Assembly: GCA_021325095.1 (NCBI GenBank)
Contig: JAJPHV010000081.1
Location: 1-64,000, forward strand
Origin: Chloroflexota bacterium
Lineage (GTDB): Bacteria; Chloroflexota; Anaerolineae; Aggregatilineales; UBA2796
DNA: 64,000 bases
Reading direction: 5' to 3'
The position numbers and the translations under genes are program-made. Of the stretch, positions 1-64,000 are shown piece after piece; position 1 is the first letter of the stretch, and every line of letters begins with the position of its first letter. The notes under the pieces were generated by a model that worked only from the letters and a program-made list of their open reading frames with translations, was not told the DNA's origin and ran no database searches.

Positions 1-201
1 CGGATGCCTGACGGCGACGTTCCGTTCGGGCGGTCAGGCGTTAACGTGGCCCGTCGGGGCGAGCGTAGCCTGAGAAGCTCCCCGGTTTACCGGGGAGAGT
101 GATCACAACTGTCGCGCAAGTTCGAACGCGCTCTTCCCTTTCCGCACAAAGTTACAGTGCTGTAATAAGCGTTGTCCGAGGTTGTGCCCGGCTCCTGACG
201 A

Positions 202-225
202 ATGGGCACGGAGACCCGTGCCCAT
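202..225 (-). terminator. GC-rich hairpin after the sugar-binding protein gene
   Basis: A perfect 10 bp stem (ATGGGCACGG and its complement) encloses a 4 nt loop, 29 bp downstream of the stop of the binding-protein gene. No T-run follows on the minus strand, so it may protect the 3' end of the mRNA or act as a weak terminator. A second perfect 8 bp stem with a TTTA loop lies at 78-97. I see no gene in 1-253. Confidence 0.5.
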
Positions 226-253
226 CATCATCGTCGTACAGTCCGGTAGCCAG

Positions 254-1504
254 TTAGCTCTGCTTGAGCAGCACTTTCCAGGCTTTTTCGATGTCCTTCA
301 CGGCATCTTCTGGCTTGGCGGTGCCAGTCAGGACTGCTGTCCACGCCTTGTCGAACGCATCGTAAATCTGGCCGCCCTCGGGAATAACCGGGCGATTGGT
401 CGCCACTTTCATCTGTTCCAGGAAGCCCTGGAGGATGGCATCCTTCTTCAGGTCTGGGTCTTCGTAAGCCGACTTGCGCGTAGGCAGCGTGCCATTGGCC
501 TTGGCCTGGGCGATCTGGCTCTTGGTGCTTGCCATGCAGCTGATGAACTGGTAGGCAACGTCAATGTTGGGGGAACCCGCATAGATGGTGTAGTTGTGGC
601 CGCCGACAGGAGAACCCTGGCCTTTGGGGCCAGCCGGAATCGGGGCTACGCCCAGATTGGCGGGGTCCTTGAAGGCACTGCCCGAAAGGATGTCGCCACG
701 CGCCCAGGGGCCGTTGAAGAGGATGGCGACTTTACCCTCTTTGAAGGCGGTGAGTGAGTTCGTGTATTGGTTGGCGGGGTCGAATTGGGCGGGCATGACC
801 TTGTACTTGTCACGCAGGTCAAGGACGAAGTGCAGCGCGTCCACCGTGCCCTGGTCAGCAATGTGGATGGAGAGGTCTTTGGCGTCGATCAGGCCACCGC
901 CAAAGGCCCACATGAAGGGCTGGAAGAAGTACGAGCCGTCCGTCAGAATATAACCATACTGGCTACCATCTGGTTTGGTAAGCTTCTGGGCCGCCTCAAC
1001 GAACTCATCCATCGTCTTGGGTGGCTTTTCGGGGTCAAGTCCCGCTGCCTTGAACAGGGCCTTGTTGTAGAGCATGGCGGGAGCGTCTGTTACCTGCGGC
1101 AGGCCGTAGACCTTATCCTTATAGATATTGTAGGCCATCGGCGCGGGCAGGAAGTCGTCTTTGTCTTCCTGGGTGAGCTTGTCGGTGATGTCGGCCAGAA
1201 AGCCCAGCGCCGCGAACTCCGGTGTCCAGGCGATCTCGGAACGCATCACATCCGGCGCATTGTTGGCCTGTGCCGCCGTCTTGAACTTGTTCTGGCCCTG
1301 ATCGAACGGGACGTACTCATAGTTAACGGTTAGCCCGGAGATCGCGGCCTGGCAGTCAGCCGTGATCTTCTTCATGGCAACCTGTTCTTGCTCGTTAGCC
1401 GTATCCCAGAATGTCAGTGTTACGTTGGCGGCTGCCCTGACAGACGTTGCCGCTCCGGCAACCACGAGCACCACGATCAACACGATGGGGATAAGTCTGC
1501 GCAT
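254..1504 (-). CDS. ABC sugar transporter, extracellular solute-binding protein family 1
   Basis: Captures a carbohydrate outside the membrane for an ABC importer. The 416-residue product opens with a signal peptide (MRRLIP, hydrophobic core, cleavage near residue 24). It then shows the family 1 pattern: a VTLTFWD strand, an FPDVMR-like segment (NAPDVMR), GLPQVTDAPAMLYNKALF, and a WAFGGGL segment. The start at 1504 is chosen because AGGAGG lies 7 nt upstream and the signal peptide begins there; the open frame runs further upstream without support. The LacI-type regulator gene lies upstream in the same orientation, suggesting co-regulation. Permeases, if linked, must lie beyond the window edge. 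The substrate cannot be read from the sequence; a maltose/oligosaccharide type is likely. Confidence 0.9.
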   Translation of the reverse strand: MRRLIPIVLIVVLVVAGAATSVRAAANVTLTFWDTANEQEQVAMKKITADCQAAISGLTVNYEYVPFDQGQNKFKTAAQANNAPDVMRSEIAWTPEFAALGFLADITDKLTQEDKDDFLPAPMAYNIYKDKVYGLPQVTDAPAMLYNKALFKAAGLDPEKPPKTMDEFVEAAQKLTKPDGSQYGYILTDGSYFFQPFMWAFGGGLIDAKDLSIHIADQGTVDALHFVLDLRDKYKVMPAQFDPANQYTNSLTAFKEGKVAILFNGPWARGDILSGSAFKDPANLGVAPIPAGPKGQGSPVGGHNYTIYAGSPNIDVAYQFISCMASTKSQIAQAKANGTLPTRKSAYEDPDLKKDAILQGFLEQMKVATNRPVIPEGGQIYDAFDKAWTAVLTGTAKPEDAVKDIEKAWKVLLKQS

Positions 1505-1650
1505 TATTGTGCCTCCTGAGAAACAAAGAAATCGACCTCTAACTGCGAATGAGGGTGGTTCATAACGGGCCAGGTTATTCCCCACCCGGCTTGACCGTTG
1601 GGCACGCGCACCCGACGGAACCGCAACACACGAAAGATGTGCGGCTGGTC

Positions 1651-2685
1651 TCACCCCTCGACAGAGCGCTGGCGCACCGGCGCAGTCGTCTGGCCGGGCA
1701 GCAGTTCGGACTTGATCAAAACGTGGGTGGACTCCAGCGGCTTGCCTTGCAGCCGTGCCAGCAGCATCTCGGCAGCGGTTCGGCTGACCACCGAACCGGT
1801 GTTATTCATGGCCGTCATAAACGGCATGGTCGCCTGCAAAAAGCCCGGCGAAGTAAACGTGATCATCGAAAAGTCTTCAGGGACGCGCAATCCGCGCTCC
1901 GGCAAGGCATAGTACGCGCCGACGGCGGCCACGTCATTAAAGGCGGCCAGCGCCGTTAGCGTGGGATGTGCATCCATGATCTGGTGCATGGCACGGCGGC
2001 CATCCTCAACCGATACTTCACAGGCATACACAATCGGCGTAAGGCCAAACGCAGCGCACGCTTGCATATAGCCTTGCCGCGCCCGCACCGTATAGCCCAG
2101 TTCCTCAACAAACAGACGTTCAGGCCGATCCAGGAACACGATCTCGCGGTGGCCGAGTTCGACCAGGTGCGAGATTTGCCTGAACACCATGTCCTCGAAG
2201 TCCGTATCAACCCACAGCACGTTATCGGCCTGGGCGGGCCGTCCCAGCATCACAAAGGGATACTGCTCGTGCAGCAGGTAGTCAACGCGCTCGTCGTGCA
2301 GGCGCACCATCGAGACGAGCAGACCATCGCAAACCCGGCACAGGGCGCGTACCGAGGCTTCGTCGTCGGCCTGGGTGAACAGTTGCAGGCTGTATCCGTT
2401 AGCCTGCGCGACTTTGTTGGCAGCCATGATCATTTCAAGCTGGATCGTGTTGAGGCTGGCAGGCCCGTTCCGGGTATCTTCCAGCGGGAACAGGATGCCA
2501 ACCGTGCGGGATCGCCCGGTAACCAGGGACTGCGCCGTCACACTGGGCTGGTAGCCAAGCTCGGCAATCGCCTGGAAAATGCGAGCGCGCGTCTCATCGC
2601 TGACGGGCCGCTTGCCACTCAGCGCATGGGACACCGTACTGACGGAAACGCCCGCGAGTTGGGCTACGTCCTTAATGGTCGCCAC
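1651..2685 (-). CDS. LacI family transcriptional regulator
   Basis: A sugar-responsive DNA-binding repressor of 344 residues. Residues 1-55 form the LacI helix-turn-helix and hinge helix (IKDVAQLAGVSVSTVSHALS, then ARIFQAIAELGYQPS). The rest is a periplasmic-binding-protein-like effector domain with SRTVGILFPLEDT at its start. It precedes the sugar-binding protein gene by 146 bp, so it probably controls that transporter and itself. Two copies of a CAAAACGTTTTG palindrome, the classic LacI-family operator type, lie 45-90 bp upstream of its start inside two promoter-like modules, which points to autoregulation. The effector sugar is unknown. Confidence 0.93.
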   Translation of the reverse strand: MATIKDVAQLAGVSVSTVSHALSGKRPVSDETRARIFQAIAELGYQPSVTAQSLVTGRSRTVGILFPLEDTRNGPASLNTIQLEMIMAANKVAQANGYSLQLFTQADDEASVRALCRVCDGLLVSMVRLHDERVDYLLHEQYPFVMLGRPAQADNVLWVDTDFEDMVFRQISHLVELGHREIVFLDRPERLFVEELGYTVRARQGYMQACAAFGLTPIVYACEVSVEDGRRAMHQIMDAHPTLTALAAFNDVAAVGAYYALPERGLRVPEDFSMITFTSPGFLQATMPFMTAMNNTGSVVSRTAAEMLLARLQGKPLESTHVLIKSELLPGQTTAPVRQRSVEG

Positions 2686-2730
2686 AAAAACTCTTCAGCT
2701 TTTCAAAGGATAAGGTCGCCGGTACTATAT

Positions 2731-2783
2731 CAAAACGTTTTGCACGTCACCATCAGCGTATATCAAAACGTTTTGCTTGTCAA
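2731..2783 (-). promoter_or_regulatory. Duplicated LacI-type operators within two promoter-like modules
   Basis: CAAAACGTTTTG occurs at 2731-2742 and again at 2764-2775, 33 bp apart, about three helical turns. Read on the minus strand, each palindrome sits between a -35-like element (TTGACA at 2783-2778 for the upstream copy, GTGACG for the other) and a TATA(C/G)(G/T) element, with a 15 bp spacer. The module (TGAC, GC, palindrome, ATATA) is therefore duplicated. Repressor bound here would cover the promoter core. Confidence 0.8.
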
Positions 2784-2878
2784 GCCTCCCGACGATTAGG
2801 CCCCAATTCCAACCGGAATCAAAACCGCCCGCCAGAGGCGAGCGGCTACCGGCCACACCTAAAATTCTACAGAAAACT

Positions 2879-3979
2879 CTACAGGGAACGCCCGACCAGG
2901 TATTCGGCCCAGTCCTGCAACAAGTCTTTGTAGTGTGAGGGCGGTACGTTCGCCAGATGAGCTTCGGCTTCGTTGACCATCCGGGTCGCCACCTGCTGCG
3001 TATACTCAATGCCGCCCAGGTCCTGCAGGAGTTTGGTAGCCCGTTCGACCTGTTCAGGGCTGGCCGCCAGGTTGCCAATCACGGAGAAAAGTTCGCGCTT
3101 TTGCGCTTCGTTGGCGGCACGCAGGGCCTGATACACAATCAGCGTTTTCTTGCCCTCACGGATGTCCGCGCCGACGGGCTTGCCGGTTTGTTCCGGCTTG
3201 CCGATCACGCCCAGGATGTCGTCCTGCAATTGAAAGGCCGTGCCACAGCGGCTACAGAACTCGGCAATGTCGTGGATGAGCGGCAAACTGGCTGTCGGAT
3301 CGTTGAGGCCAATGGTTGCGCCTGCCCGGCCCGCAAACTCGTAGAGCACGCCCGTTTTCTTGCGCAGCATTTCGATGACCAGTTCTTCGGAGAGACCTAT
3401 CACCTCGCGCTTGGCGTACTGCACGTCCAGCGTTTCGCCCTCGACCAGCAGCAGTTGGACGTTGGTTGCCAGCTCGCCCACCAGGTTCAGCACCAGCGCC
3501 GGATCAACACCGTTCTTGGTGTACAATTCGTGAAAGAGCATGTACGACCACGACTGCTGCACATCTCCCGCCAGGATACCGATCACGTGGCCGTAGTGCT
3601 CGGCCTCCGCGCCCTTGAAGCCCAGTTCCTTTGCGCCGCGCTCGGCAAACTCGACGTGGACCGTTGGCTTGCCGCGCCGCCGATCATCTCGATCAATGAT
3701 ATCGTCGTGTACCAGCGTCCAGGTATGGTAAACCTCGATGCCCGCCGCCGCCGGGATCGCCACGTTTTCGTCGCCACCCACCGCCCCACAGCTTAAGAGC
3801 AGCACTGCCGGACGCAGCGACTTCCCACCCATCCGCAAGTAACTGAACGCCGCGTCGCGGATGTGCGGCGGGGCGAAGCGGGCCGCATATTCGTTGTTGA
3901 ACAAATAGTCGTAGACACGCTGCTTACGGATGGCTAACTCATCGAGCAGCACACGGAAAGGATCATTGATTTGGGCCAC
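2879..3979 (-). CDS. Polyprenyl (probably geranylgeranyl) diphosphate synthase
   Basis: Condenses isopentenyl diphosphate with allylic diphosphates to make a prenyl chain for lipids, quinones or carotenoids. The 366-residue protein carries the first Asp-rich motif HDDIIDRDDRR at 91-101 and the second, FQLQDDILG, with D253 and D254. GGKSLRP near 51-57 is the IPP-binding segment. A bulky Trp at five residues before the first motif would favour a short product, C15-C20, by the known chain-length rule; this is inference. An insert around residues 113-131 (AKELGFKGAEAEHYGH) is longer than in many relatives. It fits with the isopentenyl diphosphate isomerase gene at 43.6 kb. It stands alone. Confidence 0.9.
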   Translation of the reverse strand: MAQINDPFRVLLDELAIRKQRVYDYLFNNEYAARFAPPHIRDAAFSYLRMGGKSLRPAVLLLSCGAVGGDENVAIPAAAGIEVYHTWTLVHDDIIDRDDRRRGKPTVHVEFAERGAKELGFKGAEAEHYGHVIGILAGDVQQSWSYMLFHELYTKNGVDPALVLNLVGELATNVQLLLVEGETLDVQYAKREVIGLSEELVIEMLRKKTGVLYEFAGRAGATIGLNDPTASLPLIHDIAEFCSRCGTAFQLQDDILGVIGKPEQTGKPVGADIREGKKTLIVYQALRAANEAQKRELFSVIGNLAASPEQVERATKLLQDLGGIEYTQQVATRMVNEAEAHLANVPPSHYKDLLQDWAEYLVGRSL

Positions 3980-4087
3980 GGGCGGAACTCCTGGAGGGCT
4001 ACGGCCTAAAACAGGGCAAAATGTAACCGTAATATAAATTTAGCATGTTTCGCGTGATCGGCGTAATGCAAAAATCGGGGGAAAGCA

Positions 4088-5236
4088 CTATGACAGTTCG
4101 ATCACAATGAAATCGGTGTCATCGGCCTGGCTGTTGCTTCGGCCTAAGCCGAACGGCACATGATTGTTATTGACCACGATCAGGGAATGTTCGTTAAGCG
4201 GGTAGGCCGCGCCGATGTCACCGTAGGGGAATTTGAAGACCTGCCCCAGCCCGAAGGCATTGGCGGGCGGCTGGAATACGTCCGCCGTCGAAATCCTGTT
4301 GGGATCGGATAGGTTGAGCAAATCGGCCCGCAGCGTTTTCTGGGCAGGGTTAGCGCTGAAGTCGGCCAGGAAAACACGCTTGAACTGGGCCTTGTTGTTC
4401 TGCTGCGTGTCCTGTTCGATCACGACAGCTTGCTGATCGCCAATCATGGTCAGGCCGCCCAACGTATTGCCAGGGTTGTCCAGCTTGTAGGCGGCGACCT
4501 GACCGCCCAGCTCGCGCTTGCCAGGGTCGAAGGCGCGCAACGTAATCATATCGCCGCTGGCGCGCTGCGCTACTACCAGCGCTGATCCATCGGGCAGGAT
4601 GCTCATGCCCTGCAAGGCCCCTGCGCCACCGAGTGCAAAGGGGGCGTCCATCAGGCGCCCATCCTTGCTGAAATGGAGCAAGGACGGGCCGTAGGCTTCC
4701 GCAACCCAGTACGTGCCGTCCTTCGCGCGGGCCAGGGCACGCGGGTAGAAGTCAGCGCCGGTCAGTTCGCGCGCTTTGCTGTCCTTGTTTTTGATCTCCT
4801 GCTTGATCTTCTTCGCAGGGTCAGCCAGATTACGCCAATCCAGAACCGATACACTGCCGTCGCCGCCGCTGGCTCCGCGCAGCGACAGTTCAACGGTATA
4901 CAGGCGCAGCAGGTAATCGCCGCTGTTTTGACGGCTGTCAAAGACGCCCGATGTCAGCAGCACCCAGGTATTCTCATATTCGCCCGGCAGCATCGCCGCG
5001 ATGCTGCCCACCGGCTGGCTGTCAAAGGGAACGTGAATGCCGTTTACCGATCCCGTTTTCGGAAGGGATTGGCCTGCTTTCGGCCCATCGGCCAGCGTTT
5101 CGGCAGGCAGGATGGCGCGGCCAACCAGGGCTGCTGCGCTGCCTTGCGCGGCTGCCCCAGCCGGCGCAGCCAGCACCAGACACAGCAGGCAATTCAGGCA
5201 CAGCACAACACGGACAACACGCGAGGCGTTACACAT
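4088..5236 (-). CDS. Exported esterase-like/phytase-like beta-propeller protein
   Basis: The 382-residue protein has an N-terminal signal peptide (hydrophobic stretch at about 9-28, ending AAAQG). The mature part resembles the esterase-like-activity-of-phytase family (PF13449 type). It has TYWVAEAYGPSLLHFSKDGRL in the middle and the typical C-terminal end, with an N-rich VVNNNHVPFGLGR turn followed by DDTDFIVIEL. These suggest a secreted six-bladed propeller that may hydrolyse phosphate or ester bonds, but I identify no catalytic residues. It is divergent from the small helical protein gene at 5400 and has no obvious operon partner. Confidence 0.72.
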   Translation of the reverse strand: MCNASRVVRVVLCLNCLLCLVLAAPAGAAAQGSAAALVGRAILPAETLADGPKAGQSLPKTGSVNGIHVPFDSQPVGSIAAMLPGEYENTWVLLTSGVFDSRQNSGDYLLRLYTVELSLRGASGGDGSVSVLDWRNLADPAKKIKQEIKNKDSKARELTGADFYPRALARAKDGTYWVAEAYGPSLLHFSKDGRLMDAPFALGGAGALQGMSILPDGSALVVAQRASGDMITLRAFDPGKRELGGQVAAYKLDNPGNTLGGLTMIGDQQAVVIEQDTQQNNKAQFKRVFLADFSANPAQKTLRADLLNLSDPNRISTADVFQPPANAFGLGQVFKFPYGDIGAAYPLNEHSLIVVNNNHVPFGLGRSNSQADDTDFIVIELS

Positions 5237-5399
5237 CGGGCTTTGGCTCCGGCTCCACGCTGAAAGCAGTACAAAACTCTACTCATATTGTACATCCAAG
5301 CGGCAATTCTTGTTACCGCTCGACGCAGCGTTTCCGGTGTTTTCAGCCCATTTTCGCGGTACATTATGCGCTGCAAATCCTTCCAGTGGAGCGAAGTGG

Positions 5400-5711
5400 A
5401 TGGCGAACCACGAAGAGATCGAAAAGGTTCGGCAGGAAATCATGCGCTTTAACGAGCTGCTCCATATCATGCGGCGGAAGCTCGAATACGCAGAACGCGC
5501 CTACACCCGGCTATTCGAGAACTGCGACCCGGAAGACGTCAAGAATTTGAAAGAGAAGGATTTGCAGTGGAAAGTCGCCGAACAGCTTGTCCATGATCTC
5601 TCGCCCCTGAGCATAGCAGTTGTGCAGGCTCAGTTCGACGCCAGAGAAATGGAGCGTGCTTTTGAAGAGTTGTATAACATCATCGTGACCGTTCCCGATC
5701 CTGACGAGTGA
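5400..5711 (+). CDS. Small helical protein of unknown function
   Basis: A 103-residue, charged, cytoplasmic protein. Almost all of it is predictable as helix: residues 3-40 are heptad-like (EKVRQEIMRFNELLHIMRRKLEYAERAY), then a short NCDPEDVK turn and further helices. There is no signal peptide or membrane segment. I do not recognise the family. The start at 5400 has GGAG 8 nt upstream; the open frame continues upstream but overlaps the divergent gene's promoter area. The GNAT gene starts 3 bp after its stop, so the two are very likely co-transcribed. Confidence 0.75.
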   Translation: MANHEEIEKVRQEIMRFNELLHIMRRKLEYAERAYTRLFENCDPEDVKNLKEKDLQWKVAEQLVHDLSPLSIAVVQAQFDAREMERAFEELYNIIVTVPDPDE

Positions 5712-5714
5712 ACC

Positions 5715-6194
5715 ATGCAACGCGCAAATATCCGGCCAATGGAGCAGAGCGATGTGGCGGCGTGTGCGGCATTGATGGCCGACACCCCGCTCTGGCAGCG
5801 CTATGGAGTCACCTTCGCCAGTGCAACGGAACGCCTGTCGGCGGGTCTGCGCTCTGGCGCGGTGATCCTGGTGGCCGAGGGGCCACGTGGCGAGGTACAG
5901 GGCTTCGTCTGGCTGGTGGTGCGCGGCGCATTTGATCGCAGCGGTTACATCCCGCTGATCGGTGTGGACGAGGCATCGCGCGGGCAGAAGATCGGCCAGC
6001 AATTGCTCAGAGCGGCGGAAGATCACCTGCGGTCCCTGGTTGCGGACGTGTTTCTGCTCTGCTCGGACTTCAACCTGGACGCGCAGCGCTTTTACGAGCG
6101 ACACGGCTACGTGAAAGTGGGCGCGATCCCGGACTACGTGCTGCCCGGCGTCGCTGAACTGATCTATCGAAAGCGGTTGTCACCGATGCATTGA
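5715..6194 (+). CDS. GNAT family N-acetyltransferase
   Basis: Transfers an acyl group from acetyl-CoA to an amine; the substrate is unknown. In the 159-residue protein the acetyl-CoA loop is seen as IPLIGVDEASRGQKIGQQLL (about 78-97), matching the R/Q-x-x-G-x-G/A motif, and is preceded by the beta strand GFVWLVVRG. The C-terminal part LCSDFNLDAQRFYERHGYVKVG is the usual motif B, with the Tyr that protonates CoA. It begins 3 bp after the small helical protein gene. Its stop codon lies within the -35 box of the next transporter promoter. Confidence 0.88.
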   Translation: MQRANIRPMEQSDVAACAALMADTPLWQRYGVTFASATERLSAGLRSGAVILVAEGPRGEVQGFVWLVVRGAFDRSGYIPLIGVDEASRGQKIGQQLLRAAEDHLRSLVADVFLLCSDFNLDAQRFYERHGYVKVGAIPDYVLPGVAELIYRKRLSPMH

Positions 6195-6229
6195 CAGCAA
6201 CCGATGCCTCTCTATACTCTAGGCATCGG
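6183..6229 (+). promoter_or_regulatory. Promoter with inverted-repeat operator for the peptide transporter
   Basis: TTGACA at 6191-6196 and TATACT at 6213-6218 are separated by 16 bp. A perfect 9 bp inverted repeat, CCGATGCCT at 6201-6209 and AGGCATCGG at 6221-6229, flanks the -10 box with an 11 bp spacer. A further direct half-site, CCGATGC, lies at 6183-6189 before the -35 box. This is the layout of a repressor operator; the cognate regulator is not evident in the window. Confidence 0.75.
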
Positions 6230-6262
6230 CATTTAGATGACTTCACAGGAGGCAAATCAAAA

Positions 6263-7801
6263 ATGACAAAAAGATTTATGCTCTTGCTGGCGGTGCTGCT
6301 GCTGGCGCTGGTGGCCGTCCAGCCCGCGCGATTGACACAGGCGCAAACGCCCAAACAGGGTGGAACGCTTGTCGTGGCGCAAAATGCGGACATCAAGGGC
6401 TTCGACCCACACACCCAACCGGATTTTCCGACGGTGCGCGCTCTCGGCCTGATCTACGAGTCTCTGACGACGGTGGATGCGACTCTGAAAGTGCTGCCGG
6501 GACTGGCCGAGTCGTGGAAGTTCTCGGACGACGGCCTGACACTGACTCTGAACCTGCGCAAGGGTGTCAAGTTCCATAACGGCGATGCGCTCACCTCGGC
6601 GGATGTCAAATACACCTTGCAGCGCATCCTGGATGAAAAGACCAAAGCGCTGGTACGCTCGAATTTCGTGGACATCAAATCCGTTGACACACCCGACGAG
6701 AATACCGTCGTGCTGACGCTGGCGCAGCCCAACGTCTCGATTCTCGCCGCACTGGCCGATGCGAATGCGGCCATCGTCAGCGCCAAGTCCGCCGGGCAAG
6801 ACCTGAACGACCAGAAGAACGTGAACGGAACGGGCGCCTTCAAGTTTGAAAGCTGGGAGCCGAACCAGCGATTGGTGCTGGCCGCTAACAAAGAGTACTG
6901 GCAAAAAGACCTGCCCTACCTGGACAAGATCGAAATCCGCGTCATCCCAGAGGAAGCCTCGATCCTGGCCGGACTGCGCGCCGGGGAAGTCAACTTCGCC
7001 GTGCTTAACGACCCAACGGTTGCCACCGGGATCAAAGAAGGGTCAGGTCTGACGCTGCTTCGTACCCCGGCGCTGGCCTATCACGTGCTGCAATTGAATG
7101 CCTCGCGCAAGCCATTTGACAATGTCAAAGTGAGGCAGGCCATCTCCTGCGCGATAGACCGCCAGCAGGTAATCGACACGGCCTCGCTGGGCGAGGGGCA
7201 GGTAACTGGCCCGAACACGATCCCGCTCTACCGCACGCCCCTGGATGAACTGCCCTGCTACAAACCCGATCTGGACAAGGCCAAAAAGCTGCTGGCCGAT
7301 GCCGGAATGGACAAGGGTGTACAGTTTACAGTGATCGCCGCGTCCGGCGAACCGCCCACGGCTGTCCCCGAGACTCAGAACATCGCCGACCAGCTTTCCA
7401 AGATCGGTGTAACCATGAAGATCGAGACGCTGGACGACAATACCTATGTCAAGCGCTGGCTGGCGGCGGACTTCGACGCGGCGGAAGCGCTCAACGGTGG
7501 GCGCGCCGACCCACACCTGATGTTCATTCGCTATTGGAGCAGCAAAGGCAACCTGAACAAGGTCGCGGCCTACAACGACTCGACCCTGGATGATCTGCTG
7601 GCGAAAGGCCAGAAGGAAACCGATCCGCAAAAGCGCATCGGCATCTACCAGGACTTCGAGAAGCACCTGGTGGATGCTGCGCCCTGGATATGGCTGTACG
7701 TCGGCTATGAATACCGCGCCATGCAGGACAGCGTGAAGGGCTACGTCGCCACACCGCTCAACTCGATCTATTACCTGCGCCAGGCGTGGCTGGATAAGTA
7801 G
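6263..7801 (+). CDS. Peptide/nickel-type ABC transporter substrate-binding protein (SBP family 5)
   Basis: Binds oligopeptides or similar solutes for a Dpp/Opp-type importer. The 512-residue product has a signal peptide (MTKRFMLLLAVLLLAL, cleavage near AQA/Q at about 30). The family 5 landmarks follow: LVVAQNADIKGFDPH, a YESL segment, the SWKFSDDGLTLTLNLRKGVKFHNGDALTSADVKYTL stretch, and NTIPLYRTP. The start at 6263 is preceded by AGGAGG at an ideal distance. The promoter immediately upstream makes this the first gene of the unit. Two permease genes follow, with a dispersed repeat in the 117 bp gap. Confidence 0.93.
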   Translation: MTKRFMLLLAVLLLALVAVQPARLTQAQTPKQGGTLVVAQNADIKGFDPHTQPDFPTVRALGLIYESLTTVDATLKVLPGLAESWKFSDDGLTLTLNLRKGVKFHNGDALTSADVKYTLQRILDEKTKALVRSNFVDIKSVDTPDENTVVLTLAQPNVSILAALADANAAIVSAKSAGQDLNDQKNVNGTGAFKFESWEPNQRLVLAANKEYWQKDLPYLDKIEIRVIPEEASILAGLRAGEVNFAVLNDPTVATGIKEGSGLTLLRTPALAYHVLQLNASRKPFDNVKVRQAISCAIDRQQVIDTASLGEGQVTGPNTIPLYRTPLDELPCYKPDLDKAKKLLADAGMDKGVQFTVIAASGEPPTAVPETQNIADQLSKIGVTMKIETLDDNTYVKRWLAADFDAAEALNGGRADPHLMFIRYWSSKGNLNKVAAYNDSTLDDLLAKGQKETDPQKRIGIYQDFEKHLVDAAPWIWLYVGYEYRAMQDSVKGYVATPLNSIYYLRQAWLDK

Positions 7802-7851
7802 TGATGAGGACTGGGGACTGAGTTGATTTCGCCTCGCCCTCTCCAGCCGGT

Positions 7852-7890
7852 TCCCCCTCTCTGCTTGCGGAGAGGGGGCAGGGGGTGAGG
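7852..7890. repeat. Dispersed palindromic repeat, copy A
   Basis: CCCCCTCTCTGCTTGCGG followed by AGAGGGGGCAGGGGGTGAGG: a hairpin-forming arm pair with a GGGGGTGAGG tail. It lies between the peptide-binding protein gene and its permeases. Related copies occur at 9717, 16525, 41160, 43575 and 51834. In the mRNA the stem could act as an attenuating or stabilising hairpin. Confidence 0.8.
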
Positions 7891-7918
7891 TTAGAACCCC
7901 TCAGGCATCCATAGATAC

Positions 7919-8878
7919 ATGGCCCGTTTCCTCCTCCACCGTCTCGTCGCTTTCCTCCCCACCCTGGTTGGCATTTCAATCCTGGTCTTTTTCGTCATCC
8001 GGCAGATTCCAGGCGACGCCATCACAGCCAAGCTCGGCGCGGAGGCGGCTGGTGAGTTGACGCCAGCGCAAGAAGCTGCCTATCGCGCCTACTTTGGCCT
8101 GGATAAACCACTGACGCAGCAGTATGCGGAATGGGTGGGCAAGCTGCTTCAGGGTGATTTCGGCTACTCGGAAATCCGGCGCGAACCGGTGCTGACGGCG
8201 ATCTTCAAGACCTTTCCGCTCACACTGGAACTGACCGTGCTGGCCTTGCTGATCGCCCTGGTGCTCGGGCTGCCCATCGGCATTGTGTCGGCCACACGGC
8301 CCAATTCGGTGCTTGACCTGTTCAGCCGTTCGATCAGTCTGTTGGGCCTCTCGCTGCCGAACTTCTGGGCGGGGACGCTGATCATTCTTGTGCTGTCCAC
8401 CGTGTTCCATTCAATGCCCAATGCCGGGCGCTTCATCACACTGGCCGAAGACCCGCTGCGCAATCTGGGCCAGATGTTTTTCCCGGCTTTCACGCTCGGC
8501 TTTGCCTTCTCCGCCTCGATCATGCGCACCACGCGCGCCGTGATGCTTGAAGCGCTCTCGCAGGACTATGTGCGAACGGCCCGCTCGAAGGGGCTGCGGG
8601 AGCGCACCGTGATCCTGGTTCACACGCTGCGCAACGGCCTGATCCCGATCATTACCCTGACAGGCGTGGAGATGGGCTACCTGCTTGGCGGCGCGGTGCT
8701 GGTCGAGGACGTATTCGCGCTGCCCGGCATCGGGCGGCTGACCTATACCGCCATTTTGCAGCGGGACTACGCGCTGGTGCAGGGCGCAGTCCTCTTCATC
8801 GCCTTCAACTTCGTGCTGGTCAACTTGCTGGTTGATTTTCTCTATTCCGTTGTCGATCCGAGGGTGTCCCGTGCCTGA
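7919..8878 (+). CDS. dppB: Peptide ABC transporter permease, DppB type
   Basis: Membrane channel subunit of a peptide or nickel importer, 319 residues with about six transmembrane helices. The N-terminal FLLHRLVAFLPTLVGISILVFFVIRQIPGD is diagnostic of DppB/OppB. The cytoplasmic EAA loop that docks the ATPase is EALSQDYVRTARSKGLRERTVILVHTLRNGLIP. The DppC-type gene overlaps its end by 8 bp, so the pair is translationally coupled. No ATPase genes follow, so DppD/DppF-like subunits must be encoded elsewhere. Confidence 0.93.
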   Translation: MARFLLHRLVAFLPTLVGISILVFFVIRQIPGDAITAKLGAEAAGELTPAQEAAYRAYFGLDKPLTQQYAEWVGKLLQGDFGYSEIRREPVLTAIFKTFPLTLELTVLALLIALVLGLPIGIVSATRPNSVLDLFSRSISLLGLSLPNFWAGTLIILVLSTVFHSMPNAGRFITLAEDPLRNLGQMFFPAFTLGFAFSASIMRTTRAVMLEALSQDYVRTARSKGLRERTVILVHTLRNGLIPIITLTGVEMGYLLGGAVLVEDVFALPGIGRLTYTAILQRDYALVQGAVLFIAFNFVLVNLLVDFLYSVVDPRVSRA

Positions 8879-9710
8879 CGTGGTGAAGCGCCTGCTTGGC
8901 AACCGGAGCGCGGCGATAGGATTGGCAATTGTGCTCCTATATCTTGTAATGGCTGTGCTCGGCGCGTTCGAGCTAACGCCGTACCCGCCCAATCAGCAGC
9001 ACCCCAGGCCCGCAGACCGCCTGCAACCGCCGGGCGCGACCTATTTGATGGGCAGCGATCAGTTTGGGCGCGACATCTTCAGCCGGGTGCTGCGCGGCAC
9101 GATCTATTCGCTGCGCGTGGCGCTAATTTCTGTCGCCATCGCCACCCTTCTCGGCACGGCCATTGGCATGATCTCCGGCTACGTTGGCGGCACGATGGAC
9201 ACCCTGATCATGCGCATCATGGACGTGTTTTTTGCGTTTCCGGCGATCCTGCTGGCGCTGGCCGTCGTCTCGGCGCTCGGCCCCGGCCCCAACAACGCCA
9301 TCCCGGCCATTGCGGTGGTCTACACACCCATCTTTGCGCGTGTTGCCAGAGCACCTGTGCTGTCCGTCAAAGCGATGGAGTTCATTACAGCGGCGCGCTG
9401 CATCGGAATGCGTCACTGGCGAATCCTGTTCCGCCATGTGCTGCCCAACGCGGTGGCCCCGGTGCTGGTCACGATCAGCTTGGCGCTGTCGTGGGCGCTG
9501 CTGACCGAAGCCGGGTTGAGCTTTCTCGGACTCGGCCCACAGCCGCCGGAGCCGTCGTGGGGCCTGATGCTCAAGGATGGACGCAATCTGATGGAGAGCG
9601 CGCCCTGGCTGGCGATCTTCCCAGGGCTGGCGATCATGCTTGGGGTGTTGGGTTTCAACCTGCTTGGCGACGGTCTGCGGGACGTGTTCGACCCGCGTCT
9701 GCGGCGGTGA
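8871..9710 (+). CDS. dppC: Peptide ABC transporter permease, DppC type
   Basis: Second channel subunit, 279 residues. The start is a GTG at 8871 that overlaps the end of the upstream permease gene by 8 bp, with a GAGGGTG ribosome site before it. The frame is open further upstream, but the overlap argues for this start. MGSDQFGRDIFSRVLRGTIYSLRVAL is the DppC hallmark. The EAA loop is KAMEFITAARCIGMRHWRILFRHVLPNAVAP, and the end is the usual LLGDGLRDVFDPRLR. It is the last gene of the unit: a dispersed repeat and then convergent genes follow. Confidence 0.93.
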   Translation: MPDVVKRLLGNRSAAIGLAIVLLYLVMAVLGAFELTPYPPNQQHPRPADRLQPPGATYLMGSDQFGRDIFSRVLRGTIYSLRVALISVAIATLLGTAIGMISGYVGGTMDTLIMRIMDVFFAFPAILLALAVVSALGPGPNNAIPAIAVVYTPIFARVARAPVLSVKAMEFITAARCIGMRHWRILFRHVLPNAVAPVLVTISLALSWALLTEAGLSFLGLGPQPPEPSWGLMLKDGRNLMESAPWLAIFPGLAIMLGVLGFNLLGDGLRDVFDPRLRR

Positions 9711-9716
9711 TCGGCT

Positions 9717-9756
9717 TCCCCTTCCCTGCTGGCGGAGAGGGGGGCAAGGGGTGAGG
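9717..9756. repeat. Dispersed palindromic repeat, copy B
   Basis: TCCCCTTCCCTGCTGGCGG and GAGAGGGGGGCAAGGGGTGAGG, a degenerate copy of the repeat at 7852. It lies in the 48 bp between two convergent genes, just past the DppC-type stop, where it may serve as a bidirectional terminator-like hairpin. Confidence 0.75.
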
Positions 9757-9758
9757 CA

Positions 9759-11420
9759 TCATTCCACACCCCAGAACGTACAGATCGTGGTGCGCGGGGT
9801 CACCGTGACCTGGTAAATCGTTTTGGTCGCCACCTCGATCATAAAGATTTCGTATTTGCTGGTACGGTTTGATGAGAAAGCGATGTACTTGCCGTCGGGC
9901 GACCAATGTGGGCGGATGTTGTCGCCCTGGCCGCTGACCAGCTTGACTTTCTCGCTGCCATCAGCGTTCATTATGTAGATGTCGCTGTTGCTAGAGCCGT
10001 CCGGCGTGACCTGGAAGGCGATCTGCTTACCGTCCGGCGACCAGTCCGGCGCGAGTTCGCTGCTGTCCGGCATATCTCCGGTCAGGTCTCTGGCTTTGCC
10101 GCCTTCCAACGGGATAACGTACAGGTCGGTGCTGCCCTGGCCCTTTTCCGAGGTATCCGCCGCGAACACCACGAGCTTGCCATCCGGCGAAGGGGCGGGC
10201 CAGGTATTGATACCGCTGTCTTTGGCCGTCACGCGGCTCACCTTGACGAAGGGCGATGTCGTTGCCGGTGGCGTCCCCACCGTTGCCGGCGGTGTCTTGC
10301 CTTTGGGCAGCGTTGGCGGCAGACCGAGCGTTGCTGTCGGCCCCAGAGTCGGTTCGCCGCCGGGGAAGAACTTCACTGGCACGTAATAGATGTCCGGGGT
10401 ACTGTCGTTTTCCGGGAAACTGAGCGCCGAAAAGACCAGGACCCGGCCATTGCGGGAGATGTTGACCATCTGCTGGTTGGCGAGCGGGGGCTGGTTATTC
10501 CAGAGCGTGCTCACTTCGGCGGGCGATGCGCCATTGATGCCGCTCATGCGCAGCGTCTGCGCGTTCGTGCTGGACACATACCGTGCGAAGATGAACCGCT
10601 GCCCATCCGGGGTGATCAGGCCATAGTCGCCAACGTCGCCCTGAGTCAGTTGGCGCATATTCTTCCCGTCCGGGTCGAGTATAAAGAGCGGCAGGCTTCT
10701 GTCGCGCGAGAGGATCGTGCCAGATACGGCGATCAGATGCCCGGTCAGCCCCGCTGGCGGCGGGGCCATCGGCGTGCCGGTTTGCGTGCCGGCCCGCGTC
10801 GGCGAGGGCTGCGGAGTCCAGGTCGGCGGCAGGGTGTTGGCGGGCACAATTCGGGTTGGCTCGGCAGTGCCGATTCCCGCGGCAGCAGACACGCTGCTCG
10901 ACGGGGAAGGCGCGCTCACCACACTGGTCGTGTGGTCTGCTGTGCCGGGCGCTGCACTGACTTCCGTACCAGTTCCGTCCAGCACGGCAATCGTTGGTAC
11001 AGGCGGCTGGTTGCCGCCACGCAGGAGGGTATTTGCCAGGATCGGGATTGCGGCGATGACCAGGATCAGCACCACCAGCAGCAGGATGAGCCGCCCTGGC
11101 CTGCGTCCCGCGCCGCTGGCAGGCTTCTGCCCTGCCCTGCTGCCACCGGTAAGCTGATCGAGCATCTGCTGGGCGCGTTCATTATCGGGGTTGATGACCA
11201 CTACGTTGCCCAGACAGACTTTTTTCTCTTCGTCGGTTTCGACCACCGAGGCCAGCCAGTACCAGCCCTTTTCGTTGTACTGGTCGAGCGCGACGACTTC
11301 CTGCAATCTGGCGCGCGCTTTTTCTTTATTGCCTGCCTTCGCCGCGTCAATCCCTTCTTGCAGTAGTTCCTCAATGCGGGCTGCGTCTCTTTTCGGTGGT
11401 TTGCTCGTTGACGTACTCAC
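9759..11420 (-). CDS. TPR-membrane-PD40 propeller protein 1
   Basis: A 553-residue membrane-anchored protein. Residues 14-92 form a TPR-like helical hairpin pair (GIDAAKAGNKEKARARLQEVVALDQYNEKGWYWLAS). Residues 111-130 are a single transmembrane helix. Residues 135-230 are a Thr/Pro-rich linker, and the remainder is an external TolB/PD40 propeller with repeated SPDGK-x-x-x-F units followed by D-I/L-Y-V/I strands. The start is GTG at 11420 with GAGAGG upstream. It is the third of three adjacent genes with the same TPR plus membrane segment, transcribed in one direction. The function is unknown; the layout suggests an extracytoplasmic binding head linked to a cytoplasmic partner-binding TPR. 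Confidence 0.85.
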   Translation of the reverse strand: MSTSTSKPPKRDAARIEELLQEGIDAAKAGNKEKARARLQEVVALDQYNEKGWYWLASVVETDEEKKVCLGNVVVINPDNERAQQMLDQLTGGSRAGQKPASGAGRRPGRLILLLVVLILVIAAIPILANTLLRGGNQPPVPTIAVLDGTGTEVSAAPGTADHTTSVVSAPSPSSSVSAAAGIGTAEPTRIVPANTLPPTWTPQPSPTRAGTQTGTPMAPPPAGLTGHLIAVSGTILSRDRSLPLFILDPDGKNMRQLTQGDVGDYGLITPDGQRFIFARYVSSTNAQTLRMSGINGASPAEVSTLWNNQPPLANQQMVNISRNGRVLVFSALSFPENDSTPDIYYVPVKFFPGGEPTLGPTATLGLPPTLPKGKTPPATVGTPPATTSPFVKVSRVTAKDSGINTWPAPSPDGKLVVFAADTSEKGQGSTDLYVIPLEGGKARDLTGDMPDSSELAPDWSPDGKQIAFQVTPDGSSNSDIYIMNADGSEKVKLVSGQGDNIRPHWSPDGKYIAFSSNRTSKYEIFMIEVATKTIYQVTVTPRTTICTFWGVE

Positions 11421-11456
11421 GCGGACATCGCCTCTCTCGGAATTGGACGGTTCAGA

Positions 11457-12947
11457 TCATTTCGGGCGGAAACGCGCGCCGTAGGTATTGCTCCTCTGGT
11501 CGCTCAACTGCTGGACGTTCATGCCATCGGGCGTCATGACAAACAGGTTGAAGATGTCACCGCCCTTGTTCGATGCGTAGAGGATGTATTTGCCATCGGG
11601 CGACCAGGCCGGGTCGCGGTAAGTGGCTTTGGTGTTGCCGACAGTCAGTAGCCTCACGTGCTGTCCATCGGCGTCCATGACGTACAGGTTTGGCAGACCG
11701 TCGCGGGTCGAAATGAAGGCGATGTATTTGCCATCGGGCGACCAGGCCGGGCTATAGCTGTCGTTCTGGGCAGAGGTCAGCTGGGTGGTCTTCTTCGTCC
11801 GGAGGTCAAGGGCAAAGAGTTGGAATGATTTCTTGCCCGTGTAATCGGAAGCATAGACCAGCGTGTTGCCGTCGGGCGACCAGGCCGGATCACGATCCGG
11901 CACTTTGTTTTCGGTGATCCGCGTCAGGCCGCTTCCGTCGGCATTGACGATGTAGATTTCATCGTTTCCTGGCTCGTTGGAGACAAAGGCCAGTCTGGAA
12001 CCGTCGGGTGACCAGGCCGCCATTCTGGCGTGCTCGCCTTGCAGTTTGGTAATGATGGTGGCCGCGCTGCCGTCCTCATTGGCGACGGCAATCTGTTCCT
12101 TGCTGTTCTCGATGGTCGTGTAGGCGATCTTGCCCTTTGACGACCACGCCACGTCAAAGGCAGGCGGATCACCCGTGACAATCAGCTTTTCGTTGCCACC
12201 AGTGCCATCGCTGGTATAGATTGTCGGGTCTCTGCGCCCTCGCCCTTCGCCCACGAAGATCAGGCTGTAGCTGTTCAATGGTGGCAGCGTGGCCGTTGGC
12301 GTCATGGTGGGACGCGGCGTGACTGTGGGTGGCGGCGTCCATGTTGGCAAAACCGTTTCCGGCGGAGCAACGGTCACGAATACGGCATTGGGTGTGAGCG
12401 TTGGCCGCACCGTCGGCCCCTGCGCGACCTGCGTGGCTGCCGTATCAGTGATAGGGGCCGGAGCGGACGGCGCAGTGCCAGCCAGCAAAAGGAGGCCCAG
12501 CACAATCAGCGCAACAGCCCCCGCGATTCCGATCAGGAAGAGGGGTGACGTGATGCGCCGCCGGCGACGCGGCGGTCTGAGGCCGCTCATGCCAGGACGC
12601 GGCGGCAGTGGACGGGCCGTAGCCGATGGACGGGGCGGTGGTGCGCTGCGCACAGGCTCGGAGGGCGGCGGAGTGCGTGGCACATTGTCGGTGATCGCGT
12701 TGGGCTTGAGCTTTTCAAGGGCTTGCCGGGCGCGCTCGTTATTCGGGTTGATCTCCAGAACATTTTCCAGGCAGATGCGTCGTTCGCGCGGCGTATCGAC
12801 TATGGACGCAAACCACATCCAGGCGTTTTCGTTGTTGTCGTCCCTCTCAAGCACCTGCTCAAGCAGCCGGCGCGCTTCCGCCTTATTGCCTGCTTTGGCC
12901 GCCTGGATGCCCGCGTTGAGCAGTTTTTCGATGTCGTCAGTCGCCAA
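11457..12947 (-). CDS. TPR-membrane-PD40 propeller protein 2
   Basis: A 496-residue paralogue of the downstream gene. TPR-like helices cover about 7-80 (GIQAAKAGNKAEARRLLEQVLERDDNNENAWMWFAS). A Pro/Arg-rich basic stretch at 88-132 leads to a transmembrane helix at 135-157, then a T/P-rich linker. The C-terminal propeller has four clear SPDG repeats (SRLAFVSN, NTLVYASD, KYIAFIST, KYILYASN) plus a degenerate first blade. The start is TTG at 12947 with GAGGAA 8 nt upstream. The gap to the next gene is only 36 bp, and the neighbours keep the same direction, so an operon is likely. Unlike TolB it has no cleavable signal and no TolB N-terminal domain. Confidence 0.86.
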   Translation of the reverse strand: MATDDIEKLLNAGIQAAKAGNKAEARRLLEQVLERDDNNENAWMWFASIVDTPRERRICLENVLEINPNNERARQALEKLKPNAITDNVPRTPPPSEPVRSAPPPRPSATARPLPPRPGMSGLRPPRRRRRITSPLFLIGIAGAVALIVLGLLLLAGTAPSAPAPITDTAATQVAQGPTVRPTLTPNAVFVTVAPPETVLPTWTPPPTVTPRPTMTPTATLPPLNSYSLIFVGEGRGRRDPTIYTSDGTGGNEKLIVTGDPPAFDVAWSSKGKIAYTTIENSKEQIAVANEDGSAATIITKLQGEHARMAAWSPDGSRLAFVSNEPGNDEIYIVNADGSGLTRITENKVPDRDPAWSPDGNTLVYASDYTGKKSFQLFALDLRTKKTTQLTSAQNDSYSPAWSPDGKYIAFISTRDGLPNLYVMDADGQHVRLLTVGNTKATYRDPAWSPDGKYILYASNKGGDIFNLFVMTPDGMNVQQLSDQRSNTYGARFRPK

Positions 12948-12987
12948 GGTTCAGTTCCTCGTCTGCGTCGAACGCAATGAGCCGCTA

Positions 12988-13368
12988 CTAGCGAATTCGC
13001 ACGATGACCAGCACGACAGCGCCAACAACCGCGAGCGCCAGGATCAGGATCGCCAGCAGGATCACCCCTGTCCGAACGGATGCCCCTTCACTGCGTTTAA
13101 TGGCCTGATTCATCGCCTTGAGCTGCTTGTTGGCTGTGGCGTTGTTCGGGTTGATCTTCAGAACCGTTTCCAGATAGCGGCGGCGATCAATGTTGTTATC
13201 GGCCAGCGATGCCATCCACAGCCAGGCGATCTCGTTCCGTTTGTCGGTATCCAGCACCTGCTGAAAAATGACGCGCGCGCCATCGCGGTTCCCGGCCTTG
13301 GCCGTGCGGACGCCAAGTCGCAGCAAATCTTCCAGATTCGGATTTTTCGATTCTCCGGACGACTCCAT
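12988..13368 (-). CDS. TPR-membrane protein without propeller
   Basis: A 126-residue protein matching the N-terminal third of the two downstream genes. TPR-like helices at about 12-90 (GVRTAKAGNRDGARVIFQQVLDTDKRNEIAWLWMASL) are followed by one transmembrane helix at 100-124, and the chain ends two residues later. The start at 13368 has AGGAG 8 nt upstream. It heads the three-gene set, 40 bp before the next gene. It either lost its propeller or acts as a membrane adaptor for the other two. There is no sign of frameshift after its stop. Confidence 0.8.
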   Translation of the reverse strand: MESSGESKNPNLEDLLRLGVRTAKAGNRDGARVIFQQVLDTDKRNEIAWLWMASLADNNIDRRRYLETVLKINPNNATANKQLKAMNQAIKRSEGASVRTGVILLAILILALAVVGAVVLVIVRIR

Positions 13369-13540
13369 TTCCCTTCTCCTGTGCGATTCGGGTCGCAAGC
13401 TTTCGCCGCGCATCATAACCGCTAACAGCGGATTCAATGTGTGTCAGCTATGAGCCATTTATAGCGCCAAACGACGCCGACTTGCAAGTTTGCCCGGCGC
13501 TTGCCCTGCGTACCACCAGGGTGATGTTGCGAAACCAGGA

Positions 13541-14722
13541 TCATTCAAGCACGCCCAATTCTTTTCCGACTTTCTCAAATGCAGCCAGCGCCTGCTCCAG
13601 ATCGGATTGGCTGTGCGAGGCGCTGTTCATGACGCGAATACGCGCCTTACCCTGTGGAACCGTCGGGTAGCCAATCGCCATCGCAAACACGCCCTCCTCA
13701 AACAGGCGGCGGCTGAAGCGCTGGGCCAACGGCGCTTCGCCCAGCATGACCGGGACAATCGGTGTTTGGGTCTGCCCGGTGTTAAAGCCCAACGACTTCA
13801 TTTCGCGCTTGAAGAAGTCGGCGTTGCGCCACAACCTATCGACCAGTTCCGTGCTCGCCTCCAGTACATCGACGGCGGCGAGGCAGGCGGCCACGTCCGG
13901 CACGGTCATGGCGCTGCTGAACAGGAATGGGCGGCCCCGCTGCCGGAGCCAGTCCACGATCACCTGCTTGCCCGCCACCACGCCGCCGACCACGCCAAAG
14001 GCTTTGCTCATCGTGCCAACCTCGATGTCCACCTTGCCGTGCAGGCCAAAGTGATCGACAATGCCGCGCCCGCCTTTCCCCAACACGCCTTCGCCGTGCG
14101 CATCATCCACCATGAGCAGGATGTTGTGCTCTTCCGCAACGGCGTACAGTTCCGGCAGCGGTGCAATGTCACCATCCATGCTGAACACGCCGTCCGTCAC
14201 GATCAGCCGCCGCCCGCTGGTCGGCGTACTGGCGATCTTGCGGCGCAGATCGTCTGGATCGGCGTGGGCGTAACGGACGATCTCGGCCCGGCTCAAGCGC
14301 GCACCGTCAATGATGCTGGCATGGTTCAGTTCATCGGAGAAGATAACGTCGCCCTTGCCGACCAGCGCCGGGAGCGTTGCCAGATTTGCGTTAAAGCCGC
14401 TCTGGAACGTGATGGCCGCTTCGACGCCCTTGAAAGCGGCCAGCCGCCGTTCCAGTTCCACGTGCAGTTCCATCGTCCCGGCGATGGAGCGCACTGCCGC
14501 CGGGCCGATGCCGTACCGATCCATCGCCTGTCTGGCCGCGTCGATCAGGCGGCTGTCGTTCGCCAGGCCCAGATAGTTGTTGGACGATAAATTAAGAACG
14601 CGCCTGCCATCGACGTTCAGCCAGGCTCCCTGCGGGCTTTGGAGCGTGCGAATCTGGGTGAACAGCCCTTGCGCCTTCAATTGGGCGATCTCCTGTTCGA
14701 TCCAGGCAGTCTTGGATTCCAT
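13541..14722 (-). CDS. Glycine C-acetyltransferase / 8-amino-7-oxononanoate synthase family enzyme
   Basis: A PLP-dependent alpha-oxoamine synthase that condenses an amino acid with an acyl-CoA and releases CO2. The 393-residue protein has the expected H134 (SDELNHAS), D206/H209 ([12 protein letters not shown]) and the Schiff-base lysine K240 in GTMSKAFG. The sequence resembles 2-amino-3-ketobutyrate CoA ligase (Kbl) at least as much as BioF, and there is no tdh or bio gene beside it, so the substrate is open. The start at 14722 has GAGGGAG 9 nt upstream. It stands alone. Confidence 0.88.
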
Positions 14723-14828
14723 AGCTGACTCCCTCAACTTTTTTGGACAATTGGCGAGAAGCGTTAATGTGAATGAATTCCTTAATGGAATTTCGGTAAA
14801 ATCTCTAATATTTACATCCGTTTACATC

Positions 14829-14856
14829 TTGTCATGATGCACAAATCTCATATAAT
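14829..14856 (+). promoter_or_regulatory. Strong sigma70-type promoter of a short transcription unit
   Basis: TTGTCA at 14829-14834 and a perfect TATAAT at 14851-14856 are separated by 16 bp, in an AT-rich stretch between two genes that both face away. No plus-strand protein gene follows; a terminator lies about 50 bp further on. Confidence 0.7.
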
Positions 14857-14862
14857 GAGAGA

Positions 14863-14933
14863 TGGATAAGGAAAATAGAAAAATTATTCAATAATATTTA
14901 ACATTGTAGCCCGCCCATCCGTGCGGGTTTTTT
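14863..14933 (+). ncRNA. Putative small RNA between promoter and terminator
   Basis: If transcription starts about 7 nt after the -10 box, the RNA would be about 70 nt long, A-rich at first, and would end in an intrinsic terminator hairpin. An ATG at 14862 opens only a 10-codon frame (MDKENRKIIQ), which would be nearly leaderless. A regulatory RNA is more likely than a peptide, but this is inference from the promoter-terminator pair. No known RNA family was recognised. Confidence 0.4.
14909..14933 (+). terminator. Intrinsic terminator
   Basis: A stem of GCCCGC pairing with GCGGGT around an 8 nt loop is followed directly by six T residues. The T-run is on the plus strand only, so the terminator serves plus-strand transcripts although the flanking protein genes are on the minus strand. 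Confidence 0.75.
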
Positions 14934-14957
14934 GTTTGTGTGTTGCAGGCAACCGCT

Positions 14958-15452
14958 TCACTGCACAGGCCGAACGAGAAAGCCGTGTGCCCGTACCCAC
15001 AACACCGCCATAACCATCAGGCCCGCAAATATCAGATAGGCTACCTGCAAATAGCGCGCTATCCCACTGGAGACGATGTGTGGCTTGCCCAGACGCCAGG
15101 CCAGCAGATAAAAGTGGTTCGTCAGGACGATCTGCTCTGCCCAACCTGTGATTACCTGCGCCACGACCAGGGCAATTGCCACATATGCAGCCCACTCGAT
15201 GCGGTGTAAAAAGGCCAGGGCATTCCGTGTCTCCGGTGGCAACGCCCGCAGCAACCCGGCAAAGAGGCTTTGTGCCACAACCACGACCAACAGCACGCTT
15301 TGCAGCCAGCCGATGACGGACTGCCGCCGGATCGACAACTGCTGGCGTGGCGTCAAGGTGGGAAGATCGCCTGAGAGGGACCGCAAGTACCAACGCTTGA
15401 CAGGCTGGCCGATCAGCAGGCGATACAGCCTGTTACTGCTTCTGACCGCCAT
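14958..15452 (-). CDS. Small multi-pass membrane protein of unknown function
   Basis: A 164-residue protein with about three or four transmembrane helices (SVIGWLQSVLLVVVVAQSLFAGLL; AAYVAIALVVAQVITGW; VAYLIFAGLMVMAVLWV). The N-terminal 40 residues are basic and cytoplasmic. I do not recognise the family. The likely start at 15452 overlaps the end of the prephenate dehydrogenase-like gene by 20 bp, so translation is probably coupled; the frame extends further into that gene without need. The ribosome site is weak, which fits coupling. Confidence 0.65.
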   Translation of the reverse strand: MAVRSSNRLYRLLIGQPVKRWYLRSLSGDLPTLTPRQQLSIRRQSVIGWLQSVLLVVVVAQSLFAGLLRALPPETRNALAFLHRIEWAAYVAIALVVAQVITGWAEQIVLTNHFYLLAWRLGKPHIVSSGIARYLQVAYLIFAGLMVMAVLWVRAHGFLVRPVQ

Positions 15453-16479
15453 CTTTGGAGCGCTTTTTGCCGCCGAACGGCAGCAACATGCTGCCAAGCG
15501 AACCCATCAGGCCGGGCGTTTCTATGGTCGGGGGCGAGGGCTGGTCGCCCCAATTGTTGGTGCGGCGCGCCTTCTGCCAGCGCTCGTAGCGCTCCATCGC
15601 GTCCGCGAAGGCCTGCGTCACCATGTCATCGTCGCCCGCCAGCAGCAAATCCCGCAGCTCGTCCAGCGTGCCGATCAGGTTCTCGAGGGCACGCACGGTG
15701 TTATCACGGTTCAGAGTAACCAGGTTGCTCAGGTCTTCGGGCGTCGCTTCTGTCAGCCGCCGCGTCGCCAACGCAAAATCAGTGTTGCCCAGCCGTTGCA
15801 GATCGCCCCACGCCTTTGACCCACTTAGACTGCGGAAAAGTGCAAACTGAAGCAGAACCGGCAACCCTTCCATGCCCGCGATCAGGCCGTCGTGCTCCAC
15901 CGGATCAACGAAGTGTGCTTTGATTTTGAGCAGATCGGCCAGCTCCGCGATCAATTGCACCGCTTCCTGCGGGCAATCGGGTGTCGGCGAGACGACGAAC
16001 TGACCGTTATCAAACAGGTCAGCGCTGGCCGCTTCGGTCTCCCGGCGTGGATCATGCAGATAGGCGGGGTTGACGATGGGCGTGACCCCGACCAGATACG
16101 CCTCGTACTGGCCTTCCTCGTTGCGCCGGAAATGCTTTTTGGCCCAATCAATCGAAACGAGTTTGAGCGGCGATGCATCCATGACCACCGCGCCGGGCTT
16201 GAGCACCGGGCCGATGATGCTGAAGATGTCGGCGGTGATGCCGTAGGGAGCAGCCAGGAACACCAGATCGGCTTTCTCGACGGCGCTTTCCAGAGCGCGC
16301 ACTTCATGGTCAATCGCGCCCATCTTCTGCGCCGCTTTCAGGGCAGATGATTCTTCATCGCTGCCGGTGATGACAAACTCGTGTTTGATGTCCGGGTTCT
16401 TCGCCAATCGCTTGAGCGCCAGCCCGAACGACGCGCCCAGGCGCTGCAAGCCGATAATTGTGACGTTTACGCGGGCCAT
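15433..16479 (-). CDS. Prephenate dehydrogenase-like NAD(P)-binding protein
   Basis: A 348-residue protein of the TyrA/arogenate dehydrogenase superfamily. Residues 6-20 form the nucleotide-binding turn (TIIGLQRLGASFG), with an FLAAPYGITADIF segment and PGAVVMDASPLKL after it. The second half is helical and contains VDPVEHDGLIAGMEGLP, matching the TyrA H-D dimer region. A basic, Gly-rich tail ends the protein. It could make tyrosine precursors or be a related dehydrogenase; no other aromatic pathway gene is close, so the substrate is unproved. The downstream membrane protein gene overlaps it. Confidence 0.75.
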   Translation of the reverse strand: MARVNVTIIGLQRLGASFGLALKRLAKNPDIKHEFVITGSDEESSALKAAQKMGAIDHEVRALESAVEKADLVFLAAPYGITADIFSIIGPVLKPGAVVMDASPLKLVSIDWAKKHFRRNEEGQYEAYLVGVTPIVNPAYLHDPRRETEAASADLFDNGQFVVSPTPDCPQEAVQLIAELADLLKIKAHFVDPVEHDGLIAGMEGLPVLLQFALFRSLSGSKAWGDLQRLGNTDFALATRRLTEATPEDLSNLVTLNRDNTVRALENLIGTLDELRDLLLAGDDDMVTQAFADAMERYERWQKARRTNNWGDQPSPPTIETPGLMGSLGSMLLPFGGKKRSKDGGQKQ

Positions 16480-16524
16480 ATCCCCTCCTTCTTCCTCCGA
16501 AATTTCTCCCGCCTCACGTTTTAC

Positions 16525-16558
16525 TCCCCTCTCCAGTTGGAGAGGGGCGGGGGTGAGG
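16525..16558. repeat. Dispersed palindromic repeat, copy C
   Basis: CTCCCCTCTCCAGTTGG and AGAGGGGCGGGGGTGAGG, in the gap between the HD protein gene and the TyrA-like gene. It shares the stem and the GGGGGTGAGG tail with the copy at 7852. Confidence 0.75.
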
Positions 16559-16564
16559 TCAATC

Positions 16565-17074
16565 CTAGTTTGCGTTGTCGGCAGCTTGTAAGGCCACCAG
16601 CAGCCGCTCGATAGTGGTGCGTGGCTCGTGATCCAGCCGCTCCTGGTGACGGGCGATCAATTCGACGGCCAGCGGGTCAGCGCCCGCTGCTCTCGCCAGT
16701 TCGGCGCTCCACTGCGGATGCTGTAAGCTGATCGCAAAGGGACGCCGCCAGCCGGACGGCTCGCCCTGTTCGCCCCAACGCCGTACCCAACCTGGCACAA
16801 CCGCTTTCAACATCACTACCAGCGCTCGATCCCACAGGTGGTACGGCGCGCGTGATTTGCCCACGTCGTGCAGCAGTGCCGCCACCAGCAGCGGCGGTTC
16901 GCCATATCCCCAACCGCGCAGCGTGCGCAGGACGTTCAGGCTGTGCTGCTGTTCGCTGCGCCGCATCCGGTGAAACAGGGCCAGCAGCGGCGGCGATAAG
17001 ACCGCTGCCGCCAGATCGTCGTCAACAGGTCTGGCCCAGGCCGAAAGCGCCCGCAGCCCCTGGCGCACCCGCAT
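16565..17074 (-). CDS. HD domain protein
   Basis: A 169-residue metal-dependent phosphohydrolase-type protein. The HD signature is seen as H44 (EQQHSLNVLRTL), then LLVAALLHDVGKS with H69-D70, and later HPQWSAELARAAGADPLAVELIARHQE. The substrate could be a nucleotide, as is common for stand-alone HD proteins, but nothing specifies it. ATG 17074 is taken as the start; GTG codons at 17077 and 17083 are alternatives. It lies 10 bp after the M50 protease stop, so the two genes form an operon. Confidence 0.8.
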   Translation of the reverse strand: MRVRQGLRALSAWARPVDDDLAAAVLSPPLLALFHRMRRSEQQHSLNVLRTLRGWGYGEPPLLVAALLHDVGKSRAPYHLWDRALVVMLKAVVPGWVRRWGEQGEPSGWRRPFAISLQHPQWSAELARAAGADPLAVELIARHQERLDHEPRTTIERLLVALQAADNAN

Positions 17075-17084
17075 CACGGCCACT

Positions 17085-17792
17085 TCAGAGTGACCGGAAA
17101 AGGAAGAACCTGAGCAGGAAATTGAAAGGCGGCCCAATGATCGCACCCAGAACGTCGATACGAGCAAACGACAGGAATATGAGGCCAAAAAACAGGTACG
17201 AGCTGAACTGTGCGTATGGAGCCAACCGGTAACTCATATCGGGTGGCAGCAGCTTGAGCAGCACCGTCCAGCCGTCGAGCGGGAAGAGCGGGATCAAGTT
17301 GAACAGGAACAGCAGGACATTGAAGTAGACCATGATGGTCAGGATTTGCGGGATGGTCGGTATGAGGGCCGCCCGCCCGGCCTGTATACCCGCAGGCAAG
17401 TCGGGTCTCATGCCGAGCCAGAACGGGATCGCCGCTACCGCCGCCAGCAGCAGATTCGAGATCGGCCCCGCAGCGACGGCGGCCAACATGCCCCAGCGTC
17501 GATCCCGCATCCGGTACTCGTTGACCGGCGCCGACCCCAGGATGCCAAAGCCGATAGCAACCCACATCAGGAAGCCGAACCAGTTGATGTTGACGAACGG
17601 ATTGAGTGTCATCCGGCCAGCGTCGCGCGCCGTCGTGTCGCCCATCCGGTAGGCGACATAAGCGTGCGCAAACTCGTGAACGTCCATTGCGATCAGAATG
17701 ACGATGACCCGCGCGATAAGTTCTGCGATTGAAGGCAACTGAAATAACAATGTTGTGTCTCCTTCTGCGCGAGTCGTGATTCCATTATCCAT
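17085..17792 (-). CDS. Site-2 protease family M50 zinc metallopeptidase
   Basis: An intramembrane or membrane-associated protease of 235 residues. The zinc motif HEFAH is at 39-43 in the first hydrophobic segment, and the third ligand lies in NLIPLFPLDGW (D173). There are about five hydrophobic segments and no PDZ domain, as in the short Rv-type/FtsH-independent group. The start at 17792 follows a TATAAT on the minus strand at 17814-17809, which would give a very short leader. The HD protein gene follows. Divergent to DUF951. Confidence 0.88.
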   Translation of the reverse strand: MDNGITTRAEGDTTLLFQLPSIAELIARVIVILIAMDVHEFAHAYVAYRMGDTTARDAGRMTLNPFVNINWFGFLMWVAIGFGILGSAPVNEYRMRDRRWGMLAAVAAGPISNLLLAAVAAIPFWLGMRPDLPAGIQAGRAALIPTIPQILTIMVYFNVLLFLFNLIPLFPLDGWTVLLKLLPPDMSYRLAPYAQFSSYLFFGLIFLSFARIDVLGAIIGPPFNFLLRFFLFRSL

Positions 17793-17808
17793 CTGACCCG
17801 CAGCGCAG

Positions 17809-17845
17809 ATTATAACCCGCTCCGTGCGGTGCGCGGTGTTATAAT
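17809..17845. promoter_or_regulatory. Divergent -10 elements
   Basis: TATAAT is present on the minus strand at 17814-17809 (towards the M50 protease) and on the plus strand at 17840-17845 (towards DUF951). No good -35 box is visible for either. The plus-strand element argues against any DUF951 start upstream of about 17850. Confidence 0.5.
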
Positions 17846-17883
17846 TGTTACAGGAATTCACCAGACGAGGGCTATTCAGGCCG

Positions 17884-18099
17884 GTGGACGTGCAAGTCGG
17901 CGACGTTGTGCAGACCCGTAAGGGCCATCCCTGCGGCAGTGACCGCTGGCAGGTGTACCGCATTGGCGCGGACATCGGCCTGCGCTGTCTGGGCTGCGAA
18001 CGCCGGGTGATGCTCCCCCGCCGCCAGTTCGAAAAAGCCGTCAAGAAGTGGGTTTCTCATTCCGGGGAAGAGTCGGCAGCCACCCCATCTCATGAGTAA
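17884..18099 (+). CDS. DUF951 family protein
   Basis: A 71-residue protein. [20 protein letters not shown] followed by [22 protein letters not shown] is the full DUF951 signature, with three Cys (CG, CLGC) that may bind metal. The family is usually 60-70 residues, which fits the GTG start at 17884. Its function is unknown; it is often found near GTPase or cell-division genes in Firmicutes. It overlaps the glycosyltransferase gene by 8 bp, so the two are co-translated. Confidence 0.85.
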
Positions 18100-19321
18100 T
18101 ACGCGCCGTATCCTGATCCTCATGTCCGACACGGGCGGGGGGCACCGGGCCGCTGCGGAAGCCATCTGCGACGCCCTCAAGCAGCGGCATGGCGAGGCCA
18201 TCGAAATCGAAGTCGTGGACGTATTCCGCGCCTACACATCTTTCCCGTTCAAGTATGCCTCAAAGCTCTACCCCTGGTGGATCAAAAATGGCAAATTGAT
18301 GTGGCGGGTCGGCTACCGCGTGACCAATCGCCGGGGCCAGGTGCGTCTGCTGATGAGTTCGCTTGGCCGCGCTATCCGGCGTGGAATGCGGCGGCTCCTG
18401 GCTTCGCGGCCCGACGTGGATGCGATTGTGTGCGTTCATCCGCTCTTTTCCAACCCGACGATGAAGGTGCTGCGCAGCTATGCGACCCGCCCGCCAGTCA
18501 TTACCGTCGTGACCGATCTGGTCTCAACTCATGCTTTCTGGTACGAACGCAGCGTGGATCGTATCCTCGTGCCCACTCAACCTGCCTATGATCGCGGTCT
18601 GCGGCTTGGCATCCGCCCTGAGCAAATGCGCGTGACGGGCCTGCCCGTTCATCCCAATTTCGCTGAGGGGCTGATCGGCAAGGCTGAGGCGCGCACACGA
18701 TTGGGCTGGGATCGAGAACTGCCGACGATTCTGGTGGTCGGCGGCGGCGAGGGGATGGGGCCGGTCTTTCGCATAGCGCGCCGGATCAACCGGCTGGGCG
18801 CGCGTTGCCAGCTTGCCATCGTCGCCGGGCGCAACCGCAGGCTGCGCGCCCGGCTGGAGGCTCAGGGCTGGAACCAGCCCACGCACATTTTCCCCTTTGT
18901 GACCAACATGCCCGAGTTGATGGCCGCTTCGGACATCCTCGTGACTAAAGCCGGGCCGGCCACTATCAGCGAGGCGTGTATGGCTGGCCTGCCCATGATC
19001 CTGAGCGACGCCATCCCCGGCCAGGAGGATGGCAACATCAGCTACGTAGTGGCGCACCAGGCGGGTGTCTATGCACCCGGCCCGGCCCGCGTCGCACGGG
19101 CCGTCCGTGACTGGCTGGCAAAAGGGCCAGATTATCTCCGTGAGCGCGGCGAGAATGCCCACGAACTGGCCCGACCCGGAGCGGTATGGGATATTGCCGA
19201 CGAGGTGTGGTACTTCGCCCAGAGGCCGCGCATCACACAGGTTCCGGTCAAGCAGCGTACCCGGCGTTTCCGGCTGCGCCGCCCCGGTTGGCGGCGCAAG
19301 TCTAAGGGGCCAGCGGCTTGA
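18092..19321 (+). CDS. Family 28-type glycosyltransferase (MGDG synthase/diacylglycerol glucosyltransferase-like)
   Basis: Probably transfers a sugar from a nucleotide donor to a diacylglycerol-type lipid at the membrane. The 409-residue protein starts with [15 protein letters not shown] (G15-H18), the hallmark of monogalactosyldiacylglycerol synthases and processive diacylglycerol glucosyltransferases. The C-terminal half has the donor-binding segment [33 protein letters not shown] very basic tail (about 385-405) may hold it to the membrane surface. Whether the acceptor is a lipid is inferred from family. It is coupled to DUF951. Confidence 0.87.
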
Positions 19322-19335
19322 GCGTCGAGCCAGCC

Positions 19336-20241
19336 TCAGTGAACGGCTATGCCTTGCAGCAGTGCTTCTTGGTGGGCGGCAAGGAAATCGGCGACACGCA
19401 TCGGCTTGCGCCCGGTGAGTTCCTCAACTGCGTTGGATACCGTACTGAAACGGCCCTGGGCGATGGCAATATCAAACGAAGCGTAGGCTTCAGCCACGGG
19501 TTGGGGCAGCCCGCCTGCCACCATATTCTGAACCAGCGTTTCCAGTTCCAGCGGAATATAGGTGACGGTCTGCCCGCTCAGTGCGCTAACGATAGCCGCT
19601 AAGTCGGCCTGCGAGAGCGCTTCCGGCCCGGTAATGTCCAGCGTCCGCCGCCCGCTGAACGAGGAAGCCAGGGCTGCTGCCGCTGCACGGGCGCAATCCT
19701 CGCGCGTCACGTAAGCTGTTTTCCCATCGCCCGCAGCGGCGAACAACTTGCCCAACTGGATAGCCTGGTTGAGCGTGAACAGCAGCGTGTCCGCGTAGAT
19801 GTTGTTGCGCAGCACCGTCCAGCCAGGTTTACTGCCTGCCAGCGCGGTTTCCGTGCCATGATGATCGGGCGCAAGCAGCACTGGCGAATCGGGGCCGGGC
19901 GCGGTCAGCGAGGTGTAGACGACGTGACCCACGCCTGCTTTCTCCGCAGCAGCGACGGCATTCAGGTGCTGCTTCAGCCGTTGCCCCGGCACGCCGACAG
20001 CATCCGTACTGATAATCAAGAGCCGATCCGCGCCTGCAAATGCTGTATCCAGCGAGGCCGGACTGTCAAAATCGGCGTAACGCACAACCACGCCACGCTG
20101 CTTAAAGTTATCCAGTTTTTCCGGGCTGCGCGTTGCGGCGATGATCGGCCCTGCCTGCGCTTCAAGTAGTAATTCCAGGACACGGCGCCCCAGGTGGCCG
20201 GACGCACCCGTGACCAGCAAAGTTGGCTTGCCATTGTTCAT
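19336..20241 (-). CDS. qorB: NAD(P)H:quinone oxidoreductase type 2 (QOR2/NmrA-like)
   Basis: A 301-residue atypical short-chain dehydrogenase. LLVTGASGHLGRRVLELLL is the nucleotide-binding motif, and DRLLIISTDAVGVPGQRLKQHLNAVAAAEKAGVGHVVYTSL matches the QOR2/YtfG family closely. It probably reduces quinones or related electrophiles. The start at 20241 has GGAGGAGG 10 nt upstream. It is divergent from an HxlR regulator, the same arrangement as ytfG/ytfH in enteric bacteria, which supports both calls. Confidence 0.87.
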   Translation of the reverse strand: MNNGKPTLLVTGASGHLGRRVLELLLEAQAGPIIAATRSPEKLDNFKQRGVVVRYADFDSPASLDTAFAGADRLLIISTDAVGVPGQRLKQHLNAVAAAEKAGVGHVVYTSLTAPGPDSPVLLAPDHHGTETALAGSKPGWTVLRNNIYADTLLFTLNQAIQLGKLFAAAGDGKTAYVTREDCARAAAAALASSFSGRRTLDITGPEALSQADLAAIVSALSGQTVTYIPLELETLVQNMVAGGLPQPVAEAYASFDIAIAQGRFSTVSNAVEELTGRKPMRVADFLAAHQEALLQGIAVH

Positions 20242-20274
20242 CAAGGTTCACCTCCTCCATCAAATTAGAGCTAG

Positions 20275-20300
20275 TTACTATAAGTGAGTCACTCTATAAT
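20275..20300. promoter_or_regulatory. Divergent promoter and HxlR-type operator
   Basis: AGTGA at 20283-20287 and TCACT at 20289-20293 form an inverted repeat around one base, each arm flanked by TATA. The right-hand TATAAT at 20295-20300 is the -10 box for the HxlR gene, and the left TATA would serve the quinone oxidoreductase. Regulator bound here would touch both promoters. Confidence 0.65.
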
Positions 20301-20335
20301 GGGAAGTACGCACTTTGGAGTTAGGGAGTTACCTC

Positions 20336-20761
20336 ATGGAAACCAGGATACACCTGCCTGATGCTTACGCAGCGGACTGCCCGACCAGGCAGACGCTTGA
20401 CCGCATCGGTGACAAGTGGACAACACTCATCATGCTTTTGCTGGAAGATGGGCCGAAGCGTTTCTCCGAATTGCAACGCAGTATTGGCGGCATTTCCCAC
20501 AAGATGCTGACCCAAACGCTGCGCAGCCTGGAACGTGACGGTCTGATCAGCCGCACGATGTATCCAGAGATTCCGCCACGTGTGGAATATAGGCTGACGC
20601 CGCTTGGCGAAACCCTGTGCGCGCCTATTAGGGCTATCCTGCGCTGGTCTGAGGAACACGTCGACCAGGTAAGTGCTGCCCAGGCGGCCTATGACGCGCG
20701 CGAACGCGAAAAGGAAAAGGTTGCATTCGGCAGGCTCGATGTCCATCAGGAGCCATCCTGA
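20336..20761 (+). CDS. HxlR family transcriptional regulator
   Basis: A 141-residue winged-helix regulator. The HxlR signature is complete: [81 protein letters not shown]17 lies in the position of the redox-active Cys of QorR/HypR. The start at 20336 has AGGGAG 9 nt upstream. It is divergent from the QOR2 gene, which it probably represses until quinone or electrophile stress. TGATG couples it to the next oxidoreductase gene. Confidence 0.9.
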
Positions 20762-21768
20762 TGCCAGCACAGAAACCGATCCGCCTGGCGTTTATCGGCG
20801 CGGGCATTTTCGCCAGAGACGGCCATCTGCCCGCCATCCAATCACTTGCGCCCGCCTACCAGATCGTGGCCGTCTACAGCCAGTCTCAGGCCACCGCCAG
20901 TGCATTCGCCAGTCTGCTGCCCGGCACAGTGGACACGTATACCGATCTGTCCGCACTGCTGGCGCGGCCCGACATCGAAGCGGTGGACATTCTGCTGCCC
21001 ATCGACGTGATGCCAGCCGTCGTGCAGCAGGCGCTCCGGGCAGGCAAGCACGTCGTCAGCGAGAAGCCTGTCGCACCCGACGTTGCCACAGGGAGGGCGC
21101 TGCTTGGTGTGAAAGCCGCCAAACAGGTCTGGATGGTCGCGGAGAACTATCGTTACGAGTCGGCATTCATCCAGGCCGGCGAGATCGTAAAGCGCGGCGA
21201 ACTCGGCAGGCTGCTACTGTGCCATTGGGCTGCGCACGTCGGCATGACGCCGGGCAATAAATACTATCCCTCCCTCTGGCGGCGCTCGAATCGCTTCCCC
21301 GGCGGCTATCTACTGGATGGCGGCGTCCATTACGTGGCCGCGCTGAGGCTCGTACTGGGCGAAATAGACCGCGTGACGGCTATGACCGCGCAGATGCGCG
21401 ATGACCTGCCGCCCGCCGATACGCTCAGTGCGACGCTGCACTTTGATGGTGGATTGATAGGTACTTTGGGCGTAACTCACGCCGGAACCGCGCCCTGGCC
21501 GCCCGCCCTGCGCATTGTAGGCGAGCGCGGCGCCATCAGCGTGTACCGCGAGGAACTGGAAGTCACCTGCGGTGGTGAAACGCGCCGCCAGAGCTTTGCG
21601 CGCGGCGGCATCCAGGGTGAACTGGCGGCTTTTGCGGCTGCCATCCGTGAAGGCGCGCCGCATCGGAACACGCCGGAAGAAGCCTTGCAGGATGTGTCTG
21701 TGGTCGAAGCCATCCTGCAAGCTGCCGATTCGGGACGGGCGGTTTCGCCGGAACGCATCGTCCGATAA
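20761..21768 (+). CDS. Gfo/Idh/MocA family oxidoreductase
   Basis: A 335-residue NAD(P)-dependent sugar-type dehydrogenase. RLAFIGAGIFARDGHLPAI is the nucleotide-binding turn, E101-K102-P103 (VVSEKPVA) is the family catalytic motif, and GGYLLDGGVHYVAALRLVLGE holds the conserved D-x-x-x-H pair. Its start overlaps the HxlR stop by one base (TGATG), so it is translated from the same message. The substrate is not evident; the context hints at a carbonyl- or sugar-reducing enzyme under the same stress control. Confidence 0.88.
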   Translation: MPAQKPIRLAFIGAGIFARDGHLPAIQSLAPAYQIVAVYSQSQATASAFASLLPGTVDTYTDLSALLARPDIEAVDILLPIDVMPAVVQQALRAGKHVVSEKPVAPDVATGRALLGVKAAKQVWMVAENYRYESAFIQAGEIVKRGELGRLLLCHWAAHVGMTPGNKYYPSLWRRSNRFPGGYLLDGGVHYVAALRLVLGEIDRVTAMTAQMRDDLPPADTLSATLHFDGGLIGTLGVTHAGTAPWPPALRIVGERGAISVYREELEVTCGGETRRQSFARGGIQGELAAFAAAIREGAPHRNTPEEALQDVSVVEAILQAADSGRAVSPERIVR

Positions 21769-21798
21769 ACTTGAAAGCAGCTGAGAGAAGGGTTGACG

Positions 21799-22179
21799 AT
21801 GACCGAAACACTATTTGAACTGGCAGGCGGCCAGGCCGGGTTGACCCGGCTGGCGGAGGCATTCTACCGGCGCGTTTTTGCCGACCCGATCATGCTGCCG
21901 TTGTTCCGCGATCCAGACGAGGATCATGCCGGGCGCATGGCGCTGTGGTTGATCGAGTTTTTCGGCGGGCCAGCCGTCCACACCCGGCAGCGTGGCGGCT
22001 TCCCGACCCTCTTCAGTGCCCACGCCGACCTGTCGATCAGCGATACGCAACGCGAACACTGGATCGAGCACATGCTCGCGGCCAGCAAGGAAGTGGGCTT
22101 GCCCGCCGAAGTGATGGCTTTCTGGGTTCCGCACGTCTATTTCGGGGCGCAGGCCGCACAGCGCCATTCGCAGCGCTAG
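21799..22179 (+). CDS. Group II truncated haemoglobin
   Basis: A 126-residue 2-on-2 globin that binds O2 or NO through haem. Visible landmarks are F22-Y23 at B9-B10 (EAFYRRVFADP), an FFGGP helix-E segment, H75 (FSAHADLSI) as the proximal F8 ligand, and W88 at G8 (REHWIEHML), which is typical of group II. The start at 21799 follows GAAGGG. It lies 30 bp after the Gfo/Idh gene and 13 bp before the amidohydrolase gene, in one direction. Confidence 0.88.
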   Translation: MTETLFELAGGQAGLTRLAEAFYRRVFADPIMLPLFRDPDEDHAGRMALWLIEFFGGPAVHTRQRGGFPTLFSAHADLSISDTQREHWIEHMLAASKEVGLPAEVMAFWVPHVYFGAQAAQRHSQR

Positions 22180-22192
22180 GTGGGAAGGCACG

Positions 22193-23323
22193 ATGCCATT
22201 CGATGTGGTGATTCACGGCGGGGAAGTCATCCACCCCGCACAGAACCTGCGAGCGCGGCGCGATGTCGGCATTGTTGACGGTAGGATCGCGGCGCTGGAG
22301 CCTGCGCTGCCCCTCGACAACGCGCGGGAAGTCGTCGATGCTTCCGGCAAGCTGGTCACGGCGGGGCTGATCGACATGCATACCCACGCCTTCGTCGGCA
22401 CTGACCTGGGCGTGGACATGGACAAGATCGGCCCCCAAACCGGCACGACCACCGTCGTGGATACGGGCAGTGCCGGGGCGCACACCTTTGAAGCCTTCCG
22501 CCGCTTCGTCATCGCGCCCGCCACCATCCGCATTCTGCCCTTCCTGAACATTTCCAGCATCGGCATCATCAGTATGCTGCTGGCAGGCGAGCTTGAAAAC
22601 ATCCGCTATTGCAATGTTGAGGAGGCGCTGCGCTGCGTCGGCACGCACCGTGACCTGATCCAGGGCATCAAGGTTCGCGCGTCCGGCAACGTCGTCGGCG
22701 CGAATGGAGTCGTCCCGGTAGACCTGGCCCGCGCCGCTGCCGAGCGTGTCGGCAGGCCGATGATGGTGCACATCGGCCCGACGCCGCCCGACCTGGCGGA
22801 CATCCTGCTGCGGATGCGGCCCGGCGACATCCTGACGCACTGCTTCACCGGGCACGCCCAGGGGCCGCTCGACGCGCGGGGCAGCATCCGCCGTGAACTG
22901 CTGGCGGCCCGCGAACATGGCGTGATCATGGACATCGGGCATGGGATGGGCAGCCTGAGCTTTGAGGTGGCGGCGCGGATGCTCGAACAGGGCTTCAAGC
23001 CGGACACGATCAGCACCGACCTGCACGCCTACAGCTATCCACATCCCGTCCACGACTTGCCCACCACGCTGTCGAAGTTCATGGCGCTCGGCCTCTCCTT
23101 GACGGAGGTGATCACCGCAGCAACCTGCCGCCCCGCCGCCATCCTCGGCTTGCAGGATCAGATCGGGAGTCTGCGCGTCGGCATGAACGCGGATGTGGCC
23201 GTCTTCGCACTAGAGGAAGGCACGTTCGAGTTTGTGGATTCGTATGGTAATACGCTCGCAGGTTCCCGTCGATTGGTGAATACGCTGACGATCAAGGATG
23301 GGCGCGTGTGGCGATCACAATGA
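22193..23323 (+). CDS. Dihydroorotase-like amidohydrolase/deacetylase
   Basis: A 376-residue metal-dependent hydrolase of the amidohydrolase superfamily. The metal ligands are in place: H63 and H65 (DMHTH), the lysine to be carboxylated K160 (GIKVRAS), H193 (MVHIGP), H216 (ILTHCF) and D276 (STDLH). The Y-S-Y-PHPVHDLPTTLSKFMALG stretch matches the EF_0837/AHA_3915 group of acyl-amino acid or uronate-type hydrolases. The substrate is not known. Same direction as the haemoglobin gene, 13 bp after it. Confidence 0.87.
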   Translation: MPFDVVIHGGEVIHPAQNLRARRDVGIVDGRIAALEPALPLDNAREVVDASGKLVTAGLIDMHTHAFVGTDLGVDMDKIGPQTGTTTVVDTGSAGAHTFEAFRRFVIAPATIRILPFLNISSIGIISMLLAGELENIRYCNVEEALRCVGTHRDLIQGIKVRASGNVVGANGVVPVDLARAAAERVGRPMMVHIGPTPPDLADILLRMRPGDILTHCFTGHAQGPLDARGSIRRELLAAREHGVIMDIGHGMGSLSFEVAARMLEQGFKPDTISTDLHAYSYPHPVHDLPTTLSKFMALGLSLTEVITAATCRPAAILGLQDQIGSLRVGMNADVAVFALEEGTFEFVDSYGNTLAGSRRLVNTLTIKDGRVWRSQ

Positions 23324-23347
23324 AGATCGAGCTCGAGGTGGGGCCGA

Positions 23348-24019
23348 ATGCGCTGGCTTCTCCGCTTTAGCATCCTGTTGCTGTTAATCCTGGCGCTGCT
23401 CACAGGTGTCACGCGGCTGCTTGGGCAAGCGCAACCCAACCCTACCCTGATCGACATGCTCCATCTGACCGAGTGTGCGCCGCCCTGCTGGATTGGCATT
23501 ATACCGGGTAAAACAACGCTGGCAGATGCCAAAGCACACATCATCAGCGTGTTTGGGCAGTCCGGTTATCTGCTCACCTTCAATCTGATCTCTGCGCCGG
23601 GCCTGGCGTGGATCAACGTCGAACGGCCAGCCGATCCCGTTGGTGTCCTGCTTATCACGCTGACCGCACAGGATAACAGGATTGTTGACACGATTACCTT
23701 TGATTTCAGTTCGGTCTACCTGCGCAATCGCATCCGCCTGGCCGATGTGATCAACCTGTTGGGCAGCCCATCGCGGGTGATGCTGCCCGTCTTCCCAGCC
23801 CGAGGTAAGCAGATGACAGGAGAATTCGCCCTGCTGTATGACCACGACCTGAACGGCCTGATGGCTACCGCGCTCCTCAGCGATCCGGTTGACTGGCGGC
23901 AGGAAGTGCAACTGTTGGTCGTTTACAGGCGCGGCCAGTTACCGGTAGGCCCTTTCTCTCAGTTTCAGCCCTGGCACGGTTTCAGCAGCCTGGATCAGTA
24001 CTATAGCCGCCTACGCTAA
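23348..24019 (+). CDS. Exported or anchored protein with PCWIGI-PG-T motif, copy 1
   Basis: A 223-residue protein with an N-terminal hydrophobic segment (residues 2-26) and no other membrane part, so exported or membrane-anchored. After it comes LHLTECAPPCWIGIIPGKTTLADAKAHI, a Cys-x-x-Pro-Cys-Trp-x-Gly-Ile box in which the two Cys could form a disulfide. The rest alternates beta strands. The next gene encodes a paralogue with the same box. I do not recognise a characterised family; its size and secretion suggest a cell-surface protein. It follows the amidohydrolase gene by 24 bp. Confidence 0.7.
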   Translation: MRWLLRFSILLLLILALLTGVTRLLGQAQPNPTLIDMLHLTECAPPCWIGIIPGKTTLADAKAHIISVFGQSGYLLTFNLISAPGLAWINVERPADPVGVLLITLTAQDNRIVDTITFDFSSVYLRNRIRLADVINLLGSPSRVMLPVFPARGKQMTGEFALLYDHDLNGLMATALLSDPVDWRQEVQLLVVYRRGQLPVGPFSQFQPWHGFSSLDQYYSRLR

Positions 24020-24039
24020 ACACGTGGTACACTGCAACT

Positions 24040-24675
24040 ATGCGCAGGTTATCCATCTTGAGTCTGGTCGTGTGTCTGGTGCTGCTGGTTTTACTGACAG
24101 CCGCAATCCTTGCCGGGCGTCAGCAGCCCATCTCTTTGCAGCTTAAAACTTTACGCTTAACCGATTGCGAACTGCCTTGCTGGATTGGGATCGTGCCCGG
24201 CCAGACCAGCGTCGAAGCAGCGCGGGAACGGATTGCAACGGTGTTCGGGCAGGCTGCGTTTCTTCAGACCGAAGTCAGAGCGTCCAACTCGTCACTGGAT
24301 ATGCCGATCTGGCGCATCGCAGCGTCTTCCAGCCCTATCGTAGTTCGCCTGGGCGCACATGACGGCAAGACGGTGGATACTATCGTTTTTTCCTTCTACG
24401 ATGGACAGATCACGGTGGCCGATCTGCATCGTCTGCTCGGCGCACCCTCGCAGATGGTACGCTGGCATCAGAACTTCCCCTACTATGGCGTGGCCTATGG
24501 CACGGATACGCACGGCCTGATGGCTTTCACTGACATTTCGGAAACCTTCCACTGGACTCAGCCGGTGCAGGCCATCGTCCTCTACGCGAATGGTCGCTTG
24601 CCAATCTCCCCTGATGATTTGTTTCCCTGGTTCGGCTTCCATTCGTTGCGCAACTACTACGCGCGAATGCCCTGA
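24040..24675 (+). CDS. Exported or anchored protein with PCWIGI-PG-T motif, copy 2
   Basis: A 211-residue paralogue of the preceding gene, 20 bp after it. The hydrophobic N-terminus (6-26) is followed by LRLTDCELPCWIGIVPGQTSVEAARERI, aligning with copy 1, and both end in a W-x-GF-x-S-L-x-x-YY motif (FPWFGFHSLRNYYARMP). The two genes therefore arose by tandem duplication. The conserved ends suggest a compact domain closed by the Cys pair. Function unknown. Confidence 0.7.
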   Translation: MRRLSILSLVVCLVLLVLLTAAILAGRQQPISLQLKTLRLTDCELPCWIGIVPGQTSVEAARERIATVFGQAAFLQTEVRASNSSLDMPIWRIAASSSPIVVRLGAHDGKTVDTIVFSFYDGQITVADLHRLLGAPSQMVRWHQNFPYYGVAYGTDTHGLMAFTDISETFHWTQPVQAIVLYANGRLPISPDDLFPWFGFHSLRNYYARMP

Positions 24676-24775
24676 TAGCGTTCCGCCGGCAGTATGTTTC
24701 CTGACAGCAGGCAGACTGTTGGATGATGCCTTGTGGCCTGGCTGGGGCAAGCCAAACCTTCGCGTCAGATCATGT

Positions 24776-24781
24776 TATAAT
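24776..24781 (+). promoter_or_regulatory. -10 element of the FHA gene
   Basis: TATAAT at 24776-24781, about 100 bp before the FHA gene, in the 206 bp gap that otherwise holds nothing recognisable. A -35 box is not clear. Confidence 0.4.
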
Positions 24782-24881
24782 GGGCTGAAATTCCGGTGCT
24801 TGAGTCCCCCTCCAAGCAGCAGCGAAATGGCGGCGTAACCCGGTTCGCCTAATAACGTGCTTACATGAGAGGCAGAGGCCG

Positions 24882-25370
24882 ATGATCAAATGCCCCGTTT
24901 GTTCTCACGAAAACCCGGATGGTGAATTAATTTGTTCTTCTTGCGGCCATGCGCTGGATCGTAATACCACAATCACTACCAGAAACCTCTCAGTTTCTGA
25001 CATCAAGGCGGAAGTCAGCAAACACGAGGCCCACCTCGGTAAACTGCCGCCCAATGGTCTGGCAATCTACGTTGGGCAATCCAATGAGCCGCTGATTGTG
25101 ACCGCCAAAGAGCGCCTGACATTGGGCCGCCGCAGAGACGTAGCACTGCCCGACCTGATCGACCTGACCGCTTACAATGCCTACCGCATGGGTGTCTCCC
25201 GCAACCATGCCGTTTTGACGTATAAGGATAAACGCCTCTACATCCACGACGTTGGCAGCGTCAACGGCACGTGGCTGAACGGCCAGCGCCTGAAGCCTTA
25301 TGAACTGTATGCCCTGACCCCCGGCACACCCGTATCGCTCGGCCAGTTGACCGTCTACATCTACTACTAA
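24882..25370 (+). CDS. Zinc-ribbon FHA domain protein
   Basis: A 162-residue phosphothreonine-binding protein. The N-terminal zinc ribbon uses C4, C7, C18 and C21 (CPVC...CSSC). The FHA domain (about 75-160) has the core residues: LTLGRRRDV, VSRNHAVLTY and IHDVGSVNGTWLNGQRL, that is G-R, S-x-x-H and N-G-T/N. It would bind a phosphorylated partner; no Ser/Thr kinase gene is in the window. It is monocistronic by spacing. Confidence 0.9.
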   Translation: MIKCPVCSHENPDGELICSSCGHALDRNTTITTRNLSVSDIKAEVSKHEAHLGKLPPNGLAIYVGQSNEPLIVTAKERLTLGRRRDVALPDLIDLTAYNAYRMGVSRNHAVLTYKDKRLYIHDVGSVNGTWLNGQRLKPYELYALTPGTPVSLGQLTVYIYY

Positions 25371-25445
25371 TCTTACGACTAGCGACGACTAGCCGACCTG
25401 CTCGCCTAGCCCCTTCAGACCCGGCTGTTTGTGCCTGTTGCTTGG

Positions 25446-25475
25446 TTGTCATTCGGAATCTAAGCATGTTATGAT
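25446..25475 (+). promoter_or_regulatory. Promoter of the MalEFG-type transporter
   Basis: TTGTCA at 25446-25451 and TATGAT at 25470-25475 with an 18 bp spacer, about 35 bp before the binding-protein start. No operator palindrome is obvious. Confidence 0.5.
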
Positions 25476-25511
25476 TGGGTTGCCCCATCATTGTCTGAGG
25501 AGATTTAGGTG

Positions 25512-26831
25512 ATGAACAAGACCTCCTTTTCGCTTTTCAGGTTGACAGTTGTGGTATTGTGTATTTTCACCCTGGCCGGTGTGTCCGGGCTGCAACGCAC
25601 GTCAGCGCTGGCTGAGAAGCCGATTACACTGTGGACAAAGCTGAATGCAGCCAGCCCGCAGACTTCGCAAGATCAGTGGCTGGCGGACACGCTCAAAGCG
25701 TATACCAAAGATACGGGCAACGAGGCGACCAACGTGGTGCTGCCTTACGACCAGATCAACAGCAAAATCAATCTGGCCGTGCAGTCCAAGGGCGACGTGC
25801 CCGACCTGGCAATGATCGATGGGCAATACCTGGCTTTCTTTGTTCACAACGGCACGCTCATGGACCTGACGGATTTCGTCAAGAGCGCGCCCTGGTTCAA
25901 AGACCTGACACCGTCCAGCATTGCAGCCTGCACTGCCCCCGACGGCAAGATCATGTGTGTGCCGGGTGTCCAGACCGCCTCCTTTGTCTATTACTGGAAG
26001 AGCATGTACCCGAATGGCTTCCCGGCGACGACGGACGATCTGTTGAAGGAAGCGGCGCGGCTCAAGAAAGAAGGCAAATACGCAGTCACCTTCAAAGGTT
26101 CGGAAAACTTCTCCCTTGAGGTCTGCTATTTCAGCCTGATGCACTCAGCAGGCGCGGCCTTCAACGACGAGAACGGCAAGGCGGCCTGGGCCAATCCCGG
26201 AACCGTCAAAGTGATCGAGTTCGTGCGGACGCTCTTCAAAGAGAAGTATGCGCCCGAAGTCGCGCTGGCGACGGGGTTTGATTATGAGAATGCTTTCAAG
26301 AACGCCGATGCGGGCGCACTGCTGGCTGGTTCGTGGTCTTATGCCTTCCTGAACCCGCTGACCGCGCCGGACGGCACGAAGTTCGACAACGGGCCGGACT
26401 CGGTTTCCAATGCTGCCAAAGCGGGCAAACTCGGCTACGCACCGCCCCTGGTCTTCCCCGGCGGCAAGCCCGCTTCGCAGGCTAACATCACCGGCTGGGC
26501 CATCCCGGTGGGCAGCCAGAACGTTGAAGGAGCAAAGGCATTCATCAATTACCTGATGCAGACCAAAGTGGACGCTGCCTTTGGCGTGGGTTTTGGGGCG
26601 ATGCCCGCCATGCTGTCGGCGCGCGCCGAGGATGTGTTCAAGGGCGACTACTGGAAGACTGTCGCCGAAATCCAGGAGAAATACAGTGTGCCGCTGCCCT
26701 TCCTGGTAGACTACGATAAGGGCATGTTGGCGCTGGCCGATACCTTCACCAAGCTGGTCAGCCAGCCTAACCTCGACCCGATGAAAGAGTTGCAGGCTGC
26801 CCAGGACAACTACAACAACAGCCTGGAGTAA
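25512..26831 (+). CDS. ABC sugar transporter, extracellular solute-binding protein family 1
   Basis: A 439-residue sugar-binding protein. The signal peptide covers about 1-32 (LFRLTVVVLCIFTLAGVSG). Family 1 features follow: ITLWTKLNAAS, YDQINSKINLAVQSKGDVPDLAMIDGQYLAFFVHNG, and ANITGWAIPVGSQNVEGAKAFINYLM. The start at 25512 has GAGGAG upstream; GTG three bases earlier is an alternative. It heads a three-gene unit with two permeases. The ligand is unknown; oligosaccharide is typical. Confidence 0.92.
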   Translation: MNKTSFSLFRLTVVVLCIFTLAGVSGLQRTSALAEKPITLWTKLNAASPQTSQDQWLADTLKAYTKDTGNEATNVVLPYDQINSKINLAVQSKGDVPDLAMIDGQYLAFFVHNGTLMDLTDFVKSAPWFKDLTPSSIAACTAPDGKIMCVPGVQTASFVYYWKSMYPNGFPATTDDLLKEAARLKKEGKYAVTFKGSENFSLEVCYFSLMHSAGAAFNDENGKAAWANPGTVKVIEFVRTLFKEKYAPEVALATGFDYENAFKNADAGALLAGSWSYAFLNPLTAPDGTKFDNGPDSVSNAAKAGKLGYAPPLVFPGGKPASQANITGWAIPVGSQNVEGAKAFINYLMQTKVDAAFGVGFGAMPAMLSARAEDVFKGDYWKTVAEIQEKYSVPLPFLVDYDKGMLALADTFTKLVSQPNLDPMKELQAAQDNYNNSLE

Positions 26832-26845
26832 GGTTCGTCACTTCA

Positions 26846-26882
26846 ATAGACCCGGGGAGCGATAACCGTTCCCCAGGTCTAT
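26846..26882 (+). other. Intercistronic hairpin between binding protein and permeases
   Basis: ATAGACC, one mismatch, GGGGA pairs with TCCCC, one mismatch, GGTCTAT around an 11 nt loop. Such hairpins after the binding-protein gene of sugar ABC operons (as in malE-malF) allow more binding protein than permease. No T-run follows. Confidence 0.55.
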
Positions 26883-26915
26883 GCACGCTAATGTTCTACA
26901 TTTGGAGTCCGCGCA

Positions 26916-27830
26916 ATGGTCACTCAGCCCGCCCGGTCTGCTGTCCGCACGACAACGCCAGCGGTAGCGCGCTCCCGCTTCAACCGGTTTGTTCCACTGT
27001 GGATGCTCCTGCCCACGCTCTTGATCCTGCTGGCCTTACAGCTTTATCCGGCTCTGTACAGCGTTTACCTGAGTTTCAACCGCATCCAGGCCGGGAATCT
27101 GATCTGGGTCGGGACGCGCAATTACGAGCGGCTGTTCAGGGATGCGCGTTTCATCGAGAGTCTGGGAACGTCCGTCGTGTTCGTCGGTTGTTACCTGGTG
27201 CTGACTCTCAGTATCGGGATGCTGATCGCGGTGCTGCTCAACCAGCGCGTGAAGCTGACTTCGCTCTACATGGTGCTGCTCTTTATCCCCTGGGTCGTTT
27301 CGGACGTGGTGGCTGGGACGATGTGGCGCTGGTTGTTTCAGCAGGACTACGGGATTATCCAGCAGTGGCTCAATCCGTTTACAAACAACGTTTCGCTGTA
27401 CGCCAACCCGACTGGCTCCATGATTATCGTGATTCTGGCCTCGGTCTGGCGCGCCTTGCCTTTCACGTCCCTGGTTTTCCTGGGCGCGCTGCAAACCGTC
27501 CCGCGCGAAGTCCTGGAAAGCGCCGCAATGGACGGAGCCAGCCGGATCACCTCGTTCTCTCGCATCAGCTTCCCGCTCATCCGTCCAACTTTCATTGTCG
27601 TGACCATCTTCACGACCATCGGCGGTTTGAATGCCGTCGGGCTGATTCTGACGCTGACCGGGGGCGGCCCCGGCGGTGCAACGCAGACGTCCGGGGTCTA
27701 TCTGTATAAGATCGGCTGGCAGTTCGGCGATTTTGGACAGGGGGCGGCCATTTCCGTCGTGCTATTCTTGATCAACCTGGTCGCCACGCTGTTCTATCTG
27801 CAATTCCAGCGCGAAAGAACGATGGGGTGA
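26916..27830 (+). CDS. ABC sugar transporter permease, MalF/UgpA type
   Basis: Channel subunit of 304 residues with about six transmembrane helices; the first starts near residue 26 (FVPLWMLLPTLLILLALQLYPALYSVYLSF). The ATPase-docking loop is EVLESAAMDGASRITSFSRISFPLIRP. It belongs with the binding protein upstream and the MalG-type permease 3 bp downstream. No ATPase gene accompanies them, so a shared MsmX/UgpC-like ATPase encoded elsewhere is inferred. Confidence 0.92.
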   Translation: MVTQPARSAVRTTTPAVARSRFNRFVPLWMLLPTLLILLALQLYPALYSVYLSFNRIQAGNLIWVGTRNYERLFRDARFIESLGTSVVFVGCYLVLTLSIGMLIAVLLNQRVKLTSLYMVLLFIPWVVSDVVAGTMWRWLFQQDYGIIQQWLNPFTNNVSLYANPTGSMIIVILASVWRALPFTSLVFLGALQTVPREVLESAAMDGASRITSFSRISFPLIRPTFIVVTIFTTIGGLNAVGLILTLTGGGPGGATQTSGVYLYKIGWQFGDFGQGAAISVVLFLINLVATLFYLQFQRERTMG

Positions 27831-27833
27831 ACG

Positions 27834-28679
27834 ATGGTCAGATCGGCCCGGCAAAAACTATTCGATACGATCAGCGTCAACGGGCTGCTCGTCATGGTCT
27901 GTGTGGTGTCGCTTTTCCCGGTGGCCTACGCCCTGACCACCTCGTTCAAGCCACAGTTCGAAGTGCTGACCAGGCCGCCCATGTTCTTCCCCCAGCAATG
28001 GACTGTCGAGGGCTACGAGGAAGTCATCTTCAATACCGACCTGATCCGCTATCACCTGGTCAATACCTTCGTCAATGCCTTTGGCGGGTCGGTGCTCACA
28101 GTGGCGATTGCGGTGCTGGCGTCCTATGCCTTCTCCCGTTACCGCTTCCGGGGCAGCAAAGTGCTGCAACTGCTCATCCTGGGCCTGATCATGATCCCCA
28201 GCCTGACCAACCTGGTTCCGCTCTACCGGATGGCAAGTGAGCTGGGCCTGCTCAACACCAACGTCTGGATGATCAGCGTCTACATTGCGGGGGGGCTGCC
28301 CTGGTCGATCTGGGTGCTCAAGGCATTTTTTGACTCGATTCCGGCGGAGTTGGAGGAAGCCGCGCAGATCGACGGGTGCAGCGTGTTGATGTCGCTGTGG
28401 TACGTGGTCGTGCCACTATCTGCGCCGGGGATGGTCACGGCCTTCCTGATGGAGTTCGTCTTCAACTGGAACGAATTCCTGGTGGCCGTCACCATGCTGA
28501 CCAAGAACACGGCCAAAACGGCTACCGTCGGGCTGTGGAGCTTCCAGGCGTCTTTTGAGACAGCCTTCCATGTCTGGATGGCGGCCTGCATCCTGATCAT
28601 GTTGCCCGTCATCGTGGCGTTCCTGATCGTGCGCCGCTCGTTCTTCCAGGCCATCTTGCAGGGCGCACTCAAGGGTTAG
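27834..28679 (+). CDS. ABC sugar transporter permease, MalG/UgpE type
   Basis: Second channel subunit, 281 residues and six transmembrane helices. The N-terminal GLLVMVCVVSLFPVAYALTTSFKP and the docking loop ELEEAAQIDGCSVLMSLWYVVVPLSAPGMV are typical. The gene begins 3 bp after the MalF-type permease. It is the last gene of the unit; the opposing sugar transporter operon ends 199 bp away. Confidence 0.92.
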   Translation: MVRSARQKLFDTISVNGLLVMVCVVSLFPVAYALTTSFKPQFEVLTRPPMFFPQQWTVEGYEEVIFNTDLIRYHLVNTFVNAFGGSVLTVAIAVLASYAFSRYRFRGSKVLQLLILGLIMIPSLTNLVPLYRMASELGLLNTNVWMISVYIAGGLPWSIWVLKAFFDSIPAELEEAAQIDGCSVLMSLWYVVVPLSAPGMVTAFLMEFVFNWNEFLVAVTMLTKNTAKTATVGLWSFQASFETAFHVWMAACILIMLPVIVAFLIVRRSFFQAILQGALKG

Positions 28680-28838
28680 CCCCGGCCAGATGCCTGGAAT
28701 ACGCCTTGATCGACTGCCAGTACGCTGAACAGTACGTTACAGTACGTTCCATACCCCGTGCGAAACCAACGGAAATGCAGGCCAGACAGGCGCGGCGATT
28801 TAACTTGTGTCGGGAAAATTACTGAGGACAGGAAAAGA

Positions 28839-28864
28839 CTTCCCCCTCCGGTTGGAGGGGGAAG
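28839..28864 (-). terminator. Terminator of the Rbs/Rha-type transporter operon
   Basis: A perfect 11 bp stem (CTTCCCCCTCC and its complement, GGTT loop) is followed on the minus strand by TCTTTTCC. It lies 13 bp after the binding-protein stop. The arms resemble the dispersed repeat but lack its GGTGAGG tail. The rest of 28680-28877 shows nothing. Confidence 0.7.
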
Positions 28865-28877
28865 CACGTCGCGGTGA

Positions 28878-30041
28878 CTAGAAGTCGAAGTTATCGATGT
28901 TGTCTTTGGTGTAGATGAAGGGCGGGCCAAGCAGAATTTCACTGCCATTAACGACCTTGAGCTTGCCCAGGCGTCCGGCCTCTACTTCGGTATCGCCGGG
29001 CTTGAGCTTGCCATCGACGACAGCGCGCATCACGTACACGGCGGCATAACCCAGGTCAATCGGGTTCCACAGCACGACGGATTTCACGCAGCCGGCCTTT
29101 ACGAAGGGCTTCATGGCGTTGGGCGTGGCGAGACCGACAACGGCCACCTTGCCGCACAGCTTGGCCTGGGTCACGGCGTCCGCCGAGTTGGGCGTGGCGA
29201 CGCTCGTCATGCCAAACAGACCCTTGATCTTGTCACCATATTTGTTGAGCAGAGTCTTAGCCTGGTCGAAGGACAGCTTGGCGTCTTCCTGGGCTTCCAG
29301 GGTTTCCAGCCACTGCATCTTGGGATGGCACTTGGCGGCATACGCCCACATTTCCGAGATCCAGCGTGACTGATTCGGGGTAGTGAACGTGCTGGTGACG
29401 ATGCCAAAGGCGGCATCTTCACCGGCCTCGGCAGCCATGCTGTCCATCATGGCTTTGGCGATGCCGTTGAATTCGGCCTGGTTAACAAACCACTCACGCG
29501 CATCCGGGTTAGAGTTCGCATCGTAGCCGATGACGTGAATACCCTTGTCCAGCGCCTTCTTCAAGACGGGCGAGATCGCAACCGGATCGTTGGCCGCGAA
29601 CAGAATACCATTCACGCCCTTCGTGATGTAGTTGTCGATGAAGGTGATCTGCTTATCGATGTTGGCTTCGGTGGGTGCGTCGGTGGTGACTTTGACGTTA
29701 CCCAATTCCTTGGCGGCTTCCTGCTCACCTTTGGTCGTCGCGGCGAAGTAACCAATGCCGATCAGCTTGGGCACATCCACCAGCGTGATCTCTTTGCCAG
29801 CCAGATCAGGTGGATTCTTGGGCTGGCCGCCGTCATACTTTGGCGCGGCGGGTTGTGTGGCGTTGGCCGCCATCGTCGCGGCGGCGCCGCCCGCACCGCA
29901 TTCGAGCGGGTTGACAGGCAAAGTATCCGCGCCATCCCACCGTTTTTCCTGAGCGCGGAGTGGCTGTGCAGGCGTGAAGACGCTCACAATCAACGTCAAC
30001 ACCACGATGAGGGCCAGGACGGAAAACGATCTTCTTCGCAT
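28878..30041 (-). CDS. Sugar ABC transporter substrate-binding protein, rhamnose/AI-2 type
   Basis: A 387-residue binding protein of the ribose/rhamnose group (periplasmic-binding domain 4). Residues 1-32 form a signal peptide. A low-complexity, Ala/Pro-rich stretch to about residue 70 follows before the domain starts at ITLVDVPKLIGIGYFAATTKGEQEAAKEL. The later TFIDNYITKGVNGILFAANDP and GKVAVVGLATPNAMKPFVKAG match RhaS/LsrB-like proteins. The start at 30041 has AAGGAG 7 nt upstream. It is the last gene of the operon. Ligand identity (deoxysugar, pentose or AI-2) cannot be settled. Confidence 0.88.
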   Translation of the reverse strand: MRRRSFSVLALIVVLTLIVSVFTPAQPLRAQEKRWDGADTLPVNPLECGAGGAAATMAANATQPAAPKYDGGQPKNPPDLAGKEITLVDVPKLIGIGYFAATTKGEQEAAKELGNVKVTTDAPTEANIDKQITFIDNYITKGVNGILFAANDPVAISPVLKKALDKGIHVIGYDANSNPDAREWFVNQAEFNGIAKAMMDSMAAEAGEDAAFGIVTSTFTTPNQSRWISEMWAYAAKCHPKMQWLETLEAQEDAKLSFDQAKTLLNKYGDKIKGLFGMTSVATPNSADAVTQAKLCGKVAVVGLATPNAMKPFVKAGCVKSVVLWNPIDLGYAAVYVMRAVVDGKLKPGDTEVEAGRLGKLKVVNGSEILLGPPFIYTKDNIDNFDF

Positions 30042-30192
30042 GTTTAGCTCCTTCAATCAAAGATTTGCGCCGTTAAGTTGGTCTCAGTCTCATTGCTCGA
30101 TAAGCATCACCTCCTCAATGTTATTGGGATACTGCCCGCCTCTTCTGGAGACAGGTGAGCCGTCAGAGTGAACCATCAGGATGACCGGCTCA

Positions 30193-31185
30193 TCAGCTTT
30201 CCCCGCGCCGCCACTGGACGAAGTTGTTGACCAACACGGCCAGGATCAAGACGGAGCCAACTACCACAATCGTGGCATCGCCCAGGAAACCGGACAGCGC
30301 CAGCCCATTTTTGAGGAGCTGGATCAGGATCAGGCCGATAGCCGTCCCGGCAATATTCCCAACCCCGCCGTTGATGCTTGTCCCACCCAGGACAACCGCC
30401 GCGATCACGTCCAGTTCCAGGCCCGTTCCCATATCGGAGCGCGTGGTGCTGACCCGCGAAACAAAAATGTAGCCGGCCAGCCCGGACATAAAGCCAGAGA
30501 AGGTGTAGATAATCAGTTTGTAGAGGTCAACCGGGATGCCTGAAAAACGCGCCCCCAGTTCGTTGTTGCCGATAGCATAGATTGAGCGGCCAAAGGGTGT
30601 GCGCGCCAGGATAATGCCGGTCAGGATAGTCGCCACGATCACGATCCACAACTGGCTTGGTAGGCCCAGGACCTCCCCCTGGCCCAACTGGTAGAACCAA
30701 TCGGGGAAACCCCTTGCCTGACGTGCCTGGCTGATGCCCAGCGCCATGCCCCGATAGAGTGCCAGCGTTGCCAGCGTCATGATCAGGGGTGGCACACCGA
30801 CTCGCACGATAAACAGCCCATTGACGAAGCCGCAGATCGCGGCGGTTAGCAGGGCGAGCACTATCGCTATTTCCAGCGGCCACCCTAGCTTTTGCCACAC
30901 GTACCAGATCATGACGGCAGTCAGGCCCAGGATCGAGCCAACGGACAGATCGATTCCCCCCGTGATAATGATCAACGTCATGGGTAGCGCGACCAGTGCC
31001 ACTTCTGTCAGCAACCGGCCCTGGTTCAAAATGTTGTCCAGCTTCAAAAACTGGTCGCTCTGAGTGGACAGCACCAGCGCCACCAGGATCAGGATGATGA
31101 AGAGGACGACTTCCCGGTTCAGGATGCGATCCCGCAAGCGCGGCGCACTGGGAACGGATGGGACAGATTTTTCGCTGGCTACCAT
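30193..31185 (-). CDS. Sugar ABC transporter permease, RbsC/RhaQ type (second)
   Basis: A 330-residue permease with eight to ten transmembrane helices. MTLIIITGGIDLSVGSILGLTAVMI is the family signature, and AIGNNELGARFSGIPVDLYKL and VLGGTSINGGVGNIAGTAIG follow. It is 4 bp downstream of its partner permease. The 151 bp to the binding-protein gene holds a lone perfect ribosome site, GGAGGTGAT, followed by only five codons (30090-30115). Pairs with the upstream permease as RhaP/RhaQ or LsrC/LsrD do. Confidence 0.9.
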   Translation of the reverse strand: MVASEKSVPSVPSAPRLRDRILNREVVLFIILILVALVLSTQSDQFLKLDNILNQGRLLTEVALVALPMTLIIITGGIDLSVGSILGLTAVMIWYVWQKLGWPLEIAIVLALLTAAICGFVNGLFIVRVGVPPLIMTLATLALYRGMALGISQARQARGFPDWFYQLGQGEVLGLPSQLWIVIVATILTGIILARTPFGRSIYAIGNNELGARFSGIPVDLYKLIIYTFSGFMSGLAGYIFVSRVSTTRSDMGTGLELDVIAAVVLGGTSINGGVGNIAGTAIGLILIQLLKNGLALSGFLGDATIVVVGSVLILAVLVNNFVQWRRGES

Positions 31186-31189
31186 GACG

Positions 31190-32203
31190 TTAGGCCCTTA
31201 TCGATCTCGACTGGCGGCGGCGGCGCAGGATGTCGGCGAGCACCGTGACCAGAATCAAGACGCCCGTAACAGCCTGCAACCAGAATGGAGAGACGTTAAT
31301 CAGGATCATCGCTACGCGGATCGCGCTCATCAGGATAGCGGCCAGCGTGGCGCCGATAACGGTTCCTGTCCCGCCCAGGATGCTGACACCGCCCACAACG
31401 GCTGCCGTGATGATAAACAATTCCAGACCAGGTGGAGGTGTGGCTTGAATCTGGCTGAATTGCGTTGCCAGGAGGACGCTGGAAATCCCAACCATCAGGC
31501 CGTTGATCATGAAGGTAAAGACAATGGTGCGCTGCACGTTGATTCCGGACAAACGCGCTGCTTCCGCATTGCCGCCAACCGCGTAGATGGCCCTGGCTCT
31601 CGCACTGTAACGCATCCAGATGGCGGCGATGATCGTCAACACCACCATAAAATAGATCGGCATGGGAATGCCGAGCGGAGTCAATTGCGCCAGTCCGAAA
31701 TCCGGCGGTAAGTCAGAGATCACTTTGCTGCCCGCCAGAATGACCAGCAGCCCTCGGATGACGCTGTGCAAGCCGAGCGTTAGCACAATGGCCGGGATGC
31801 GCAGGTAAGCCACTACGATACCGTTGAAGACGCCGACCAGCACGCCGACGATCAGCGGCACGATCCAGGCCACCCAGACCGGGAAACCACTGGTTGCCAC
31901 CGTCCCGCACAGGATCGCCAGCGCACTGATGAGCGGCCCGACGGAGATGTCAATGTTTCCGGAGATGATGACCATCGACATGCCGATAGCAGCAACGGCA
32001 ATGTAGGCGTTGAACTGAAAGATGTCCGAGAGATTTTCCGGGGCGAGGAAGCGGGGATTGATTGCGCTGACAATGATCGTCAATCCCACCAGGCTCAGGG
32101 CCAGCACGCCTTCCTGGGTCGCCAGCATTCTTCGTATAGCCCGGAACCAGCTATTCATGGCGTTGGGGGTTGTGGCTATCGCGGGAGGCGTAGTTGCGGT
32201 CAT
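31190..32203 (-). CDS. Sugar ABC transporter permease, RbsC/RhaP type (first)
   Basis: A 337-residue permease. The RbsC signature is GMSMVIISGNIDISVGPLISALAIL, with AVGGNAEAARLSGINVQRTIVF and VGGVSILGGTGTVIGATLAAI in the C-terminal half. Its start overlaps the ATPase gene end by 4 bp (ATGA), so the subunits are made in step. The order ATPase, permease, permease, binding protein is the same as lsrACDB; no lsrK, lsrF or lsrG homologue is nearby, so AI-2 uptake is not supported beyond gene order. Confidence 0.9.
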   Translation of the reverse strand: MTATTPPAIATTPNAMNSWFRAIRRMLATQEGVLALSLVGLTIIVSAINPRFLAPENLSDIFQFNAYIAVAAIGMSMVIISGNIDISVGPLISALAILCGTVATSGFPVWVAWIVPLIVGVLVGVFNGIVVAYLRIPAIVLTLGLHSVIRGLLVILAGSKVISDLPPDFGLAQLTPLGIPMPIYFMVVLTIIAAIWMRYSARARAIYAVGGNAEAARLSGINVQRTIVFTFMINGLMVGISSVLLATQFSQIQATPPPGLELFIITAAVVGGVSILGGTGTVIGATLAAILMSAIRVAMILINVSPFWLQAVTGVLILVTVLADILRRRRQSRSIRA

Positions 32204-33744
32204 ACGGTGTTCGTCTCCACTGCCGGCTGTGATTTGGGGGTGCGGTTGTGATCTGTTTCGCTCATCATGGCGGTGACAACGAGCTCCTGATTGGCCTCTT
32301 CGCGCGAGTATTCCGCCACAATCCTGCCACCGCGCATGACCAGGATCCGATCACTCATGCCAAGCACTTCGGGCAGTTCGCTGGAGATCATCAGGATCGC
32401 CAGCCCCTGTTGTGCCAGTTGGCTGATCAGGCGGTGAATCTCGGCTTTGGCACCGACATCGACGCCGCGTGTTGGCTCATCCATAATCAGCACGCGCGGC
32501 CTACCGGCCAGCCACTTGCTGACGACCACCTTTTGCTGGTTTCCGCCAGACAGCTTATTCACGATCTGTTCCGGGCTATAGGCGCGGATGCTCAACTGCT
32601 CGATCATGCGGGTCGCCAGATTCCTTTCGGCCCGGTTGTCGATAAATGGTCCCCGTACAAGCGCCCGCAGCACCGCCAGTGAGATGTTCTCGCGGATTTT
32701 CATCTGCCGGATCAACCCCTGCAAGCCCCGGTCTTCCGGCACGTAGGCGATGCCCAGCTTCATCGCCTGTCCGGGGTTCTTGATCTGGACGGGCTTGCCG
32801 TCGATCAGGATTTGTCCGCCATCAGGAGGTGTCATCCCGAAGATCACCTGCGCCAGTTCGCTGCGCCCGGAGCCAACCAGCCCGGCCAGCCCGACGATTT
32901 CGCCTGCGCGCACCTGCATACTGACATCTTTAATGAGCGGTTTTCGCCACAGGTTACGGACTTCCAGAACCGGCTCTTTGATGGTGGTGGGCAGCTTGGG
33001 AAACATGTCGTCAATCGTGCGCCCGACCATCATGCTGACCAGACTATCCTCCGTTGTTTCAGAGACGAGCCGCGTTCCGACGTAATGCCCGTCCCGCAGC
33101 ACACTGACGCGATCTGCCAGAATGAAGACCTCCTGCAGGCGGTGGCTGATGTAGATAATGCCAACGCCGCGTCCTCGCAGCAGCCGCACCGTGTTAAAGA
33201 GGCTCTGCACATCCGTCTCGGTGAGGGCTGCGGTTGGCTCATCCATAATCAGAATGCGCGCATTCTGGGACAGCGCTTTGGCGATCTCGACACGCTGCCG
33301 GTTGCCGACAGTCAGTGCGCCGACTTTACGGGTCACATCCAGCCCGTCAATTTCCAGCGAGGCAAGAATGTCTCGCGCTTGCTGGTTCATCGCCGTCCAG
33401 TCAATGGCGCCGAAACGGCCACGCGGCGCATGGCCCATGAAGATATTCTCGGCCACCGTCAGCTCTGGGTAGAGGCTCAATTCCTGGTAGATGGCGGCGA
33501 TGCCTTTGGCCTGCGCCTGCCCAGGGTCGCTGAAATGGACGGGTGAGCCGTCGAGCAGTATTTCTCCGGCGTCAGGGCGATAAACGCCCGCGATGATTTT
33601 GATCAGGGTGGACTTTCCCGCGCCATTCTCGCCCAGGAGGGCGTGAACCTCGCCAGGTAGAACGTCAAAACTGATGTTGTCCAGTGCCCGCACGCCGGGG
33701 AACGATTTTGAAATTCCGCGCAGTTGTAATAGGGGCTGCGTCAT
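32200..33744 (-). CDS. Sugar ABC transporter ATP-binding protein, RbsA/RhaT type
   Basis: A 514-residue double ATPase. Domain 1 has Walker A GENGAGKST (about 38-46), Walker B ILIMDEPTAALTE and a signature reading VGNRQRVEIAKALS. Domain 2 has a Walker A degenerated to GLVGSGRSE and a full LSGGNQQKVVVSKWL signature with VLIMDEPTRGVDVGA, as in RbsA, where only one site is catalytic. It is the first gene of the four-gene operon and follows a strong promoter with an operator. Confidence 0.93.
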   Translation of the reverse strand: MTQPLLQLRGISKSFPGVRALDNISFDVLPGEVHALLGENGAGKSTLIKIIAGVYRPDAGEILLDGSPVHFSDPGQAQAKGIAAIYQELSLYPELTVAENIFMGHAPRGRFGAIDWTAMNQQARDILASLEIDGLDVTRKVGALTVGNRQRVEIAKALSQNARILIMDEPTAALTETDVQSLFNTVRLLRGRGVGIIYISHRLQEVFILADRVSVLRDGHYVGTRLVSETTEDSLVSMMVGRTIDDMFPKLPTTIKEPVLEVRNLWRKPLIKDVSMQVRAGEIVGLAGLVGSGRSELAQVIFGMTPPDGGQILIDGKPVQIKNPGQAMKLGIAYVPEDRGLQGLIRQMKIRENISLAVLRALVRGPFIDNRAERNLATRMIEQLSIRAYSPEQIVNKLSGGNQQKVVVSKWLAGRPRVLIMDEPTRGVDVGAKAEIHRLISQLAQQGLAILMISSELPEVLGMSDRILVMRGGRIVAEYSREEANQELVVTAMMSETDHNRTPKSQPAVETNTV

Positions 33745-33816
33745 ATCTACCTATCAGTTCTCTAAGTAACGACATCCTTTTAGTGGTGCTGGTCGCGTTT
33801 AGCACCCATCAGGGTG

Positions 33817-33873
33817 AGAAATCGATTTCTGGACACTTATTCTTAATTATATGGCGATCCGGCGGGGTGTCAA
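33817..33873 (-). promoter_or_regulatory. Consensus promoter and palindromic operator of the Rbs/Rha-type operon
   Basis: On the minus strand TTGACA (33873-33868) and TATAAT (33851-33846) are exactly consensus with a 16 bp spacer. The perfect 14 bp palindrome AGAAATCGATTTCT (33817-33830) lies just downstream, spanning about +9 to +22, the place of a roadblock repressor site, LacI-like in form. No regulator gene is adjacent. The remaining part of 33745-34096 holds the untranslated leader and no gene. Confidence 0.8.
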
Positions 33874-34096
33874 CGAATTGCAGCCCGACACCAGGTTCGC
33901 AGTCGGCGAACTCAATCAGGTACAGCAACCGCAGTTGTGCCCAAGCCATTGTAGACCGTTTGCGCCTGACCCTCACCAAGTATATCCGTTCGCGAATCTG
34001 AACGTCAACGAAGATTGCAGGACAGGCAAGGGCACAAACTGGCACACTGCCAGACAGACGCGCCTGACCGGCCCTGCCGATTGCCTGACAACTGGT

Positions 34097-35443
34097 TCAG
34101 GCCAGCGCTTCCGCAAATGCCGCAGAAGTCTTTGATCGAACCTGTTCAAGCGACGCGCCGGGCATCAACTCCGTGAGTGTCAACCTGCCCTGGATAAACC
34201 TGAACACGGCCAGATCGGTGATCACGGTATTCACTGCGCGTTGGGCCGTCAGCGGCAAGGTAATTTGGGGCACAATCTTGGGGCGGCCCTGATCGTCGGT
34301 GTGCGTCATGGTCACGATCAGCCGCTTCGCCCCGGAAGCCAGGTCCATCGCGCCACCCACGCCGAGCAGCGGCTTGCCCGGCACAGCCCAGTTCGCCAGG
34401 TTTGCGGCTTCATCGACCTGCAAGCCGCCCATGATGGCAACGTCGATGTGGCCGCCGCGAATCATGCCAAATGAAAGGGCACTGTCGAAGTAGGAACTGC
34501 CCGGCAGTGCAGTCACCGGCTGCTTGCCCGCATTGACCGGGTGCTCCATCGCGCCGCCGTGCCTGGGCGCGGGGCCGACGCCCAGCATACCGTTTTCGGT
34601 GTGCAGGACGATGCCGTGCTCCGGTGTAATTAGATTGGCGACCAGCGTCGGGATGCCCACGCCGATATTGACCACGTCCCCTTGTTTCAGTTCCGCGAGT
34701 GCGCGGCGCGCCATATTCATCCGTGCCTCGCCGACTTGTTTCCCACCGGAGTCAACAGCAGCCGAACTCCCCAATTCTTCCAGCGTGGTATGCGCCTGCA
34801 CCAGATAATCGACGAAGCTGCCGGGGGTCACAACCTCGTCCGGCGAGAGCGCCCCCACAGGCACGATCTCCTCGACCTCTGCAATGACCACATCGGCGGC
34901 TGTTGCCATCACCGGGTTAAAATTCCGCTCGGTCATGCGATAGATTAGGTTGCCAGCCGTATCGGCACAGTAGGCGCGGATGAAGGCTACGTCAGCGCGC
35001 AGCGCTGGCACAAAGACATATTCAACGCCGTCGATCACTTTGGTTTCGCTGTGCTGGGTCAGGACAGTGCCCAGCCCCGTCCGGGTGTAAAAACCACCCA
35101 GACCTGCCCCACCGGCGCGAATAGCCTCGACCAGTGTCCCTTGCGGCATCAGTTCTACCACCAGTTGGCCGGACTGCGCCGCCGCCACCGCAGCCGGGTT
35201 GGAGGTGAAGAAGGAGCCGATGGCCTTTTTGAGCTGGCCGTTTGCCAGCAGCCTTCCGCCACCGAGGCCCTCTTCGCCCACATTATTTGAAATAAGCGTC
35301 AAATCTTTCACCGGGCGCACCGCCAGTGCGTGCAGCAGATGCACCGGATTGCCCGTCATGCCAAACCCGCCGGCCATCAGCACCGCGCCGTCCTGGACAA
35401 ACCGGGCCGCCTCCTCTGCGCTGATCTGAGGAACGATTTTCAT
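34097..35443 (-). CDS. 3-oxoacid CoA-transferase, fused A and B subunits
   Basis: Moves CoA between succinyl-CoA and a 3-oxoacid such as acetoacetate or 3-oxoadipate. The 448-residue chain joins a subunit A-like half (about 1-225, with [11 protein letters not shown] and a [10 protein letters not shown] segment) to a subunit B-like half (about 240-448). The catalytic Glu is E283 in [11 protein letters not shown]. Bacteria mostly use two genes; the fused form resembles mammalian SCOT. The thiolase gene lies 23 bp upstream in the same direction, so the pair would convert a 3-oxoacid to acyl-CoA and acetyl-CoA. Confidence 0.9.
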
Positions 35444-35466
35444 ACTGCTTTCATATCGCTTCCGCT

Positions 35467-36735
35467 CTACAGCCTCTCGATGATAGTCGCTTCACCCTGC
35501 CCAACGCCCACGCACAGGGTCGCCAGCCCATAGCGCATCCTTTCACCCGCCCTGGCGCGGCGCTGCATTTCGTACAGCAGGGTGGTCAGGATGCGCGCGC
35601 CGGAACAGCCGAGCGGATGTCCAAGTGCAATCGCTCCGCCGTTCACGTTCGTGATCGTCTCGCTAAGGTCAAGTTCCCGCAGCACGGCCAGGGCCTGCAC
35701 CGCAAAGGCTTCGTTCAGTTCCACCAGATCGATATCTTCCAGACCGAGAGACGCCCTTTGCAACGTTTTGCGCGTTGCCCCGACAGGCCCCAGGCCCATT
35801 GTGCGCGGATCGACGCCGACAGCGGCGGAAGCCACCCACCGGGCCAGCGGCTCGATGCCCAGTTCAAGCGCCTTCGCTTCCGACATCAATACCAGCGCGC
35901 ACGCGCCGTCGTTCAAGCTGCTGGAATTGCCCGCCGTGACCGTTCCCCCCTGACGGAAAACCGGGCGCAGGCTGCCGAGCGCCTGCATGTCCGTCGCCGC
36001 CTGGTAACCATCGGCAGTCCTGGCGTAGCGCGGTTGTTCGTCGGTATCGACCAGGATCGGATCGCCCTTGCGCTGCGGGATAGCTACCGGGACGATCTCC
36101 GCTTTGAAGTGGCCCTGGCTAATCGCATTTATCGCTCTGTGCTGGCTCTGGAGCGCAAAACGATCCTGCTCCTCTCGCGTGATCGGGCCGCCCTTGATCT
36201 GGCCTGCACAACTGAGTTCGTAGATGTTCTCAGCGGTTTCGCCCATCGCTTCCAGCGGAAACAGCGCCTCCATTTTGGGGTTCGGGTAGCGCCAGCCAAG
36301 CGACGTGTCGTAGGCGGTGATGTTGCCCGAAGGCCCCCACGCCTGCGGATTTTTGGGCAGCGAATAAGGCGCTCGTGTCATCGACTCGACACCGCCCGCA
36401 ACGAAAATGTCCCCTTCGCCGCAGCGAATTGCCCGTGCCGCCTGGTTGACGGCGTTCAACCCGCTGGCACACAGCCGGTTGATCGTCACCCCGGCCACGT
36501 GCTGCGGTAAGCCCGCCAGCAGCGCTGCCATGCGCGCCACGTTGCGGTTGTCCTCGCCCGCCTGGTTGGCACAACCCATGTAAACTTCTTCGACAGCGCC
36601 GGGATCAATATTCGCACGCCTGACCGCTTCCCGAATGACCAGGGCTGCCATATCATCAGGGCGAACCGTCGCCAGCGCGCCCGCCAACTTGCCAACGGGC
36701 GTTCGCACCGCGCTCACAATGAGCACTTCATTCAT
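35467..36735 (-). CDS. Acetyl-CoA C-acyltransferase (3-oxoadipyl-CoA thiolase-like)
   Basis: Cleaves 3-oxoacyl-CoA with CoA. The 422-residue protein has the nucleophile C89 ([10 protein letters not shown]), the H of GHPLGCSG near 373 and the acid/base Cys near 408 (LCVGVGQG). The sequence [20 protein letters not shown] is typical of PcaF/PaaJ, so a 3-oxoadipyl-CoA role is likely, and the fused CoA-transferase downstream fits the PcaI/J step. No aromatic ring-cleavage genes are in view, so ketone-body use remains possible. Confidence 0.9.
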
Positions 36736-36936
36736 GTCTGCGACCTGTGCTGTTCCAAAGATCGAGAATGGCTTTACCCGATCAAGGATACCTCAGCCCT
36801 GCATGATCCCATACGCTGATCTGTATTGCAGTGCGACATTGCGATGCAGGTGGCAAGTGTCAGTGGGGCGAGGACTGGTTAGCCTTCGATGGGTGAGGCG
36901 GGAATAGTGTTCCAGGCCGGGCAGCGTGGCTCTCGT

Positions 36937-38319
36937 TTAGTCCATCACTACAGGCAGGCTGAAGGAAAAGACCGAACCTTTGCCTGGCGCGCTGTGTGCC
37001 CACAACCGCCCGCCGTGCAGTTCGACTAACTGCTTACTGATCGGAAGGCCCAGGCCCGATCTGCTCGTGGCAGGCTTATCCTCTGAATGGGCATCCTGGT
37101 CGAAAATCGTGTTCAGCCTGTCGGGTTCGATGCCGACACCGGTATCGGCCACGCTGATCACGACATAGCCTGGTTGCAGGGACGCATTGACTGATATTTT
37201 GCCCTCCCGGGTGAATCGGCACGCATTCGCCAGCAGGTTGATTAATACCTGACGCACACAGGTTGCATCGCCCAGAACATTGGGGAGTTCAGGCGGGTAA
37301 TAATATAGAAGCTGGATTGGCTGATTTTTCGTCAGGCCGCGACACAAAGCCAGCGTTTCGTTGATGAGAGGCCGCACATCAAACGACACCGGATCGAAAG
37401 CGAAACAACCCTCGTCCGATGGTGACGGCTCGACCAACCGATCTACAAGCTGACTCACGTGTTCACTGGCCCGCACGATGGAACCGAGCGAACTGCGCTG
37501 CGGGCTGCTCAGGTGCGCCGTACCGTCCTCCAGTACAAGATGCGCGTGGCCCATAATTAGCTGGGCAGGCGCGCGCAGTTCGTGGGACATACTGGTCAGG
37601 AAACGGAGCAGCGCATTTTCACGTTCGCGCTTGGCGGCAAGCTGGCGTTCGGTCTTTTCAAGCGCGTTTGCCAGCCAGTTGTTGGCCGCGTTAAGCTGTT
37701 CCGTGCGATCCCGTAATTCTTGTTCAGTGCTCTCCTTAAGTTGCTCGATCTGACTGGCCGCCAGTGCATTATCGGTCTTGAGGCTGAGGACAGCCGCCAG
37801 GCTTTTTAAGATAGACAGCTCGAAATCTTCGAGGGCAGGTAAAGCAGAGTGGCTGCCAAGCTGGACAAAGCCCAACGTGGCGGCGCCGTGTGTCAGTGAC
37901 AGAGCGATGACAGCCTGAAGATACTGCGTGCCTGCGCTTTTATCGTCCCGCAGTGCGCTGTCCTGCGCCAGGTTGTGGATGACCGTGATGTGGTGGCTGC
38001 CCCGCAAGCGCCCGGCCAGAGCCGGGACGAAGCGCATGTCGTTTTCGACAAACTCTTTGCCGTTGGCATTGCGCCCGCCAACATACTGAAAATTGCCGTC
38101 CTCGTCGTTCAGCACCATGACGGCGGCATCGGCCTGGGTAATCCTCAGCATACTGTCCAGGATGCCGTACAGGACTTCATAAAAATTGCTGGAACTCCCG
38201 GCGAGTTGGGTAGCCTCTATCAAAAGACGGCAATAGTATTCAAGACGTTCTGTCCTGAGCGTTCTGGTCTGCAAGCCGCCCGTCAACGGAATGTACGAGT
38301 GCAGCGCATTTGCGGTCAT
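36937..38319 (-). CDS. GAF domain sensor histidine kinase
   Basis: A 460-residue soluble sensor kinase. Residues 45-185 look like a GAF domain, 185-235 a coiled coil, then the HisKA dimerisation helix with phospho-acceptor H246 (SMSHELRAPAQL). The ATPase domain shows the N box (INLLANACRF), G1 (VADTGVGIEPDRL) and G2 (SGLGLPISKQLVELHGG). There are no membrane helices, so it senses a cytoplasmic signal. No response regulator gene is adjacent; the orphan regulator at 49752 is a candidate but far away. Confidence 0.9.
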   Translation of the reverse strand: MTANALHSYIPLTGGLQTRTLRTERLEYYCRLLIEATQLAGSSSNFYEVLYGILDSMLRITQADAAVMVLNDEDGNFQYVGGRNANGKEFVENDMRFVPALAGRLRGSHHITVIHNLAQDSALRDDKSAGTQYLQAVIALSLTHGAATLGFVQLGSHSALPALEDFELSILKSLAAVLSLKTDNALAASQIEQLKESTEQELRDRTEQLNAANNWLANALEKTERQLAAKRERENALLRFLTSMSHELRAPAQLIMGHAHLVLEDGTAHLSSPQRSSLGSIVRASEHVSQLVDRLVEPSPSDEGCFAFDPVSFDVRPLINETLALCRGLTKNQPIQLLYYYPPELPNVLGDATCVRQVLINLLANACRFTREGKISVNASLQPGYVVISVADTGVGIEPDRLNTIFDQDAHSEDKPATSRSGLGLPISKQLVELHGGRLWAHSAPGKGSVFSFSLPVVMD

Positions 38320-38472
38320 GGCGTGGGATACTCCTGCGAAGCCCAGGTTGGCTTAGTTATAATCATACACGATGTCCCGGCCAGGAATCGCAGAATTCGG
38401 GAAGATTTCATAAATAGAGGTATTAAATTATTAAGAAATGGTTGGAAAATCGTATGTCGCGTTGAGAAAAGA

Positions 38473-38510
38473 ACGCACTGGCCCGGAAAGGACTTTCCGG
38501 GCCAGTGCGT
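38473..38510 (-). terminator. Intrinsic terminator of clpC
   Basis: A perfect 18 bp inverted repeat (ACGCACTGGCCCGGAAAG and its complement) around two bases, followed on the minus strand by TCTTTTCTC. It lies 20 bp beyond the clpC stop. The rest of 38320-38529 shows nothing further. Confidence 0.85.
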
Positions 38511-38529
38511 CACAGCCGTATTCGGGCAG

Positions 38530-41022
38530 TTAGTTTTCCGACTGCCGCGTGTGGCTTTCTACGCTCGCATTCGGCAATTCGAAGGAAGTGCCTTCCTGCC
38601 GGGTAAAGGTCAGCCCTTCTGTCTCGGAGGCATCGACCAGCACCACGTCGCCGCGACGGAAAGTCCCCTTGAGCAGTTGCACTGAGAGCGGACTCTCGAC
38701 GAAGCGCTGCAAGGCACGGCGCAGCGGACGCGCTCCGAACTGCGGATCGTAACCCTGGTTCGCCAGCCAGGCACGGGCGTTGTCGGTCAGTTCGACCACC
38801 AGGCCCTGTTCACCCAGCCGTTCGGCCACCGAGCGCATCTGCAAGTCCACCATCTTCTGCACCTGTTCCAGGGTCAGCGGGCTGAAGATAATGACCTCGT
38901 CAATCCGGTTCAGGAATTCTGGCCGGAACGTCTCACGCATAGCTCGCTCGATCTTCTTGTGATCGGCAGCCAGTTCAGGATCGTTGCTGGTGACAAAGCC
39001 CAATGGCCCGCCCTTACGTGCATATTCCGTGCCCAGGTTGCTGGTCATGATGATCACCGAGTTGCGGAAATCCACAGTGCGTCCCTGTCCATCGGTCAGG
39101 CGACCATCTTCCAGGATTTGCAGCAGGGCATTCCATACATCGGGATGTGCCTTCTCGATCTCATCAAAGAGGATCACACTGTATGGACGACGGCGCACGG
39201 CCTCGGTCAACTGACCGCCTTCTTCGTAGCCAACGTAGCCGGGCGGTGCGCCGAACAAACGGCTGACCGTGTGCTGTTCGCGGTACTCGCTCATGTCGAT
39301 GCGGACCAGCGCATCCTCGTCGTCGAACATGAACTCGGCCAGCGCTTTCGCCAGTTCGGTCTTGCCGACGCCCGACGACCCCAAGAAGATGAACGAGCCA
39401 ATGGGCCGACGCGGGTCTTTCAGACCGCTGCGAGCGCGGCGAATGGCATCGGCAACGGCAGCCACGGCTTCGTCCTGCCCGATGATCCGTTCGTGCAGGG
39501 CCTCTTCCATGCGCAGCAGCTTGTCTTGTTCAGTTTCGAGCATCTGGTTCAGCGGAATGCCCGTCCAGCGGGAGACTACCTCCGCGATGTCATTGGCATC
39601 CACGATCTCGTCCAGCGTATGCTCGCGCTGCCATGCTTCGCGGCCCCGTTCGTAGGCTTCTTCAGCCTGCAGGCGCTGCATCTTGTACTGCGCTGCGCGT
39701 TCATAATCACGGGCCAGACCAGCCGCTTCTTCTTCCGCGGTCAGCCGATCCAGCTCGCTCTTGAGGTGCTTCAGTTCTGGCGGCAGACTGTACAGCGCCA
39801 CGCGCAGCTTGGCCGCTGCCTCGTCCATCAGGTCAATGGCCTTGTCCGGCAGACGGCGATCCGTTACGTAACGGTGACTGAGCCGCGCTGCCGCCACCAG
39901 CGCTTCCTCGCTGAAGTGGACTTTGTGGTGCGCTTCGTAGCGATCCCGCAGGCCGTGTAGCATTTCGATGGTCTGCTCAACACTCGGTTCGTCGACGAAC
40001 ACCGGCGCAAAGCGTCGATCCAGTGCCGAGTCCTTCTCGATGAACTGGCGGTATTCGTCCAGCGTGGTCGCGCCGATGCAGTTCAGTTCGCCGCGTGCCA
40101 GTGCAGGTTTCATCATGTTGCTGGCGTCCAGCGCGCCCTGCGCCGCGCCCGCCCCGACGACCTGATGTAGCTCGTCGATGAACAGGATGATGTCGCCAGC
40201 GCTGCGCTGTACTTCCTCAATGGCTGCCTTCAAGCGTTCCTCGAACTCGCCCCGGAAGCGGCTCCCGGCGATCATCGCGCCCAGGTCAAGGCTGATCACA
40301 CGCTTGCCAAGCAGAATCTCGGGCACGTCATTGTTGGCAATCTTCTGCGCCAGCCCTTCGACGATGGCGGTCTTGCCAACACCCGCCTCGCCGATCAACA
40401 CCGGGTTGTTCTTGGTGCGCCGGCTCAAAATCTGGATCACGCGCAAGATTTCGTCGTCGCGCCCGATCACCGGGTCGAGTTTGCCCTCCTGCGCCATGCG
40501 TGTCAGGTCGCGGCTGTACTTTTCGAGCGTGCGGTAGCGGCTTTCGGCCTGGGGGTCGGTGACGCGCTGCCCGCCCCGGAAGTCCTTGATGATCTCCAGG
40601 ACGCGCTCTTTGGTCACGCCTGCTTCCTTCATGATGCGGGCAATGGCTGTGCGGGTCTCGCTCAGAATCGCCAGGAAGATGTGTTCAGTACTGATGTACT
40701 CGTCCTTCAGGCGATTGGCTTCTTCCTGGGCCAGATCGATCACGCGCTTGACGCGGGGCGTCATGAACACCTGTCCCGTGCCGCCGCCATAGATCGCCGC
40801 TTTCGGGCTGGCCTTCAAGACTTCGTCCAGCTTGAAGCGCAGCGCGTCCTGGTCAACATTCATTTTTTCGAGAATCTGCGGTATCACACCCTCTGGCTGT
40901 TCCAGGAGCGCCAGCAAGATGTGTTCGGTATCCACCTGATTATGCCCGTAGCGCTGCAAGATTTCGTAGGCGCGGGCGGCGGCGTCTTGCGCACGCTCAG
41001 TGAATCGATCAAAACGCATCAT
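38530..41022 (-). CDS. clpC: ATP-dependent Clp protease ATP-binding subunit ClpC
   Basis: Unfolds proteins for ClpP or for refolding. The 830-residue protein has the double Clp-N repeat (1-150: [35 protein letters not shown]), the first AAA+ module with [16 protein letters not shown], a middle coiled-coil (about 400-500, with [21 protein letters not shown]) and the second AAA+ module with [33 protein letters not shown]. The short M domain marks ClpC rather than ClpB. MMRF gives two possible starts. No CIRCE or CtsR-type box is seen upstream. Confidence 0.93.
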
Positions 41023-41159
41023 AGACTTTCTTCCACCTTGTTATACGCTTATCCGTATGCCTTAATACAATACGGTGCGACACTACCTGAATATAGTTTA
41101 TCACGGCTCTATCAGATTATTGTATGCAATCCCTACGTGCTCCGTAAGAAAACCTCCGG

Positions 41160-41202
41160 CCCCTCTCCACGCAAGGCGAAGAGGGGCGGGGCAGAGCATG
41201 AG
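41160..41202. repeat. Dispersed palindromic repeat, copy D
   Basis: CCCCTCTCCACGCAAGGCGAAGAGGGGCGGGG followed by CAGAGCATGAGG, a degenerate copy 3 bp beyond the panB stop, in the 182 bp between clpC and panB. Confidence 0.65.
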
Positions 41203-41204
41203 GT

Positions 41205-42068
41205 CTACGGCTTCACACCGCCGTTGCTTCCGCCAGCGTGGCTATAGAGCGCGGCAAGGGCCGCCTCGTCCATCTTGAAGCTCTGCGCCTCTGTCGGGAA
41301 GCTGCCGTTACCGACCTCTGCGACGTATTCTCCAACAGCTTGCCGGATCGTCTCGGCCAGGTTGGCGTAACGCTTGGCGTGCTTCGGCAGGTGATCCTCG
41401 GTCAGGCCGAGCAGATCGTGGAAGACCTGTACCTGCCCGTCGCAGTCCGGCCCCGCGCCGATGCCGATGGTCGGAATGTGCAGGCGGGCCGTGATCTCTT
41501 TGGCGACAGGCGCAGGAATGGTTTCCAGCACAATGGCGAATGCTCCCGCCTGTTCAAGCGCCAGCGCATCGTCGATCAAACGTTGCGCCGATTGGGCATC
41601 GCGGCCCTGGATGCGCCAGCCGCCAAGCTGGTACACGCTTTGCGGCGTCAGGCCGATGTGGGCCATAACCGGTATCCCGGCGGCGACTACTCGCGCCACC
41701 GTCGGGGCCATGTGCGCGCCGCCTTCCATCTTAACGGCGTTGGCCCCGCCTTCCTGGATAGCCCGGCCCGCGCTGGTTAGGGCTTGCTCCGGGCTGATGG
41801 TGTAGGTCATGAAGGGCAGATCGAAGACGATCATAGCCTTGCTCGTCCCGCGCACCACAGCCCGCGTATGGTAGATGATGTCTTCGAGGGTGACGGGTAC
41901 AGTCGTTTCGTGGCCCTGGATCGTCATCCCCAGCGAATCGCCGACCAGAATGATCGGCACGCCCGCCGCTTCCACGAGTCTGGCACTGGTGGCATCATAC
42001 GCGGTGAGCATCGGGATTCGCTGCCCCGTGTCCTTCATCTTCTGGATGTTTAGAATCGTCGTTCGCAT
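41205..42068 (-). CDS. panB: 3-methyl-2-oxobutanoate hydroxymethyltransferase (ketopantoate hydroxymethyltransferase)
   Basis: First committed enzyme of pantothenate and CoA synthesis, using 5,10-methylene-tetrahydrofolate. The 287-residue protein has [29 protein letters not shown], the AVKMEGG lysine, [11 protein letters not shown], and the ETIP and [15 protein letters not shown] segments, all PanB hallmarks. The start at 42068 has GGAGGA 6 nt upstream, within the end of the DUF2520 gene, which it overlaps by 74 bp. panC and panE are not in view. Confidence 0.95.
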
Positions 42069-42972
42069 GACTTTCCTCCAAACTCTGGCGAATCCGTTCC
42101 AGCTTCTCCGCGTCTAACCCTCGCTCGGCAGCGAGTCGCGTTGTTCGCCGCCCAAGCAAGCGATAAAGTGCCGCTAATTCCATATCCTCCTGTTCTAGCG
42201 CCTCAAGATGTTTGCGCACGGTTCCCGCGTCGCCCCGTGCTATCGGGCCGGTAAGCGCCTGGACCGTCCCGGCAGTTTTGATGTTTTGCAGCGTATTCTC
42301 TACCAGATGGACGAGGGTTTGGCGGACGAGTCTTTCATCCGCCCCCGATCCGAGCGATTGCAGCAGGTGAAGGGCTTCGTCGAACAGCGTGACGAGGTAG
42401 TTGCTGGCGATGACTCCTGCCGCGTGGTAGCGCGCCCGGTCCTGGGGATGCAGCCACAATGCCACGCCATTCAGCGCCCGAACGATGTCCGCCAGCCAGG
42501 AGCGCAGCGGTTCGCTTTCGGCCTCGACGCCAAACGTAACGTCCGGCGCTTCGCTGACCCAGGGAACGGAGAAGGCCATGCGCTGGCTGAGTTCCATGTT
42601 GAGGATAGGGATCATCGGGTGAAGGCCGCCTATCCAGGCGCCGCTGGCCCTGGCAGCCGAGAGCAACTCGACGCTTGACACGCCCGACGTGTGGACGACA
42701 GCACGCCCGGTCAAATCCTGGTCATGGGCCAGCGTCTGACAGACCTGGGCAATCACATCGTCGGGAACGGTCAGAAAGGTAAGCTGCGCGCTGAGTGCTG
42801 CTTCAGCAGGGGAAGCAGCCGTGCGCGTGTTGAGTTTTTCAGCGAGGTGTTGGGCAGACGCAGGTGAGCGGCTGTAAACGGCGCTGACCACGTAGCCGCG
42901 CCAGTGAAGCGTCTGTGACAGTGTAGAGCCTACCCGGCCTGCCCCAACAAACGCCAGAGTCGGACGTACCAT
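41995..42972 (-). CDS. Rossmann fold/DUF2520 dehydrogenase, candidate partner of PanB
   Basis: A 325-residue NADP-binding protein. [22 protein letters not shown] is the nucleotide-binding turn, [15 protein letters not shown] follows, and the C-terminal DUF2520 domain is helical ([23 protein letters not shown]). Genes of this family often lie beside panB or panC, so a non-standard ketopantoate reductase role is a fair hypothesis, not shown. The last 24 codons overlap panB in another frame and encode a polar tail beyond the expected domain end, which may be a read-through extension. Confidence 0.82.
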
Positions 42973-43042
42973 CTTGGCCGAGCGCGCCTACACGCTGCAT
43001 ACACAAACGGTTTGCAACAATAGTAGGAATTATGCACATTTT

Positions 43043-43391
43043 TCAGGTTTCTTCAAGATGTTTGCTGATGACCTTTTTGACGCAATCCAGCATAGCTTCA
43101 CCGACCTGGTCAGTTTGATGCCTCAGCTTTTCGTAAATCTCTACTTCAGCTTCGGCCAGACCAAATCGAGCCTTCTGATCGGCTTTAACGCAGTGTGCTT
43201 ATAGGATTCGGGGTGCGCCCAATAGCAGGTATCGCACAACTCTGGAGACTTGGTTTCGTACCAGTTCGCGCAGTGTTCACATGACCAAGACCTGGCTCGA
43301 TTGCATGACCCACAAAGCAGCCTGTAGTCTTGCAGATTTTTTCCGTACTGCCTGCATCGCCAGCTATTTCATAAGGAATGCGATGATCCAC
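43043..43391 (-). pseudogene. Decayed HNH restriction endonuclease, C-terminal part
   Basis: Across three frames the minus strand reads VDHRIPYEIAGDAGSTEK, then NLQDYRLLCGSCNRARSWSC and EHCANWYETK, then CDTCYWAHPESYKHTALKP and IRRLDLVW, and finally EAEVEIYEKLRHQTDQVGE with a stop at 43043. This matches a family of HNH endonucleases with a Cys4 zinc site. The first frame change is at a T-run (43337-43342) where one more base restores the frame; the second is near 43153-43157. The N-terminal half is absent. Elsewhere in 42973-43639 I see only repeat copy E and no gene. Confidence 0.72.
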
Positions 43392-43574
43392 TGGCGCTTA
43401 ACCAGTCGGTCTACGAGCGCATCCAGGCCGGGCGGCCCGCCTGACTATCCGAATCCGCAGGAGTTGGTCAGATGGTCTCTCAGTGAAGGTTGCATGCAGT
43501 CGAGAGAGGGGCTGCAACATGCGGATGTGATTGACCTTACCCCCTTCCAACCGGAGAGGAGAAACCGCATGATG

Positions 43575-43610
43575 CCCCTCTCTGCTTGCGGAGAGGGGCC
43601 GGGGGTGAGG
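43575..43610. repeat. Dispersed palindromic repeat, copy E
   Basis: CCCCTCTCTGCTTGCGG and AGAGGGGCCGGGGGTGAGG, nearly identical to copy A. It lies 30 bp beyond the isomerase stop. Confidence 0.8.
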
Positions 43611-43639
43611 TTCGGCTGGTTGCCACAGGCTGAGGACCG

Positions 43640-44680
43640 CTACACGCGAATCAGTTCCGTCCGCTGCAGCGCCCGGATGTCCGGGGCCGCCGCCGCGAAC
43701 ATCGCCACACGCACCTGCCGATCCAGTTCGCGGATCAGTTCGGAAACAGCTTCGCTGGATTGCGCCGCTGCCTTGAGCATCGGCCCGGCCAGCCCGCCGA
43801 CACTCGCGCCGAGGGCGATGCACTTGGCGATGTCGATCCCGTCGCGCAGGCCGCCGCTGGCGATGATCGGCAGATGCGGCGCGGCCTTTCGCACGTACTG
43901 GATGCTGTCCGCCGTCGGAATGCCCCAATCGGCAAAGCAGGCCGCTACCCGCGCATGGAACGCTGTCGGCGCGCGGTGATATTCGACCTCGCTCCACGAC
44001 GTACCGCCCGACCCGGCCACGTCAATCGCTGACACGCCCGCCTCGGCCAGCTGGCGTGCCGCCTGCTCGCTGAAGCCCCAGCCGACCTCTTTGGCGATGA
44101 CCGGGACGCCCACCTGCTGGCACACGGTCTTGATCTTGGGCAGCAGGTCTTTCCAGTTGCCATCGCCTTCGGGTTGCACGGCCTCTTGCAGCGGGTTAAA
44201 GTGCAGGATCAGCGCGTCGGCCCCCACCATATCGACGGCGCGGCGCATCTGCTCGACGCCGTAGCCATAGTTAAGCTGCACAACGCCCACGTTCGCAAAC
44301 AGCAAAATGTCCGGCGCAACGTCGCGCACGGCGTAGGTATGCACCAGTTCGGGGTGTTCGATAGCGGCGCGCTGCGAACCCAAGCCCATCGCTATGCCAT
44401 GTTGCTGCGCGGCTTCGGCCAGATTGCGGTTGATCTGCCGGGCCATGTCCGTGCCGCCCGTCATCGAGGAGATCAGGATCGGCGTTTTAAGGCGCTTGCC
44501 GAACAACACGACGCTGGTGTCGATCTCGTTGATATCGAGCTCCGGTAGCGCCTGGTGCATAAAGCGATAATGTTCCAAGCCGGTAGTCAGGTGAGGGAAT
44601 TGGACGTTCTCTTCCAGGTTGATGCGAATGTGGTCAACCTTGCGCCGTTCGGTGGGTTGTCCGTCCGCAACTTTCGCCAT
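43640..44680 (-). CDS. fni: Type 2 isopentenyl-diphosphate delta-isomerase
   Basis: Interconverts IPP and DMAPP with FMN and NADPH. The 346-residue protein has the family landmarks: [15 protein letters not shown] at the start, [65 protein letters not shown], and [11 protein letters not shown], then [19 protein letters not shown] for FMN phosphate binding. It supplies the allylic primer for the polyprenyl synthase at 2879. Monocistronic, divergent from acpP. Confidence 0.95.
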
Positions 44681-44765
44681 ACAGGGGTGTTCCTTTGCTA
44701 TGCAGCGTGATAGTACCCGTCGCAGCCAGAGGTGTCAACTAATCGCGCCCTGCACCCGCGCGGTG

Positions 44766-44771
44766 TATAAT
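44766..44771 (+). promoter_or_regulatory. -10 element of the acyl carrier protein gene
   Basis: TATAAT at 44766-44771, about 40 bp before the start of the acyl carrier protein gene. A -35 box is not convincing. Confidence 0.45.
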
Positions 44772-44811
44772 CTCGCCCGTTTACCTATGGCAGCATGATG
44801 GAGGTGGCCTT

Positions 44812-45057
44812 ATGGCATCAACCGAAGAGCGCGTTAGGGATATCATTGTCGAACTGCTCGGCGTTGAACCCAGCCGCGTAGTGACCAACGCGCGTTTCCG
44901 TGAAGACCTGGAAGCAGATTCACTCGACCTGGTCGAGCTGATCATGGCGATTGAGGAAGAATTCGGCGGGGAAATTTCCGACGAGGAAGCTCAGAAGATC
45001 ACGACGGTGGGTGAGGCGGTCAATTACATCGACACGCGGATGCAGCCGAGCAAGTAG
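44812..45057 (+). CDS. acpP: Acyl carrier protein
   Basis: Carries acyl chains during fatty acid synthesis. The 81-residue acidic protein has the 4'-phosphopantetheine site S37 in [18 protein letters not shown]. Its helix pattern and the closing [12 protein letters not shown] are standard. GGAGGTGG precedes the start. It is not in a fab cluster; fabH, fabD and fabG are not seen. The 113 bp after it hold no gene. Confidence 0.95.
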
Positions 45058-45170
45058 ACGCGCCAGACTTCGAGTTCTCGCACATAGACGGGCCGCCATG
45101 CGTTGATGCGATGCTGGCGGTCTGTTGATTCTGAGCAACGTTAAAGACGACCAGGCTGAGGTAGCTGCTG

Positions 45171-46316
45171 TTGACTCCTCTCGCCCGCATTGGCATCGAC
45201 TATACGCCCGCTTACGAACAAGGCGGCGGCATCGGGCGCTACGTCCGTGAACTGGTTGCGGCCCTGGCATGGTGCGATCCGGAAACCGAGTACCGCCTCT
45301 TTGTCGCTGGCGCAGGCGCGAAACCCTTGCCGCCGCTGCCCGGCCCCAACTTTACCTGGGCAGCTTCGCGCCTTTCGCCCGTGTGGTTTGCCCGGCTCTG
45401 GCAGCGCGCCAGGCTGCCCCTGCCCGTCGAGTGGTGGGTTGGCAGCGTGGCCCTGTACCACGCCACCGATTTCGTCCTCCCGCCCACCTATCCCGGCACG
45501 CGCACTGTGCTGACCGTCCACGACCTGTCTTTCGTCCGCGCGCCGGAAGCGGCCAGCCCGGCCTTAAAGCGCTACCTGGATCGGGTTGTGCCGCGCTCCG
45601 TCCGCCGCGCCGATCACGTGCTGGCCGATTCGCAGGCCACGAAAGAGGACCTGATCGCATTGTACGGCGTTCAGCCGGACAAAGTCACGGTGCTGCTCAG
45701 TGGCGTTCATCCGCGCTTCCAGCCGGTGCGCGATCCGGCTTTGCTGGCGTCGGTACGGGCACGCTATGGCATTGGAGACGCGCCCTTTGTCCTGTCCGTC
45801 GGCACGGTACAGCCACGCAAAAACTACGAGCGATTGATGCAGGCCCTGGCGGCCTTGCCCGCTACACTGCGTGACATCCACCTGGTCATTGCCGGGGGGC
45901 GCGGCTGGCTGCAAGGGCCGATCCATGCAGCCGTCGATGCGCTTGGGCTGCAAGGGCGCGTGCATTTCATCGGCTTCGCCGAGGACGCCGACCTCCCGGC
46001 ACTGTATAGCGCGGCCCGCTGCTTCGCCTTCCCGTCGCTCTACGAGGGCTTTGGCCTGCCCGTGCTGGAAGCAATGGCCTGCGCGACGCCCGTCGTCACC
46101 TCCAACGTCTCGTCGCTGGTCGAAGTGGCCGGGGATGCCGCGCTGCTGGTCGATCCGCTGTCCGTTCCCCAGATCAGCGCTGCCCTGGCACGCCTGCTGA
46201 CCGACGACGCGCTGCGCCTGGAATTGGTTGAGCGCGGGTTACGTCAGGCCGCCCTGTTCACCTGGGGCAAAGCAGCCGCGCAGCTTCACGCGCTTTATGG
46301 GCAGTTGCTTGCCTGA
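45171..46316 (+). CDS. GT4-type glycosyltransferase (family 1)
   Basis: A 381-residue GT-B transferase that probably adds a sugar to a surface glycan or lipid. RIGIDYTPAYEQGGGIGRYVRELVAAL is the N-terminal acceptor domain motif. The C-terminal donor domain has SVGTVQPRKNYERLMQAL and the E-x7-E motif YEGFGLPVLEAMACATPVVTSN. The start is TTG at 45171, preceded by GAGGTAG; no ATG fits nearby. It stands alone between the acyl carrier protein and cupin genes. Confidence 0.87.
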   Translation: MTPLARIGIDYTPAYEQGGGIGRYVRELVAALAWCDPETEYRLFVAGAGAKPLPPLPGPNFTWAASRLSPVWFARLWQRARLPLPVEWWVGSVALYHATDFVLPPTYPGTRTVLTVHDLSFVRAPEAASPALKRYLDRVVPRSVRRADHVLADSQATKEDLIALYGVQPDKVTVLLSGVHPRFQPVRDPALLASVRARYGIGDAPFVLSVGTVQPRKNYERLMQALAALPATLRDIHLVIAGGRGWLQGPIHAAVDALGLQGRVHFIGFAEDADLPALYSAARCFAFPSLYEGFGLPVLEAMACATPVVTSNVSSLVEVAGDAALLVDPLSVPQISAALARLLTDDALRLELVERGLRQAALFTWGKAAAQLHALYGQLLA

Positions 46317-46342
46317 TATCTTGCCGTGCTCCGGTCAATCCA

Positions 46343-46762
46343 TCACACCGTCAGCAGGCGGTAGTCCGGCAGCTCGCGCAGCACTTTTTCCGGCCCACAT
46401 GGGCTGTACACGGCCAGGATTTGCATCGTATCTTTGCCAGTGTTGACGGTCTGGTGGTAGACCGAGGCAGGGATATGCACTAGGTCGCCCGCCTTTACGT
46501 GGAAGGTTTGCGGTTGACCGCCGTTTTCTTCCAGATCGGTTTCCACCATCTGTTCGCCTTCACCCGCGATGACGAACAGGATTTCCTCCGAGCCAGGATG
46601 GTTGTGGCGCAGGTGGCCCTGGCCTGGTCCCAGGTACACGTGGGCAACGGTCAGGTGTTCGGCGTTGGTCAGCGACGGTTCACACAGAAACTTCAGTTTG
46701 CCCCAGTTGAACGCGGCAAAGGGTTCTTCTTCAGGGCGCACCAGGCGCTTTCCGGGAATCAT
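46343..46762 (-). CDS. Cupin domain protein
   Basis: A 139-residue single-domain cupin. The metal-binding motif is GHLRHNHPGSEEILFVIAGEGEQ (G-x5-H-x-H-like with E), and the second motif is GDLVHIPASVYHQTVNTG. It may be an isomerase, dioxygenase or sugar-binding regulator; the fold alone does not tell. It is convergent with the GT4 gene and stands alone. Confidence 0.85.
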   Translation of the reverse strand: MIPGKRLVRPEEEPFAAFNWGKLKFLCEPSLTNAEHLTVAHVYLGPGQGHLRHNHPGSEEILFVIAGEGEQMVETDLEENGGQPQTFHVKAGDLVHIPASVYHQTVNTGKDTMQILAVYSPCGPEKVLRELPDYRLLTV

Positions 46763-46904
46763 CGATTAACGCTCTCCTTTTGGCACAAAAATCTCGAATG
46801 GCGGCTGTCGCAGGATATTATAGAACTGAAAGTCTGCGAGCCATAAACTGGCTGTGCGCTATGCTATAATGATCGAACAACTTTCACCGCTTCGGAGCAA
46901 TCAT

Positions 46905-47273
46905 ATGCCGGACAAACCAATTTTTATCTACAATACGGCTGGCGACTGGCAGGCCACCGCGATGGGCCAATATCTGTTCGACAGTCGCGGTGAATACATC
47001 GGGTTTCTGGAAGGCCAGGCGGTTTTCACCCGCGATGGCGAATGGGTCGGCGATCTGGCGAAGGATGGCCGCATCCTGCGCAAGCGCGCCGGGAAGCGAC
47101 GCCCCATGCACCCCCACCCGCTGGCAAAGCCCGCCGTCAAGCCGTCCAACCTGCCAGCGCGCGCGCCGCTGCCCCCACAAAACGCCGAGATCAGCTATGA
47201 CACGATTGACGTGCTTGAGGAAGACCCCGACGTATTCAAGCGCGTTTCCGAGCACAAAGAGGACATGGACTGA
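46905..47273 (+). CDS. Small beta-rich protein resembling a 4-fold beta flower
   Basis: A 122-residue protein. Residues 5-62 hold short repeated strands with a regular aromatic and glycine pattern (FIYNTAGDWQATAMGQYLFDSRGEYIGFLEGQAVFTRDGEWVGDL), resembling the 4-fold beta flower fold. A basic, Pro-rich linker and an acidic tail (DVLEEDPDVFKRVSEHKEDMD) follow. Not secreted. A TATAAT at 46865-46870 is a likely promoter. The thioesterase gene starts 3 bp after its stop. The function is unknown. Confidence 0.7.
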   Translation: MPDKPIFIYNTAGDWQATAMGQYLFDSRGEYIGFLEGQAVFTRDGEWVGDLAKDGRILRKRAGKRRPMHPHPLAKPAVKPSNLPARAPLPPQNAEISYDTIDVLEEDPDVFKRVSEHKEDMD

Positions 47274-47276
47274 GTC

Positions 47277-47837
47277 TTGACCGTGCAGCCAACCCAGAAC
47301 CAGCCAATCCATGAAATGCAGGGCAAAACGATGGCCGAGTCGCACGTGCGACTCAGCCAGTTCATGAGTCCCCAGCACGCCAACGCCCAGGGGAACGTTC
47401 ACGGCGGCGAGATCATGAAGCTGGCCGACGAGGCGGGCGCGCTGGCAGCCATGCGCCACGCCCGTTCACACGTCGTTACGGTGGCAATGGATTCGATGAC
47501 CTTCATGGAGCCGATCTACGTTGGCAATGTCGTCACACTGGAAGCCGAGGTTACTTACGTGGGCCGCACATCCATGGAGACGCGCGTCGTGGTCATTGCG
47601 GAGAACCCGCTGACCGGCGTGACGACGACCACCAACATTGCCTATCTGGTCTACGTAGCGCTGGACAGCCAGGGGCGTCCGCAGCCCGTGCCGCCGCTGA
47701 TCGCCGCCAACGACGAGGAGCGCGCCCACATGCAAGAAGCCCGCGAGCGGCAGGAATATCGCAAATTGCAGCGCGCCCGCGAAAAGCAGCGCCGCCAGGC
47801 CCTCGACGTGGGTGCGCCGGGGAGTCCGCATGTCTGA
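47277..47837 (+). CDS. Acyl-CoA thioesterase (hotdog fold)
   Basis: Hydrolyses acyl-CoA esters. The 186-residue protein carries the YciA/BACH-type hotdog domain: ANAQGNVHGGEIMKLADEAGALAAMRHARSHVVTVAMDSMTFMEPIYVGN, with N and D at the expected active-site positions, and a charged helical tail. The start may be TTG 47277 (used here) or a later codon such as ATG 47331. Its end overlaps the ATPase gene by 8 bp, linking the two in one transcript. Confidence 0.88.
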   Translation: MTVQPTQNQPIHEMQGKTMAESHVRLSQFMSPQHANAQGNVHGGEIMKLADEAGALAAMRHARSHVVTVAMDSMTFMEPIYVGNVVTLEAEVTYVGRTSMETRVVVIAENPLTGVTTTTNIAYLVYVALDSQGRPQPVPPLIAANDEERAHMQEARERQEYRKLQRAREKQRRQALDVGAPGSPHV

Positions 47838-49080
47838 CCTTCTGCCCGACCTGGAAAGCCGCGTTCCCGAAGACTATCTGCCATCGGCGCTGCTGCGCAT
47901 TCTGAACAAATCCGGCGCGCGCGCCGTGCTTTCCGCGCCTCCCCAGGACCTGGGCCTGGCGGAAAGTATGCCGTTCCCGTTCCTGGCGCTGGTCGGGCAG
48001 ATGGAAATGCGGATCGCCCTCCTGCTCTCCGTCATTAACCCGGCAGTGGGCGGGGTACTGCTCATCGGGCCGCGCGGCACGGGCAAGACCACCGCTGTGC
48101 GCAGCCTGACGGGCATCTTGCCCGACATCGAGGTCAGCACCTGTCCCGAAGGCTGCCTGCCCGAAGATTTCGCACGCGAGGGAGCCGCCGGAGTCTGCCC
48201 GGAGTGCGCCGAAAAGCTGGCGAAAGGCATCCCGATTACACGCCTGGAACCGGTCAGGCTGATCGAACTGCCCCTCAACGCACGCCTCGAAGACGTGGTC
48301 GGTGGCATCAACGAGCGGATCGCCGTGCAGCAAAACCGTATCCGGCTGGAACGGGGTATTCTGGCGCGCGCCGATCAAAACCTGCTGTACATCGACGAAG
48401 TGAATCTCCTGGAAGACTCGATTGCCGACGCGATCCTGGATGCTTCGGCGGCGGGCAATTACACTGTGCGGCGCGGGGCGATGGTCGGCACCTACCGTTC
48501 GCGCTTCGTCCTGATCGGCTCCATGAACCCCGAGGAAGGCAACTTGCGTCCGCAGATCATGGATCGCTTCGGGCTGCGCGTGGCAGTGCGCGGCCTGATG
48601 GATTCGTCCGAACGCCTGGAGGTGTACAGGCGCGTTCGTGCCTACCGTACCAACAGCCGCGCCTTTCTGCGCGAGTGGGCCAGTGCCCTGGTCGAGGCAC
48701 GCGAGGAAGTGAGCCTGGCCCGCGAACTGCTGCCAGAGGTGACGCTGACCGACGAGGCACTGGCCCTGGGCTTGCAGCTTATCCAGCGTCTGGATATTGA
48801 CTCACACCGGGCCGAATACGCCATGTTCGAGGCGGCGCGCGCTTATGCTGCCGCCGATGGCCGCGGTAGGGCCGATGTGCGTGACATTCGGGCTGTCGCG
48901 CCGATGGCTTTGCGGCAGCGCCGCAGCGCCTTCATGGTCGAGTTCTTCCGGCAGCAGCAGCAGGAAGACGACGCCATCCGCGAGCAAATTGACGCCATCA
49001 CAGCCGAGACACTGCTCGCTCCCTCTGCTAGTTCTGCCGGTTCTGCCAGCGGCACGCCAAACGTTCATGCTTCGTCCTAG
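47830..49080 (+). CDS. Magnesium chelatase subunit I-like AAA+ ATPase
   Basis: A 416-residue AAA+ protein close to BchI/ChlI. Walker A GPRGTGKTT is at 80-88, Walker B LLYIDEVNLLED near 191-202, sensor segment FVLIGSMNPEEGNLRPQIMDRFGL. A four-Cys knuckle (C105, C109, C123, C126: CPEGC...CPEC) lies where BchI has a similar insert. No subunit H or D gene or other porphyrin gene is present here, so a role outside chlorophyll synthesis, as a MoxR-like ATPase, is possible. Starts with GGGGAG within the thioesterase gene end. Confidence 0.85.
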   Translation: MSDLLPDLESRVPEDYLPSALLRILNKSGARAVLSAPPQDLGLAESMPFPFLALVGQMEMRIALLLSVINPAVGGVLLIGPRGTGKTTAVRSLTGILPDIEVSTCPEGCLPEDFAREGAAGVCPECAEKLAKGIPITRLEPVRLIELPLNARLEDVVGGINERIAVQQNRIRLERGILARADQNLLYIDEVNLLEDSIADAILDASAAGNYTVRRGAMVGTYRSRFVLIGSMNPEEGNLRPQIMDRFGLRVAVRGLMDSSERLEVYRRVRAYRTNSRAFLREWASALVEAREEVSLARELLPEVTLTDEALALGLQLIQRLDIDSHRAEYAMFEAARAYAAADGRGRADVRDIRAVAPMALRQRRSAFMVEFFRQQQQEDDAIREQIDAITAETLLAPSASSAGSASGTPNVHASS

Positions 49081-49684
49081 CTGGCTGCGCTGGCCCTGGC
49101 TGTTGGGTGCAGTGCTGGCTTATTACCTGCCCTGGATCGTAAACCCGGCGGCGGCACTCACCTTCAATGCCTACGATCTGGCTGAGTGGGTGAGCCTGCC
49201 GCCTTCGGCGCGCGGCGGCTCAATCCCGCTGCTTGCACCTTTTCTTTTGCGCGGCGTGTTGGGGTTGCTGGCCTTGCTATTCGGCCTGCGCGCCGGGCAG
49301 CACACCGGCTGGCTGCGCGGGCTGTATGCCTTCCTGTCGCTGGGTCTGGCGCTCACGCTCATGCCACCGCTGGACTTCTTCCGGGGAACCTTTGACGATG
49401 CAAATTACCGCCAGCAGTTCGCCCTGGGCCTCGGCACGCTGATCGGGCTGGTCATCCTGGCCGGGCTGTCCCGGCAGCGGCTACCAAAGCCGCTTCTGCG
49501 CCGGGTCGAGGCAGGCATTGCGGGGCTGGCAATGGTGAGCGCGCTGGCCGGGGAAATCCTGGCCCAAAGTGTCGTCAGATTGTTCCATATTTCCGCGCCG
49601 CTGGGCGTGGGCGTTGTTGTCTTCGTTGCCTGCCTGGGCCTGGCGGGTCTTGCGGCGCTGCGTGGCGCGAACGATATAGCTTGA
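49067..49684 (+). CDS. Multi-pass membrane protein of unknown function
   Basis: A 205-residue protein with about five transmembrane helices (LLGAVLAYYLPWIV; LLRGVLGLLALLFGL; FLSLGLALTLMPPLDFF; LGLGTLIGLVILAGL; GVVVFVACLGLAGLAAL). Its start overlaps the ATPase gene by 14 bp, so it is probably coupled to it. I do not recognise the family. A working idea is that the thioesterase, ATPase and membrane protein act together, but only the gene arrangement supports this. Confidence 0.68.
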   Translation: MLRPSWLRWPWLLGAVLAYYLPWIVNPAAALTFNAYDLAEWVSLPPSARGGSIPLLAPFLLRGVLGLLALLFGLRAGQHTGWLRGLYAFLSLGLALTLMPPLDFFRGTFDDANYRQQFALGLGTLIGLVILAGLSRQRLPKPLLRRVEAGIAGLAMVSALAGEILAQSVVRLFHISAPLGVGVVVFVACLGLAGLAALRGANDIA

Positions 49685-49751
49685 GGGTTGACGGACGTTT
49701 TTGCAATGAACTGTATAATTAAGACAGGTTGAATCGGGAAAGGTCAACGTC

Positions 49752-50168
49752 GTGCCACAACATACACTTTCGATACTGCTCATCGATGACGACGAACACG
49801 TTCAGAACATCTTCAAGATGGTCGCAGAGCACTTCAGCCTCTGGCTTCAAGCAGTCAAAGATGGTGAAAGCGCCCTCAATATCCTTGAACGGTACTCACC
49901 GGATGTGATTATTGTTGATCTGTACCTTTTCGGCGCAGATGGTTTCCAGATTCTGCGCCAGATTCGCGCGAGCGAACTTAACCCTGGCTGCCCGATTGTC
50001 GCCACAACCTCCTACGATAGTACAACTACGCTTGGCAATGTCCTTTTGGCGGGTTTTGACGCCTACCTGCCTAAGCCGTTCAGCGTTTTTGATCTGGCAC
50101 CGTTCTTGAACCGCGTCATTTCAGGGTCGTTGCCCGCCGATAGTGTGGCGCCCGCGCTGATCTGGTAG
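49752..50168 (+). CDS. Single-domain response regulator
   Basis: A 138-residue receiver domain without an output domain. The acidic pocket is D12-D14 (LLIDDDEHV), the phospho-acceptor D56 (IIVDLYL), T85/T86 (VATTSYD) and K108 (LPKPF). It would act as a phospho-relay or protein-interaction switch. The start is GTG at 49752; a TATAAT at 49714-49719 precedes it. No kinase gene is adjacent; the orphan histidine kinase at 36937 is one possible partner. Confidence 0.87.
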   Translation: MPQHTLSILLIDDDEHVQNIFKMVAEHFSLWLQAVKDGESALNILERYSPDVIIVDLYLFGADGFQILRQIRASELNPGCPIVATTSYDSTTTLGNVLLAGFDAYLPKPFSVFDLAPFLNRVISGSLPADSVAPALIW

Positions 50169-50222
50169 GTGGCGAGTCCGCCTGGTCTGACATCCAGCGC
50201 GTGGGCAGTTGAAGCGCTCAAC

Positions 50223-50254
50223 CGCTACTGGACATCGTTGTATGTCCAGTAGCG
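50223..50254 (-). terminator. Hairpin spanning the gtrA-like stop codon
   Basis: A perfect 13 bp inverted repeat (CGCTACTGGACAT and its complement) around six bases includes the stop codon and last ten codons of the GtrA gene. It lies between convergent genes. No T-run follows, so it may stabilise the mRNA or assist termination. Confidence 0.5.
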
Positions 50255-50767
50255 ATTGACGAAGAAATTCCACAGCATGACGATGACGAGCGCCACCATA
50301 ATCGCCAGGTTCGCGCCGATCTGGGCCTGAAGGTCGGAGGCCATGCTGCCGCCTGCCGCGCGCTTCACCAGGGCGGTCAGCGGTGTGGTGAGCACCGCCA
50401 GGACAATCTCCCGGATGACCAGCCCGAAGACATTGACGACAAAAAACTGCGCAAGCTGGACAATAATCGCCCGGGAACGGGATTCGGGATACGTCCAGTA
50501 CCGGTTCCAGATGAAGTTGCTGCACACCGCCACCACAAAGCCGATCCCGGCGGCGAGCATGACCAGAGCGTTGTCGCCTTCTCGGACATGAAAGACGAAG
50601 TGCATCAGCAGATTGGTCAGGCCCAGGTCAATAGCCGCGCCAATAGTCCCAACCACTGCGAATTTCAGGAAGCGTTCCAGTTCCTTCGGCTTGCTGCCGC
50701 CGAAACGAATGCTGACACGCCGGATGATTCCATCCCGCTCCGGCGTTACGGATAAAGACTCGGACAT
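50225..50767 (-). CDS. GtrA family membrane protein
   Basis: A 180-residue protein with four transmembrane helices, of the family that moves lipid-linked sugars across the membrane for glycosylation. LERFLKFAVVGTIGAAIDLGLTNLLM and NFIWNRYWTYP are diagnostic, and the closing NFFVNRYWTY repeats the second motif. The start at 50767 has GAGGTG 5 nt upstream; GTG 50773 is possible. It lies 7 bp after the O-antigen ligase-like gene, in a glycan operon with UDP-glucuronate decarboxylase. Confidence 0.9.
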   Translation of the reverse strand: MSESLSVTPERDGIIRRVSIRFGGSKPKELERFLKFAVVGTIGAAIDLGLTNLLMHFVFHVREGDNALVMLAAGIGFVVAVCSNFIWNRYWTYPESRSRAIIVQLAQFFVVNVFGLVIREIVLAVLTTPLTALVKRAAGGSMASDLQAQIGANLAIMVALVIVMLWNFFVNRYWTYNDVQ

Positions 50768-50774
50768 TTTCACC

Positions 50775-52403
50775 TCAGTTGGGCTTTTGATAGCGCGTGT
50801 CCAGGTTGCCCAGAATCAACAAGCCGCCGATTAGACCAAGCATCGCACCAAGATGCAAGTAGATATTATTAACGTATAGTTTGTCGAACAGGCTGTGTAC
50901 CGCCAGATGTGTCCACACGCCGAGCAGCCCCAGGGCCAGCCCACGCCCGAACCCCGATTGTTGTCTTAAGGTGCGCACCGTCAGCCAGAAGATAGTGATC
51001 CAGGCCGCGATGTAGGCGCTCAGGCCGACGATCCCGGTTTCGGCCAGCAGGTTCAGGTAGTAGTTATGGGCATGTCCGAGCGCCATCGGCCAGTTCATCA
51101 GCGCATAGCGGGGGTAGGCGACCTCGTAGTTGCCGAAGCCCACACCCAGCCAAGGCGAGTCGTTCGCCATCGAAAGGGCGGCCTGCCAGTGCGCAAAACG
51201 TTCCAGCACCGCGTAGTTGGCGTCGCTGATGACCTGTCCGCGCACGTCCGCAAACCCCGACAAATCCTGGGTAAAGTCGCTGAAGCGGGCCGCCAGCGAC
51301 GCAGGCAGCACCCCCGCCGCCGCGCCCGCCGCGCCGCCGAACAGGCCGATTGCCACCAGCATGACGCCGATCCAGCGCCGCCGAGGGCCGAACAGCACGA
51401 GCACGAGCACCGCCGCGCCGAAGCCGATCCACGCCCCCCGGCTCCACGAGATCAGCAGCCCGATCCCGATGATGGCCGCCCCGCCAGCGTACAATGCCGC
51501 GCCTATCAGCGCGCCTCGAACCGACGTTCGCTGGCGGTAAGCCGTCCACGCCTCGGCTGCCGTGCCCAGAGCCGCACCAAGCGCCAGAGGGAACGTCAGG
51601 CCCATAAACGCGCCGAACGGGTTGGGCTGGCCGAAAGTGCCAAAGGCCCGGAAATAGCGGTAGTCGAGAATCCACAGGTGCGCCGCGCCCGATCCACCGA
51701 AGAACTGGTACAGCCCGATCACTCCCTGAATCACCGCCGAAAGGATCAGCGCCCCGACTATCCAGTGCAGGTTGTTGACCCCACCTCCTGATCCCTTCTC
51801 CGCAAGCAGCGAGGAGAAACCACGAAGCGAAGACTCCCCTCTCCACGCTGGCGGAGAGGGGTCGGGGGTGAGGCGGTGTGTGAAACCAGCGCGAAGCGGG
51901 GTAGGGGGTAAGGCGCACCCGACTATCAACGATACCACTACCCCGATCATTGCCAGCATCTCGATCCATTTCAGCAGTTCCGTCAGGGCGCTGCTCGGCG
52001 AGAGTGCCCCCCACAGGCTGAACGACGCGGCCAGCACAAACAGCCCCACCGGGACATACAGCGGCGTCCAGGGCAGGTCAAGCCTGCGCCGTGCCGCAAT
52101 GGAACGCGCCAGCCAGATTCCGATCAGCGTCAGGAAGGCCAGTTGGCCGATGTCGAGCGGCCAATCGATCCGGCTTTCGGTCTCGATCAGGGCTTTAAGC
52201 GGCGCAACGGTCAGCGTCACGACCAGCGCCACCCGCACATCGATCAGGCTCAGTACGCCGAGCAGCCCGAGCAGCAGCGCCAGCGCCGACGCGCCAGGTG
52301 GCAGCAGCCCGATCAATACGCCTGCCAGCAGCCCGAGCAGCGCCCAGGCCACTGTCTGGCCCCGCCAGCGGGTGTCTTGTCCGTAACGAGCAATCGCTGT
52401 CAA
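50775..52403 (-). CDS. O-antigen ligase/polymerase-like membrane protein with repeat insertion
   Basis: A 542-residue protein with about twelve transmembrane helices, of the O-antigen ligase (Wzy/WaaL-like) family. The long loop [13 protein letters not shown] followed by [14 protein letters not shown], then [18 protein letters not shown] and [18 protein letters not shown], is the family signature with the catalytic-region His. The start is TTG at 52403, overlapping the upstream stop by 4 bp with GAGGG 7 nt before it. A stretch of about 40 codons (near 51780-51910) encodes dispersed-repeat sequence ([15 protein letters not shown]), inserted in frame between helices. Confidence 0.85.
51790..51872. 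repeat. Dispersed palindromic repeat, copy F, inside a gene
   Basis: CTCCCCTCTCCACGCTGGCGG and AGAGGGGTCGGGGGTGAGG at 51834-51872, preceded by a degenerate related arm at 51790-51820 (CCCTTCTCCGCAAGCAGCG). Both lie within the O-antigen ligase-like coding frame without breaking it. Confidence 0.8.
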
Positions 52404-53347
52404 ACGCGGCCCTCGAAGTAGCGGATGGTGCGCTGCAAGCCCTCGTGCAGCGCCACGCGCGGCTCCCAACCAAGTAGCTTGCGGGCGCGCGTGATGTCGG
52501 GCTGGCGCGTCTGGGGATCGCCCTCAATGCGATCCTGTTTTTTGAAGATAATACCTGCCGGGTTGTCGGTCAGCATATTAACCACCTTAGCAAATTCCAG
52601 GATCGACATCTCATTGGGATTACCGATATTGACCGGGTTAGCTGCATCTTCCGAGGGTGGCAGCATCAACAGACGGAACAGCCCCTCGATCAGGTCGGCA
52701 ACGTAGCAGAACGAGCGGGTTTGCGATCCGTCGCCATAGACGGTCAGCGGTTCCCGCCGTAGTGCCTGCCCGATGAAGTTCGGCACGACCCGGCCATCGT
52801 CCAGGCGCATCCGCTCGCCAAAGGTGTTGAAGATACGCACGATCCGCGTATCGACTTTGTGCGCCCGGTGGTAGGCCATCGTCAGGGCTTCGGCAAAGCG
52901 CTTGGCCTCGTCGTAAACGCCGCGCGGCCCGATGGTCACGACGTTGCCGGGATAATCCTCACGCTGAGGGTGCACGAGCGGATCGCCGTAAATCTCCGAA
53001 GTCGAGGCCAGCAGGAAACGAGCATTTTTATGCTTGGCGACGCCAAGCGCGTTGTGCGTGCCGAGCGCGCCCACCTTCAAGGTCTGGATCGGGTACTTGA
53101 GGTAGTCAATCGGGCTGGCCGGCGATGCAAAATGCAGCACGGCGTCGATTGGCCCATCCAGGAAGATGTAGTGCGTTACATCGTGCCGGATGAATCGGAA
53201 ATCCGGACGGCCCGCCAGGTGAGCAATGTTGTCGGTGTTGCCCGTGATCAGGTTGTCCATTGCGATCACGGAATGACCTTCGGCCAGAAATCGGTCTGCC
53301 AGATGGGAACCCAGGAAACCTGCGCCCCCGGTAATCAGAATTCGCAC
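52400..53347 (-). CDS. UDP-glucuronic acid decarboxylase/NAD-dependent epimerase
   Basis: A 315-residue extended short-chain dehydrogenase that probably makes UDP-xylose from UDP-glucuronate. [21 protein letters not shown] is the NAD motif. The catalytic pair Y145 and K149 ([13 protein letters not shown]) and the [21 protein letters not shown] stretch are typical of [39 protein letters not shown] supports a UDP-sugar substrate. The start is GTG at 53347 with GAGG 7 nt upstream. It leads the glycan operon with the ligase-like and GtrA genes. Confidence 0.9.
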
Positions 53348-53529
53348 CTTAACGCCTCACTGGGGAAACTTTTCACAGCGCAGGAGGTAAGTTTACCATG
53401 CTTTTTCAATGGAGCGCGTTCATCGTGAGACAAGCGCCTGCTGCCCGACCAGTGCAGCTATACCGTGATTGCGACCCATTCTGGGAAACTCAGTATGTCT
53501 ATCGGTTCCCGCTCAGGGGTTTGTTGGGA

Positions 53530-54927
53530 TCATTCTGGCTTAGAGAGCATGAGAATGTTCTCGCGGAGCCAGTATTTGTGAGATGTGCTTGGTTTAAGCT
53601 GCCAAAGGATTATTTCGGGTCTGACGTAGCCAATCCTTAGCCCTATTTCTTGGAGGATTGCTGCTGTCTGGACGTGAACCATTTTGAAGGCGTGGCTGTC
53701 GGACACCAGGAGCGCAATTTTTCCGCCTGGGCGCAAAACTGCGAAGCATTCTTGTAGTGCTAAGTGCATTCCGCCGAAGTATTCCCAAATGAGTTTGGTG
53801 TAGAGCTTTTCAAATCCACTAGTTGCTCCGTCTTCGGTGAGGCGTTCTTGAATGAGGTTTGTGATTGTACGGATGCTTTCAAGGTTGATGACGGTTTCTT
53901 TGTCCTTATCCTCTTTGAAAATGTTCGTTGTTGAGGCCCGTATCATTCTCCGTTTTATGATCCGAAATTCGTTGTGTGTTGTCGCGTAGCCGCGAAAGGT
54001 AAGTTCTAAGCGCGTGTGCTTTGTGTATTCATGGTCGCCGGGGTAGGGCGGCGAGGTCATCATGAGTGATACTGAATTGTGGTCAAAGTATTTGGAAAGA
54101 TGGCGTGCGTCGCCGAGCTTGACGGTGGACGGTGTGGCTCGCTGCGCTTCGCTTATGTGTCTCAGGTCTTTAATCATACGGCTAAGTTTTTCGATGAAGA
54201 TGTCCAGAACTGGCACGTCGTCACGTGGCTTCACTATGCCAAAACCAGGACCGTACCGCACGTTTGATATAGGGACGATGATTGATGTGAGGGCCAGGTT
54301 GAAGAGTTCCTGGATCGGGCCAGCAGGGATTATTGTCTTGATGGCATCGTCTATCATTAGGGCGCGGGCGAGTGGCTTGTCTGAGATGTATTTTTGCAGG
54401 AGCATTTCTGGCCGACGTGGTGTGACGTAAAGCTGATAGTCCTGCTTGCCATTGCTGCCTTGTGGGGCAAAGAGGGAAAGTTGTGCGGGTTGCGTGTCTT
54501 GTCCCCAGGTGTAGCTGTGAAAGGTTGCCTCAACCTGTCGTAATACCTCATCTCGGTAGTGGATTAGGGCTTTCGTATCTAGGTTCCAATTGAGTTTGGC
54601 TCTGGCCGCATCCACCAGGAAGTCGTTTGCATCTATGCCCTCCGATGGGATTTGATGCTGCTTACATGTTACAAGAGTAGTGCCCGTACCCATGAACGGG
54701 TCAAGCACTAAATCGGTCTGCCGTAGATTTTCTCTGCGTATCATGTATTCGGGAAACTCAGGTGAGTATCCCAAGACAAAGTTGTACCAGTTGTGGAAGG
54801 GGAAGTTGTTTGCAGAAGACGCTTTGCCATTGTGCGTGTCAATGATGGGTGGGGTAGTGTCATGTGTATGAAGTTCGTCGCATACGTCGCAGGGTCTTCC
54901 CGTCGGCGGGTGGAACGAGAACGGCAT
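53530..54927 (-). CDS. DNA methyltransferase of a restriction-modification system
   Basis: A 465-residue site-specific methylase. The AdoMet site is DPFMGTGTT (76-84) and the catalytic motif is TSPPYPGD (291-298); TSPPY suggests N4-cytosine methylation, though N6-adenine is possible. About 210 residues between the two probably hold target recognition, and LRPGGKIALLVSD near 412 closes the fold. The gene and the next are clearly more AT-rich than their surroundings, which suggests transfer. It protects DNA from the endonuclease encoded upstream on the same strand. Confidence 0.88.
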   Translation of the reverse strand: MPFSFHPPTGRPCDVCDELHTHDTTPPIIDTHNGKASSANNFPFHNWYNFVLGYSPEFPEYMIRRENLRQTDLVLDPFMGTGTTLVTCKQHQIPSEGIDANDFLVDAARAKLNWNLDTKALIHYRDEVLRQVEATFHSYTWGQDTQPAQLSLFAPQGSNGKQDYQLYVTPRRPEMLLQKYISDKPLARALMIDDAIKTIIPAGPIQELFNLALTSIIVPISNVRYGPGFGIVKPRDDVPVLDIFIEKLSRMIKDLRHISEAQRATPSTVKLGDARHLSKYFDHNSVSLMMTSPPYPGDHEYTKHTRLELTFRGYATTHNEFRIIKRRMIRASTTNIFKEDKDKETVINLESIRTITNLIQERLTEDGATSGFEKLYTKLIWEYFGGMHLALQECFAVLRPGGKIALLVSDSHAFKMVHVQTAAILQEIGLRIGYVRPEIILWQLKPSTSHKYWLRENILMLSKPE

Positions 54928-54982
54928 TTACTGTCCATGTCCTTTATTGTTGCCACTTTTATCGGACATTTTACAGTAAAAA

Positions 54983-55849
54983 TTACAGATTGCCACTTTT
55001 CCCTCCTGCCCTTTTGGATTTCTGCCAGGATTGAATAGGTGGCTCTATTTTGACTTTGAGAGAGCGGGTAATAACGAGGCTGCCCTCCGGCGTTTCTTCA
55101 AAGACTGCGATGAACATGCCCTCTGGTATCATTTGGACAGCAAGCGGTATGATTTTTGTGTCTGAAATCTTATTTTTGATCGTCTGATATGCGCCTTCAA
55201 TCTGTGCCCGATTGACACTATCGCCTGTGCTGAGGGCTTTGGCTTCTACAGGATAGAGGATACCCGGTTCTTCGGCGTCGCAAAAGTACAGACCATCAAC
55301 TTCACCGGGTTGCCATTTTTTGGGGTGTTGCACTCTTTTTATCGTTCCTGGCGCGTCATTGAGAGCTTGTGAGAGTATGTCGCAGTAGTCCATTACAGAA
55401 AGCAGCGCGCCTTCGTCGTTGCCGAGGTAAGGTTTCACGCTCTCTGGGACAGTGTTCAGAACAGTAATTACATCTTCATCAGGTATTTCCTGCCAAATTA
55501 TCCACGGGTCTCTGGCCTTTAGCTCAATCCGCACCAGTCTGCCTGCGTATCCTTCGCGGACTTTACGCTCTGGCATTCTGTCAAGGTCATAGCCTTGTTG
55601 TGAGATTGTGTCAGGGACGCGCTGCTCGATCGTGTTAGCCTTTCTCAGGAGATCAATAACGAAGTTGGAAATTGATGCTTGACTGTCTCTTTTTATTTGT
55701 AGTGCAGCCATAGCTTGGCGGATGTTTTCATATGTGAAGGGAATTTCGTCCGGTGGTACTGGTGAATTTTCCACTGCTTTATTGAAGATATATTCGAGGA
55801 TTGGGTGTTTGTATGACCTGTAGCGCTTCCCATTGTGAATGTAGACCAC
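54983..55849 (-). CDS. Type II restriction endonuclease of the PD-(D/E)XK type
   Basis: A 288-residue protein. I do not recognise a named enzyme, but the catalytic pattern is clear: E183-V-D185 (PGEVDGLYF) followed 17 residues later by E202-A-K204 (YPVEAKALS) and Q216. The N-terminal 60 residues hold predicted helices (HPILEYIFNKAVENSP). The start is GTG at 55849, 6 bp after the controller stop; an ATG nearby is out of frame. The gene sits between controller and methylase, as expected for a C-R-M system. Confidence 0.8.
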   Translation of the reverse strand: MVYIHNGKRYRSYKHPILEYIFNKAVENSPVPPDEIPFTYENIRQAMAALQIKRDSQASISNFVIDLLRKANTIEQRVPDTISQQGYDLDRMPERKVREGYAGRLVRIELKARDPWIIWQEIPDEDVITVLNTVPESVKPYLGNDEGALLSVMDYCDILSQALNDAPGTIKRVQHPKKWQPGEVDGLYFCDAEEPGILYPVEAKALSTGDSVNRAQIEGAYQTIKNKISDTKIIPLAVQMIPEGMFIAVFEETPEGSLVITRSLKVKIEPPIQSWQKSKRAGGKSGNL

Positions 55850-55855
55850 GTGCGT

Positions 55856-56086
55856 TCATTCCGATTTGAGTAGGTCGTCCACGCTGATTTCAAGGCATCG
55901 AGCTAGCTTGTGTAGGTTGAGCAGCGATATGTTTCGTCTACCTGTCTCGATTTCGCTGTAATAAGACCGGCTGAAACCTGCTCTAGCTGCCATCTCTTCT
56001 TGCGTGAGGTGTCGTGCTATCCGAAGTTGCCGTAAACGTTCGCCAAATCGCCTTAAAACTTCGGTGTCATTGCTTGTTCTACGCAT
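55856..56086 (-). CDS. XRE family controller (C) protein
   Basis: A 76-residue Xre/Cro-type DNA-binding protein. The helix-turn-helix is LTQEEMAARAGFSRSYYSEIETGRRN, followed by ISLLNLHKLARCLEISVDDLL, the size and form of R-M controller proteins. ATG 56086 is taken as the start because a promoter-like TTGCGA-16-CATACT on the minus strand would begin the RNA almost at that base, giving a leaderless message. GTG at 56110 is the alternative. It lies first in the C-R-M operon. Confidence 0.87.
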   Translation of the reverse strand: MRRTSNDTEVLRRFGERLRQLRIARHLTQEEMAARAGFSRSYYSEIETGRRNISLLNLHKLARCLEISVDDLLKSE

Positions 56087-56093
56087 GGGGCGT

Positions 56094-56139
56094 AGTATGC
56101 AGACTGCCACTTAAATCGCAACCCGATTTAAGTGGCAGT
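56094..56139 (-). promoter_or_regulatory. Controller promoter and 37 bp palindromic operator
   Basis: ACTGCCACTTAAATCG (56103-56118) and CGATTTAAGTGGCAGT (56124-56139) form a perfect 16 bp inverted repeat with a 5 bp centre. A -35-like TTGCGA (56121-56116) lies within it and a -10-like CATACT at 56099-56094, spacing 16. Binding here would activate or repress the controller and endonuclease, as in C-box systems. Confidence 0.75.
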
Positions 56140-56265
56140 TATCCGCCTTATCTTCGTTTCAGCACGTTGAGCACAATCTGAGGAGTTTAGATCCAAGTCG
56201 TTGGCAGGCCGGATCAGGGAGAGGAATTGCCAGCTTCGCCTGGACCGGGTTGCCGCTCTGTTATT

Positions 56266-56361
56266 TTATCTCCTGGGATAGAGCTGGGTGAGGGCACGGC
56301 CAAGAACCGCCAGTTTGTCAGCGGTTGTGGTGGGAATGGTAATAGTCGATTGTGCAGCCAT
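56266..56361 (-). CDS. Possible very small protein or gene remnant
   Basis: ATG at 56361 opens a 31-codon frame (MAAQSTITIPTTTADKLAVL... ending PRR) with GGGAG 8 nt upstream. It lies between the sugar isomerase stop and the controller operator. It resembles nothing I know and may be a fragment. The remainder of 56140-56384 shows no gene. Confidence 0.25.
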   Translation of the reverse strand: MAAQSTITIPTTTADKLAVLGRALTQLYPRR

Positions 56362-56384
56362 GGCAACCGCTCCCGTAGGCGGTC

Positions 56385-57242
56385 TCACCCTAAAGGATAG
56401 CCCAATTCCTGTATCTTCTGAGTCAGGTTGCGCTTGGCGAGTGGGATCAGCCCGACGGGAAGATGTTCCATGACGACGTAGCCATCGGGCTTGATCTCAT
56501 GCAGGCGGCGAAAAATGGTCGCAAAGTCCATCATCCCTGTGCCGATAACCGTCTCGGATATGTGGACGACGAACCGATCTTCGAGGTAGTAATCCTTCAC
56601 GTGAACCGTAGCGATGTACTCCCCCACCATGTCAAACATTTCGTTAATCATCGGGGCCGGGTTGAAGGCCGTTGGCAGGTCGCCCACAAAGTTGCAGGGG
56701 TCAAGGTTGATTTTGAGCCGCTTCGACCCGGTGCGCTCGATCACGCGCCGGATACTGTGCGCTGAGTTGAGCGTCGTCGTCACGTGCGTTTCCAACACAA
56801 TCGTGATGCCGTAGTCCTCGGCGGTTTGCAGGATTTCGTTCAGGCTCCTGACCAGCCGATCCTCGGTTTCGGGTTTGTAGTTGTCCGGGTGCGGCCACCA
56901 GTCGCCGTTCGGGTTCAGGCTGGTCGGACGCACGCCGGATTCTGTCACGCCCATCCGTGCGGCCAGTTTCACGATGTCGCGTGCGCCTTCGACCCCGGCC
57001 CGGCGCACATTCTCGTCCGGCGACACGATACACGGGTATGGCCCCCATAACTGCAAAAACGGCATATTCTGATCGGCAAAGACAGACTTGACTCTTTCCG
57101 CCGTCTGGTCGGAGATAGTGCTGGCGGGCACGGTCAGGTGCGCGCCGACACCGTGAAAACCGAGTTCGGCAGCCCAGCGAATCTTGTTATAGTTTACGTC
57201 GCTCAGGTCGCTCATGATGAGACCGAGGAGGCCGATTTTCAT
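56385..57242 (-). CDS. Sugar phosphate isomerase/epimerase family protein
   Basis: A 285-residue TIM-barrel protein of the xylose isomerase-like group. MKIGLLGLIMSD begins the barrel; IVLETHVTTTLNSAHSIRRVIERTGSKRLKINLDPCNFVGDL holds the metal-binding Glu and Asp, and ATVHVKDYYLED and VMEHLP the later ligands. The start at 57242 has GGAG 6 nt upstream. It is divergent from a KduD-like dehydrogenase, suggesting joint use in sugar-acid breakdown. Confidence 0.85.
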   Translation of the reverse strand: MKIGLLGLIMSDLSDVNYNKIRWAAELGFHGVGAHLTVPASTISDQTAERVKSVFADQNMPFLQLWGPYPCIVSPDENVRRAGVEGARDIVKLAARMGVTESGVRPTSLNPNGDWWPHPDNYKPETEDRLVRSLNEILQTAEDYGITIVLETHVTTTLNSAHSIRRVIERTGSKRLKINLDPCNFVGDLPTAFNPAPMINEMFDMVGEYIATVHVKDYYLEDRFVVHISETVIGTGMMDFATIFRRLHEIKPDGYVVMEHLPVGLIPLAKRNLTQKIQELGYPLG

Positions 57243-57300
57243 GCTTGCTCCATGTGTATTCCGGTATGGGTACGGCCCCATTGAGAGGAGCCGTGCCGAA

Positions 57301-57325
57301 GAAATTATATTTCATAAATTATAAT
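57301..57325. promoter_or_regulatory. AT-rich promoter region with GAAAT-TAT-ATTTC element
   Basis: A 13 bp near-palindrome, GAAATTATATTTC, at 57301-57313 is followed by TATAAT at 57320-57325, 21 bp before the KduD-like start. It lies between divergent genes and may bind a shared regulator. Confidence 0.45.
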
Positions 57326-57346
57326 CTACTCGCGGAGTTGTCGCAG

Positions 57347-58117
57347 ATGCACGTTTTTGAGCTTTTCAAATTGGACGGCAAAACAGCACTCGTCACCGGC
57401 GCCCGGCGTGGAATCGGCAGAGCGATGGCAATCGCGCTGGCAGAGGCAGGCGCCGACATTATCGCCGTGAGCGCGTCGCAGGAAACGTCCGGAAGCACGC
57501 TTGAACGGGACGTGCTGGCGCTTGGTCGGAAGTTCAAAGCCTATGCCTGCGATTTTGCGGATCGCAGGGCACTGTATGCGTTTATCGCCCAGGTCAAAGC
57601 GGATTTCCCGGTGATTGACATCCTGGTGAACAATGCGGGAACCGTCCTTCGCAAACCCGCCGCCGAGTATCCCGACGAATATTGGGACAGAATCATCGAG
57701 ATCAACCTGAACGCGCAGTTCATCCTGACCCGCGAGATCGGCAGGGACATGCTTGCCAGAGGATCGGGCAAGGTCATCTTCACGGCGTCGCTGCTGTCCT
57801 TCCAGGGTGGCATCTTTGTGCCCGCCTACGCCGCTGCCAAAGGCGGCATCGCCCAGATCACCAGAGCCTTCGCCAACGAATGGGCGTCGAAGGGTGTGCA
57901 GGTCAACGCCATCGCGCCAGGCTACGTCAATACCGACAACACCGAAGCGCTGCGCAACGACCCCCAGCGCAACGCATCGATCTTGGCACGTATCCCGGCG
58001 GGGCGGTGGGGCGAGAGCGATGATTTCAAGGGGGTGGTCGTGTTCCTGGCCTCTCGTGCCTCAGACTACGTCAACGGCGCTGTCATCACCGTTGACGGCG
58101 GCTGGATGGGCAGGTGA
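57347..58117 (+). CDS. kduD: 2-deoxy-D-gluconate 3-dehydrogenase-like SDR
   Basis: A 256-residue classical short-chain dehydrogenase. TGARRGIGRAMAIALAEAGADIIAVS is the NAD site, NNAG follows in ILVNNAGTV, and the catalytic S-Y-K is TASLLSF and YAAAKGG. The FELFKLDGKTALVTGARRGIG start and the RIPAGRWGESDDFKGVVVFLASRASDYVNGAVITVDGGWMGR end match KduD. It would act in uronate (pectin) breakdown. The start at 57347 has GGAG 9 nt upstream. Divergent from the isomerase gene. Confidence 0.85.
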   Translation: MHVFELFKLDGKTALVTGARRGIGRAMAIALAEAGADIIAVSASQETSGSTLERDVLALGRKFKAYACDFADRRALYAFIAQVKADFPVIDILVNNAGTVLRKPAAEYPDEYWDRIIEINLNAQFILTREIGRDMLARGSGKVIFTASLLSFQGGIFVPAYAAAKGGIAQITRAFANEWASKGVQVNAIAPGYVNTDNTEALRNDPQRNASILARIPAGRWGESDDFKGVVVFLASRASDYVNGAVITVDGGWMGR

Positions 58118-58185
58118 GCCGGACCGAGCAACGCCATTCTTGCTCAGTCTTAGCCCTCCGAGGCTTTTACAGCTCGGCTCATGCC

Positions 58186-58869
58186 CTACGCAGCCAGATA
58201 CTTTCGGAACCAATCGACAGCGCGCTTCCAGGCGTCTTTGGCTGCATCCGGGTTATAGGCTTCGGCGCGTGTATCGTTAAAGAAGGCATGGCCTGCGTTG
58301 GGATAAATGACCAGTTGGTGCGGCATAGCGTATCGCTTCAAACCGTCGTCAAGCGCCTGGATGGTCGTGGTCACGCGGGTATCGCGCTCGCCGCAGACGT
58401 TCAGAATCGCAGCCTGGGTGTTGGCGAACGCTTCCGCCGGGGGCGAGCCGCCGCCGTAAAAGGCAACCACCGCGCCCACGTCGGCATTGTGCGCCGTCAC
58501 GTGCAGCGCCAGCCCGCCACCCATACAGAAGCCGATCACGCCGATCTTTTTGGGAACCACATAACTCTGCGTTTTCAAATAAGTCACTGCTCCGTCGATC
58601 TCTTTCATGGCGCGCCCGCGATCCAGTTCCATCGCCGCTTTCTGGGCGTCGTTTGGCTCCCTGACGACCTTCCCGTGATACAGATCGGGCGCCAGCCCTA
58701 CGAAACCAGCCTCCGCAAACCGCCGCACGATGTCCCGGATATGGTCGTTCAGCCCCCACCACTCCTGGATGACGACCACACCCGGCTGCGGATCGTCACC
58801 GTCGGGCCGCGCCAGATAGCCGTTCGCTTCGCTGCCGTTGCTCATGAAGATTACGTCTTGCCCATGCAT
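58186..58869 (-). CDS. Dienelactone hydrolase family protein
   Basis: A 227-residue alpha/beta hydrolase. The nucleophile is Cys in IGFCMGGGLALHV, with the catalytic Asp in CGERDTRV and His in YPNAGHAFFND, the carboxymethylenebutenolidase pattern. PGVVVIQEWWGLNDHIRDIVRRFAEAGFVGLAPDLYHG is the usual N-terminal part. No chlorocatechol pathway is nearby, so it may hydrolyse other lactones or esters. GGGAGG precedes the start. Convergent with kduD. Confidence 0.9.
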   Translation of the reverse strand: MHGQDVIFMSNGSEANGYLARPDGDDPQPGVVVIQEWWGLNDHIRDIVRRFAEAGFVGLAPDLYHGKVVREPNDAQKAAMELDRGRAMKEIDGAVTYLKTQSYVVPKKIGVIGFCMGGGLALHVTAHNADVGAVVAFYGGGSPPAEAFANTQAAILNVCGERDTRVTTTIQALDDGLKRYAMPHQLVIYPNAGHAFFNDTRAEAYNPDAAKDAWKRAVDWFRKYLAA

Positions 58870-59079
58870 TGTCAGGAACCTCCCTCGCTGAATGGCTGCC
58901 CTTAAAATAACACAGGACATCGCCCAGCGTGTACTTCAGCTTTGGAGATGGGCGTCGCCGGAAGCGGCGTTCTGCGCAGGAGAATGCCATCCGTCACGCC
59001 TATCTGGTGACTGACGTTACCGGACAGCAAATCGGAGCGGTTTTATGCTAAAGGCAGCAAAATGGTACGGAGGCCACGT

Positions 59080-59091
59080 ATGCACGTATGA
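59080..59091 (+). promoter_or_regulatory. Three-codon leader frame coupled to a small membrane protein
   Basis: GGAGG at 59069-59073 is ideally spaced for ATG 59080, which encodes only Met-His-Val and stop. That stop (59089-59091) overlaps the ATG at 59088 in an ATGA arrangement, so the real start may depend on re-initiation. Confidence 0.4.
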
Positions 59092-59243
59092 ACGAATATG
59101 CAGTCTTTGCCGCAGTCCAGATCGCGCTGTTGATTGTCCTGTGCCTGGCGGTTTCGTGGCCCGCCATCAACGACTACCGGCTGGCGCGCCGCCGCCGACA
59201 GATACTGGTGCAGGCACAGGCAAAGCGGCAGCATAGGCGTTAG
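59088..59243 (+). CDS. Small single-pass membrane protein
   Basis: A 51-residue protein, too short for most gene callers. Residues 4-24 form a transmembrane helix (YAVFAAVQIALLIVLCLAVSW), and the basic tail (RLARRRRQILVQAQAKRQHRR) would face the cytoplasm by the positive-inside rule. Good coding pattern and the clean hydrophobic-to-basic switch support it. Function unknown. The gene ends where an opposing hypothetical gene ends. Confidence 0.6.
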   Translation: MNEYAVFAAVQIALLIVLCLAVSWPAINDYRLARRRRQILVQAQAKRQHRR

Positions 59244-59674
59244 GAAGCGACTCTTTCCCTTATCACTTCAGGCGTAAAATCAGGTGGGTGTCGCGGGTGC
59301 GATCCGATTGGAACTGCCCGATCTGTGTGGCGCGTGACCACCCTCCACCCATGCTGCGACTCGTCGGGCGGCGGGTTCTGACAATAACCGGGTGGCAAAT
59401 AACGGGCAGCCTGGGTGAGATAGTCGATACGCGAAAACCAGACGCTGGCCGGCTCCTGTCCGATCAGGTCCGTGACCGTGAAGACGCCGCCCTTCCGCTC
59501 GTAGGGCAGCGTCACCAGCGCGTGAAAGCTAAACGGCCCCCAGTGCAAGTGCACCCAGGCGCCGCTTACGTATCTCGCATACACCGCCACCAGCGCACTC
59601 GGGTCAAGCTGCATCACCAGGTAAAACTTGATATTGCCTTTAGCCCACCACCAGCCGCTGACGAAGTTCGCCAC
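59240..59674 (-). CDS. Hypothetical protein
   Basis: A 144-residue protein starting at GTG 59674. The pattern is beta-rich and aromatic (VMQLDPSALVAVYARYVSGAWVHLHWGPFSFHALVTLPYERKGGVFTVTDL) with a disordered Pro/His/Arg-rich tail from about residue 95. No signal peptide or membrane helix. I do not recognise a family. The ribosome site is weak. The opposite frame is less protein-like, so I keep this one at low confidence. Confidence 0.45.
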   Translation of the reverse strand: MANFVSGWWWAKGNIKFYLVMQLDPSALVAVYARYVSGAWVHLHWGPFSFHALVTLPYERKGGVFTVTDLIGQEPASVWFSRIDYLTQAARYLPPGYCQNPPPDESQHGWRVVTRHTDRAVPIGSHPRHPPDFTPEVIRERVAS

Positions 59675-59756
59675 CCGTATCGCCAGGCTTTATCTCTCTC
59701 CTTGAAGTGAACGTCCTGTTTGTTCAGTCTGTACAGCCCATGACAGGAAAAGAGTG

Positions 59757-61391
59757 ATGGCACTTTCTCGTACACGTTTGCGCGGACTGACCATTCAGCT
59801 TGTGACCTGGATTTTACTGCCAACACTGCTGGCGCTGGTCTTTGTCGCCTATGAGGGTATTACTCTTCATGAACGCGACATGCACGCTTTGGTTACGGAG
59901 CGCGATGGTCGTGCAGTGCGTGCAGCGACAGCCGGGTTAGCAGATCGCTTCGCGGAGCGACGGCTGATATTGCGGAGCATTGCCAACCGTGTTGCTGATG
60001 GTATTTCGATGCAACGTCTCTTGGCTGATGAGCCTGAACTGCGGCTGATTTTCGACGGTGGGCTTATTGTCACCGATCTTCGCGGAAACGTTTCGGACTT
60101 CTGGCAACCGGGAACAAGTTGGGCTTTCACACTGCGCACCACCTCAGCACCCTGGATTGTCCTGCATGAGAACGGAACTCCGTTGGTGATTGTGAATGCG
60201 CGCAGTACAGAGGGGAAGGTGACCTTGTTCGGAGGCATCTCACTGACCAGCCTCAACGTTCCCGCGACAATTGGCATTTTGCGCGACAACCCACAGACCC
60301 GTTACTATCTGATAGCCGACGATGGTCATTTGCTGGATAGTTCTACCGGAACGGCCGTTGGCACGACTATCAACGACATACCAACCTTAAAAGCAAGAGA
60401 GTCGTCCAGCCAGGACTGGATCACGGTCTCAAGTCAGGTCGAGGGCTTGAATTGGATATTGTTTGTCCAAGAACCCTGGATGGCAGTGATTACTCCTGGC
60501 CTGCAAATGTCTCTTGTCGCGCCGATGGCAACGGCTCCTGCGATCTTGCTGGCTGTTGTGATCTTGATATTTGGACTCACCCGCGTCGTGCTGCCGCTGC
60601 GCCGACTTGGGCTGGCAACCCAACGCCTGGTTTGGGGTGACTATGCCGTAATTCAGCACCCTGTAGGCGGCGTACAGGAAATTCAAGATTTGCAGACGAC
60701 CTTAAACCACATGGCACGGCGGGTACAGCAAATGCAATCCGGGATGCACAGCTATGTCGGCGCAATGATCCGAGGGCAAGAAGAGGAGCGCAGACGGCTA
60801 TCGCACGAGCTACATGACGTTACTCTACAATCGCTCATTGCACTTGGTCAGAAGCGGCAGATGGCACAACGTGCTCTTGAACGCGATCCAGCAAAAGCTG
60901 CTGACTATCTGGAACAACTTCGTCAAATGATTGACGAAACCATCGATGGGTTGCGTAAACTGATCCGCGATATGCGCCCCTCATACCTTGAAGATTTGGG
61001 GTTGACGCCTGCCCTGGAAATGCTCAGGACACAACTCACATCGCCAGAAACGGTTGTAACGTTTTCGGCTGATCCGAAGCCTCAGCGCCTATCTGCGAAC
61101 CAGGAACTCAGCCTGTATCGTATCGCTCAAGAGGCGGTCACCAATGCCATTCGTCACGCCAACGCGAGTCGGATCGAGATCGGGCTGCGTTTTGAAGCAG
61201 GTGTTACCCTGTGGATTCAGGACAATGGGAAAGGATTCGCCATCCCCGAACGCCCTGATGTATATGCGCAGGCCGGGCATTTTGGCTTGATGGGCATGGT
61301 GGAACGTGCCGAGCAGATGGGGGCGCAATTACGTATTGATTCCAAACCGGGCGAAGGGGTGCGGATTGAAGTGCATTTACCCAATCGCTAA
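59757..61391 (+). CDS. Sensor histidine kinase, NarL/DegS type
   Basis: A 544-residue membrane sensor. Two transmembrane helices (about 12-32 and 258-285) flank an external sensing domain. A HAMP-like linker leads to the HisKA_3 helix EEERRRLSHELHDVTLQSLIAL with the phospho-acceptor His, and the ATPase domain has RIAQEAVTNAIRHANAS, IQDNGKGF and GHFGLMGMVERAEQMG. It pairs with the response regulator gene whose stop lies 10 bp away but which reads the other way. Confidence 0.92.
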   Translation: MALSRTRLRGLTIQLVTWILLPTLLALVFVAYEGITLHERDMHALVTERDGRAVRAATAGLADRFAERRLILRSIANRVADGISMQRLLADEPELRLIFDGGLIVTDLRGNVSDFWQPGTSWAFTLRTTSAPWIVLHENGTPLVIVNARSTEGKVTLFGGISLTSLNVPATIGILRDNPQTRYYLIADDGHLLDSSTGTAVGTTINDIPTLKARESSSQDWITVSSQVEGLNWILFVQEPWMAVITPGLQMSLVAPMATAPAILLAVVILIFGLTRVVLPLRRLGLATQRLVWGDYAVIQHPVGGVQEIQDLQTTLNHMARRVQQMQSGMHSYVGAMIRGQEEERRRLSHELHDVTLQSLIALGQKRQMAQRALERDPAKAADYLEQLRQMIDETIDGLRKLIRDMRPSYLEDLGLTPALEMLRTQLTSPETVVTFSADPKPQRLSANQELSLYRIAQEAVTNAIRHANASRIEIGLRFEAGVTLWIQDNGKGFAIPERPDVYAQAGHFGLMGMVERAEQMGAQLRIDSKPGEGVRIEVHLPNR

Positions 61392-61400
61392 CGAGTTATC

Positions 61401-62054
61401 TTACTCCGCTGCGATCCCTTTTATCCACCCCAACTCGACGGCCCGCATGACGGCTTCGGTGCGGCCTGATACTCCCAACTTTTCATAGATATTGGCGAGA
61501 TGGCCTTGAACGGTGCGATCACTGATGGATAGCTCGAACCCGATGGCTTTATTGGTTAGCCCGCGCGCTGCCAGACGCAGGACATCATGTTCCCGCTCGG
61601 TCAGTTCAACAGGTGACACCGCCTGCGATCTTGTGGTGGAAGGCAGCGTACCCAGCACAGAACTGAAAGCCTGTTTGCCTTCATAAACTGCCCTGACCGC
61701 CTCGACAATTTCATCTGCCTCAGAGGATTTGAGCACATAGCCGTTGGCGCCTGATTCGAGCGCCGCTTTGACGTAGGGCAGATCATTGAAGGCCGTCAGG
61801 ATGAGAATGCCGAAGGGTAATCCTTCGGCACGAAGACGCCGCGCAACATCAAGTCCACTACTCTCCGGCATCTGGATGTCCAAGACAACAACGTCGGGTT
61901 GGTATTCGAGGGCGAGATTAAAGGCTTGTCGGCCATTTTCGGCCTCGGCAAGCACCTCAATATCGCCTGCTTCGACCAGGAAATCCCGAATCCCACGCCG
62001 CACAACGCTGTGGTCGTCAGCCAATACCACCCGTATCGTCGTTGAACCCATCAT
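61401..62054 (-). CDS. NarL/LuxR family response regulator
   Basis: A 217-residue DNA-binding regulator. The receiver has D13-D14, phospho-acceptor D59 (VVVLDIQMP), T87-like switch (ILTAF) and K at YVLKSSEADE. The C-terminal LuxR helix-turn-helix is LTEREHDVLRLAARGLTNKAIGFELSISDRTVQGHLANIYEKLGV. It probably receives phosphate from the convergent sensor kinase. It lies 3 bp after the double DUF305 gene and is co-transcribed with it, so the signal may concern a metal. Confidence 0.92.
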   Translation of the reverse strand: MMGSTTIRVVLADDHSVVRRGIRDFLVEAGDIEVLAEAENGRQAFNLALEYQPDVVVLDIQMPESSGLDVARRLRAEGLPFGILILTAFNDLPYVKAALESGANGYVLKSSEADEIVEAVRAVYEGKQAFSSVLGTLPSTTRSQAVSPVELTEREHDVLRLAARGLTNKAIGFELSISDRTVQGHLANIYEKLGVSGRTEAVMRAVELGWIKGIAAE

Positions 62055-62057
62055 GAG

Positions 62058-62717
62058 TTATTTGTCGCCGAACTGCGTCAGCAAGCTTTCCATTTCCTGA
62101 ATTTCTGCCGTTTGATCCGTAATTATACGCTGCGCTAGTTGTTTGAGTTCTGGATGTTGGACGTGCGGTAGGAGTTGATTTGACATGCCGATTGCCATGC
62201 TGTGATGGTCGATCATAGCTTCGACCCAGGCAATTTCATATTCGGTACCCTCAAGTTTGCTAAGGCCAGCCGCCATGCCCATCATGAGTGGCATATCGTC
62301 AGGCATTTGAGCCATCATGTCGTGCATATCGGGTGTTGCCATCATGCCGCCCATGTGCATTCCACCCATCATGCCCATGCCTTGATTCTTGCCCATCATA
62401 CTCATCATTTGAGACATTGGCATGGGGTTGTATTCAATTTGATACCAGGCTAACAACCAATCGCGCATCTGTTTGATTTCAGCGCTTTGAGCCGTGATAA
62501 TGTTCTTGCACAAGGTTATAACCGACTCGGTTTTAGCCTTTTTCAGGCAATCGTTAGCCATATCAACTGCCATCTGATGATGATCCATCATCCCTTCGAG
62601 AAAACGCACTTCGGCACGTGCGCTGCGATCTGCTGGCGAAGCAGCAAAAATGGTAGTCCTGGTGAGCGTAACCAAAGACAGTACCAAAATCCAGAAGAAA
62701 ATCCACTTACGTCTCAT
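62058..62717 (-). CDS. Exported double-DUF305 protein with Met-rich linker
   Basis: A 219-residue exported protein (signal peptide 1-25). Two DUF305 four-helix units each carry the D-H-H motif: D45-H46-H47 (GMMDHHQMAVDMA) and D170-H171-H172 (AMIDHHSMAIGMS). Between them residues 99-147 are very rich in methionine and hold a few His, as in copper-binding proteins. A role in copper or other soft-metal binding outside the membrane is inferred. AAGGAGG precedes the start at 62717. It heads a two-gene operon with the response regulator. Confidence 0.9.
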   Translation of the reverse strand: MRRKWIFFWILVLSLVTLTRTTIFAASPADRSARAEVRFLEGMMDHHQMAVDMANDCLKKAKTESVITLCKNIITAQSAEIKQMRDWLLAWYQIEYNPMPMSQMMSMMGKNQGMGMMGGMHMGGMMATPDMHDMMAQMPDDMPLMMGMAAGLSKLEGTEYEIAWVEAMIDHHSMAIGMSNQLLPHVQHPELKQLAQRIITDQTAEIQEMESLLTQFGDK

Positions 62718-62832
62718 CCTCTTACCTCCTTCTACTGGGTGAAGTGAGGCAGATTATCTTCGGGCTGCTACGCTCTGAGTATAGGCCGTTTGGCGGGTTT
62801 TCCTTCGGCAGTAGTGAGCCTCACGTTGACAA

Positions 62833-63573
62833 GTGTGTTCCACACCGCTGCCGCAGACAGTCACGCCCACACGCACCCGCACCCCGGCTGTCCCATCGGC
62901 CACGCCATCTCCGTCGGCGGCCCCTGCTGTCAAATGCAGTCAAGGCGGTCCCGACAAGGCGCAAACGATGGAGGCCCTCGTCTTTTCTCGGACACAATCA
63001 GCATCCGCCAATTGCCAGGCACAGGTATGGCGCTTCCAACTGGATCGCAATTACGCCTACGTAGTGGACGTAAAGCGCCGCTCTGGGGACGGACAGTACA
63101 AGATGGAACTGCGCGATGCTAAAGGCGGCATCATCACCACGACGCAGAGCAGCATCGAGGGTCGGGGCATTCTGGTAGCCAAAACGGATGCCGGCAACTA
63201 CTCACTGCTGATCGCACCGACAACTTCCAGCGGCGACTGGAATTACACGATCACGCTGTGGAAAGGGATGCCAAGTCTGTCGTTTGTGGAAGTGCAAAGC
63301 AGCCACAGCAGCGGTAGCTCGGAGCCGAATGTCACCACCTGGCGTTACACGATGACCGGGCCAGATACGTACCGGGTCGAGATCAAACGCACCGACGGCA
63401 ATCTGGAGTATGACGTTTCTGTATTGGATGCTTCTCTCAAACCCATTGCGACGGCCAAAAGTGACGAAGGCGATGCGTCAGTTGAACTAAAAACAAGCGG
63501 CAAAGTGTACTACGTGATGGTCATGGCGAAGGATGGCACAAGCGGCTCGTACAACATCACGTTAGTACGCTGA
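62833..63573 (+). CDS. Exported protein with two PPC-like domains, N-terminus probably frameshifted
   Basis: A 246-residue frame from GTG 62833. It begins CSTPLPQTVTPTRTRTPAVPS, which looks like a lipobox cysteine followed by a Thr/Pro linker, but no signal peptide lies in this frame; an in-frame stop sits just upstream. A hydrophobic, signal-like stretch (LAGFPSAVVSLTLTSVF) is in the next frame at 62790-62840. The mature part has two beta-sandwich repeats, each with WRF/WRY and SG-W/YN-I-T-L strands, resembling pre-peptidase C-terminal domains. Confidence 0.6.
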   Translation: MCSTPLPQTVTPTRTRTPAVPSATPSPSAAPAVKCSQGGPDKAQTMEALVFSRTQSASANCQAQVWRFQLDRNYAYVVDVKRRSGDGQYKMELRDAKGGIITTTQSSIEGRGILVAKTDAGNYSLLIAPTTSSGDWNYTITLWKGMPSLSFVEVQSSHSSGSSEPNVTTWRYTMTGPDTYRVEIKRTDGNLEYDVSVLDASLKPIATAKSDEGDASVELKTSGKVYYVMVMAKDGTSGSYNITLVR

Positions 63574-63586
63574 ACGACAATACCAG

Positions 63587-64000
63587 TCAATTCAGGTTTT
63601 CGACGATGCCCGCCGCGCCCTGGCCGCCGCCAATGCACATCGTCACCAGGCCGTAGCGGGCATTCCGCCGCTTCAATTCATTGATGATCTGCACGGTTAG
63701 CTTTGTCCCCGTGCAGCCCAGCGGGTGGCCGAGCGCAATCGCGCCGCCGTTGACGTTGACCTTTTGCGGGTCCATTTCCAGGATGCGGATGACGGCCAAT
63801 GCCTGCGCCGCGAACGCCTCATTGAGTTCGATCAAGTCGATGTCGTCCAGCTTCATGCCGAGCCGATCCAGCAGTTTCGGCACGGCCTTGACCGGGCCGA
63901 TGCCCATCACTTCGGGCCGGACACCCGCCGCACTGAAGCCGACGAAACGAGCCAGCGGCTTCAGGCCGAGTTTTTCGGCCATCGACAGTTCCATGACCAG
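63587..64000 (-). CDS. Acetyl-CoA acyltransferase (thiolase), 3' part only
   Basis: The C-terminal 137 residues of a thiolase running out of the window; the start lies beyond 64000. [44 protein letters not shown] (catalytic His) and [11 protein letters not shown] (catalytic Cys) are clear. It differs in sequence from the thiolase at 35467, so it is a second paralogue. It resembles FadA-type 3-ketoacyl-CoA thiolases. Confidence 0.9.

What the first reader, a model, noticed from the sequence alone, without database searches (positions are those of the whole stretch)
53530..56139. Complete AT-rich C-R-M restriction-modification island with a 37 bp palindromic operator
Controller, PD-(D/E)XK endonuclease and TSPPY methylase lie head to tail in the order C-R-M. 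A perfect 16+5+16 palindrome covers the -35 region of the controller promoter, and the -10 (CATACT) places transcription start almost on the controller ATG, implying a leaderless message. The endonuclease matches no named enzyme I know. Composition differs from the flanking genes, suggesting recent transfer.
Basis: partly seen in the sequence, partly recalled or inferred. Interest (0 to 1): 0.72.

Follow-up and report, generated by a model that had tools for sequence, protein, structure and literature searches.

The report
Self-timed restriction-modification system, divergent nuclease
This is a bacterial DNA-cutting and DNA-protecting gene set with its own built-in regulator, of a well-known kind; the cutting enzyme belongs to a divergent and uncharacterised branch of a restriction-enzyme family, and the regulator's DNA site appears again in front of the protecting gene.

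Summary
On the minus strand lie an intact controller (C, 55856-56086), endonuclease (R, 54983-55849) and methylase (M, 53530-54927), in the order C-R-M. A perfect 16+5+16 palindrome (56103-56139) overlaps the -35 of the C promoter, and CATACT lies 7 nt before the C ATG. The same operator design, spacing and near-leaderless start recur in a related C-R-M system (L007) and in a C-plus-truncated-R remnant in the same genome (contig C35). The layout is the classical C-box of AhdI/Esp1396I-type controllers, so the mechanism is known: C autoregulates C-R transcription and so delays R. I add three points. (1) R has a PD-(D/E)XK core and belongs to a divergent branch of a Type II restriction-enzyme family (PADLOC PDLC03404), adjacent or fused to a methylase in relatives; R itself matches no library model. 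(2) M has the motif order of alpha-class N4-cytosine methylases such as M.DraR1. (3) An operator arm (54951-54964, 12/14 identical) lies in the putative M promoter, and L007 has its own version of the half-site there, predicting that C also represses M, as in Esp1396I. New member of a known kind; target and activity untested.

The parts
56103..56139 (-). C-protein operator: perfect 16+5+16 palindrome (two mirror-image dimer sites around spacer GGTTG on the gene strand), outer TG...CA at 56105/56137
   Evidence: same design in L007 1939-1975 and on contig C35 (L011)
56094..56121 (-). Putative C-R promoter: -35 TTGCGA (56121-56116), 16-nt spacer, -10 CATACT (56099-56094); both hexamers 4/6 to consensus, as expected of an activator-dependent promoter
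   Evidence: read from sequence; positions conserved relative to the operator in L007 and C35
55856..56086 (-). C gene: 76-aa HTH controller, ATG 7 nt after the -10 (near-leaderless)
   Evidence: PDB C.BclI 2.4e-15, C.AhdI 1.2e-13; PADLOC Control_protein 7e-19
54983..55849 (-). R gene: 288-aa PD-(D/E)XK endonuclease, GTG start 6 nt after the C stop; putative catalytic residues E146, D185, E202, K204
54951..54964 (-). Putative M operator (O_M): CGATAAAAGTGGCA, 12/14 identical to an operator arm, over the expected M transcription start
54989..55000 (-). Second outer half-site (AAAAGTGGCAAT), 40 bp upstream in the same orientation, over the putative M -35 GTGGCA (54996-54991)
54968..54996 (-). 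Putative M promoter: -35 GTGGCA, 17-nt spacer, -10 TAAAAT
   Evidence: consensus scan, 9/12; not proof of function
53530..54927 (-). M gene: 465-aa methylase, DPFMGTGTT near residue 76 then TSPPY at 291-295 (alpha-class order, N4-cytosine type)
   Evidence: PF01555 4.7e-11; PADLOC MTase_II 2.4e-29; 26% identity over 86% to the D. radiodurans pCP1 methylase

Best explanation
A complete, intact, controller-regulated Type II restriction-modification system. C dimers bind the two mirror-image halves of the palindrome upstream of C: one dimer activates the weak C-R promoter, and full occupancy by two dimers covers the -35 and represses it. C and R are made from one near-leaderless message, so R appears late and at a capped level. 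M has its own promoter with a copy of the operator arm over its start, so it is made at once in a new host and then repressed by C. Shown here: the genes, the motifs, the operator conserved in three loci, and the operator-arm copy before M. Inferred: DNA binding, the order of activation and repression, cleavage, methylation, and that R and M share a target.
For: C is closest to solved controllers C.BclI and C.AhdI. The operator layout fits the published C-box (about 35 bp, two quasi-palindromes, central GT, outer TG...CA; PMC3115060). The operator, GGTTG spacer, -10 position and ATG spacing recur in L007 (14/16 arm symmetry) and, with one base less before the ATG, in C35 (13/16). The pattern occurs once in the 6.6-Mb genome and nowhere else in 298 class genomes. 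R homologues lie in M-R pairs or M-R fusions. R profile links: hhalign E 5.8e-10; a main-branch-only profile scores R at 22.0 bits against at most 4.6 in 1000 shuffles. AlphaFold model pLDDT 80; top structural matches are mostly PD-(D/E)XK nucleases, Z 5-6.7. M-promoter copy: 3 sites at 2 or fewer mismatches in 64 kb against 0.23 expected. The exact outer half-site lies in the R-M gap both here (TGCCACT; 13/2000 random intervals) and in L007 in L007's own version (TGTTACT; 17/2000).
Against: No expression, binding, cleavage or methylation data exist. R itself hits no family model, and structural Z values are below 8. The L007 M-gap matches only the outer half-site (the full arm is not significant, 120/2000). 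L007's R frame is broken by a one-base shift. Promoter hexamers are consensus guesses in an organism whose promoters are unstudied.
Confidence: 0.88

Rival explanations
1. C regulates only the C-R promoter (AhdI-like); the TGCCACT copies before M are chance or relics and M is unregulated.
For: The L007 gap has no full-arm match, only the outer half-site. The two window copies are direct repeats, not an inverted pair.
Against: The window copy is a whole arm at 12/14. The half-site changes in step with the C operator between the two systems.
Confidence: 0.3
2. The island is a decaying remnant: C and M still work but R is dead, or the set is silent.
For: L007 has a frameshifted R, and contig C35 of the same genome carries a C plus truncated R, so decay occurs in this group.
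Against: In the window all three frames are open and the catalytic residues are present.
Confidence: 0.12
3. The middle gene is not the partner nuclease but an unrelated protein, and C-M is an orphan methylase cassette.
For: R has no direct hit in Pfam, NCBIfam, PADLOC or PDB sequences.
Against: Adjacency to or fusion with a methylase in relatives, the homology to PDLC03404 members, and the conserved D...(E/Q)xK core and fold.
Confidence: 0.04

Closest known systems
Esp1396I restriction-modification system (PMC3758141)
   Same: C binds operators before C-R (O_L, O_R) and before M (O_M); about 35-bp C-box with outer TG contacts
   Different: Here the O_L and O_R sequences are exact mirror images, whereas Esp1396I sites are subtly different with affinities of 1-230 nM; genes here are C-R-M in one direction, while Esp1396I is convergent (PMC5333194); relatedness of R and M to the Esp1396I enzymes was not tested
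AhdI system (PMC5333194)
   Same: Near-leaderless C message, C-R co-transcribed from a C-box promoter, separate M promoter; C.AhdI is the second-best PDB match
   Different: AhdI is convergent; a C site at its M promoter was not seen in the passages read
PADLOC REase_II family PDLC03404 (paired with m5C methylases on small Klebsiella/Salmonella plasmids and proviral contigs)
   Same: R is homologous along most of its length, with the same E-x-D and (E/Q)-A-K core
   Different: Window R, L007 and L009 form a divergent branch (about 20-24% identity) not recognised by the model; their partner is an N4-cytosine-type M; window and L007 add a C gene and put R before M
M.DraR1 of Deinococcus radiodurans (DR_C0020; PMC6712171)
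   Same: Alpha-class order of FxGxG then SPPY, N4-cytosine type; 26% identity
   Different: Identity too low to transfer the CCGCGG target; R.DraR1 is a GIY-YIG enzyme (PMC10855626)

Membership tests
C-protein-controlled Type II R-M system | Small HTH controller of the C.AhdI/C.BclI family | tested here: met
   PDB C.BclI 2.4e-15, C.AhdI 1.2e-13; PADLOC Control_protein 7e-19
C-protein-controlled Type II R-M system | About 35-bp double C-box with outer TG...CA and central GT, overlapping the C promoter | tested here: met
   56103-56139; conserved in L007 and C35; definition from PMC3115060
C-protein-controlled Type II R-M system | C directly upstream of R in the same direction, co-transcribable | tested here: met
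   6-nt gap here, 8-bp overlap in L007
C-protein-controlled Type II R-M system | R and M act on one target sequence | not testable with these tools
   needs methylome and cleavage data
PD-(D/E)XK nuclease superfamily | Core of helix, three strands, helix, strand with D...(D/E/Q)xK | tested here: met
   E146, D185, E202, K204 aligned in 18 sequences; model order H146-155, E186-190, E197-204, H214-227, E236-241; best structural matches mostly of this superfamily, Z 5-6.7, hence weak taken alone
PADLOC PDLC03404 REase_II family | Direct match to the family model | tested here: not met
   No hit for window R or L009 even at E 10, though 9 of 11 members of the alignment match (best 4.1e-117); homologous branch, not filed as a member
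Alpha-class N4-cytosine methyltransferase | FxGxG near the N-terminus, SPPY near the C-terminus | tested here: met
   DPFMGTGTT near 76, TSPPY 291-295; definition from PMC6712171
Alpha-class N4-cytosine methyltransferase | Product is N4-methylcytosine | not testable with these tools
   no methylation data
Esp1396I-type three-operator regulation | C site in the M promoter | tested here: inconclusive
   12/14 arm copy plus a second half-site here; only the half-site in L007; binding untested

The most novel reading that the evidence does not exclude
A controller switch with exactly mirror-image O_L and O_R (no built-in affinity difference between activating and repressing sites) plus an operator-arm copy repressing M. 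Direction would be set only by the GGTTG spacer and polymerase position, a natural test of whether unequal sites are needed for the delay. It is coupled to a nuclease of uncharacterised specificity from a divergent restriction-enzyme branch.
Probability: 0.35. Interest if true: 0.45.

Novelty: new member of a known kind. Interest (0 to 1): 0.3.

Why it matters
It adds to the uncultured Anaerolineae group a controller-run system whose C operator and M-promoter half-site can be compared between two homologous systems that read different sequences. It ties a restriction-enzyme branch with no library match to a described family whose relatives pair either with 5-methylcytosine or with N4-cytosine-type methylases, or are fused to the methylase. 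The perfect symmetry of the operator gives a simple test of how controller timing depends on site affinity. The target sequence may be new, but this is not established.

Tried and rejected
Direct family searches with R in Pfam, NCBIfam, PADLOC, PHROGs and PDB sequences gave nothing usable; weak Pfam hits (Glyco_hydro_38, Pathogen_betaC1) are below cut-offs and rejected. R alone found no phage, plasmid or viral-contig relative; the family alignment did in viral contigs, and a main-branch relative (L044) did in plasmids. The search for the empty insertion site failed: in the relatives sampled, the genes next to the flanking-gene homologues differ, so insertion age is unknown. Transferring the CCGCGG target of M.DraR1 was rejected at 26% identity. 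The palindrome as a terminator was rejected: no T run follows it on the gene strand. Foldseek alone gave no match at E <= 0.001; only the second-look aligner put PD-(D/E)XK nucleases on top, at middling Z.

Full report
What is there. On the minus strand between a UDP-sugar epimerase-like gene (52400-53347) and a sugar-phosphate isomerase-like gene (56385-57281; both names are my reading of the sequence, no family search was run on them) lie C (55856-56086, 76 aa), R (54983-55849, 288 aa, GTG) and M (53530-54927, 465 aa), all open and head to tail. The island has 48.7% GC against a window mean of 59.4% (sd 2.9) and is the lowest 2.6-kb stretch of the window; GC3 is 46-57% in the island and 74-75% in the two neighbours. 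The related system L007 is also poorer in GC than its flanks (45.5% against 54%), which fits repeated transfer. I found no empty site, so age is unknown.

The operator. ACTGCCACTTAAATCG GGTTG CGATTTAAGTGGCAGT (gene strand) at 56139-56103 is an exact 16+5+16 palindrome. Only one other perfect inverted repeat of that size with a short loop occurs in the window. It fits the published C-box: about 35 bp, two quasi-palindromic operators around a central GT, outer TG...CA (PMC3115060). The predicted -35 TTGCGA sits in the spacer and inner arm and the -10 CATACT follows 16 nt later. Both are 4/6 to consensus, as expected for an activator-dependent promoter. ATG follows the -10 by 7 nt, so the message should have essentially no leader, as reported for AhdI (PMC5333194).

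Conservation of the design. A scan of public genome contigs with R found one relative, an Anaerolineae MAG contig with a full C-R-M set (L007; R 66%, M 65% identical). Its operator AATGTTACTCGGATTA GGTTG TGATCGGAGTAACATT differs in sequence but keeps the 16+5+16 geometry (14/16 symmetric), the GGTTG spacer, CATACT at the same distance and 7 nt to ATG. L007's R reading frame is broken by a one-base shift, in the assembly at least. The window's own genome has a second copy on contig C35: an intact C (52/76 identical), an operator with the same core and spacer (13/16), GATACT at the same distance with 6 nt to ATG, and an R cut after about 55 residues. The operator pattern occurs once in the genome and nowhere else in 298 class genomes (C35's copy lacks the outer CA and so escapes that pattern). 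C itself is closest to C.BclI and C.AhdI.

The methylase promoter. TGCCACTTTTATCG at 54951-54964 is 12/14 identical to an arm. At two or fewer mismatches the whole 64 kb holds only this and the two palindrome arms (0.23 expected). A second half-site lies 40 bp away at 54989-55000 in the same orientation. They cover the expected start and the -35 of a predicted M promoter. L007's R-M gap holds its own half-site, TGTTACT, not the window's version. An exact own-type half-site appears in 13/2000 (window) and 17/2000 (L007) random intervals of that length. The full-arm match in L007 is not significant (120/2000). This parallel change is the best evidence that C also acts on M, as C.Esp1396I does through O_M (PMC3758141) and as C.Kpn2I represses its M (PMC6237814). 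Binding is not shown.

The endonuclease. R has no direct match in Pfam, NCBIfam, PADLOC, PHROGs or PDB sequences. A profile search of the class found relatives in 36 of 396 genomes including this one. In the loci read with enough flank, an M lies directly upstream of R or is fused to it (M-R single chains in L037-L039), or is convergent with it (L009); no C-like gene was found in ten neighbourhoods of 8-9 kb. Members of this main branch match PADLOC Type II restriction-enzyme model PDLC03404 (4.1e-117; 9 of 11 tested). The window branch is divergent but homologous: a profile built without it scores R at 22.0 bits (E 3.5e-4 for 100,000 sequences; best of 1000 shuffles 4.6 bits), and hhalign of the two branches gives E 5.8e-10. 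D145-E146, E183-x-D185 and (E/Q)202-A-K204 align across 18 sequences. An AlphaFold model (mean pLDDT 80) has the PD-(D/E)XK element order, and its best structural matches are mostly nucleases of that superfamily at Z 5-6.7. That is modest alone but consistent with the motifs. The same R family pairs with 5-methylcytosine methylases on small Klebsiella plasmids and in proviral contigs.

The methylase. M has PF01555 and PADLOC MTase_II hits. Its motif order (DPFMGTGTT, then TSPPY) is that of alpha-class N4-cytosine enzymes such as M.DraR1 (PMC6712171), to which a tblastn match on plasmid pCP1 gives 26% identity (that the pCP1 gene is DR_C0020 is inferred from its place on the small plasmid). The target cannot be transferred at that identity.

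Verdict. It is an ordinary C-controlled Type II system with three additions: the conserved operator design in three loci, the putative O_M, and the placement of R in a divergent branch of a described family. I file it as a new member of a known kind.

Noticed in passing
L011 1459-2000 (contig C35 of the same genome, 57.8-58.3 kb): Second, intact C gene with its own near-palindromic operator next to an R cut after about 55 residues and no M: an orphan controller whose operator differs little from the window's (TGTCACTTAAATCG against TGCCACTTAAATCG), so cross-talk is possible. The assembly has 6% estimated contamination.
   Followed up: partly
L037, L038, L039: Single open frames of 723-761 aa that join the methylase and the endonuclease (M-R fusions) in other genomes of the class.
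   Followed up: partly
L007 2227-3095: R of the closest relative is split by a one-base frameshift while C and M are intact.
   Followed up: partly
L110, L111, L085-L106: The same endonuclease family is paired with a 5-methylcytosine methylase (with a Vsr-type repair gene and an HTH gene in L111) on small plasmids and proviral contigs, whereas Anaerolineae pair it with an N4-cytosine-type enzyme: partner exchange within one nuclease family.
   Followed up: partly
L097 1805-2638: A second, divergent endonuclease-like gene of the same family lies about 2.4 kb upstream of a normal M-R pair's endonuclease.
   Followed up: no
window 38473-38510: Perfect 18+2+18 GC-rich hairpin (ACGCACTGGCCCGGAAAG/CTTTCCGGGCCAGTGCGT) without a T run after it.
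   Followed up: no
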